Shown: one piece after another, positions 1-36,045 of the stretch
Numbering within the stretch: the stretch's first letter is position 1
Layout of the letters: every line of letters begins with the position of its first letter
Assembly: GCA_947627845.1 (NCBI GenBank)
Contig: CANQXQ010000004.1
Coordinates: 1 to 36,045 of the forward strand
From: an uncultured Bacilli bacterium
GTDB taxonomy: Bacteria; Bacillota_I; Bacilli_A; RF39; UBA660
Length of the DNA stretch: 36,045 nucleotides
Direction of reading: 5' to 3'
Made by a program: the position numbers and the translations under genes
The notes under the pieces: model-generated
The model's database searches: none
What the model was told of the DNA's origin: nothing
Seen by the model: the letters and a program-made list of their open reading frames with translations, nothing else

Positions 1-95
1 AAGATTCCTTGTAGACTACAAGGTTGATAGGCTGGGTGTGGAAGCGTAGTGATACGTTGAGCTGACCAGTACTAATAGATCGAGGATTTAACTTA
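1..95 (+). rRNA. 23S rRNA, 3' end (partial)
   Basis: Conserved 3'-terminal 23S text: ggctgggtgtggaagcgtagtgatacgttgagctgaccagtactaatagatcgaggatttaact. Exact 3' end approximate. Confidence 0.95.
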
Positions 96-157
96 TTTTA
101 TTTAATAATTTGAATAGAGTTAAAGCATTATCAAGTTTTTAAAGGACAAAATCCTTT

Positions 158-261
158 GATCGTAACGATAGCCTAGTGGACACACCTCTTCCCATCCCGA
201 ACAGAGAAGTTAAGCACTAGAACGCCGAAAATAGTTTATGCGAAAATAGGAAGTTGCGGTC
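158..261 (+). rRNA. 5S rRNA (short, about 104 nt)
   Basis: Core cacctcttcccatcccgaacagagaagttaagcactagaacgccga; terminal helix GATCGTAAC (158-166) pairs with GTTGCGGTC (253-261); T-run follows directly. Confidence 0.93.
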
Positions 262-362
262 TTTTTTTTTGTTCAAAAATATTTAAAAAAATCATATTCG
301 CCGACAAAAAGTGACAAAATTTTTAATAAGAATCTGCTATTATACTTTTTTGAGGTGATTTT

Positions 363-1109
363 ATGCAAAAAGGATTTCAAAATGAAATTGACTTTGTCAG
401 ATATTTTAATTATAAAAAAATTAAAGAGTTATCAAACAATGCCGAGAAATTAATATATGCTTTATTTTCCAATCAAGTTTATTCAGATTCCAAAATTGAA
501 TGTTGGAAAAGTAAATACCCTGAAAAAGCCGATATAAAAATTAGAATTAATGGTATTATTAAAGGAATTAGTATAAAAAGTGGTCATGCCTGTTCAATGC
601 ATCAAGAAAATAAAGAAAATTTTTATCATTTCCTTGTTAAAATTGGCCTTGATAATATTACAATAAAAAAGATTGACCAATTTATGTTAGGAATTGTTGA
701 TGGTCAAAAAGTGAATACCAAAACGTATGCTAAATATCATCATAATGATATTCAGCTGATAAATAGCTATTTAAATAAATATTACACCAAAATTAATTTA
801 ATTCTGCGGTTTGTAATTCAAGGTACAGAAATTCAAAATTATGACTGTGACGCTTTAATTCATGGTACGCCAGAATGTTTCATGTGGGCGACTAAAGATG
901 AATTACTAAAATATTTAGGTGAAAATTTAATATTGACTGATCAATACTTAGCTGTAAGCAAATTAAACATAAAATGCTATGACCGAAATTTAAATAATAA
1001 TGTGACCCGAAAAAAAGGCGAAAATGACATTCAAGTTAAATGGGTAACGATAATAGAAGATTTGCAGTGTATTGAAAATGAAAGAAACAATAAAATACTA
1101 AACAATTAA
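363..1109 (+). CDS. Hypothetical protein with a PD-(D/E)XK nuclease-like motif
   Basis: ORF of 248 aa; segment KADIKIRINGIIKGISIKSGH fits a D-x(n)-(S/E)xK restriction-endonuclease-like core. Confidence 0.5.
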   Translation: MQKGFQNEIDFVRYFNYKKIKELSNNAEKLIYALFSNQVYSDSKIECWKSKYPEKADIKIRINGIIKGISIKSGHACSMHQENKENFYHFLVKIGLDNITIKKIDQFMLGIVDGQKVNTKTYAKYHHNDIQLINSYLNKYYTKINLILRFVIQGTEIQNYDCDALIHGTPECFMWATKDELLKYLGENLILTDQYLAVSKLNIKCYDRNLNNNVTRKKGENDIQVKWVTIIEDLQCIENERNNKILNN

Positions 1110-1435
1110 TTTTAAAAGCAAAACTAATAAAGTTTTATAAAGCAAATTAATAATATTTTGCATACTTGCTCAATTTTTATTCGATTTAATAGCAAAAGAA
1201 TTATAATATCTAATATTATTCAAAATGCTGTTAATATCAATATAATCCCTATAATTATTCGCCTAAATTTTCCCTGCCAGCCTATTTTTTACAGATTTTC
1301 AATATAAAACCAAAACCATTTTTATTCCTATTTTTTATTTCTATTTTTAAAGCAAATTTCCCAATCCGCCATTTAAATTAAAAATAAATGTTCTTTTTTT
1401 TTATGTTTTGTGGTAAAGTTATAGTAGTGATATAT

Positions 1436-2386
1436 ATGAAAAAAATAGTTATTTTTGGAGGTGGCTCTGGGCTATCTCAAATACTTAAAGGTTTAAAATT
1501 ATTTCCAATCGATATAACTGCCGTCGTTTCGGTTTCAGACAATGGTGGTTCCACTTTTCGTCTTCGCAAAGATTTTAATATTCCTGCAGTGGGCGACATT
1601 TCGAAAGTGCTATTGGCCATGAGTAACACTGATCAAGATATAATAAATTTAATGAACTATCGATTCAGTCATTCCAGAGTTTTAGGCAACCATTCGGTAA
1701 AAAATCTTTTACTAACAGCACTTTTAGAACAAAAGGGCGATTTTAATAATGCGATACCAGTCTTTGCCAAGCTTTTAGATATAGAAGGCCGAGTATTACC
1801 TATTACGGAAGATAATGCTGAATTAGTCGCCATCACTGAAGATAATAAAAAAATTTTTGGTGAAACCAGTATAACCAAAACAAATAAAAAAATAAAAAAA
1901 ATAATGTATGACCATAAAGTTAAAGCTAACCCCGATGTAATCAATGCAATCAAGGAAGCCGATTTAATTATTTTCTCCGCAGGTAGTCTTTTAACCAGTA
2001 TCATTCCCAATATCATTATTGATTCTGTAGTGGAAGCCATAGTAAAAAGTAAGGCCCCTAAATTATATATTTGTAATTTAGTTACCCAACCAGGCGAAAC
2101 TGATAATTTTAAAGTAAGTGACCACATAAAAGTTTTAAATAGTTATTTAGGTAATAATATCATTAAAATAGTTATAGCAAATAGCGATCCTATTCCTCAA
2201 GAATTAGCCTCTAAATATGCTACCGAGGAGCAGAAAGATCCCGTTATTTTAGATGAGGCTGAATTAAAGAAAATGAAAGTAAGAGTAATAAAAGATAAAA
2301 TATTTGCCATTCAAGATAATTATTTAAGACATGACACCTTAAAAACAGCTTATCTAGTTTTTTCAATTCTTATGGAGAAAGAATAA
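1436..2386 (+). CDS. yvcK: YvcK family gluconeogenesis/morphogenesis factor
   Basis: MKKIVIFGGGSGLSQILKGLK N-terminus, SVSDNGGSTFRLR, PAVGDISKVLLA; followed by whiA. Start refined from track (1388) to 1436. Confidence 0.93.
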   Translation: MKKIVIFGGGSGLSQILKGLKLFPIDITAVVSVSDNGGSTFRLRKDFNIPAVGDISKVLLAMSNTDQDIINLMNYRFSHSRVLGNHSVKNLLLTALLEQKGDFNNAIPVFAKLLDIEGRVLPITEDNAELVAITEDNKKIFGETSITKTNKKIKKIMYDHKVKANPDVINAIKEADLIIFSAGSLLTSIIPNIIIDSVVEAIVKSKAPKLYICNLVTQPGETDNFKVSDHIKVLNSYLGNNIIKIVIANSDPIPQELASKYATEEQKDPVILDEAELKKMKVRVIKDKIFAIQDNYLRHDTLKTAYLVFSILMEKE

Positions 2387-2387
2387 A

Positions 2388-3311
2388 ATGACATATACGA
2401 TTAAAGTAAAGGAAGAAATTGTAAAAAATCCCCTAAATGAAACAGAAAAAATATGTGAATTATCGGGCTTTTTACGCTTTTCCGGCCTATTTAAAGATAA
2501 TATTAGTATAACTTTAGAAAATGCCAGTGTCACTAGACGCATATATTGCCATTTTAAAGAATTATTTAATATTCAGCCCAAAATTATAATTCGTAATCAA
2601 AAACGATTTAGGGTTAAACAAATATACATATTAGAAATAAATGAGAAAGTAGAGCATATTCTTAAAGTTTTAAATGTCATGGAAGATAATAAAAAAGTTT
2701 TACCGGAAAATTACTTATTTTCCACTAAAGAAGAAATAATTGCTTATTTGCAAGGAGTATTTTTAGCCACGGGAACTATCAATGATCCTGCCGTAAGTGG
2801 TTATCATTTAGAAATAGTCACTAATTTAAATCGTGAAGCTATATTTATTGTTAATCTCTTTAAAAAAATTAATATAAATGCCAAATATTTAAAAAGAAAT
2901 TCAAAGTATATGGTATATATTAAAAATGCCGAAGTAATTAGTGAAATTATAAGAATGTTTAAAGCCACGCAAAGTTATTTTTATTTTGAGGACATTCGTA
3001 TTTATCGTGATCATAAAAATATGGTAAATCGCCTTAACAATTGTGAAATTGCTAATCAAGAAAAGACTATTAGCTCTGGCTTAAAGCAATTAGAAGATAT
3101 TAAATATTTAAAGGACAACGATTTATTTAGTTTACTTGATGATAGTACTAAATTAGTCCTTGAATATCGAGAAAAATACCCTGAAACTTCCCTAAAAGAA
3201 CTAGCCGATATTATTACTATGGAAACCGATTATAAAATAGGTAAAAGTGGGGTTAACCACCATTTTATTAAGGTTAGAAATCTTATTAAAAAGCATCAAG
3301 CTAAAGAATAA
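2388..3311 (+). CDS. whiA: DNA-binding protein WhiA
   Basis: LAGLIDADG-like N-terminus (YLQGVFLATGTINDP) and C-terminal HTH (SLKELADIITMETDYKIGKSGVNHHFIKVRNL); yvcK-whiA synteny. Confidence 0.93.
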   Translation: MTYTIKVKEEIVKNPLNETEKICELSGFLRFSGLFKDNISITLENASVTRRIYCHFKELFNIQPKIIIRNQKRFRVKQIYILEINEKVEHILKVLNVMEDNKKVLPENYLFSTKEEIIAYLQGVFLATGTINDPAVSGYHLEIVTNLNREAIFIVNLFKKININAKYLKRNSKYMVYIKNAEVISEIIRMFKATQSYFYFEDIRIYRDHKNMVNRLNNCEIANQEKTISSGLKQLEDIKYLKDNDLFSLLDDSTKLVLEYREKYPETSLKELADIITMETDYKIGKSGVNHHFIKVRNLIKKHQAKE

Positions 3312-3433
3312 TTAGCAAAATTCATCTAAAATCCAAAATTAATTCTTATTTTAAATAATCCTTTTATGATTAGGGGAAAATAAGTGGAGAGATTTGATTT
3401 GAATAAAGTTTGAGATTTTGATTTTGCCCAATT

Positions 3434-3462
3434 TTGACAGTTTCACTTATTTGTGGTAATAT
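3434..3462 (+). promoter_or_regulatory. Predicted sigma-A promoter for the LRR-transglutaminase/HD-ART operon
   Basis: TTGACA, 17-nt spacer, TAATAT; ATG at 3486 follows aaaaaggag SD. Confidence 0.7.
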
Positions 3463-3485
3463 ATACACCATAAAAAGGAGATATT

Positions 3486-4679
3486 ATGACTATTAATAAT
3501 AATGATTTAGCCTTAGAAATATTAAATGAACTCATTACTCAAAAAGTCCGTTCTAGTTTTTTTGGCTTTAATGGTACATTTACTCCGGAAGAATTAAACC
3601 ACATTACTAAAATAACTTTAAAGGGAGTAACTTCATTAGATGACCTTGAAAAATTGCCAAATTTAAAAGAATTAAACATTTTTAGTGATGACTCATCGAA
3701 TATAATCAACCCTGATGAAGCCGATATTAATCATATTCTAGATTTTAGCCCTCTAGAACAATTAAAAAATTTAAAAACATTACGAATATATAATGATTGC
3801 TTTTTAGAAAGTTTAGATTTATCAAACATGACGAGCCTCCACCGCGTACAATTAGTAAATAATACCCATTTACAAACTTTACGAGGATTAGATAAATTAA
3901 TGAATCTACAAGAAGTTGTTTTATTAAATAATGGTTTAGCCACTATTGAAAATATAAAGGATTACATTGAGCATACTAAAGATACAGCTGTAAATGTCTT
4001 TGATTTAACTATGTTTCCTAATTTATTTGGCGAAAATTTTAAAGATAGACGATATTTAGAAGAAAAATTAGCCATGGAAATGTCCAATTTAATGTTTGCC
4101 GAAAAAGTTTCATTTGGTGATGGCGAGTTTATTTTAACGTATGATAAAGTTAAGAATATGTATCAAAGAGTAAAGCAAATTATAAGAAATTTACATATTA
4201 GTTTTCCTCCCACTTTTGAAGATTTAAAAAGAATACATACTTATATTGCTTTTTCAATCAAATATGACTATGCTGGTTTAGAATATCGTGATCAAAATTA
4301 TCAAAGCACCTTAATAAAAGATGGTAAAGAAAAAGATTATTTTATGAATAGATTAAAGTTAATGAATACTAGTTTTGGGGCAATAGTTAATCATAAAGCT
4401 GTTTGTGAAGGATATGTCAATATGATGATTTTTATGTTAAATACTTTAGGCATAGTGGCCAAACAAGTAAGAGTAGGCTTAAAATCTTCTAATTTAGATC
4501 ATGCCATCATTAAATTTCAATATAATGGTGAATGGTATTATGCTGATCCGGAAAAGGAGCGGGAAACTAAAAGTATAGACTTATTTGCTTTAAGTTTTGA
4601 CGAGTTAAGTAGAAAATATGTTTTACCTCTAAAAGAATATATAGATAATAATCAAAAACAAGAAATGGAGTTAGTATAA
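3486..4679 (+). CDS. Leucine-rich-repeat protein with C-terminal transglutaminase-like (papain-fold) domain
   Basis: LRR-like repeats (LEKLPNLKELNIF, LEQLKNLKTLRIY, LRGLDKLMNLQEVVLLNN); Cys/His/Asp segments KAVCEGYVNMM, LDHAIIKFQYNGEWYYADPE. Confidence 0.75.
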   Translation: MTINNNDLALEILNELITQKVRSSFFGFNGTFTPEELNHITKITLKGVTSLDDLEKLPNLKELNIFSDDSSNIINPDEADINHILDFSPLEQLKNLKTLRIYNDCFLESLDLSNMTSLHRVQLVNNTHLQTLRGLDKLMNLQEVVLLNNGLATIENIKDYIEHTKDTAVNVFDLTMFPNLFGENFKDRRYLEEKLAMEMSNLMFAEKVSFGDGEFILTYDKVKNMYQRVKQIIRNLHISFPPTFEDLKRIHTYIAFSIKYDYAGLEYRDQNYQSTLIKDGKEKDYFMNRLKLMNTSFGAIVNHKAVCEGYVNMMIFMLNTLGIVAKQVRVGLKSSNLDHAIIKFQYNGEWYYADPEKERETKSIDLFALSFDELSRKYVLPLKEYIDNNQKQEMELV

Positions 4680-6149
4680 ATGCGTCCTAGTTTTTTAACC
4701 GAAATAATTAATAATTCCGATATTTTAAGTAGATATCCCAATTTAAAGAAATATTTAGATAAAGAAAAAATTAATGAATTAGTTCAAAATATTCAAACCC
4801 AATATTTATACCCAAGTAAATTTCATGGCTTATATCATTCTGAAAAAGTTGCTTTTTTTAGTTTTATAATTGGCAAATATTATAATTTAGATCCTGAAGA
4901 CATGGAAATTATTTTAGATGCGGCAGTATATCATGATATTGGTCGTACTAGTGATTTTGAAGATACGACTCATGGTTTAACTAGCTCTTTAAAAATAGGA
5001 TTTTTAAAAGATAAACAGATTTACACTAATGAAATCAATTTTAAACTATTAAAAGCTATTATAGATGGCCATTGTTTAGACGATAAATCCAAGAAAATTA
5101 TTTTTGAAAATTATGATTTACCCCAAACAGAATATGAGCGGTTTAATCTATTATATTCCATCTTAAAAGATGCGGATGCTTTAGATCGTCTTCGCTTTGA
5201 TAAAACTATGAAAGCCATCTTAAATGATTGTTATCTTCGTTTACCAATTTCTAAAAGACTTATTCCTGTCGCGGATTATCTTAATAAAGAATATCGACAT
5301 TTAATTGATATGAAGAATTATGATAATATTCAAAACTTACTAATTAATCAAGAACCCCATCTTTTTTATCATGGAATTGGCTTTAATTTTTTTGCTATTC
5401 CCTCTATTTTAAAAAATGGTATTACTTCTCTTTATTCTGATAAAAGTAATCCTAAACATATTAGAAATTTTGCGGGCCACAATAATAATATGTGGATTTC
5501 CGCTATTGATGCCGAAAATTTAAAAGAGGGGTATCAAGAATTTATTAAAGATGGCCTTTATTTTGAATTTACATCTTCTCTTTATCATCATGGCTTGGAA
5601 AATAAGATAACCTCGCTCGATTCTGGTATGCCTTATCGTAGTAATCTTTATCAAGATGAAGTCTTTATTTTTGAAAGTATAGCTCCCGAAGAAATAATAA
5701 GTTTGAGCTTATCTAAAGAAATGTTTGATAAACCTTTTAGAACTATTAATCTCATTAAAGGAACTAACTCTTATGAAAAAGTCAAAGAAAGAGTTAATTA
5801 CTATTGTCAATTTTTAAATCCTAAAAAAGTTAAAAAATATCAACAATTATTTGAAGCTTATTTTCAAAAACTTTGCGAAAATACTGTTCACTTTGAACAC
5901 TTAAATAATTATGAACAACAACAATCTTATCAAGAGTTTTTATCTTCTCAAGATGATTTAGTAATGACTATCAATAATTTATTAGTTTTGCTATATATCA
6001 ATGATTTTAAAGATGTTAGTCCGAAAAAAGACCTAACCGTCGGTGACTTTTTACTTTATATTTTAAATAGTCATCAGATTTCCTATACAATAAACGATGA
6101 AAATCACCAAGTAAAAATAACTTTTCCTACAATCCAATTAAAAAGATAA
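4680..6149 (+). CDS. HD-domain phosphohydrolase fused to an ADP-ribosyltransferase-like C-terminal domain
   Basis: HD residues GLYHSEKV, AAVYHDIGRTSD, IDGHCLDD, LKDADALDRLR; C-terminal FYHGIGFNFFAIPSILKNGI, NMWISAIDAENL and DEVFIFESIAPEEI resemble ART H-[Y/S]-E motifs. Confidence 0.65.
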   Translation: MRPSFLTEIINNSDILSRYPNLKKYLDKEKINELVQNIQTQYLYPSKFHGLYHSEKVAFFSFIIGKYYNLDPEDMEIILDAAVYHDIGRTSDFEDTTHGLTSSLKIGFLKDKQIYTNEINFKLLKAIIDGHCLDDKSKKIIFENYDLPQTEYERFNLLYSILKDADALDRLRFDKTMKAILNDCYLRLPISKRLIPVADYLNKEYRHLIDMKNYDNIQNLLINQEPHLFYHGIGFNFFAIPSILKNGITSLYSDKSNPKHIRNFAGHNNNMWISAIDAENLKEGYQEFIKDGLYFEFTSSLYHHGLENKITSLDSGMPYRSNLYQDEVFIFESIAPEEIISLSLSKEMFDKPFRTINLIKGTNSYEKVKERVNYYCQFLNPKKVKKYQQLFEAYFQKLCENTVHFEHLNNYEQQQSYQEFLSSQDDLVMTINNLLVLLYINDFKDVSPKKDLTVGDFLLYILNSHQISYTINDENHQVKITFPTIQLKR

Positions 6150-6719
6150 TTATATAATTTCATCAATGAGTCCATAATTTAAGGCTTCGGATGCGCTCAT
6201 ATAATTATCTCTTTCGCAATCTTTCGTAATTTGTTTAACGGATTTATGAGTATTTGAAGCTAAAATATTATTTAGCTTTTTTTTCATTTTTAAAATGTGT
6301 TCCGCGTGGATTTTAATATCTGTTGCTTGACCTTGCGCCCCACCCAAAACTTGATGAATCATTATTTCAGCATTTTTTAGGGCAAATCTTTTTCCTTTAG
6401 TCCCACTTGAGAGTAAAAATGCTCCCATTGAGGCGGCCATGCCTACCACAATAGTTCTAACATCACTTTTAATATAGTTCATTGTATCATAAATAGCTAA
6501 ACCCGAAGTAACTGACCCCCCAGGACTATTAATATATAAATAAATATCATCGTGGTTTTGGGCATCTAAATATAAAAGCTCACTTACTACAATACTTGCT
6601 AAATTATCATTAATTTCACCACTTAAAAATATAATACGATCTTTAAGTAAGCGGGAGTATAAATCATAAGCATATTCTCTATTACTACTTCTTTCAATAA
6701 CTGTTGGTACAATATTCAT
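6150..6719 (-). CDS. clpP: ATP-dependent Clp protease proteolytic subunit
   Basis: [34 protein letters not shown]; catalytic [14 protein letters not shown] and [16 protein letters not shown]. Confidence 0.97.
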
Positions 6720-6837
6720 ATTTTTTCACCTAAATAATATATAGTAACAAATAATTATTTTTATTCATAATTTACAAAAAAAGCAAGACAAAATATTAAA
6801 ATTATGATAATATATAAAAGAATAGGGGACTATTAAA

Positions 6838-8481
6838 ATGACTAATGTAACTATTATTTTTGATGATAATAAAAAAATAACTGTTCCACTTGGAACTAAA
6901 TACATTGATATAAGTAGATATTCTCATTATAAAGATACAGTTATAGGTGTTAAAAGAAATAATGAAATTTTAGCCTTAGATGAAGCACCAAAGCAAAATG
7001 AAACTATTGAATTTTTTGATGTTAACTCTTTAGAGGGTGCTAAAATGTATAAAGCAGCCATTAAATTTATCTTTGAAGTAGCCCTTAAAACTGTTTTTAA
7101 AGAAGCTGATATTCATTTTTTACATAGTGTTCCGGGCGGTATGCTTGGTGATATTAAATACCCAGAAATTTTAACTAATGAAGATATTTCTAAAATAAAA
7201 AACGAAATGGCTAAAATAATTGATGCTGATTACCCATTTATTAAATATAATATCTTAAAAAAAGAAGTACAAGCTTTTTATGAAAATATGAATTATAATG
7301 AAAAAGCTTCTAATTTAAAAAGTTGTGATAATATAGTTACTATTTATAAATTAAAAGATTATTTAAACTATTTTTATGTAGCTCTTCCTTATAGCACTAA
7401 ATATATTAGATCTTTTGCTTTAAAATATTTACAAAATAATAAAATAGTTATTCTTTACCCTAGTAATCTAACTAATGGTAAATTGCCCGAATATATTCAT
7501 CATGAAAATATTATTAAATCTTTTTATGAGGGAAGAGCCTGGTTAAAAAGATTAAATACCCCTTATTTAGCTGATTTAAATGAACTAATAACTAATTATA
7601 AAATAAAAGATTTTATTGAATCTTGTGAACTAGCTTTTAATGATCAGATAAAAAAAGCTTGTGAAGAAATTATTCGCAATAAAGATAAACGTTTTATTAT
7701 GTTAGCGGGCCCATCTTCATCCGGTAAAACCACGACTACTAGAGTTTTAGCCGCGTATTTTAGGAGTATTGGTTATGAACCTATTTGTATATCTACAGAT
7801 GATTATTTTGTAGAAAGAGAAAACACGCCTAAAGATGAACATGGCGAATATGATTTTGAATGTTTAAATGCTATTGATATAAAACTTTTAAATGATGAAC
7901 TTATCAGTTTATTAAAAGGGGAAGAAGTAAATGTTCCTACCTTTAATTTTATTACTGGTAAAAAAGAATTTCATAATAATTTAATTAAATTAAAAGAAAA
8001 TAGTATAATTTTAATTGAAGGGTTGCATGCTTTAAATGATGATTTAACCCCATACATTGATAATAGATATAAATATAAAATATATTTAAGTCCTTTTATA
8101 CCATTAAATATTGATCGTCATAATTACATATCTACTTTAGATTTAAGATTAATTAGAAGAATAATTCGTGATAGTAGAACTAGAGGCCATGATGTTAGTA
8201 ATACCATTAAAACTTGGCAAAGTGTGAGGAATGGGGAAGAAAAATATATCTTTCCTTATACCCATCAAGCAAACACTATCATAAATACGGCTCTACCTTA
8301 TGAAGTAGGGGTATTAAAAGTTTATGCCGAACCTTTATTACTGTCAGTTGATACCGACTCTAAATATTATGAAGAAGCTCGGCGTTTGTTAAAATTTTTA
8401 CAAAGTTTTTACCCAATTAGTAGTGAATATGTTAGTGAAAATAGTATTTTAAGAGAATTTATAGGAGGAAGAAATGATTAA
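6838..8481 (+). CDS. Nucleoside (uridine) kinase with N-terminal TGS/ThrRS-like region
   Basis: Walker A LAGPSSSGKTTTTRVLA; STDDYFVERENTPKDEHGEYDFE; IILIEGLHALND. Confidence 0.9.
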   Translation: MTNVTIIFDDNKKITVPLGTKYIDISRYSHYKDTVIGVKRNNEILALDEAPKQNETIEFFDVNSLEGAKMYKAAIKFIFEVALKTVFKEADIHFLHSVPGGMLGDIKYPEILTNEDISKIKNEMAKIIDADYPFIKYNILKKEVQAFYENMNYNEKASNLKSCDNIVTIYKLKDYLNYFYVALPYSTKYIRSFALKYLQNNKIVILYPSNLTNGKLPEYIHHENIIKSFYEGRAWLKRLNTPYLADLNELITNYKIKDFIESCELAFNDQIKKACEEIIRNKDKRFIMLAGPSSSGKTTTTRVLAAYFRSIGYEPICISTDDYFVERENTPKDEHGEYDFECLNAIDIKLLNDELISLLKGEEVNVPTFNFITGKKEFHNNLIKLKENSIILIEGLHALNDDLTPYIDNRYKYKIYLSPFIPLNIDRHNYISTLDLRLIRRIIRDSRTRGHDVSNTIKTWQSVRNGEEKYIFPYTHQANTIINTALPYEVGVLKVYAEPLLLSVDTDSKYYEEARRLLKFLQSFYPISSEYVSENSILREFIGGRND

Positions 8482-9469
8482 AGTAGCAATTAATGGATTT
8501 GGGAGAATTGGAAGACTTGCTTTTCGGCAAATGATTACCGGCACTGATTTTGATATAGTCGCCATCAATGATTTAGGAACAGCCCCTGATTTGGCTTATT
8601 TATTAAAATATGATACCACTCATCATTCTTTTCATGAAGATTTAATTAAAGCCCAAAATGATGAAATAATCATCAATAATGTTAAACATGTAAAAGTATT
8701 TAATGAAAAAGATCCCGCTAATTTACCATGGCAAAAATTAAATATTGATTTAGTTTTAGAGTGTACTGGTAAATTTACTTCTTATGAAGATGCATATAAA
8801 CATATTAAAGCCGGCGCTAAAAAGGTTTTAATATCTGCTCCCTCTAAATCTGATAATGTGAAAACTGTGGTTTATAATGTTAATCATCAAATTTTAGATG
8901 GCACGGAAGATGTAGTGTCCGCGGCTAGTTGTACTACTAATTGTTTAGCTCCTATCGCTTATTTAATGGAACATTATATCGGCATTGAAACCGGTTTTGC
9001 TTCCACTATTCATGCTTATACTAATGATCAAGCCACTTTAGATATTGCCCATAATAAAGGAATAAACTCTAGACGGGGAAGAGCATGTGCGGCTAATATT
9101 GTTCCGACATCCACAGGGGCCGCTTCCGCTATAGGTAAAGTTATTCCCAGCTTAAATGGTAAATTAGATGGAGGAGCCTATCGTGTTCCTACTTTAGATG
9201 GTTCTTTAGTAGAATTAACTTTTATTCCCAAAAAACCGACTAGTGTTGACCAAATAAATAAAATTTTTGAAGTAAATACCAATGAAACCATAAAAATAAC
9301 TTATGATCCAATTGTCTCAAGTGATGTTATTGGTAAAACTTGTGGTGCTTTAGTTGATGGTTTATCAACTAGTATCAATAATAATTTAGTTAAAGTCGTT
9401 GCTTGGTATGATAATGAGTATGGCTATACTGCGCAAATGTTACGCACCGCGAAAGCTATGTTTAAATAA
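8474..9469 (+). CDS. gap: Glyceraldehyde-3-phosphate dehydrogenase, type I
   Basis: MIKVAINGFGRIGRLAFR, SAASCTTNCLAP active site, WYDNEYGYTAQMLRT. Confidence 0.98.
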   Translation: MIKVAINGFGRIGRLAFRQMITGTDFDIVAINDLGTAPDLAYLLKYDTTHHSFHEDLIKAQNDEIIINNVKHVKVFNEKDPANLPWQKLNIDLVLECTGKFTSYEDAYKHIKAGAKKVLISAPSKSDNVKTVVYNVNHQILDGTEDVVSAASCTTNCLAPIAYLMEHYIGIETGFASTIHAYTNDQATLDIAHNKGINSRRGRACAANIVPTSTGAASAIGKVIPSLNGKLDGGAYRVPTLDGSLVELTFIPKKPTSVDQINKIFEVNTNETIKITYDPIVSSDVIGKTCGALVDGLSTSINNNLVKVVAWYDNEYGYTAQMLRTAKAMFK

Positions 9470-9539
9470 AATTAATATATTATTGTTTTGTTAACTTTTA
9501 TGTGTTATTATATTTATAGTATAAAAGGAGTTAATTAGG

Positions 9540-11945
9540 GTGGCACAATTAGAGCAACATTTTAAAATTGATTACCAAAATGCCATAGCTAAAAAAGAAG
9601 CAATTTTTCAAGGTAATAAATATCGAATTACCATACTATCAGAAAGATTAATTCGCTTTGAATATGATGTTAATGGCAACTTTTTTGATCATCCTACGGA
9701 ATTTGCCCGATTTCGTAATTTTAATGTACCTGAATTTAAAGTTGAAGAAAATGATAAAACCCTTATTATTCAAACTAAATATTTTGTCTTACAATATTTA
9801 AAAGAAAAATCCTTTATTGGCCCTAAATACGCACCGGATCAAAACCTCAAAGTAGGACTTTTAAATAGTGATAAAATTTGGTATTTTAACCATCCCGAAG
9901 CTCGTAATTTTGGTAGTACTAAAATCTCATTAGATAAAGGTATAAAAGGTAGTTTAGAAAAAGGCTTATATTCCACGGATGGTTTTGCTTCCTTTGATGA
10001 CTCTAAAAGTTTAGTCTATATGGATGATGGCTTTTTAGTTGAACCAACCGCGAAGAGAATAGATACCTACTTATTTATTTATCGCCGCGATTTTGGTCTT
10101 TGCTTGAAAGATTACTTTACTTTAACTGGTATGCCACCTTTATTACCTCGCTATGCTTTAGGTATTTGGTGGAATAAAGATGTTATTTATTCTTTTGAAG
10201 ACTCGAAAAAATTATTGCAAGCTTTTAATAGTCATGAAATTCCTATCTCGGTATTTTTATTAAATGAATTTTGGCATTTAAAAGATAAAAAAGATTTAAC
10301 TAAATTTAAGACTGGTTTCACTTTTTCTAAAGAATTATTTCCTGATCCCTATGAATTTACTACTTATATGCATGATCGGGGGGTAAGAGTCGGTTTAAAT
10401 ATTGATCCCACGGAGGGCATTGGCGAACATGAAGAAAAATTTAGAACTATTGCGACCGAATTAGGTTTAATAAATACCCGCAATATACCTTTTAATGTTT
10501 TTGATAAAACTTTTATTGCTATCTATTTTAATCATTTAATTAAACCTTTAGATAGTTTTGGTATCGATTTTTATTGGATTGATTATCAAAAAGATTTAAA
10601 TAGTTTAAAAGCTTTAAATCATTATCATTTTACTAATTATTTAAAAGATACTCGAACTAGACCTATGTTATTTTCGCGAAATAGTTTAGTCGCGTCTCAC
10701 TTAAACGGGGTTCATTATTCCGGACCTACCGAAGTAAGTTTTGATACTTTAAATTATTTACCATCCTTTAATTCCAATAGTTCTAATTTAGGTATTTCGT
10801 GGTGGAGTCATGATATTGGGGGCTTTAAAGGTGGCATGGAAGATAGTGAATTATATATTCGTTATGTCGAATTTGGTTGTTTTAGTCCTATTTTTCGCTT
10901 TTCTTCCGAAAGAGGCCATTACTATAAAAGAGAGCCTTGGGCTTGGGATGTTAAAACCTATACTATTGCTAAATTATATTGTAATTTAAGACATCGTTTA
11001 ATTCCATATTTATATACCGAAAATTATAAATATCATAAAACTGGTTTACCTTTAATCCAACCTTTATATTATAGTTACCCTGAAATTTATGATGAACCCG
11101 TTTATAAAAATGAATATTATTTTGGTAGTGAGTTTTTAATTAAACCCATTACTAAAAAACAAGATACTATGATGAATAGATGTGTTGAAAAAATCTTTTT
11201 ACCTAAAGGAACCTGGTATGATTTTAAAACTGGTAAAAAATTCCCTGGTAATCGTCGATATGTTGCTTTTTATAAAGATGAAGATTACCCAGTTTTTGCT
11301 AAAAGTGGGGCTATAATACCTTTAGCTATTTTACCAGAAAATTTAAATGATACTAACCCACCTAGCTCGATGGAAATTCATGTTTTCCCTGGTCGTAGTA
11401 ATATTTATAAATTATATGAAGATGATGGTATATCTCGCCTTTATGAAGAGGGTTATTATATAGTGACGGCGATTGATTATAACTATTTAGCTAATAACTA
11501 TACTTTAATTATCAGACCAATCGAGGGTAAAGCCGGTATTATACCTAAAACTCGTAATTATAAAATAAGATTTCGAAATACAAGAGAAGCCGAAGAAGTA
11601 AAAGCCTATATTAATGGTACTGAAATTCCCGTCGAATCTTATGCGGAAGATGTTGATTTTATTGTTAATACTAAAAATATACCTACAACTGCCCAATTAA
11701 CTATTAATTGTAAAGGTAAAGACATTGAAATAGATGCAGTAAGACTTATTAACGAAGATATTAACTCTATTATAAGTGATGCTAAAATTAATACTAATCT
11801 AAAAGAAAAAATCGGTAGTATTATGTTTAGTAATATTGATATTAATAAAAAAAGAATAGCTATTCGTAAATTAAAAAGAAATGGTTTATCAGATGAATTT
11901 ATTAGAATGTTTATAAAACTACTTGAATATCTTTCTGAAATTTAG
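9540..11945 (+). CDS. Glycoside hydrolase family 31 (alpha-glucosidase-like)
   Basis: GTG start; FGIDFYWIDYQKD nucleophile region, SWWSHDIGGFKGG, RLIPYLYTENYKYHKTGLPLIQPLYYSYP. Confidence 0.93.
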   Translation: MAQLEQHFKIDYQNAIAKKEAIFQGNKYRITILSERLIRFEYDVNGNFFDHPTEFARFRNFNVPEFKVEENDKTLIIQTKYFVLQYLKEKSFIGPKYAPDQNLKVGLLNSDKIWYFNHPEARNFGSTKISLDKGIKGSLEKGLYSTDGFASFDDSKSLVYMDDGFLVEPTAKRIDTYLFIYRRDFGLCLKDYFTLTGMPPLLPRYALGIWWNKDVIYSFEDSKKLLQAFNSHEIPISVFLLNEFWHLKDKKDLTKFKTGFTFSKELFPDPYEFTTYMHDRGVRVGLNIDPTEGIGEHEEKFRTIATELGLINTRNIPFNVFDKTFIAIYFNHLIKPLDSFGIDFYWIDYQKDLNSLKALNHYHFTNYLKDTRTRPMLFSRNSLVASHLNGVHYSGPTEVSFDTLNYLPSFNSNSSNLGISWWSHDIGGFKGGMEDSELYIRYVEFGCFSPIFRFSSERGHYYKREPWAWDVKTYTIAKLYCNLRHRLIPYLYTENYKYHKTGLPLIQPLYYSYPEIYDEPVYKNEYYFGSEFLIKPITKKQDTMMNRCVEKIFLPKGTWYDFKTGKKFPGNRRYVAFYKDEDYPVFAKSGAIIPLAILPENLNDTNPPSSMEIHVFPGRSNIYKLYEDDGISRLYEEGYYIVTAIDYNYLANNYTLIIRPIEGKAGIIPKTRNYKIRFRNTREAEEVKAYINGTEIPVESYAEDVDFIVNTKNIPTTAQLTINCKGKDIEIDAVRLINEDINSIISDAKINTNLKEKIGSIMFSNIDINKKRIAIRKLKRNGLSDEFIRMFIKLLEYLSEI

Positions 11946-11965
11946 TAAAATATGATAAATACATG

Positions 11966-12143
11966 GAAAAAAAGAGTATTAGTAAAATCTTTATTTATAG
12001 AGAACTTGTGGTTAGCTGGAAACAAGTAATAAAATTTTATGAACTTGCTTTTTGGAGTATTAGGGTAGTTCCCATATAACTAAATAAAGAAAAAATTAAG
12101 GTGGTACCGCGGTTAATTTCGCCCTTTAGTATCATCTTTTTTT
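11966..12143 (+). promoter_or_regulatory. T-box leader (tRNA-Leu-responsive), specifier CTT at 12044-12046
   Basis: T-box core aaggTGGTACCgcgg (12098-12112); stem I with ACTTGT/ACAAGT distal helix; TGAA-CTT-G specifier loop; antiterminator AAGG..GCG/CGC-CCTT; terminator AAGGTGGTAC (12098-12107) pairs with GTATCATCTT (12129-12138) plus T-run. Confidence 0.9.
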
Positions 12144-12160
12144 AATGAAAGAGTGATTAT

Positions 12161-12571
12161 ATGGCTAATTATTTAAAAGATTTTCTCTTCTTTTTAGGCG
12201 TATTTATTATAATTTTTATAATTGATTATTTCTTTATTAATAAGAAAAAATTAAAAAGAATTAATAATGCTGGTCAAACTAAAAAGGGTAAAGCTAAAAA
12301 AATAAAACCAATTGGGGAATTAGATTATTTAACTACTAAATTTAAATTAGATCCTAAAAAGCTTAATAAAAATAAAGTTATCTTTTGGATTTCTCTAATT
12401 AATAGTTTTATTATTTCTTTTACCTCTAGTTTTATTATATTAATTAAATTAAAATTAGTTTGGCAATTATTAATCGCGTTTGTTATGCTTTTTGCCCTCA
12501 TATATGCTTTATATGAGTTATATGGTCGGCATTTAAAAAAATTAGAAAGAAAAAATAGAAAGAGTGAGTAA
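12161..12571 (+). CDS. Small membrane protein of unknown function
   Basis: ORF of 136 aa with predicted TM segments ([56 protein letters not shown]); between T-box and leuS. Confidence 0.75.
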
Positions 12572-12572
12572 T

Positions 12573-15389
12573 ATGAATACTAAAGAAATTGAACAAAAAT
12601 GGATTAAATATTGGGATGAAAATAAAACCTTTAAAACTGATATAACTGATTTTTCTCGGCCTAAATATTATTGCCTAGATATGTTTCCATACCCCTCAGG
12701 TGTTGGCTTACATGCTGGGCATCCTGAAGGTTATACTGCGACTGATATAATCTGCCGCATGAAAAAAATGCAAGGCTATAATGTTTTACATCCTATGGGC
12801 TTTGATTCTTTTGGTTTACCGGCGGAACAATATGCGATAAAAACTGGTAATCATCCCGCCATATTCACAAAAGAAAATATCGAAACTTTTAAAAAACAAT
12901 TAAAAATGTTAGGTTTTGCTTATGATTGGGACCGCGTTATATCTACTTCTGATCCTAGTTATTATAAATGGACACAATGGATTTTTAAAAAATTATATGA
13001 AGATGGTTTATGTAAATATGTTGATATGCCTGTAAATTGGTGTGAAGAATTAGGCACCGTTTTATCAAATGATGAAGTTATAAATGGTAAAAGTGAACGA
13101 GGTGGTTACCCCGTTGTCCGTAAAAATATGAAACAATGGGTTATTGATATACCTAAATATGCCGAAGAATTACTTGCTGGTTTAAATGAAATAGATTGGC
13201 CTTTATCAACTAAAGAAATTCAAAGAAATTGGATTGGTAAAAGTATTGGGGCTGAAGTTAATTTTAAAGTTTATAATACTGATTATTCGTTTACTGTTTT
13301 TACTACTAGATGTGATACTTTATTTGGCGCTACCTACTGTGTTTTAGCTCCGGAACATGAATTAGTGGAAAAAATTACTACTAAAGAACATTTAGACGAA
13401 GTAAAAAAATATCAAGATGAATGTGCTCATAAAAGTGATTTAGAAAGAACCGAACTTAATAAAGAAAAAACAGGAGTTTTTACTGGCGCATATGCTATAA
13501 ATCCTGTTAATAAAGAAAATATTCCCATATATATAAGTGATTATGTTTTAAAAAGTTATGGAACTGGCGCTATTATGGCTGTTCCGGCCCATGATGAAAG
13601 AGATTATGAATTTGCTTTAAAATTTAATATTCCTATTATTCAAGTATTAGAAGAAATTACTGGTACTCCTCATGAAAATGAATTTAAAAAAGAATCAATT
13701 GTAGCAATTATTCATGATAAAAAAGAAAATAAATATTTAACTGTTAATTGGCATGAATTAGGTGGTCGTCTATTTATTGGAGGGACGATTAAAGATGGTG
13801 AAAGTCCTTTAGAATGTGCGATAAGAGAAATAAAAGAAGAAACTGGTTATCAAAACTTTACTTTAAAATATACTTTACCTCTTATTAATCATCATTATTA
13901 TGCTTATAATAAAGATAAATATTTTAATATAAATTCTATCGGTTTATACTTTGAATTAGATGATTATGAAAAAGAAAAACAAAATCTAGATGCCGATGAA
14001 AAATTTGATTTAGAATGGGTTGATGAAGCGACTATTTTAAATGAAGTAAAAGATGAGTTACATGCTAAAACTTTTGCTTATGCACTAAATCCTGGAGCTA
14101 TGGTTGGCGATGGTCTTCATATTAATTCTGAGTTCCTTAATGGTTTAAATAAAGAAGAAGCTATTAATAAAATGCTAGAATATCTCGAAAAAAATAATTT
14201 AGGGAAGAAAAAAGTTAATTATCGTATTCGGGAATGGATTTTTGCTCGTCAAAGATATTGGGGTGAACCCATTCCAATTGTCCATTTTGCCGATGGTACT
14301 CAAACTACCTTAAAAGATAGTGAATTACCTTTAATTTTACCAGAACTTGAAAATTATTCACCATCTAAAACTGGCGCCTCACCTTTAGAGGCCGCGATTT
14401 CTTGGGTAAATGTCGAAATTGATGGTAAAAAAGGTAAAAGAGAAACATCTACTATGCCTGGTTCGGCTGGTTCTTCTTGGTATTTCTTAAGATATATTGA
14501 TCCTCATAATGATCAAGAATTTGCAAATTATGAATTATTGAAACATTGGATGCCTGTTGATTTATATGTTGGAGGCCCGGAACATGCCGTCGGTCATTTA
14601 TTATATTCGCGGATGTGGAATAATTTCCTATATCAAAAAGGTTTAGTTCCTACGAAAGAACCATTTAAAAAATTAGTTCATCAAGGAATGATTTTAGGCT
14701 CAAATGGAATTAAAATGGGTAAAAGATACCCTGAATATTCCGTAAATCCTAATGACATAGTAAATGAATATGGTGCCGATACTTTAAGATTTTATGAAAT
14801 GTTCATGGGACCACTAGAAGCTGATAAACCATGGAGTAATGATGGTGTTCAAGGATCTAGACGATTTTTAGATCGGGTATGGAACCTTTATGTTAATGAA
14901 AATAAAATAAAAGATGAAGATAATGAAAATTTAACTAAAATCTATCATAAAACTATTAAAAAAGTCACTGAAGACTATGAAAATTTAAGCTTTAATACGG
15001 CAATTAGTCAATTAATGATTTTTATTAATGCTGTTTATAAAGAAAAAGTTTACCCTAAATATATGGCTGAAGATTTTATTAAATTATTAAATCCTATTGC
15101 CCCATTTATAACCGAAGAATTATGGGAAAAACTAGGTCATAATAAAACTATAGCAAATGAACCATGGCCAAAATATGATGAAGCTAAAACTATTGATGAT
15201 GAAATAACTATTGGCATTCAAGTTAATGGTAAACTTCGGGGAGAAATTACTATTAATCTTGATGAAGATGAAGAAAGTATTAAGGCTAAAGCTTTAGCTA
15301 ATGAAAATGTTTTAAGACATACAGCTGATAAAGAAATCGTTAAAGTTATTGTTATTAAAGGTAAAATTGTTAATATTATTGTTAAATAA
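12573..15389 (+). CDS. leuS: Leucyl-tRNA synthetase with Nudix domain inserted in the CP1 editing domain
   Basis: [13 protein letters not shown] (HIGH region), RWYSR-type zone [21 protein letters not shown] (KMSKS equivalent); full Nudix box [23 protein letters not shown]. Start refined from 12564 to 12573. Confidence 0.97.
13782..13850 (+). other. Nudix box within leuS
   Basis: Translation [23 protein letters not shown] matches Gx5Ex7REUxEExGU exactly; surrounding inserted domain about 13690-14085. Confidence 0.95.
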
Positions 15390-15409
15390 TTATGCAATTA
15401 GACACAAAT

Positions 15410-15438
15410 TTGACATAATTTAATATTTATGGTATAAT
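15410..15438 (+). promoter_or_regulatory. Consensus sigma-A promoter P1
   Basis: TTGACA (15410-15415), 17-nt spacer, TATAAT (15433-15438). Confidence 0.85.
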
Positions 15439-15484
15439 TAATATATCAGAGGGGTAAATGACAGAACAAAAAGGTTAGCTTAAT

Positions 15485-15513
15485 TTGACAAGATTTCTCT
15501 ATTTTGTTATAAT
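15485..15513 (+). promoter_or_regulatory. Consensus sigma-A promoter P2
   Basis: TTGACA (15485-15490), 17-nt spacer, TATAAT (15508-15513). Confidence 0.85.
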
Positions 15514-15539
15514 TGAGCTTAAGTTTGGGGGAAAATGTT

Positions 15540-15989
15540 TTGGTTGATAAATTAATTAGGGGAAAAATAATTGAAATTATTGTTGTAATTTTATTAGTTT
15601 TAGGTTCTATTCCAGTCTGGGAATCTTTTGAAAGCCGTATTAGTAAAGCTGAAGTTATGACTTTAGATGATTTTAATTTAAACTTTAAAATTAATAACTA
15701 TTCTGATATGGAACAATTAGTTATAAGTAATGATTATTCTTTAAATAAGGACTATAAAATATTTTTAAAAGTAAATAAAAATGTTGATAAAGAGAATTCT
15801 TATTTAAAAATTAATGGCAAGACTTATAATTTAGAAGATTTTTATAAGAAAAATAAAAAAGGTTATTATATTTATACTATTATTAGTGATAATATTATAG
15901 CTAATACTAAAACTTACTTAGTTGAACCTATATTAAAAGGAAATAACATTAATTATTCCTATATTTTAGAAGAAAATAATGTTTTTTAA
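15540..15989 (+). CDS. Small membrane-anchored/secreted protein of unknown function
   Basis: N-terminal hydrophobic segment IIEIIVVILLVLGSIPVW; TTG start at 15540 has GGGGG SD 8 nt upstream; the track start (15513) lies inside the -10 box of P2. Confidence 0.6.
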   Translation: MVDKLIRGKIIEIIVVILLVLGSIPVWESFESRISKAEVMTLDDFNLNFKINNYSDMEQLVISNDYSLNKDYKIFLKVNKNVDKENSYLKINGKTYNLEDFYKKNKKGYYIYTIISDNIIANTKTYLVEPILKGNNINYSYILEENNVF

Positions 15990-16056
15990 AAAAGTGTTAA
16001 AATACTATTGTATTTTACTCTTTTTTTATGATATTATTATAATATGGTGAGAGTAT

Positions 16057-16608
16057 ATGAAAGTAAAGGACATTATTAAGAAGCAAACTACCATTATTGC
16101 TTTGGCAGTTATTGTTGTAGTTATGGCAACAATTGGTGTTAGCTATGCTGTTTTCTTTGATGTTAAAAATAGTGATACTCAAGTTATAACTGCTGGTACA
16201 TTATCATTAACTTTAAATGGTGTTACGGTTCTTCAAAATCAAACCCCAATTAGTGAAGCTACAGCTGATACTAATAATAAAATAACTTATACAATAAAAA
16301 ATACTGGAAATTTGCCAGCAAAATATGGTATATACATATACAATGATACTGGAAACATAAGTTTAGATTTGGTAAAAGTTAAAATTAATGGCGGAGCCGC
16401 TACTCCCTTAAAAAATGTAGCTACAGGAACTTTAAAAGATAATGATAAAACATATTATAAAGTAGAAGAAGGTACAGTTGAAGCCCAAAACACTACTAAT
16501 AGCAAAACCTTAACTGTCTGGGTTGATGAAGAATCAATTAATACTGATTTAAGTGAAGCTAAATTAGATCTTAAATTATATCTCGTAAGTGAAGTAGATG
16601 AGAGTTGA
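16057..16608 (+). CDS. TasA/CalY (camelysin)-family, SipW-dependent-type secreted protein
   Basis: MKVKDIIKKQTTIIALAVIVVVMATIGVSYAVFFDVKNSDTQVITAGTLSLTLNG signal and N-terminal strand pattern. Confidence 0.75.
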   Translation: MKVKDIIKKQTTIIALAVIVVVMATIGVSYAVFFDVKNSDTQVITAGTLSLTLNGVTVLQNQTPISEATADTNNKITYTIKNTGNLPAKYGIYIYNDTGNISLDLVKVKINGGAATPLKNVATGTLKDNDKTYYKVEEGTVEAQNTTNSKTLTVWVDEESINTDLSEAKLDLKLYLVSEVDES

Positions 16609-16630
16609 CAATAAAAAGTCAACTTTTTTT
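16603..16630 (+). terminator. Rho-independent terminator
   Basis: AGTTGAC (16603-16609) / GTCAACT (16618-16624) plus T-run; TGA stop lies in the 5' arm. Confidence 0.9.
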
Positions 16631-16645
16631 AAAATTTAAAAAAAA

Positions 16646-16760
16646 GCAGATTTTAACAAATTTGTATGCAGATTTTGCTAAATCTGTTAAAAATTAAACA
16701 AAATCACCAAATATTTCCTAATTTTTTGTTAAAATTGCTGCAGATTTAATAAAATCTGCA
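16646..16760. repeat. Nested inverted-repeat element with three CAGATTT and two AAATCTG copies
   Basis: TTTTAACAAA (16651-16660) / TTTGTTAAAA (16725-16734); CAGATTT (16669-16675) / AAATCTG (16680-16686); TGCAGATTT (16739-16747) / AAATCTGCA (16752-16760). Confidence 0.7.
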
Positions 16761-16815
16761 ATTTGACTTTTTCTCTTTTTAATATTATTATTAATACATG
16801 AAAAGAGGCGAACAT

Positions 16816-17160
16816 ATGTATAAAAATGAATTTGAAAACATTGAAATTTATTTTTTATGTGAAAAAACAGAACAAGAAATAGTGGAGGTTTATTATGATG
16901 AAAAAAAAGATACTCATTTCTGGTATTTTAATACTTATCCCTGTTATTTAAAGTGGAAAACCAAATTTAAGGGCTTAAAATTACAAAAATTAACGAAAAA
17001 TCTTTTAATAATTGCGGCTAGTCGTTATATAATATCAACAATTGAAAATGAAGATTATCATAATGTCCAAGAATATCAAGCATTAATTAATGATTTAAAT
17101 AAAATTGAACCTGAAATAAAAAAAATCATTACGGAAAATGAAATTTTATCAAAGTTATAA
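16816..17160 (+). CDS. Hypothetical protein
   Basis: ORF of about 115 aa (MYKNEFENIEIYFLCEKTEQE...); track start 16798 also possible. Confidence 0.5.
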   Translation: MYKNEFENIEIYFLCEKTEQEIVEVYYDEKKDTHFWYFNTYPCYLKWKTKFKGLKLQKLTKNLLIIAASRYIISTIENEDYHNVQEYQALINDLNKIEPEIKKIITENEILSKL

Positions 17161-17192
17161 TAATTGTGCTATAATACTTGCTGGTGATTTAT

Positions 17193-18209
17193 ATGGCAAA
17201 ATACCTAGATCTAAAAAAAACTTATAATAAAAATGCTTTAAAAGAAGCCTCCAGATATATAAAAGAGGGAAAATTAGTATTGTTTCCAACCGAAACAGTT
17301 TATGGAATAGGCGCGGATGGATTAAATGCCGAGGCCGTTAAAAAAATATTTATTGCTAAAGGAAGAGCTAGCGACAATCCTTTAATTCTGCATGTTTCCA
17401 ATTATCAAATGATTGAACAAATAGCAAGTGATATTACGCCATTAGAAAAAAAGTTAATTACTAATTTTTTCCCTGGGCCTTTAACCATTGTTTTAAAAAG
17501 AAAAAACCATGTTCCAAATGTTGTAACAGCTAATTTAGATACTGTTGGAGTCCGTATGCCTGAAAATAAAATAGCTCATGATTTAATTGCTTTAGCTAAC
17601 ACACCTATTGCGGCCCCTAGTGCTAATATTTCTGGAAGACCTAGTGGGACTAATATTTCTGATATTTTTGACGAATTAAATGATAAAGTTGATTATATAA
17701 TTGATGGGGGAGAAACTAAAGTTGGTCTTGAATCCACGGTCATCAAAGTTATTGACAATGAAATTCATATTTTAAGACCGGGAAAAATAACCTATGATGA
17801 TTTAAAAAAATATGGTAAAGTTGTAATTCCTAAACACATTTTAAAAGAAGTTGATAAAAATGATCAAGTATTATCTCCCGGCATGAAATATAAACATTAC
17901 GCTCCAAATACTAAATGTCTTCTTGTTTATAGTAGTAATCACAATAAATTAATAGCTAAAATGCAAGAATTAGAAACAGCTAATACTTTAGTTATTACTA
18001 ATGAAAAGAATATAAAAAATTTTAAAAATGCTATTAGTTATGGTTCTACTCTAGATGAAATATCTCATAACATTTTTAAAATTTTAAGAAGTATCGATAA
18101 AAAGAATTATGAACTAGTAATCATTGAAGGCGTAAAAGCTGAAGGTTTAGGTTTAGCTATTATGAATCGTTTAATTAGAGCTTGTTCACATAATTACTTA
18201 GAAATATAA
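17193..18209 (+). CDS. L-threonylcarbamoyladenylate synthase (Sua5/YwlC family)
   Basis: LVLFPTETVYGIGADGLNAEAVKKIFIAKGRASDNPL, FPGPLTIVLKRK, APSANISGRPSGT, C-terminal Sua5 domain. Start refined from 17178. Confidence 0.95.
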   Translation: MAKYLDLKKTYNKNALKEASRYIKEGKLVLFPTETVYGIGADGLNAEAVKKIFIAKGRASDNPLILHVSNYQMIEQIASDITPLEKKLITNFFPGPLTIVLKRKNHVPNVVTANLDTVGVRMPENKIAHDLIALANTPIAAPSANISGRPSGTNISDIFDELNDKVDYIIDGGETKVGLESTVIKVIDNEIHILRPGKITYDDLKKYGKVVIPKHILKEVDKNDQVLSPGMKYKHYAPNTKCLLVYSSNHNKLIAKMQELETANTLVITNEKNIKNFKNAISYGSTLDEISHNIFKILRSIDKKNYELVIIEGVKAEGLGLAIMNRLIRACSHNYLEI

Positions 18210-18271
18210 TTTTTATTGCAATTAATGTTTCTTTTAATAATCTCAAATACAATAACTTTTTATATACATAT

Positions 18272-18294
18272 AAAAACTCGCTTAGAGCGAGTTT
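18272..18294 (-). terminator. Terminator of tRNA-Gly
   Basis: AAACTCGCT (18274-18282) / AGCGAGTTT (18286-18294); on minus strand followed by a short T-run. Confidence 0.8.
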
Positions 18295-18304
18295 AAATTC
18301 AAAA

Positions 18305-18379
18305 TGGAGCAAGTAAGCAGACTCGAACTGCCGTCTCAACCTTGGCAAGGTCGCATACTAACCACTGTACTATACCTGC
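18305..18379 (-). tRNA. tRNA-Gly (GCC anticodon), CCA encoded
   Basis: Minus strand gcaggtatagtacagtggttagtatgcgaccttgccaaggttgagacggcagttcgagtctgcttacttgctcca; acceptor, D, anticodon (gacct-tGCCa-aggtt) and T arms fold. Confidence 0.96.
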
Positions 18380-18423
18380 ACAAATAAAATGATAACAAAA
18401 AATTAAAAAAAAATCAAGAAAAA

Positions 18424-18452
18424 TTGCAAAAATCTTATATTTATTATATAAT
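18424..18452 (+). promoter_or_regulatory. Predicted sigma-A promoter for LTA synthase-like gene
   Basis: TTGCAA, 17-nt spacer, TATAAT. Confidence 0.65.
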
Positions 18453-18472
18453 TAACAAAAAGGATGTTGATT

Positions 18473-20569
18473 ATGAAAGAGAAAATAAAATTATCATTTC
18501 GTAAAATTCGTAAAAAAATTGTTGAATATATAGCTACTAATCGCTTATTTATCTCCTATGTAATAATCTCTTTATTAGGCTTAGCTTTAATAAGAAATTT
18601 TACAATAGGTAATATGTTTAGCTTTAAAACTTTTATTGTTGATGTAGCCATTGTTATAATGATAGGTTCTTTAGGTTATTTAATTAAACCGCAAAATCAA
18701 TTTCGTTATTTTTTTATTCTCATAATTATCTTTACAATTATGGAAGTTGTAAACTCTATATATTATAAATTTTACTATTCTTTTGCTTCCTTAGGAGAAC
18801 TTGCGACCGCCGGGCAAACAGAAACTGTGACAGGTTCCATTTTTGAAAGATTAGAATATTTTGATGTTATTTACATCATATTTCCTTTTCTTTTTTATTT
18901 TCTTCATAAAAAATTATTACGCACTCCTTACTATAAATTTATGAGCCTTGTTGAAAAGGGCAAAAAGATGTGTGTATCAACTTTATTAGTGGGATGTATT
19001 ATTTTAGCTTATACTTTTGTGACCGCGACTAAATCAGATTATTCTCGGTTAGCTAAATTATGGAATCGAACCGCGGTCGTGGAGCGTTTTGGTCTTGCCA
19101 TGTATCAGTGTAACGATGTTATTCAAACTTTAACTCCGAAAATAAATAGTTTATTTGGCTATGAAAAATCCGTTCAAAAATTTACTCAATATTTTACTAG
19201 TGAAAATATCGATAAATATAAGAAAACTAATAAATATACTAATATTTTAGAAGGTTATAATATTATTTTTATTCACATGGAGGGCATGGAAACCTATCTT
19301 ATGGATTTAGAATTTAATGGTGTTGAAGCTGTTCCTAATGTTAATAAATTAGCTAAAGAAGGAATGTTCTTCTCAAATTTTTACCCTCAAATAAGCATAG
19401 GAACATCTAGTGATACGGAATTTACCTTATTAACTAGTATTATGCCAGCTCAAAGAGGGGCAGTCTTTACGACTTATTATGATCGAGATTATAATTCTAT
19501 TCCTAAATTATTAAAAGAAAAAGGTTATTATACCTTTAGTATGCATGGTAATCATAAAACAATGTGGAACCGAAATGTAATGCATAAAAATCTTGGCTAT
19601 GAAGATATGTATTTTGAGGAGAGTTTTGAATATACTGAAGATGATGTTATTAATTTAGGTATAAATGATAAATTATTCTTTAAAGAAGCTATGCCTATAT
19701 TAGAAAATATCGAGGCCACTAATAAAAATTATATGGGAACAATTATAACCTTATCAAATCATTCCCCATTTGTCTTTTTAGATAAATATGGCGAATATGA
19801 TTTATCAACCACTTATCGAGATTGTGATGATAATGGTAAATGTGAAGATGTAACAACTAATTTCTTACAAGAAGATGCTGAAGGAAATCCTTATAAAGGA
19901 AAAGATGCTTATAAGAGTGCGGCTGGTAATTATATTAAAAGTGCCCATTATGCCGATGCGGCTTTAGGTGAATTCTTTGAATATGTAAATAATTCTGACT
20001 ATTTTAATAACACTATATTTGTTTTATATGGTGATCATGATGCCAAATTAACCCGAAAAGAAAAAAATTATTTATATAACTATGACTATAAAACTGGCGA
20101 GTTAAAAGATGAGACTGATCCAACTTATATTGATTATGATTATTATGCTCATGAATTAAACAAAAGAACACCTTTAATATTATGGACTAAAAATTCGAAA
20201 CTCCGTAGCGTCTTAAATGGCAAAATAGATTATGTTATGGGCATGTATGATGTCATGCCAACTTTAGGTAATATGCTTGGTATTGAAAATGAATTTGCCT
20301 TTGGTCATGATATATTTAACACTAAATATGATAATTTTGTTCCATTCCCAAATGGTAATTTTGTAAACAATTTAATCTATTATAATAATTCAACTGAAAA
20401 ATATAAGATATTAAAAGAGAATGTCGAATTACCAACTGATTATATTTCCAATTTAATTACTGAAACGGAAAACATTTTAGATGTCTCAAATAGTATAATA
20501 GTTCATGACTTAATTAAACTTGAAGGAGAAAAAGTTTTAAATATTAAAGAAAATGGGGTAACTGAATAA
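18473..20569 (+). CDS. LTA synthase-family sulfatase (membrane)
   Basis: N-terminal TM segments; IIFIHMEGMETYLMD, ISIGTSSDTEFTLLTSIMP catalytic Thr region, FVLYGDHDAKL. Start refined from 18464. Confidence 0.88.
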   Translation: MKEKIKLSFRKIRKKIVEYIATNRLFISYVIISLLGLALIRNFTIGNMFSFKTFIVDVAIVIMIGSLGYLIKPQNQFRYFFILIIIFTIMEVVNSIYYKFYYSFASLGELATAGQTETVTGSIFERLEYFDVIYIIFPFLFYFLHKKLLRTPYYKFMSLVEKGKKMCVSTLLVGCIILAYTFVTATKSDYSRLAKLWNRTAVVERFGLAMYQCNDVIQTLTPKINSLFGYEKSVQKFTQYFTSENIDKYKKTNKYTNILEGYNIIFIHMEGMETYLMDLEFNGVEAVPNVNKLAKEGMFFSNFYPQISIGTSSDTEFTLLTSIMPAQRGAVFTTYYDRDYNSIPKLLKEKGYYTFSMHGNHKTMWNRNVMHKNLGYEDMYFEESFEYTEDDVINLGINDKLFFKEAMPILENIEATNKNYMGTIITLSNHSPFVFLDKYGEYDLSTTYRDCDDNGKCEDVTTNFLQEDAEGNPYKGKDAYKSAAGNYIKSAHYADAALGEFFEYVNNSDYFNNTIFVLYGDHDAKLTRKEKNYLYNYDYKTGELKDETDPTYIDYDYYAHELNKRTPLILWTKNSKLRSVLNGKIDYVMGMYDVMPTLGNMLGIENEFAFGHDIFNTKYDNFVPFPNGNFVNNLIYYNNSTEKYKILKENVELPTDYISNLITETENILDVSNSIIVHDLIKLEGEKVLNIKENGVTE

Positions 20570-21201
20570 TGCGAAAAAGATATAAATTTGGGTTAACAGT
20601 AATAGCTATTATTTTAATTATAATTTGTTCTATTGGTATCAATAAATATTTAACGAAAGATCCAGAAGAAGAACCCAAAAATACCACTAAAGTAGTCAAT
20701 GATATAAAAGAATATGGTTATACCCTAGATGATCGTGATACTAAATATATGCAAGAAGAATTTAATAATTTGCACGAAATATTAACTGCCGAGGAAATAA
20801 ATTATGAAGACTATGCCCAAAGTATTGCTAAATTATTTATAATAGATTTTTATACTTTAAACAATAAAATAAATAAATATGATGTGGGTGGTCTGGAATA
20901 TGTTTATTTACCCAAAAAAGAGGAATTTAATTCCAAAGCTATGGATACAATTTATAAAGATATAATTGATAATACTTATCAAGATCGTGTCCAAGATTTA
21001 CCAGAAATAACCAATGTTGAAATTCTTGATGTCAAGGAAAATGAAATAGAAATAAATAAAACTAAAATGTCTGGTTATAAAGTAACTATGCGTTATACAT
21101 ATAAAGAAAATTTAGGGTATGATACTAAAGGAACCTGTTATTTAGTTTTAAATAATGATAAATTAGAGGTTGCCAAATATAATCCCGATATAGATAATTA
21201 G
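20569..21201 (+). CDS. Membrane-anchored hypothetical protein
   Basis: One N-terminal TM; start overlaps preceding stop (taATG). Confidence 0.65.
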   Translation: MRKRYKFGLTVIAIILIIICSIGINKYLTKDPEEEPKNTTKVVNDIKEYGYTLDDRDTKYMQEEFNNLHEILTAEEINYEDYAQSIAKLFIIDFYTLNNKINKYDVGGLEYVYLPKKEEFNSKAMDTIYKDIIDNTYQDRVQDLPEITNVEILDVKENEIEINKTKMSGYKVTMRYTYKENLGYDTKGTCYLVLNNDKLEVAKYNPDIDN

Positions 21202-21212
21202 GAGTGAGTTAA

Positions 21213-21737
21213 ATGAGAAATTATGATACTATCGATATATTTTTTATTGCTTTAATTAGTGCTTATTTTATTACTTTATTATGTATCATTATTTCTCTTG
21301 CTTATTTATATATTTCTAAACATTTTTTCCATCATAAAAAGAATGAACCAGAAAAAGAGTTAAAAGTTAAAAAAGAGAATAACATAAAAAAAGAAATTAA
21401 AACTAAAAAAGATACTAAAACTAAAAAAGAAGCTCGGAAAAAACAAAGTCTTAAAGAAAAATTATATCAAAATAAATTATTTCAAAAATTATTTATGGTT
21501 GAAGTAAAAAAGAACCGAAAGGAAACAATTAAACCAAGTAAAGCTAAGACAAATAAATCTTCTTCGAAAAAGAGTTCTTCTAAAATTTCTATTTCTAAAA
21601 AAACTTCTCCTAATTCAGTTTCATTTAAGAATAAAAAATCATCTCCGAAGAAAAAAAACTCTACCTCTAAAAATAAAAAGAAAAGCAAATCAAATAATAA
21701 GAAAAAAACAACTAAAAAGAACTATCACCAAAAATAG
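21213..21737 (+). CDS. Lys/Ser-rich, single-TM hypothetical protein
   Basis: TM followed by highly basic low-complexity tail (KKSSSKISISKKTSPNSVSFKNKKSSPKKKN...). Confidence 0.65.
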   Translation: MRNYDTIDIFFIALISAYFITLLCIIISLAYLYISKHFFHHKKNEPEKELKVKKENNIKKEIKTKKDTKTKKEARKKQSLKEKLYQNKLFQKLFMVEVKKNRKETIKPSKAKTNKSSSKKSSSKISISKKTSPNSVSFKNKKSSPKKKNSTSKNKKKSKSNNKKKTTKKNYHQK

Positions 21738-21744
21738 TTCTTTT
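21715..21744 (+). terminator. Terminator overlapping CDS end
   Basis: AAAAGAACTAT (21715-21725) / ATAGTTCTTTT (21734-21744). Confidence 0.85.
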
Positions 21745-21807
21745 ATTTGGGTTATAACCTAAGCAAATAAGGGCCAGTATCATACTATAATTTAGGAGGT
21801 AATTGAA

Positions 21808-22242
21808 ATGTTATTTGAAGATAACAATTTTGACATTAACTTGTCAATGTTTATGCCTGATTTAGGTTTATCTCGTAATCCCAATATATTAGATCCTAAC
21901 GAAGGCTTTTTAAGAGGAAATATGTTCCGTAATGAATATGTTCCTTACAAAAATTTAACTTATTTTAAACTTAACCCAAGAAACGAAAAAGAAAAATTAT
22001 TATATCGTATCATGGCCTTATCTTTTGCCATCAATGATTTAAACTTATATTTAGATTTACATCCTGATAATAAAGATATGTTTGAATTATTCAAAAAATA
22101 TGTCGTTGAGAAAAAAGAATTAAGTGCTAAATATAATAAAACCTATGGTCCTTTAACAGTAACTAAAGATGTTGGCACAAAATATGATTGGCTAAATTCT
22201 CCATGGCCTTGGGACAATATGGGAGGTGGAATGTATGTTTAA
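21808..22242 (+). CDS. Spore coat CotJA-CotJB fusion-like protein
   Basis: CotJA-like LDPNEGFLRGNMFRNEYVPYKNLTY; CotJB-like LLYRIMALSFAINDLNLYLDLHPDNKDMFELFKKYVVEKKELSAKYNKTYGPLT...WLNSPWPWD. Confidence 0.85.
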   Translation: MLFEDNNFDINLSMFMPDLGLSRNPNILDPNEGFLRGNMFRNEYVPYKNLTYFKLNPRNEKEKLLYRIMALSFAINDLNLYLDLHPDNKDMFELFKKYVVEKKELSAKYNKTYGPLTVTKDVGTKYDWLNSPWPWDNMGGGMYV

Positions 22243-22801
22243 ATATGTAAAGCATCTAAACTACCCTGTAAACATTCATAAAAAAGATTTACGGATGGCT
22301 AAATATTTATTATCGCAATTTGGTGGTTCCAATAGTGAACTTGCCGCGGCTTTAAGATATTTTTCCCAAAAATTTAATATGCCAGATGATTATGGTAAAG
22401 CTCTTTTAAATGATATTGCAACCGAAGAATTAGGCCATTGTGAAATGATTGCCACCATGGTTCATCAATTAACTAAAGATGCGACTGTTAAAGAAATGGA
22501 AGAGGCCGGTTTAGGAGGAGTTTACACTGAACATGGCAAAGGAACATACCCAACTGATGCGAATGGTGTTCCATTTACTGCTAGTTATTTTGCTGTAACT
22601 GGTGATCCTCTTGCTGATATAAGTGAAGATATGGCCGCAGAACAAAAAGCTCGAGCTATTTATGAAAATTTAATTGACTTAGCTGAAGATGAAGATGTTA
22701 TAAGAGTATTACTATTTTTAAGACAAAGAGAAGTCATTCATTTTAATCGTTTTAAAGAATTATATGAATATTATCAAAAGAAAGGTTATGAAAAGAACTA
22801 G
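22235..22801 (+). CDS. cotJC: Spore coat protein CotJC (manganese catalase family)
   Basis: MFKYVKHLNYPVNIHKKDLRMAKYLLSQFGGSNSELAAALRYFSQ; TEELGHCEMIATMVHQL; ferritin-like metal ligands. Start refined from 22226. Confidence 0.95.
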   Translation: MFKYVKHLNYPVNIHKKDLRMAKYLLSQFGGSNSELAAALRYFSQKFNMPDDYGKALLNDIATEELGHCEMIATMVHQLTKDATVKEMEEAGLGGVYTEHGKGTYPTDANGVPFTASYFAVTGDPLADISEDMAAEQKARAIYENLIDLAEDEDVIRVLLFLRQREVIHFNRFKELYEYYQKKGYEKN

Positions 22802-22820
22802 AAAATTTCTAGTTTTTTTA
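22796..22820 (+). terminator. Terminator overlapping cotJC stop
   Basis: AACTAGAA (22796-22803) / TTCTAGTT (22807-22814) plus T-run. Confidence 0.88.
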
Positions 22821-22893
22821 ATTTGTAAAGTTGCAAAACTCCATTAATTATGATAGACTTATATTAGAATAGAAAAAGGTTTAGGTGACAAGT

Positions 22894-24498
22894 ATGCATA
22901 CTGAGGTTTTTAATAATATTGACACCCTTATAAATATGGCTAATTCTCCTTTAAATATTGATGAGATAAATACGGAATTAATCACTTTAAGAAAAAATAT
23001 AAAAACTAAACAAAGTGAAATAGAAGATTTAAAAAGTCTTATGACTGATAGTAGATATTTTAATGCTTCGAATGAATTAGTTGATAAAAATATTGAAATA
23101 AGTTTAAAAAATAAAATAAATCGCCTAAATCGAAAAATAAAAGCTATTAAAGAAACTATCACTGAAATTCAAAATCGGGAAAAAAGAATCCATAGTGATA
23201 TCACCGCTTTAGATGCTAAATTAAATGAAAATGCTACTTATTTAGAAGTATTAGAAACAAAAGTAAATAGTTCAACTAGTAATGAATACTATAAATCTCT
23301 TTTAAATAAAGAACAAGAAAGTAATAATTTATTAAAAAAGGAATTAGAAAATAAAAATAATTTATATAATGATATTCTAAAAGAATTAGATTTAAATAAT
23401 CAAGCTTATAATGAACTAACCAATAAACTTACTACGGAAAAAAATCGTTTAAATGATATTTTAGATAATTTAGATAATCCTAATGCTTATATCGATGAAG
23501 ATTTAAAAAATACTGATAATGAAAAACTAGCTACTTTAAATAAAGAATTAGATGCTCTAGAAAAAAGAAAACTCGAATTATTAACTGATGCTAATATGAT
23601 TGGGGCCGATGCTAAAGAATTAATTATTGATAATGATTTTACGGGAGCTCTAGCTAAAATAAAAGAATTAGTTACAATTGTTAAAAATACCCCATATATG
23701 GATGTAACATCTATGAGCATCTTAGATGAAGAATTAGAAAAAAAAGAAAATATGCGCGATGAATTATCAAATTTAATCGATAATAAAAATTATGAAGAAT
23801 TAGAAAGTGACTCCCTAAATAATCGTCTTAATTATATTAAAGATAGTATTTCTAAAAATAATGAATTAGCCGCTAAATATCAAAATGAAATAGATATAGC
23901 AGATGAATATGTCAATAATGTTTTAGCAAATTCTATAACTTCTTTAGAAAATGAAATATTAACTTTAGAAAAAAGTATTACAGAATATCATAATCTTCTT
24001 AAAGATAATAGTAAAACTCCTCGAGTAAAAGCTAATTTAGAAAGTACTATTACTAAAAAAGAAAAAGAAAATAATATTTTAAATGAAATTCTAACGGCTT
24101 ATAAAGAAAATTTATTAGCTAAAATCGAATATACAAATGAATTAAATGCTTTAATAACCCATTTAAAAGATGAAAATACCAATTTAAATATCGAATTAGA
24201 TAAATTAACAAAACTATCGCTTTTAGATTTAACCACTAAAGATTATGCTCGGGAAGAAGAAGATAAAGAGGAACTAAAGAAACTTAATGATGAAATCGCC
24301 GCGATTAAAAATCGTGAACAATTCACTAAAACTCCTGATGAAATATATGATGAAATTGATATGTATTTAGCTAGTATTAATACTCCCGAAACTCTTAAAG
24401 TCGAAAATAATGTATCTTCTAAACCAGAACCGGAAAGAATTAAAGTAGTGGAAATAATACCAGTTGAAACAGTTAAAGCGGAAACTGGAGGTAATTAA
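22894..24498 (+). CDS. Large coiled-coil protein of unknown function
   Basis: Continuous Lys/Glu/Leu/Asn heptad-rich helical sequence of about 530 aa. Start refined from 22885. Confidence 0.7.
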   Translation: MHTEVFNNIDTLINMANSPLNIDEINTELITLRKNIKTKQSEIEDLKSLMTDSRYFNASNELVDKNIEISLKNKINRLNRKIKAIKETITEIQNREKRIHSDITALDAKLNENATYLEVLETKVNSSTSNEYYKSLLNKEQESNNLLKKELENKNNLYNDILKELDLNNQAYNELTNKLTTEKNRLNDILDNLDNPNAYIDEDLKNTDNEKLATLNKELDALEKRKLELLTDANMIGADAKELIIDNDFTGALAKIKELVTIVKNTPYMDVTSMSILDEELEKKENMRDELSNLIDNKNYEELESDSLNNRLNYIKDSISKNNELAAKYQNEIDIADEYVNNVLANSITSLENEILTLEKSITEYHNLLKDNSKTPRVKANLESTITKKEKENNILNEILTAYKENLLAKIEYTNELNALITHLKDENTNLNIELDKLTKLSLLDLTTKDYAREEEDKEELKKLNDEIAAIKNREQFTKTPDEIYDEIDMYLASINTPETLKVENNVSSKPEPERIKVVEIIPVETVKAETGGN

Positions 24499-24499
24499 A

Positions 24500-24745
24500 A
24501 TGGGACTTAAAAGAAATTGCATAATTGTTTTAGAAAATAATGAACAATATATAATTTTAAATGAAGCTATGTATTATGGTAAAAAATATTTTCTAGCGAT
24601 GGGATTAGATCAAAATCGTGTCGTTAATAATAAAAACGTGGTAATTTTAGAAGAATATGTAAGTGGATTTGAGACCTATGTAACTAAAGTGATTGATAGT
24701 GAAACAATTAAAGTCTTAACTAGAATGTTTAAAGCTCAAAACTAA
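24500..24745 (+). CDS. Small DUF1292-like protein
   Basis: ORF of 81 aa, short beta-rich (CIIVLENNEQYIILNEAMYYGKKYFLAMGLDQ); ggaggtaattaaaATG start. Confidence 0.45.
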   Translation: MGLKRNCIIVLENNEQYIILNEAMYYGKKYFLAMGLDQNRVVNNKNVVILEEYVSGFETYVTKVIDSETIKVLTRMFKAQN

Positions 24746-24811
24746 AATCACTAAAACTATGGAATTAAATCCTTTTTTTTGATATAATAAAAAAGAAAGG
24801 AAAATGTAAGT

Positions 24812-25627
24812 ATGACGTTAAATATGATATGGGAAGTCACGACTAAAATTATTGATATTGGAGTTGTGTGGCTCGTATTCTATTTTATTTTAAAAAATAT
24901 AAAAAATAATATTAAGATGGTTTTAATCTTTAAAGGCGTAATCTTAATCTTAATTATTAAATTATTAAGTGATTTATTAAATTTATATACGGTTGGTATA
25001 ATTTTACAATATTGTTTAGAATGGGGACCTTTAGCTATTATTGTGATCTTCCAACCAGAAATAAGAGGGGTATTAGAATCCATAGGTCGTACCCAATTAC
25101 TCGGTCGTCATAAAATATTAACTATTGATGAAAGAGAAAAAGTAGTTTATGAAATAATGAAAGCCATCGAATACTTTAAACGTAATCGTATTGGGGCTTT
25201 AATAGTTATTGAAAGAGAAATTTCGTTGCAGGAATATATTGAACCGGCGACTAAAATTTATGCCGATTTATCAAGTGACTTATTAGAGACTATTTTCTTC
25301 CCTAATGGACCATTACATGATGGGGGAGTAATACTAGAGGGTGATCGAATTACTTGTGCCGGCGCTATTTTTAAAACTAGCTTAAGTGGTAGTATTTCTA
25401 AGAGATTAGGAACTAGACATAGAGCGGCCTTAGGTATCGCCGAAGAAAGTGATGCCGTTGCTTTAGTAGTTTCCGAAGAGACTGGTCGTTTAAGTATAGC
25501 TTGTGATGGTGAAATAAATTACAATTTAACTTTAGATGAATTTAGAATGTTATTAATTGACTCTCTAAACCCAAAACCTGAAGTATTCTATGAAGCCGAA
25601 AATAAAGAGAGTGATGGTGAAGAATAA
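24812..25627 (+). CDS. cdaA: Diadenylate cyclase CdaA
   Basis: N-terminal TMs, VIFQPEIRGVLESIGR, GPLHDGGVI (DGA-type motif, G variant), GTRHRAALGIAE. Confidence 0.95.
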   Translation: MTLNMIWEVTTKIIDIGVVWLVFYFILKNIKNNIKMVLIFKGVILILIIKLLSDLLNLYTVGIILQYCLEWGPLAIIVIFQPEIRGVLESIGRTQLLGRHKILTIDEREKVVYEIMKAIEYFKRNRIGALIVIEREISLQEYIEPATKIYADLSSDLLETIFFPNGPLHDGGVILEGDRITCAGAIFKTSLSGSISKRLGTRHRAALGIAEESDAVALVVSEETGRLSIACDGEINYNLTLDEFRMLLIDSLNPKPEVFYEAENKESDGEE

Positions 25628-26997
25628 TGAAAAGTATTTTTAATTTTTTTAAGAAACTTATTTTAGGTATTTACCATTTATTAGATAAATTAATTATTAC
25701 TCCCATTAGTAGATTAATTTTTAATATAAGGGAATATTTAAAATCACATAATTTAAAATTAGATTATATTATTAATCGTCCTCATTTTATTATTTATGTT
25801 TCTTTAGTTTTAGCTGTAGTTATGTTTTTATTAATCGATTCGCATGTTATTACTTTAGTAGAATCCGAAGCCGAAGTTTTAACTAATGTTCCAGTTAAAG
25901 CTGATTATAATGAAGAAGCCTATGTCGTCGAGGGTATTCCCAAGACTGTTGATATTGTTTTAATAGGTCGTAAAAGTGATATCTATTTAGCTAAACGTTT
26001 AGGAACTAATATGGTTTTATTAGATTTATCAGATTATACCGCTCGTAGTCAAGCTTATCGGGTTTATCTATCATATACTAAATCCATCGACTCTATTAAT
26101 TATAAATTAGATCCCTCATACGTTTCTGTAACCATTAAAGATAAAATAAGTGTAACTAGAACTATTGATTATGATTTAGTTAATGTTGATTATTTAAATG
26201 AACGTTTAAGTGTTAAAAGTGTTGAACTTGGCAAAAGTGAAGTAGTAGTAAAAGGTAGTGAAGACTCATTAAATAATATTGCTACCGTTAAAGCCTTAAT
26301 CGATTTACGAGATAATAGCTTAAATGATGCCGGAACTTATGATATCGATAATATTCCTATTTTAGCTTATGATAGTAAAGGAAAAATAATTGAAGAAGTA
26401 GAAATTGTCCCCACGACTATGACTGCCAGTATTACATTAGATACATACTCTAAAAGTGTTCCAATAAATGTTTTAACAACGGGTAATCTAGTCACTGGTA
26501 AATCTATTGCCTCTATTTTAATAAATAATCAAAATGCTCATTCTGTCACTATATATGGTGATGAAGAAACCATTAGTGGTATTACTAGTGTTCCTGTAAC
26601 TATTAATGTTGCTGGTCAAGGAGGAAATGGAACTCGTTCTTATAATGTTACGATAAATAAACCAAGTGGAGTAAGAAGTATAAGCGAAACTAAAGCTACA
26701 ATTACTGTAACCTTTGGTGATGAAAAACAAAAAGAAGTTAACATCTCTAATATTTCTTATCAAAATTTAGCTAGTGGTTTAGTTCCTAATATTGTTGGAA
26801 CTGATAGTGTTAATGTTATTGTAAAAGGTGTTCAATCAGTAATAGATGGTGTAACAAGTAGTAATATCAATGCTTATATTGATCTTGAGGGCTATGGTGT
26901 TGGTGAATATGATGTAGAAGTAAAAATAGATAGTAAAGATCCTCGTATAAAATATGTTGTATCATCAACAGTAAAGGTTCGTATCACCAATGATTAA
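25627..26997 (+). CDS. cdaR: CdaR (YbbR-domain regulator of CdaA)
   Basis: One TM then tandem YbbR-like repeats (VPVKADYNEEAYVVEGIPKTVDIVLIGRKSDI...); overlaps cdaA stop. Confidence 0.9.
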   Translation: MKSIFNFFKKLILGIYHLLDKLIITPISRLIFNIREYLKSHNLKLDYIINRPHFIIYVSLVLAVVMFLLIDSHVITLVESEAEVLTNVPVKADYNEEAYVVEGIPKTVDIVLIGRKSDIYLAKRLGTNMVLLDLSDYTARSQAYRVYLSYTKSIDSINYKLDPSYVSVTIKDKISVTRTIDYDLVNVDYLNERLSVKSVELGKSEVVVKGSEDSLNNIATVKALIDLRDNSLNDAGTYDIDNIPILAYDSKGKIIEEVEIVPTTMTASITLDTYSKSVPINVLTTGNLVTGKSIASILINNQNAHSVTIYGDEETISGITSVPVTINVAGQGGNGTRSYNVTINKPSGVRSISETKATITVTFGDEKQKEVNISNISYQNLASGLVPNIVGTDSVNVIVKGVQSVIDGVTSSNINAYIDLEGYGVGEYDVEVKIDSKDPRIKYVVSSTVKVRITND

Positions 26998-27010
26998 CGA
27001 ACCTTTTTTA
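26973..27010 (+). terminator. cdaR terminator
   Basis: AAAGGTTCG (26973-26981) / CGAACCTTT (26998-27006) plus T-run; stop codon in the loop. Confidence 0.88.
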
Positions 27011-27047
27011 TATTTTCATAACTTAAAGTTTATGTTATACTAAATAT

Positions 27048-27153
27048 AGGTAAGCGTTAGGAAACTGACGTCTACTTAATGGTTTAAGTGGACGCTTATA
27101 CCAATATTATTACTGTTCGAACAATAATAATAAATGGTTTAGGCGCCTTTTTT
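27048..27153 (+). ncRNA. Candidate structured ncRNA A (three-way junction plus terminator)
   Basis: Promoter TTTTCA-17-TATACT with upstream TG (27013-27041); P1 GGTAAGC/GCTTATACC, P2 GTTAG-GAAA-CTGAC, P3 GTCTACTTAA-TGGT-TTAAGTGGAC with no unpaired junction bases; alternative terminator GCTTATACC/GGTTTAGGC before T6. Confidence 0.65.
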
Positions 27154-27164
27154 AGCATAATAAA

Positions 27165-27183
27165 AAAGCCCCATAAAGGCTTT
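27165..27183. terminator. Bidirectional terminator between ncRNA A and B
   Basis: AAAGCC (27165-27170) / GGCTTT (27178-27183), A-run on one side and T-rich on the other. Confidence 0.75.
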
Positions 27184-27191
27184 CTTTTCGT

Positions 27192-27298
27192 CAAAAAAAC
27201 ATTTAACTTTTGCTTGAATTAGTAGAATTTGATATTAGTTAAGTAAAGGAAGTATATCAAAGAATGGAAAAGAATATTCAAACAAATTAAATGTTCGA
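27192..27298 (-). ncRNA. Candidate structured ncRNA B (rod with internal and terminal pyrimidine-rich loops)
   Basis: Minus-strand TTGACA (27333-27328), 17-nt spacer, TAGTAT; helices 27287-27295/27198-27206, 27276-27286/27209-27219, 27254-27261/27228-27235; T-run after closing stem. Confidence 0.6.
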
Positions 27299-27350
27299 TT
27301 GTGTATACTACTACAAAAAATATATTTTGTCAAGTATAAATTACAAAAAA

Positions 27351-28451
27351 TTACAATTTTTTTTGATAAGCCAAAATACCCAGGAATAAAAAATAAACAA
27401 TAATATTAGTCCCGCCATAACTAACAAATGGTAAGGGAAGTCCAATAATGGGAAATAAACCCAAATTCATACCGATATTCTGTAATTGAGCAAATAAGAA
27501 CATCATTAAAAAGCCAGCCAAAAACATTTTATCTTTTACTTTTTTATTATCAAATAAATTATATAAAAAATAAATATCTAAAACTAAAAAGGCCAACAAA
27601 ATAACAATAAAGCTAATAAATCCCAGATTACTAATGGAAAGAGCTATAATAAAATCCGTCGGAGCTTCTGGAATATAAACAAAATTATTATTACTAAAAA
27701 GACTGGAAGAACCTATAGCAATTAAAGCTCTATCTAATTGAAAAGAGTCTTTATTAACAAAAGTAAGTATTCGGTCAATTCGGTAAAAAAAGCTTGTTCC
27801 AAAAATTTTAATTAAAATATCTTTATTAAAATAATAAGCAAAACCAAGACTTCCCAATAATAATATTAAACCTAAACCAATAATAATATACCACCATTTA
27901 TTAATCTTAAAAACCAGTATCGTCCCGAGCATAATTAAAAAATAAATAATTATAGCTCCAGTATCTGGTTCCAAAAAAACAAATAAAGATGGAATAAGCG
28001 TTATAAAAAAGGCTTTAAGTAAAAATTTTAATTCCCCCTTAAAAGTATGAATGTGCTCATCACTAAGTATTTGGGCTAAATATAAAGTAAGCGTAAATTT
28101 CATAAGTTCGCTAGGCTGAAAAGAAAAGAAATGAAAATCAAACCATGCCCGAGATCCATTAACCGTTTTACCTATAAATAAAACTAAAATTAATAATAAG
28201 ACATTAAAATAATAAAAATATTTACTATATTTATAAAGTATATTTGGCTTAATTATTTTAATTAAAAACATACTTAAAAAACCTAATATAAACCATATTA
28301 ATTGTTTACTAAAATAACTTTTATAAAAAGTATTATTAATTCCAACTATATACATATTAATTAAAGAAATAATAAGTAAGACTATAATTGGTATAAATAA
28401 AAATAAATAATTTCCTAATTTTTTTGTTTTCATATTTTTATTATGTTTCAA
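27351..28451 (-). CDS. SEDS-family protein, RodA/FtsW type
   Basis: Polytopic; NGSRAWFDFHFFSFQPSELMKF, FLEPDTGAIIIYFLI, GLPLPFVSYGGTN. Confidence 0.92.
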   Translation of the reverse strand: MKHNKNMKTKKLGNYLFLFIPIIVLLIISLINMYIVGINNTFYKSYFSKQLIWFILGFLSMFLIKIIKPNILYKYSKYFYYFNVLLLILVLFIGKTVNGSRAWFDFHFFSFQPSELMKFTLTLYLAQILSDEHIHTFKGELKFLLKAFFITLIPSLFVFLEPDTGAIIIYFLIMLGTILVFKINKWWYIIIGLGLILLLGSLGFAYYFNKDILIKIFGTSFFYRIDRILTFVNKDSFQLDRALIAIGSSSLFSNNNFVYIPEAPTDFIIALSISNLGFISFIVILLAFLVLDIYFLYNLFDNKKVKDKMFLAGFLMMFLFAQLQNIGMNLGLFPIIGLPLPFVSYGGTNIIVYFLFLGILAYQKKL

Positions 28452-28493
28452 AATTAGATTTATATCATAAAATATTATAGAGGTGTATCTATA

Positions 28494-28784
28494 ATGAATA
28501 AAAATTTACCTAGAGTATATGTAAGTCCTATTAATAAAGAGTTAAGAAACAATAAAGATGTTTTTTATAGTTCTGAGTCCCGCCATGAAAGTAATATCAA
28601 TATTCCTCAAAAAATCAATGAAATTTTTGCCAACCCCCACCATGTTTATAAAAGTAAAGTTCATATAACTACTAAAGATAATAGTTTTGATACTGTAATT
28701 GTTGGTCAAAATAATCATGAATTATTAACATTAGACGGTTCTCGTATTAATATAAATGATTTAATTGATATTGAAAGAATATAA
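28494..28784 (+). CDS. Hypothetical protein (small beta-domain C-terminus)
   Basis: ORF of 96 aa; C-terminus VHITTKDNSFDTVIVGQNNHELLTLDGSRININDLIDIERI. Confidence 0.55.
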   Translation: MNKNLPRVYVSPINKELRNNKDVFYSSESRHESNINIPQKINEIFANPHHVYKSKVHITTKDNSFDTVIVGQNNHELLTLDGSRININDLIDIERI

Positions 28785-28794
28785 AACCTGATTT

Positions 28795-28823
28795 TTGACA
28801 AAAAGTTAAAACTATGTTAAAAT
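28795..28823 (+). promoter_or_regulatory. Predicted sigma-A promoter
   Basis: TTGACA (28795-28800), 17-nt spacer, TAAAAT (28818-28823). Confidence 0.7.
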
Positions 28824-28857
28824 TAAAATACTTCGCCAAGAAGTACAGGGGGATTAA

Positions 28858-29424
28858 ATGAAACAATATTTAATAAAAATGTTTTGTTACTGTGTTTTAA
28901 TAAGTGTTATATTTACGTTAGTAAAAATAAATGATAAAAAAGTTTTAACTCATTCTTATATTATAAATACTATTGCAACCCAAAGTAGTGTTCCATCCAG
29001 TATTTATGATAATATGATTGTCTATGATGGTTTATCTTTAAATGATTTAAGTTTAAAAATTGATCATGTTCTTAATTCTACATTAGCTGGGTATGGCAAA
29101 ACTATTGCTACTCTTGCTTTAGAAAATGATGTTGATCCACTTATTGCTACATCAATTATTTTAGTAGAAACTGGTTGTAAGTGGAATTGCAGTTATTTAG
29201 CTAAAAATTGTTATAATTTTGGCGGAATGAAAGGTAAAGGCTGTGGTTCTTATGCTAAATTTGCTTCACTAGATGCTGGACTTGAAGCTTTTATAAATAA
29301 CTTATCTAAAAATTATTTTCAAAAAGGCTTAACTACACCGGAAGCTATAAACACTAAATATGCCGAAAATCCTAATTGGCATAATGATATTAATTATTAT
29401 ATTAATTTAATTAAAGCAAGTTAA
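28858..29424 (+). CDS. Glucosaminidase-like peptidoglycan hydrolase, secreted/membrane-anchored
   Basis: N-terminal hydrophobic segment; PLIATSIILVETGCKWNCSYLAKNCYNFGGMKGKGCGSYAKFASLDAGLEAFINNLSKNYF. Confidence 0.75.
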   Translation: MKQYLIKMFCYCVLISVIFTLVKINDKKVLTHSYIINTIATQSSVPSSIYDNMIVYDGLSLNDLSLKIDHVLNSTLAGYGKTIATLALENDVDPLIATSIILVETGCKWNCSYLAKNCYNFGGMKGKGCGSYAKFASLDAGLEAFINNLSKNYFQKGLTTPEAINTKYAENPNWHNDINYYINLIKAS

Positions 29425-29440
29425 TTGCTTTTTTATTTTT
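29413..29440 (+). terminator. Terminator overlapping CDS end
   Basis: AAAGCAA (29413-29419) / TTGCTTT (29425-29431) plus T-run. Confidence 0.82.
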
Positions 29441-29470
29441 TTTAGAATATAATAAATTTAGGTGATACAA

Positions 29471-30790
29471 ATGTATAAAGGTAAAAAAATATTTATATTA
29501 GGGATGGCCAAAAGTGGGTATGAAGTTGCCAAACTTTTAGTAAAAGATCAAAATGAAATAATTATAAGTGATCAAAAAGATCAAGATGAAGCTAAACTTG
29601 CAGAACTAAATGCTTTAGGAATTAAATTTATTAAATCCAATGAACCGGAAAGCTTACTTGATAACAGTTTTGATGTTTTAATTAAAAATCCTGCCGTATT
29701 TCCCTATCACCCTTGCGTAAAAAAAGCCGAAGCTTTAAAAATCCCGGTTGTAAATGAAATGGAGGTCGCATATCATTATTTACCTAAAAATACTAAAATA
29801 ATTGGTATTACTGGTTCTAATGGTAAAACCACCACGACTACAATAATTTATGAAGTATTAAAAAAAGCTGGTGTAAATGTTATTTTAGGTGGTAATATTG
29901 GCATACCTTTATCTCAAATAGTAAGAGAAATAAAAAAAAATGATTTGCTTTTACTCGAAATATCTGATCATCAATTAAATGATTTTAAAGATTTTAAAAC
30001 TAATATTAGTATTGTTACTAATATTTGTCCAACTCATCTAGATTTTCATGGTTCCTACGAAGCTTATAAAAATGTTAAGAAAAAAATCTTTGACCATCAT
30101 AAAAAAAGTGATATTGCTATAGTTAATAAAGCTAGTGTTGATGCTTATGATATAGCCCGAAATATTAAATCTAAAAAATATTATTTTAATGATGAAAATA
30201 ATTATCTAAAAGATGGTATTATTTATGTTAATAAAGAAGCAGTTATTAACACTAAAGATATTTTACTTAAAGGGGAACATAACTACGAAAATATTTTAAC
30301 CATGTTAGTATTATTAAATATTTTACAAATTGATTATAAATATGCAAAAGAAGTTTTAAAAGATTTTAAAGGAGTAGAACATCGTATTGAATATGTTAGA
30401 ACTATAAATGGTGTAGCTTATTATAATGATTCGAAATCTACTAACCCCACCGCGACTGTTACGGCTTTAAAAAGCTTTAATTCTCATATTCATTTAATAT
30501 TAGGGGGTATGGATCGTAATCAAGAATTTACGGATTTAATACCTTATTTAAATCGTTTAACTAAAATTTATGCTATAGGGGAAGTAAGAAATCGCATCAT
30601 TGATTTTTGTAACCAAAATAATGTCCCTTATGAAGAACATGAATTTCTAAAAGAAGCTTTAGCTAGTATAAATAAAAATGTTCAAGCAGGCGATATTGTT
30701 TTATTAAGTCCAGCCTCTGCTTCTTGGGATCAATATGCGAAATTTGAAGATCGTGGCGATGAATTTAAAAAAATAGTTAATGAACTTTAA
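29471..30790 (+). CDS. murD: UDP-N-acetylmuramoylalanine--D-glutamate ligase
   Basis: IIGITGSNGKTTTTTIIYEVL, ILGGNIGIPL, DHLDFHG-type segment, YYNDSKSTNPTATVTAL, LLSPASASWDQYAKFEDRGDEF. Confidence 0.96.
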   Translation: MYKGKKIFILGMAKSGYEVAKLLVKDQNEIIISDQKDQDEAKLAELNALGIKFIKSNEPESLLDNSFDVLIKNPAVFPYHPCVKKAEALKIPVVNEMEVAYHYLPKNTKIIGITGSNGKTTTTTIIYEVLKKAGVNVILGGNIGIPLSQIVREIKKNDLLLLEISDHQLNDFKDFKTNISIVTNICPTHLDFHGSYEAYKNVKKKIFDHHKKSDIAIVNKASVDAYDIARNIKSKKYYFNDENNYLKDGIIYVNKEAVINTKDILLKGEHNYENILTMLVLLNILQIDYKYAKEVLKDFKGVEHRIEYVRTINGVAYYNDSKSTNPTATVTALKSFNSHIHLILGGMDRNQEFTDLIPYLNRLTKIYAIGEVRNRIIDFCNQNNVPYEEHEFLKEALASINKNVQAGDIVLLSPASASWDQYAKFEDRGDEFKKIVNEL

Positions 30791-30852
30791 CTCTTTTTTT
30801 GCTTTCTTTACAAAATCTTACTTTTTTGTTATACTTACTTTGGTGATAAAAC

Positions 30853-31533
30853 GTGCTTGTATGTGGTAAAAATGTCTTAAAAGAAACTCCAATTAATAAA
30901 ATTCATAAAGTTTACTTAAAAGAAAATTTTAAAGCTCAAGATATAATTGAATACTTAAAAACCCATAAAATTCATTATGAATTTGTTCCATCTTTTCGTT
31001 TAGATAAAATGGTCGAGGGTGTTCATCAAGGTATTGTAATAGATATTGATGATTTTACTTATTCCTCTTTAGATGAAGTTTATGATGAAGATTTTATTGT
31101 CTGTCTAGATCATTTAGAAGATCCCCATAATTTAGGAGCCATTATCAGAACTTGTGAATGTGCTGGGATTAAAAGTATAATTATTCCTAAAGATCGAAGT
31201 ATTAGAGTTAATGAAACTGTAATGAAAATTAGCGCGGGGGCAATAAATAATATTAAAATTGTTTTAGTAAGTAATATCAATAATGCTTTAAAAAAACTTC
31301 AAGAAAAATATTTCTTTGTTTATACCGCGGACATGGATGGTAAAGATTATATGACTATTGATTATGCTTCTAAAAAAGTATTAGTAATTGGGGCTGAGGG
31401 CTCGGGAGTTAGTAAATTAACTAAAGAAATAAGTGATGAAATAATAAGTATTCCTATGTATGGTAAAATAAATTCTCTAAATGCTAGTGTTTCCGCGGCT
31501 ATATTAATTTATGGCATGATAAGGACCAAATAA
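30853..31533 (+). CDS. rlmB: TrmH/SpoU-family 23S rRNA 2'-O-methyltransferase (RlmB-like)
   Basis: GTG start; LDHLEDPHNLGAIIRTCECAGI, VIGAEGSGVSKLTKE, SIPMYGKINSLNASVSAAILIY. Confidence 0.92.
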   Translation: MLVCGKNVLKETPINKIHKVYLKENFKAQDIIEYLKTHKIHYEFVPSFRLDKMVEGVHQGIVIDIDDFTYSSLDEVYDEDFIVCLDHLEDPHNLGAIIRTCECAGIKSIIIPKDRSIRVNETVMKISAGAINNIKIVLVSNINNALKKLQEKYFFVYTADMDGKDYMTIDYASKKVLVIGAEGSGVSKLTKEISDEIISIPMYGKINSLNASVSAAILIYGMIRTK

Positions 31534-32090
31534 TGACTCAAGAAATAGATATACTATATGATAAATATAAATATATAGTTGATATATTAATGCATAAATA
31601 TCATAAACTAGCTTTAAAATATGATATTGATTTAAAAGAATTAGAGCAGGAAGCTTACTATGCTTTTACGGATGCTCTCAAAAATTTTGATGAATCCAAG
31701 AATATTTTGTTAAGTACTTTTATTTCTTTATGTGTTGATCGGCGTTTAAAAAATATAATTCGTAATAATAGTAATAAAAAAGCTCAAACTTTAAATAATG
31801 CTTATTCTCTTGATTATGATTATAATGAAGAGGGGATTACCCTAAAAGATTTAATAAGTGATGATTATGAATTTGAACCTTTAAATAAATTAACTCTTAA
31901 AGAAGATTATGAAGAACTAATAACTAATATCAAAGAGAGTTTGTCCCTTACCGAATATGAAGTATTTTGTTATATTATAAATGATTTTGATTACCAAACT
32001 ATTGCTTTACTTACTAATCATAATGCTAAACAAGTTGATAATACTATTCAAAGAATTAAACATAAAATAAGAGATATTATTAAGGAATAA
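31533..32090 (+). CDS. Sigma-70-family sigma factor, SigH-like
   Basis: Region 2-like ELEQEAYYAFTDALKNFDESKNILLSTFISLCVDRRLKNIIR; region 4-like LSLTEYEVFCYIINDFDYQTIALLTNHNAKQVDNTIQRIKHKI; downstream of rlmB as in Bacillus. Confidence 0.82.
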   Translation: MTQEIDILYDKYKYIVDILMHKYHKLALKYDIDLKELEQEAYYAFTDALKNFDESKNILLSTFISLCVDRRLKNIIRNNSNKKAQTLNNAYSLDYDYNEEGITLKDLISDDYEFEPLNKLTLKEDYEELITNIKESLSLTEYEVFCYIINDFDYQTIALLTNHNAKQVDNTIQRIKHKIRDIIKE

Positions 32091-32994
32091 CTTTATCTCC
32101 CTGATAAATATCTCTTTTTTTCATTTCTTTATCAATATCATTTAATACTCCAAATTTTTTTATTAACCATTTTGGTTCAATAAGATCTTCGACTAAAGGA
32201 TCTCCGGTAATTCGCATAATAACTATATTTTCATTTAAATATTCTAATTGTTGACAAACAATATCAATATATTCTTCTTTGGTAAGTAGATGAAATTTTT
32301 CTTTAGCATACATCTTAGCTATTTTAGTATCTTTCGGAATATATAACATATGAATTTTTATGCCATCAATTTCTAACTTATTTAAATATTTAACAGTTTC
32401 TATCATCATTTCTTTAGTTTCATAAGGAAGTCCATTTATAATATGGACAATCACCATAATTCCTCTTGCTTTTAACTTTTTTATTGCTTCTTCAAAATTT
32501 TGTAAATCATGACCTCGATTAATTAATTTAAGAGTTTCTTCATGTTTAGATTGTAACCCAATTTCTACCATCAAAAAAGTTCTTTGATTTAATTCACTTA
32601 AATAATCTAATACTTCCTCTTTTAAGCAATCACTTCTTGTTGCAATATCAAGTCCAATTACATTAGGTATTTTTAAGGCTCTTTCATATTTTTCTTTTAA
32701 AACATCTAGTGGGGCATAAGTATTACTATTAGCTTGAAAATAAGCAATATACTTTGAATTAGGCCATTTTTTATCTAACGGAATTTTTACAATTTCAAAT
32801 TGTTCTTCTAACGATTTATTTTCTAAATTATTCCCACTTCCAGCTTTACAAAAAATACAACCCTGATTATTTTTAAAATTAGGACAAGAGAAATTACCAT
32901 TTAAACTTACTTTAAAAACTTTACATCCAAATTTATTTTTAAAAAAGTAATTTAACATATGATATCTTTTATTATCTAAAGTATATTTAAACAT
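32080..32994 (-). CDS. TIGR01212-type radical SAM protein (YtqA-like)
   Basis: LNGNFSCPNFKNNQGCIFCKAGSGNN cysteine cluster; LMVEIGLQSKHEETLKLINRGHD. Start refined to MFKYTLDNKRY. Confidence 0.9.
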   Translation of the reverse strand: MFKYTLDNKRYHMLNYFFKNKFGCKVFKVSLNGNFSCPNFKNNQGCIFCKAGSGNNLENKSLEEQFEIVKIPLDKKWPNSKYIAYFQANSNTYAPLDVLKEKYERALKIPNVIGLDIATRSDCLKEEVLDYLSELNQRTFLMVEIGLQSKHEETLKLINRGHDLQNFEEAIKKLKARGIMVIVHIINGLPYETKEMMIETVKYLNKLEIDGIKIHMLYIPKDTKIAKMYAKEKFHLLTKEEYIDIVCQQLEYLNENIVIMRITGDPLVEDLIEPKWLIKKFGVLNDIDKEMKKRDIYQGDKVIP

Positions 32995-33069
32995 AAAATC
33001 ACCACCCATATTATAACACAAATAGTTTTAAAATAATTTATTATGCATATAGTTTTGTAGGAGGCTAAT

Positions 33070-35673
33070 ATGTATCAAGGATTAAAGAAAGAGGAAGTAG
33101 AAAAAAATCGTCGTCTTTATGGGACCAATAGTATTAGTAATGTAAAACAAAATAGCTTTTTTAAACTATTATTAGAATCTTTAGGTGATCCAATAATTAA
33201 AATTTTATTAGTAGCCTTAACTGTCAAAGTCATCTTTTTATTTCGGGATTTTGATTATTTTGAAACTTTAGGTATTCTAATTGCTATTTTTTTGGCCTCA
33301 TTTATTTCCAGTATTTCGGAATATGGTAGTGAAGCTGCCTTTCGTCGGTTGCAGGAAGAATCATCTAAATTATTAGTTAAAGTTATACGTGATAATAAAA
33401 TTAAAGAAATTCCTATTGAAGAAATCGTTGTAAATGATTTAGTTATTTTAAATAGTGGTGATAAAGTCCCCGCGGATGGTTATTTAATAAAAGGTGAATT
33501 AAGTGTTGATGAATCTAGTTTAAATGGGGAAACCAAAGAAACTAAAAAATATTCCGTTTTAAATATTCATAATATTCAAGAAAATAATAAATTATATCGT
33601 GGTTCGGTTATATATAATGGTAATGCGTATCTTCAAGTTACCACAGTAGGTGATAAAACTATATATGGTGCCTTAGCTAAAGAAGTCTCTGAAGCTGCCC
33701 CAACATCGCCCTTAAAAATGCGTTTACAAGGTTTAGCTAAATTTATAAGTCGAATTGGTTATATTGGGGCGGGGTTAGTTACCATATCTTATCTTTTTTC
33801 CGTAATTGTTTTAGAAAATCATTTTGATAGTCATTTAATTTGGAATACTTTAACTAATTTCCATTTAATGATGGATCATTTAATTTATGCTCTAACTTTA
33901 AGTGTAACTATTATAGTTGTTGCTGTTCCTGAGGGCTTACCTATGATGATTACATTAGTTTTATCAAGTAATATGAAAAGAATGCTTAAAAGTAATGTTC
34001 TTGTAAGAAGATTAGTAGGAATAGAAACAGCCGGTAATATAAATGTTTTATTAACTGATAAAACGGGTACCTTAACTAAAGGTAAATTAGAAATAAATGA
34101 AATAATTACCGGTGATAATATTCATTATAAAAATTTAAAAGAAATAAAAAGTAATCCTAGCTATTACCAAATGTTTTATAAAAACTTATATTATAATAAT
34201 GAAAGTAAGTTTGATGAGTTAAATAAAGTAATTGGTGGTAATTCCACCGATAAAGCTTGTTTAAGTTTTATTACTAAAGATTTAAATATTAATTCTAAAA
34301 TCTTAACTAAAACTGCTTTTAATAGTGAAACTAAATATAGTAAAGTAACTCTTAATGATAATATTACTTATTTTAAAGGAGCACCGGAAATATTACTTAA
34401 AAAAACTATTAAATATTTAACTAAAACTGGTGAAGAAAAACTTATATTAAATAAAAATTTAATAACTACTAATATTGAAAATCTTACTAAAAAGGGGATT
34501 AGAGTTTTAGCTTTATGTTATAATTCCAAAAATTCTTCTTTAGAAAACTTAACTTTAATTGGTTTAGTTGCCATTAAAGATGATTTACGAAAAGAAGCTA
34601 AAGAGGGCGTTAATTTAATTAAAAGTGCTGGCATTAATTTAATCATGATTACTGGCGATGCTAAAGATACAGCCCTTTCGATTGCCACCGATGCCGGTAT
34701 CTATACTAAAGATGATCTTATTTTAACCAGTAGTGAATTAAATAGTTTAAGTGATGCTGAATTAAAAAAGAAAATCAGTAAGTTACGTGTTGTTGCCAGA
34801 GCTCTTCCTCAAGATAAATCCCGTTTAGTTCGCATTTTAGAAGAAATGGATTTAGTCGTGGGCATGACTGGAGATGGAGTAAATGATGCTCCAGCGCTTA
34901 AAAAAGCTAATGTTGGCTTTGCGATGGGAAGTGGTACCGAAGTTGCTAAAGAAGCTAGTGATATTGTTATTTTAGATGATAATATTTTATCAATTAGTAA
35001 AGCTATTCTTTATGGCCGCACTATTTTTAAAAGCATTCGGAAATTTATAATCTATCAATTAACTGTTAATATGTGTGCTTTAATATTGTCTATTATTGGT
35101 CCTTTTATTGGTATCAATACGCCTATAACTATTATTCAAATGTTATGGCTTAATATGATTATGGACACATTTGCTGGTTTAGCTTTTTCTTTTGAACCTG
35201 CCCTTGAAAGTTATATGCATGAACCACCCAAAAGAAAAGATGAGCCTATAATTAATTCTTATATGATTGGGGAAGTTTTATTTACTGGTCTTTATTCCGC
35301 CATTGTTTGTATTTTATTTTTAAAACTTCCTATAGTAAGAGAATATATTCGAGTTGGGGAAAATTATAAATATTTAATGACCGCTTATTTTGCTTTGTTT
35401 ATCTTTATCGGTGTCTTTAATTCCTTTAATGCTCGTAGTGAAAGAATAAATATCTTTGCTAATTTATCTAAAAATAAAGTATTTATCTTTATTATTGCTT
35501 TTATTTTAACTGTTCAAATTTATTTAATCTATTATGGCGGTGATTTATTCCGGACTTATGGCTTAATGGCTAAAGAATTCTTTATTGTTTTAGTTATTGC
35601 ATCAACAGTATTCCCAGTAGATTTTCTAAGAAAAATATACTTACGAAAACATCACTTAAAAACAGGAGTCTAA
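33070..35673 (+). CDS. Cation-translocating P-type ATPase (Ca2+-ATPase type)
   Basis: VPEGLPMMITLVLS, LLTDKTGTLTKG, MTGDGVNDAPALKKANVGFAMG. Confidence 0.96.
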   Translation: MYQGLKKEEVEKNRRLYGTNSISNVKQNSFFKLLLESLGDPIIKILLVALTVKVIFLFRDFDYFETLGILIAIFLASFISSISEYGSEAAFRRLQEESSKLLVKVIRDNKIKEIPIEEIVVNDLVILNSGDKVPADGYLIKGELSVDESSLNGETKETKKYSVLNIHNIQENNKLYRGSVIYNGNAYLQVTTVGDKTIYGALAKEVSEAAPTSPLKMRLQGLAKFISRIGYIGAGLVTISYLFSVIVLENHFDSHLIWNTLTNFHLMMDHLIYALTLSVTIIVVAVPEGLPMMITLVLSSNMKRMLKSNVLVRRLVGIETAGNINVLLTDKTGTLTKGKLEINEIITGDNIHYKNLKEIKSNPSYYQMFYKNLYYNNESKFDELNKVIGGNSTDKACLSFITKDLNINSKILTKTAFNSETKYSKVTLNDNITYFKGAPEILLKKTIKYLTKTGEEKLILNKNLITTNIENLTKKGIRVLALCYNSKNSSLENLTLIGLVAIKDDLRKEAKEGVNLIKSAGINLIMITGDAKDTALSIATDAGIYTKDDLILTSSELNSLSDAELKKKISKLRVVARALPQDKSRLVRILEEMDLVVGMTGDGVNDAPALKKANVGFAMGSGTEVAKEASDIVILDDNILSISKAILYGRTIFKSIRKFIIYQLTVNMCALILSIIGPFIGINTPITIIQMLWLNMIMDTFAGLAFSFEPALESYMHEPPKRKDEPIINSYMIGEVLFTGLYSAIVCILFLKLPIVREYIRVGENYKYLMTAYFALFIFIGVFNSFNARSERINIFANLSKNKVFIFIIAFILTVQIYLIYYGGDLFRTYGLMAKEFFIVLVIASTVFPVDFLRKIYLRKHHLKTGV

Positions 35674-35749
35674 AAAAAATTAATCTCGGTGACATGCTTC
35701 GACAAATTTTGCACTTTTAATATGGTAATATGCTAATAGGTGATTAATT

Positions 35750-36045
35750 ATGCGGACATTTTATATTTTTAATATTAATAAAGATTTTTATAATCTTATG
35801 AAAAACAATCCATATCATTTATTTAAAGCTATGGAAGACATTCATAACTTTGATAACAAAGATGTATCATTAGCTTACGATTTATTTATGCAAATCGTTA
35901 GCCCTTTTGATAAAAGTAAAATCAATAATAAAATATTTACGGAATCTAAAGATAATGATTTTTATTCTAAATTTCATAATGTACATCGTATTCAAAATAA
36001 ATATATACCTGAAGATTCTATGTTAGTTGTTAATAAAGCTTTTCT
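35750..36045 (+). CDS. Possible SirA-like sporulation inhibitor of replication (partial, runs off window)
   Basis: MRTFYIFNINKDFYNLMKNNPYHLFKAMEDIHNFDNKDVSLAYDLFMQIVSPFDKSKINNKIF...; open to the window end; aggtgatt SD. Confidence 0.5.
   Translation, partial: MRTFYIFNINKDFYNLMKNNPYHLFKAMEDIHNFDNKDVSLAYDLFMQIVSPFDKSKINNKIFTESKDNDFYSKFHNVHRIQNKYIPEDSMLVVNKAF

Follow-up and report, generated by a model that had tools for sequence, protein, structure and literature searches.

An LRR-transglutaminase protein and an HD protein with a predicted ADP-ribosyltransferase fold: a co-inherited gene pair of uncultured gut Bacilli

Introduction

Toxins, phage defence and host regulation all draw on enzymes of the ADP-ribosyltransferase (ART) type. 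The enzymes known to reverse ADP-ribosylation are mainly macrodomains and DraG-type hydrolases. The two adjacent genes of an uncultured Bacilli bacterium that are described here lie in a stretch of 36,045 nucleotides (contig CANQXQ010000004.1, positions 1 to 36,045; hereafter, the window). A first-pass annotation, made from the DNA letters alone, proposed that the pair is a candidate undescribed system, possibly with a role in toxin-antitoxin activity, phage defence or sporulation regulation.

Locus organization

Gene 1 (3486-4679, 397 aa) and gene 2 (4680-6149, 489 aa) are located head to tail on the forward strand between whiA and clpP. As first annotated, the gene 1 stop codon (TAA, 4677-4679) abuts the gene 2 start codon (ATG, 4680). 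The features of the locus are as follows.

2388..3311, + strand: whiA, left border of a variable slot
3434..3462, + strand: promoter-like TTGACA-17-TAATAT with TG before the -10 element (10/12 match)
3475..3480, + strand: AAGGAG, resembling a ribosome-binding site, 5 nt ahead of the gene 1 start codon (ATG)
3486..4679, + strand: gene 1, LRR and transglutaminase-fold protein, 397 aa, predicted cytoplasmic
3594..3956, + strand: gene 1 LRR region, at about aa 37-157 (LRR_4; matches to internalin and other LRR chains)
4218..4550, + strand: gene 1 transglutaminase-like domain at about aa 245-355, bearing C307, H339 and D354 (PF01841 and DUF553)
4680..6149, + strand: gene 2, HD-ART protein, 489 aa, ATG directly after the gene 1 stop codon
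4761..5324, + strand: HD domain of gene 2, about aa 28-215 (PF01966; H53, H85-D86, H98, H131, D164)
5352..5729, + strand: predicted ART-fold domain of gene 2 at about aa 225-350, bearing H231, S274 and E327 (isolated-domain model and Foldseek)
5757..6074, + strand: mostly helical C-terminal domain of gene 2, about aa 360-465 (AlphaFold2 secondary structure)
6150..6719, - strand: clpP, bounding the variable slot on the right; convergent with both whiA and the pair

Both genes had been placed under one promoter. The TTGACA-17-TAATAT site is present at 3434-3462. Its assignment as the promoter of the pair is only suggestive because such sites are equally common in shuffled sequence (27 promoter-like sites in the region, 26.3 in shuffles, i.e. 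no excess). The part of the window around the pair contains no defence island, phage gene or mobile gene.

Gene 1: an LRR protein with a transglutaminase-like domain

Three Pfam models match gene 1 above their thresholds: LRR_4 (37 bits; cut-off 27), Transglut_core (PF01841, 24.0 bits; cut-off 23) and DUF553 (23.5 bits; cut-off 20.5). The putative catalytic residues C307 and H339 are invariant in the gene 1 homologues (both 26/26); at the D354 position, 23 of the 26 have Asp and the other 3 have Glu. Given the domain match and the Cys-His-Asp set, gene 1 can be classified as a predicted member of the transglutaminase-like superfamily, whose fold is compatible with either crosslinking or protease activity. 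Hydrophobic segments of the signal-peptide or membrane-helix type are absent from all 26 homologues. The LRR repeats, the Cys-His-Asp set and the lack of a signal peptide are thus as first described. A distant 513-aa LRR-transglutaminase relative is located directly downstream of a Clp ATPase gene (L257:3087-6993), where it has no HD-ART partner.

Gene 2: an HD domain, a predicted ART fold and a helical domain

The only Pfam family whose cut-off is passed by gene 2 is PF01966 (HD; 28.2 bits, cut-off 22). The residues H53, H85-D86, H98, H131 and D164 are invariant across 28 gene 2 homologues, which agrees with the full HD motif set read in the first pass; this ligand set suggests a two-metal enzyme. 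In Foldseek comparisons, the HD domain matches cyclic-nucleotide phosphodiesterases (best E-value: 1.8e-3). The motif, the PF01966 score and the phosphodiesterase matches agree in placing gene 2 in the HD phosphohydrolase superfamily. No signal peptide or membrane segment is present in the 28 homologues.

The C-terminus of gene 2 has no match in Pfam or NCBIfam. Fold comparison was needed because PDB sequence searches, with gene 2 alone or as an alignment, gave no weighty ART or HD match. An AlphaFold2 model built from the alignment of 28 gene 2 proteins has a pLDDT of 88.6 and a pTM of 0.82. When the full model is compared to the PDB using Foldseek, HD phosphodiesterases dominate, with the ART toxin TreX at rank 34; residues 217-392 were therefore folded alone (pLDDT 86.7, pTM 0.81). 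The best 50 PDB matches of this isolated domain are all ART-superfamily enzymes (50/50), including TreX, TreTu, DarT1 (8baq), PltA, pertussis S1, KptA/Tpt1 and pierisin, among others. TreX is the best match (E-value: 7.7e-4, probability 1.0). The viral models that it matches include a phage DarT and a putative RNA 2'-phosphotransferase. Because the TM-scores are modest (0.3-0.46), support for the ART assignment comes from the agreement among these matches. The comparison confirms an ART fold as the predicted fold of the gene 2 C-terminus; it is a fold assignment rather than a statement of close relationship.

H231 and E327 are each invariant (28/28), and the position of S274 is Ser in 26 homologues and Cys in 2. 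This putative active-site set was placed by secondary structure, not by superposition. Gene 2 would thus have the two sequence hallmarks of the ART superfamily, an NAD-binding first motif (R or H) and a catalytic Glu. The first-pass annotation had proposed 5330-6149 as the region to check for an ART fold. Such a fold is indeed predicted there, but it covers only about aa 225-350. It is followed by a distinct helical domain (aa 360-465) for which no Pfam match or other known relative was found.

Conservation and distribution of the pair

Gene 2 is found in 5/36 genomes of the same genus, and in all five gene 1 is directly upstream, preceded by whiA sequence, and clpP is directly downstream. A scan of 84,980 species genomes identified 28 loci with a full or nearly full HD-ART protein. 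Gene 1 adjoins the HD-ART gene in 25 of the 27 scan loci with upstream sequence (the exceptions are L079 and L080), and across loci the partner is a 360-435 aa LRR-transglutaminase protein. Among 291 genomes of the family, strong matches to gene 1 occur in 12, and 12/12 also have gene 2, whole or as a fragment at a contig end. Gene 2 is found without gene 1 in 2 genomes, so that 12/14 are paired (Fisher p about 1e-19, with genomes treated as independent). Pairwise distances for the two genes are correlated (Mantel r=0.91, 25 pairs), a value to which shared species history contributes. The first-pass annotation had held that a lack of ART similarity in the gene 2 C-terminus, or a lack of conserved adjacency, would speak against its proposal; both the similarity and the adjacency were found, as was the co-occurrence across genomes that it had suggested checking.

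The pair is a genuine co-inherited unit and more than a chance association: many genera share it, its two genes adjoin and co-occur, and their divergence is correlated. It is patchily distributed among a family of uncultured gut Bacilli, where it occupies about six chromosomal sites (whiA|clpP, infC-rplT-HAD|clpB, HAD|murE, ftsW|murG, near engB, and infC-rplT). In a class-wide search, the gene 2 type of ART is almost confined to this family. Stand-alone ARTs of this type, without an HD domain, also exist (L287-L289), and so the HD domain is dispensable for the ART. No gene 2 homologues were found in phage records and no gene 1 homologues in plasmid records. Viral contigs gave no matches in a single-sequence scan, and a profile scan of them gave only three relatives of the HD clade described below.

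The whiA-clpP slot and other Clp neighbours

Where the pair is missing from a genome of the genus, whiA and clpP nearly abut (e.g. L142, L144) or are separated by other genes (loci L137-L164). The slot fillers include Fic-family genes in about eleven cases and HipA_C-type kinases in two, along with single cases of unknown genes (354 aa, 242 aa) and of small acetyltransferase-like genes. The whiA|clpP interval (3312-6149 in the window) is therefore a turnover site in the genus. A possible reason for this turnover is that a gap between convergent genes is a neutral landing site. The slot shows an exchange of protein-modifying enzymes at a fixed place in these small-genome gut Bacilli and offers a way to find further modules of this kind.

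One Fic lineage of the slot has GNTR in place of GNGR (L268:3363-4277, - strand, with relatives in L137-L140, L150, L158, L161 and L164). These proteins are encoded beside clpP and match PF02661 at 27 bits; they apparently have Gln where the catalytic His is usual.

At the clpB loci of other genera, an upstream Fic motif is found in 7/28 loci (L166, L168, L171, L173, L179, L182, L185; several genera) and an HD-ART gene in 2/28. No Fic motif occurs among the listed downstream neighbours at the clpB loci. The Fic count is from a motif pattern set against a rough 0.5% background, and its p-value of 8e-11 is only indicative; about 147 Fic matches occur across the 36 genomes. In the species-level scan, the HD-ART gene is directly before clpB in 9 loci. 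The neighbouring ATPase, as at the seven Fic loci, is missing the N-domain. It is ClpB-like (TIGR03346, 1110 bits), with a score below the cut-off of 1232.

An HD clade fused to several ART families

The HD domain of gene 2 belongs to a clade with a common signature (HGxxHxxRV, YHD(I)GR, HG, KDADxLDR). Most of its wider members are single-domain proteins with no recognised ART, and in two loci (L085, L086) the genes are found beside Fic genes and before clpB. Other members are fused to ARTs of different families. In L129, the HD domain is joined to a PF03496 ART (66 bits), and a related ART-HD arrangement is found in L052 (31.7% over 303 aa, E-value: 2e-45). A contig of a viral collection (L276) encodes an 1838-aa protein with a DarT domain (PF14487, 46.5 bits; 33% identity over 283 aa to an annotated DarT) and an HD domain that scores 64 bits against the gene 2 HD profile. 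After this gene comes one for a DarG macrodomain protein (PADLOC, 166 bits), and type I restriction genes are close by. Fusions of the HD clade thus involve ARTs of three separate families (gene 2 type, PF03496 and DarT). An HD metallo-enzyme found in such fusions, once beside DarG, may represent a new step in ADP-ribosylation biology.

The L052 protein (L052:3-9554) is longer than 3183 aa, being cut by the end of its stretch, and ends in the L129-related ART region and the HD domain of the gene 2 clade. Further fused HD proteins look ART-like by eye (L113/L132, L117/L118/L053, L122, L099, L094), but Pfam gave no ART family for them and they are treated as uncounted leads. A profile comparison of one such fusion with the gene 2 ART was negative, as was a PDB sequence search of L122. 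The C-terminal domain fused to HD in L099 (L099:3467-5239) has a relative in L100 (L100:10548-11366) that is encoded on its own, beside the gene for a stand-alone HD protein, a case of fused versus split organization.

Comparison with known systems

The pair is made of parts of known kinds in what appears to be a new combination. DarT1 (8baq) is among the best structural matches to gene 2, and the HD clade of gene 2 is fused to DarT beside DarG in L276. Gene 2 differs from DarTG in that its partner is an LRR-transglutaminase protein, and PF14487 gives no match to gene 2, whole or C-terminus, at E-values up to 10. No macrodomain gene was seen among the neighbours in the window or in the ORF lists around homologues, some of which were profile-scanned. 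The Rhs toxins TreX and TreTu are the best structural matches to the ART domain, whereas gene 2 has no Rhs delivery part or immunity gene, is fused to an HD domain and is encoded in a conserved pair rather than in a polymorphic tip; identity to these toxins is only remote (14-18%). Likeness to KptA is structural only, there being no Pfam or NCBIfam match to the KptA family in the gene 2 C-terminus.

The PF03496 (ADPrib_exo_Tox)-HD proteins of L129 and L052 also carry an ART and an HD domain of this clade in one polypeptide, but the ART is of another class and precedes the HD domain, the proteins are long and no adjacent LRR-transglutaminase gene was seen. YedJ-type HD proteins (PRK10119) and cyclic-nucleotide phosphodiesterases share the HD fold and ligand residues of gene 2, whereas the gene 2 HD domain is fused to an ART and bears the KDADxLDR clade signature; stand-alone members of the clade match PRK10119 weakly (18 bits; cut-off 286). 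LRR proteins with transglutaminase-like cysteine enzymes (PF01841, DUF553) share the domains and Cys-His-Asp set of gene 1, which differs from them in having no signal peptide and in its fixed operon with an HD-ART enzyme.

Neither gene matches a described defence component in PADLOC at E-values up to 1, no model of PADLOC, Pfam or NCBIfam covers the two together, and non-exhaustive searches of the open-access literature turned up no account of an HD-ART protein paired with an LRR-transglutaminase protein. The pair can thus still be regarded as a candidate undescribed system. Its partner gene would bring to the ARTs a recognition and cysteine-enzyme subunit that was not found described with them. 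The roles originally suggested fared less well. No support was found for a role in sporulation. The toxin-antitoxin reading is weak: among ORFs of 80 aa or more in the homologous loci, no small antitoxin gene is conserved beside the pair and no classical antitoxin accompanies it, although the HD clade does occur in a DarT-DarG locus elsewhere.

Proposed function

The explanation that best fits these results, held tentatively and at somewhat under even confidence, is that the pair is an intracellular two-gene ADP-ribosylation module with a role in conflict or in stress response and regulation. The proposed model is as follows. Gene 2 would ADP-ribosylate a protein or nucleic acid using NAD+. 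The HD domain would hydrolyse a bond (phosphodiester or pyrophosphate) of the product or of a related nucleotide, and would thereby limit or complete the modification. The LRRs of gene 1 may recognise a partner or trigger, and its cysteine enzyme (a protease, deamidase or crosslinker) may act on a target or switch on gene 2. Housekeeping is a less favoured role than conflict or stress response because the distribution of the pair is patchy, with swapping of sites and turnover at the slot, and because the HD clade is fused to DarT beside DarG. The gene 2 homologues of L079 and L080, which have no gene 1, are evidence against the module reading, as are the stand-alone ARTs of the gene 2 type, the many single-domain members of the HD clade, and the lack of PADLOC matches and of defence or mobile genes around the pair.

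Among narrower or competing explanations, anti-phage abortive infection is possible but rather unlikely. Here the LRR-protease of gene 1 would sense infection and activate the gene 2 ART; this would modify host or phage targets and halt growth, with the HD domain as a brake or second effector. Patchy presence, cargo swapping at one slot and the DarT-HD and DarG genes beside a type I restriction system in L276 are in its favour, as is the effector or regulatory role described for papain-fold transglutaminase-like peptidases in bacterial conflict systems (PMC8195603). On the other hand, no defence genes adjoin the pair, PADLOC gives no match and five genomes of the genus retain the pair at a single site. 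A quite improbable explanation is nucleic-acid end processing, in which the HD domain would open a 2',3'-cyclic phosphate and a KptA/Tpt1-like ART would remove the 2'-phosphate with NAD+ to heal RNA ends. HD domains are able to act on cyclic phosphates, the first ART motif is His, KptA/Tpt1 is found at Foldseek ranks 8-14 and a phage RNA 2'-phosphotransferase model is matched. A 2H-KptA pathway has also been described (PMC9503650). However, TreX and DarT1 outrank KptA, the R-H-R-R set of KptA is not apparent by eye in gene 2 and no RNA ligase or RNase gene is nearby. KptA is not known to rely on a Glu at the ART motif III position, whereas E327 at this position is invariant (28/28).

The repeated proximity to clpP and clpB might instead mean that the module, like the Fic enzymes of the same slots, modifies a chaperone or protease (cf. 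FICD-BiP). This would account for clpP adjoining the pair in 5/5 genus genomes that hold it, and for the pair (9 scan loci) and Fic genes (7/28) found before clpB. It is nonetheless very unlikely: the pair is also found beside ftsW/murG, engB, infC-rplT and murE without Clp genes, the functions of clpP and clpB differ, and slots flanked by conserved genes may be neutral landing sites. One version, a tag for degradation by ClpCP, was dropped because the ATPase is ClpB-like without an N-domain, not ClpC. Least of all do we expect a secreted effector against a eukaryotic host or competing bacteria. The ART fold is typical of delivered toxins (TreX and TreTu are Rhs toxins) and giant ART-HD proteins are encoded in related genomes, but the gene 1 and gene 2 homologues (26 and 28, respectively) are without signal peptides or membrane segments, no secretion, Rhs or immunity gene is adjacent, and the two-gene architecture is constant, with no swapped C-terminal toxin.

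The module reading can be extended to the HD clade as a whole (HGxxHxxRV, YHDIGR, KDADxLDR). In this speculative extension, which we consider unlikely, the HD domain would be a general partner of ARTs that edits or reverses ADP-ribosyl marks or degrades their nucleotide products. Unrelated ARTs (gene 2 type, PF03496, DarT) would have acquired it on three or more occasions, and gut Bacilli would have made it part of a new system in which the LRR-transglutaminase subunit chooses or licenses the target.

Other genes of the window

Two further genes of the window are of note. A 248-aa gene at 363-1109, upstream of yvcK, is conserved in most of the genus genomes examined and has no match in Pfam, NCBIfam or PADLOC (E-values up to 1). 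The leucyl-tRNA synthetase gene (12564-15389) has a NUDIX insert (PF00293, 48 bits, aa 396-501) after the editing-domain match.

Follow-up and report, generated by a model that had tools for sequence, protein, structure and literature searches.

A structured RNA downstream of a cdaR-like gene is probably an orphan antitoxin of a multi-copy type I toxin–antitoxin family in uncultured Bacilli

The window analysed here is a 36,045-nt stretch of contig CANQXQ010000004.1 from an uncultured Bacilli bacterium. A short structured RNA is encoded on its plus strand (27048–27153) behind a cdaR-like gene (25627–26997, plus strand; an open reading frame whose name comes from a first-pass annotation and fits the sequence). 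The first-pass annotation had proposed a three-way junction of helices P1, P2 and P3 in which the 3' strand of P1 could alternatively enter a terminator, as in a riboswitch, and had remarked that no plus-strand gene follows for 1.3 kb. The remark holds: the next plus-strand open reading frame of at least 80 aa begins at 28494.

Fold and distribution of the RNA

The promoter and helix elements of that proposal are present where it had placed them: the extended −10 promoter element TGTTATACT (27033–27041, plus strand), which is found in the sequence by a scan for TG plus −10 and is kept in paralogs, GCTTATACC (27094–27102), GGTTTAGGC (27136–27144) and a T6 run (27148–27153). The RNA, called RNA II below, would start at about 27048. 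It matches covariance model R1 at 27047–27161 with 114.7 bits (E 3.7e-22), the window copy being one of the model's own seed sequences, and its 106 nt fold at −35.5 kcal/mol (z −6.2, 0 of 200 shuffles as good). Folded separately, the first 55 nt adopt a three-way junction with P2 and P3 (−21.8, z −4.8) in which P1 is formed in its inner part only, and the 3' 64 nt adopt the terminator (z −6.5).

Covariation and folding both support two elements of RNA II. The first is a conserved 5' hairpin (27048–27077, plus strand), in which 27048–27052 pair with 27073–27077 and 27054–27060 pair with 27065–27071 (AGGUA-A-GCGUUAG / CUGACGU-C-UACUU). P2 is confirmed as part of this hairpin, which uses the 5' strands of P1 and P3 otherwise than the three-helix model does. 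The second is the intrinsic terminator (27090–27153, plus strand), composed of GGACGCTTATACC / GGTTTAGGCGCC and an inner hairpin, followed by T6. A hypervariable linker (27076–27089, plus strand), recognised by paralog divergence within genomes, corresponds to the loop side of P3. The window RNA is real, is structured and has its own terminator. An Rfam search returned no family at the gathering cut-off; the best sub-threshold match, Srn266, reached 29.5 bits against a cut-off of 63, and the weak matches look like chance.

A DNA search of 100 relatives revealed that the element is repeated. Genomes G001 and G014 have three full copies each, further copies are present in G015 and G025, and shorter matches comprising the promoter and 5' end occur elsewhere, including other contigs of the window genome. 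The pattern AAGCGTTAGGN{0,12}CTRRYGYCTAC, run against 85,462 species genomes, hit 20 stretches, all in MAGs whose titles read 'uncultured Bacilli bacterium' or 'uncultured Mycoplasma sp.', with many isolates named 'Lapin'; some records of the genus derive from samples bearing this name (rabbit). We built covariance model R1 from 11 copies and also searched with a second model, R2. R1 finds RNA II in 33 of the 36 genomes of the genus. Over 195 genomes of the family, a run with stricter filters that serves as a specificity control as well, it matches only the two members of the genus and none of the 193 others. A DNA similarity search against phage and plasmid sequences gave no match. As far as searched, the putative type I antitoxin family described below is confined to one genus of uncultured Bacilli. 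An integron attC or mobile-repeat reading, considered because copies stand in tandem, was set aside on inspection, as RNA I and an open reading frame lie opposite each copy.

In an alignment of 11 copies, the 5' hairpin and terminator contain eight pairs with two-sided changes, a number matched by one of 500 shuffles, whereas the three-helix structure contains two, against a shuffled mean of 2.0. In alignment A3 (73 distinct copies), two-sided changes, at a level reached by none of 500 shuffles, occur at 30 of 33 pairs, among them 9 of the 10 pairs of the 5' hairpin and all 12 of the terminator stem, and slid controls collapse; A3 leans toward the structure, since its copies were gathered with the covariance model and the alignment was fitted to the model structure. 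The type B set (14 copies), aligned with unconstrained MAFFT, has two-sided changes at 6 of 21 pairs, with cells-with-change and covariation score both at 0 of 500.

These data separate the parts of the first-pass annotation. Its core stands, namely an undescribed structured RNA that is terminated independently and shows conservation and covariation in relatives; the 5' hairpin and terminator covary, and the three-way junction does so no more than shuffles. The junction is seen in the single-sequence fold of the first 55 nt, but with inner P1 pairs only. The outer pairs of P1 are broken in 3–4 of 11 close copies, P3 is confirmed at its base only, and the other copies do not repeat the mutually exclusive P1/terminator layout.

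The linker behaves differently from the helices. Among close paralogs within one genome (60 pairs), its divergence is 0.387 (39%), compared with 0.03–0.04 for the arms, 0.074 for the terminator and 26% for the flank, so that the linker is 5–10 times more variable than the helices. In par loci, the variable DRa/DRb sites have been proposed to separate paralogous pairs (PMC7472228). The linker of RNA II is probably a pair-specificity element as well, and the simplest reading of its variation would be diversification that keeps paralogous pairs apart.

The peptide gene on the opposite strand

On the opposite strand of the copies lies a second RNA, RNA I. It opens with the motif TTTAAGCGTTAGGACT...GTCTAC, as RNA II does, and has the coding sequence for a small basic peptide, for example MKFLVSLKEILIKIISFSKLKKAPCSIIIIVSNSNNVGISVYTKK (G014) or MSKVQAIVILLRIKIKTLIFFNQCPFIRK (G001). 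An antisense open reading frame of at least 24 codons with a fixed end under RNA II is present in 82 of 106 distinct copies; shuffle controls give 14 ± 4, or 37 ± 5 when RNA II is kept and the flank alone is shuffled. The peptides form one alignable family of 29–47 aa (median 40 aa) with a charge of +6. In their N-terminal part outside RNA II, pN/pS is 0.65, indicating only mild purifying selection. Their hydropathy is moderate (best 15-residue mean 1.4), weaker than that of a classical membrane toxin. Comparison with Pfam, NCBIfam, PHROGs, PADLOC and PDB gave no family match, with a weak match to DUF5552 (Pfam) below the cut-off. Outside the genus, the peptide profile yields seven weak matches, none accompanied by an RNA II match and some within long open reading frames, which we treat as chance.

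The terminator stem and T-run of RNA II are antisense to peptide codons AAA AAG ACG TCA... (KKTS) and GTT AAC GTC TAC (VNVY). Because the C-terminal half of the peptide gene overlaps RNA II, the peptide motif (KKTST, VNVY) is possibly imposed in part by the terminator. The 'conserved peptide motif' should therefore be read cautiously, as part of it may be constrained by the RNA.

RNA I is itself predicted to be strongly structured. For G014, the fold of full-length RNA I has −87.2 kcal/mol (z −8.3): the 5' leader and the 3' end of the same molecule form about 25 bp, and a hairpin covers the Shine-Dalgarno sequence. Pairing of the 5' and 3' ends is also predicted for RNA I of G001 and of three loci in the window's own genome. 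The leader is a copy of the RNA II 5' arm: at the 122 informative positions, those at which the arm of an element departs from the commonest form, it agrees with its own arm in 117 cases and with the commonest arm in 5. Since the leader both copies and co-varies with the arm, RNA I can close 5' to 3'. This co-variation spans about 250 nt and owes nothing to the RNA II alignment, because the leader lies outside RNA II; no other single observation argues as strongly for a functional RNA I/RNA II pair.

The peptide gene is almost always found together with RNA II. We obtained 98 matches to the peptide profile in the genus, of which 87 overlap RNA II at E ≤ 0.01. Of the other 11, ten have an RNA II match under a less stringent threshold (contig ends truncate two of these), and the eleventh is situated at a contig end and is outside the RNA II count (97/98). 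Conversely, 24 of 106 RNA II copies are without the antisense open reading frame, some of them through contig ends. A peptide that does harm when the RNA is absent would be expected to leave such an asymmetry.

Antitoxin reading, alternatives and the decayed window copy

Because the antisense RNA I encodes a basic peptide elsewhere in the genus, we read RNA II as an antitoxin. The RNA in the window is probably RNA II of a genus-restricted, multi-copy type I toxin–antitoxin family, present here as an orphan. Type I systems contain a gene for a small peptide and an antisense RNA that overlaps it; this arrangement is found at these loci and has decayed in the window copy. Type I toxins are under 60 aa, hydrophobic and charged at the C-terminus; the size (29–47 aa) and charge (+6) of the peptides agree with this, and their hydropathy is only moderate. 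The loci would thus represent previously unlisted small toxin–antitoxin pairs, carried in multiple copies by a genus of gut Bacilli.

The multi-copy family, the structure and its covariation, the antisense frame, the leader/arm co-variation and the toxin decay are computed results. The mechanism, in which transcription, toxicity, antitoxin action and the role of the linker are inferred, can be outlined as follows. An intact locus would have two promoters facing each other. RNA I (∼250 nt) would encode the cationic peptide of 29–47 aa, and RNA II (∼105 nt), transcribed from the opposite strand, would be the complement of the entire 3' half of RNA I, C-terminal toxin codons and stop included. 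Two predicted structures would keep RNA I closed: the pairing of its 5' leader with its own 3' end, and the hairpin over the ribosome-binding site. Loops, the hypervariable linker among them, would be the first points of contact between RNA II and RNA I, and the resulting pairing would block toxin production. In the window, the toxin has been destroyed by a one-base deletion and by the disappearance of the 5' half of its gene, with RNA II keeping its promoter, helices and terminator. The dual coding and the hypervariable linker lead to clear predictions on how near-identical toxin–antitoxin pairs could coexist without cross-talk.

The state of the window locus is evident from the minus strand. 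The toxin gene remnant (27079–27174, minus strand; toxin HMM E 0.006, and alignment) comprises the C-terminal part in a shifted frame with an in-frame stop, and the HMM match contains TAA. The RNA II terminator is antisense to this coding remnant. Relative to the G014 and G001 loci, the remnant carries a 1-nt deletion, and homology is gone upstream of 'CTAAAAAAGGCGCC' (KK motif), where the terminator of another RNA follows; the toxin 5' half and the RNA I promoter are missing. With the toxin reduced to a remnant and RNA II intact, the window copy is therefore an orphan antitoxin, and a decayed toxin beside an intact antitoxin offers a direct example of the erosion of such a pair. On contig C1 of the same genome (L022:2892 onward), a second RNA II copy lacks the linker and terminator after GTCTACT and may represent another stage of decay.

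Does the orphan still act? Within the toxin–antitoxin reading, the chance that it is a decaying relic, transcribed but functionless since its own toxin is dead and no other toxin in the genome matches its linker, falls just short of even. The deletion and truncation of the remnant speak for a relic, as do the predicted duplexes: window RNA II pairs at −184 kcal/mol with its own RNA I and at −121 and −102 kcal/mol with the type-A RNA I of G014 and G001, but far more weakly, at −55 to −61 kcal/mol, with the other, intact RNA I species encoded elsewhere in the same genome. Against this, promoter, 5' hairpin and terminator of the window copy are all intact. We consider relic status and an acting RNA II about equally likely; if it acts, the duplex predictions favour shielding from incoming type-A copies over control of resident ones.

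The peptide itself might be non-toxic, for example a membrane regulator, a signal or a defence effector, with RNA II as its ordinary cis-antisense regulator. The failure to match a known toxin family in the five libraries searched, the moderate hydrophobicity, and the frequent small XRE neighbours with an XRE frame in the toxin's place at some loci (see below) would all be compatible with such a role. However, 97 of 98 peptide matches come with antisense RNA II, whereas many RNA II copies face a broken peptide frame, and the paralog-specific hypervariable linkers fit a need for orthogonal pairs, which makes a harmless peptide improbable.

The ligand-sensing, riboswitch-like RNA of the first-pass annotation, in which P1 would compete with the terminator, has next to no probability left: the junction in the 55-nt fold and the overlap of the terminator stem with the P1 3' strand are in its favour, but we reject it, and a c-di-AMP sensor with it, because P1 is unconserved, with covariation no higher than in shuffles, and no gene follows in cis (no plus-strand open reading frame of at least 80 aa for 1.3 kb). 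Neither in the window nor among its relatives did we find a conserved aptamer helix that competes with a terminator upstream of a regulated gene. The relatives show an RNA antisense to a small-peptide mRNA, and cdaR is connected to it by neighbourhood only, as copies lie at many unrelated sites, each opposite a peptide gene. A hypothetical riboswitch is thus replaced by a testable antisense system in nearly every genome of the genus.

Relation to known systems and genomic surroundings

The antisense toxin–antitoxin reading places the loci close to par(pAD1) and the Fst-Ldr group, in which a convergent toxin mRNA (RNA I) and a short antisense RNA II share a bidirectional terminator and direct repeats, and RNA I forms a stem that sequesters the Shine-Dalgarno sequence and a 5'-end helix (PMC7472228). 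Our loci share the convergent RNA I and short RNA II, the repeats common to both RNAs, the weakly conserved interaction sites proposed to keep paralogous pairs apart and, as predictions for G014, G001 and the own-genome loci, both RNA I structures. In contrast to par, the RNA II terminator lies within the toxin open reading frame and is not a shared bidirectional one, the repeat is an inverted copy with the same sense in both RNAs where par has the DRa/DRb direct repeats, and RNA II has ∼105 nt compared with ∼40 nt. Pfam and NCBIfam gave no match to an Fst/Ldr signature, and the peptide alignment has no conserved Trp between transmembrane segment and charged tail.

Clostridial type I modules of Clostridioides difficile, such as CD0956.2-RCd10 and CD2517.1-RCd8, have overlapping convergent toxin and antitoxin genes in many copies per genome, and the type I peptides of this organism are small, basic, unannotated and without homology to known toxins (PMC6563280). 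Overlapping convergent genes, multiple copies and small unannotated basic peptides recur in our loci, which differ in lacking a match to any toxin family of the libraries searched, in being dispersed across one genus of uncultured Bacilli and in adjoining tandem XRE genes rather than CRISPR arrays or prophages.

In Escherichia coli, the Sib RNAs are multi-copy antisense RNAs whose variable recognition parts set the specificity for their Ibs partners; the Ibs peptides are some 19 aa long, and their entire open reading frame lies within the overlap with the Sib RNA. RNA II resembles them in copy number and variable parts and differs in peptide size and in overlapping only part of the frame. That the loci form a distinct type I class, characterised by an antitoxin terminator in toxin codons, a self-locking mRNA, linkers as identity tags and tandem XRE genes, with orphans as anti-addiction shields, is a tentative proposal that we consider rather unlikely.

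The minus strand beyond the remnant encodes a further RNA. A strong promoter, TTGACA-17-TAGTAT (27333–27305), precedes an RNA of ∼140 nt with a terminator at 27183–27160 (whole unit 27160–27333, minus strand). This RNA shows ∼89–91% identity over 145–205 nt in at least eight relatives and folds into one long hairpin with a large central bubble, similar to 6S RNA, with no Rfam match; its terminator adjoins the toxin remnant. Between the cdaR-like gene and the 6S-like RNA (26998–27160 in the window; L033:1828–4797), inserts differ from species to species and include several toxin–antitoxin copies in L033 and large open reading frames with GTSxNPY-like tails. Because the inserts differ by species, the interval looks like an insertion hotspot.

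Small XRE genes lie upstream of RNA I, on its strand and within 500 nt of the RNA II 3' end, in 30 of the 86 copies with enough flank; on the same side, the other strand carries none in these 86 copies. They often occur as two in tandem, and spacings near 200–245 and 435–468 nt recur. At a few loci (the second and third copies of G015 C22, and G017 C1), an XRE open reading frame occupies the toxin's place in RNA I. Examples of the small XRE (HTH_3) genes are L024:1937–2182 and 2580–2846 and L033:2309–2542 and 2842–3075, with others at L105, L106, L179 and elsewhere. Directly upstream of RNA I promoters, near L034:2238, L024:2232 and L033:2140, we observed a recurring sequence, TTGTCGAACGATTTTTCTTG / ATCGTTCGACA..TTCGACAT, which could be an operator.
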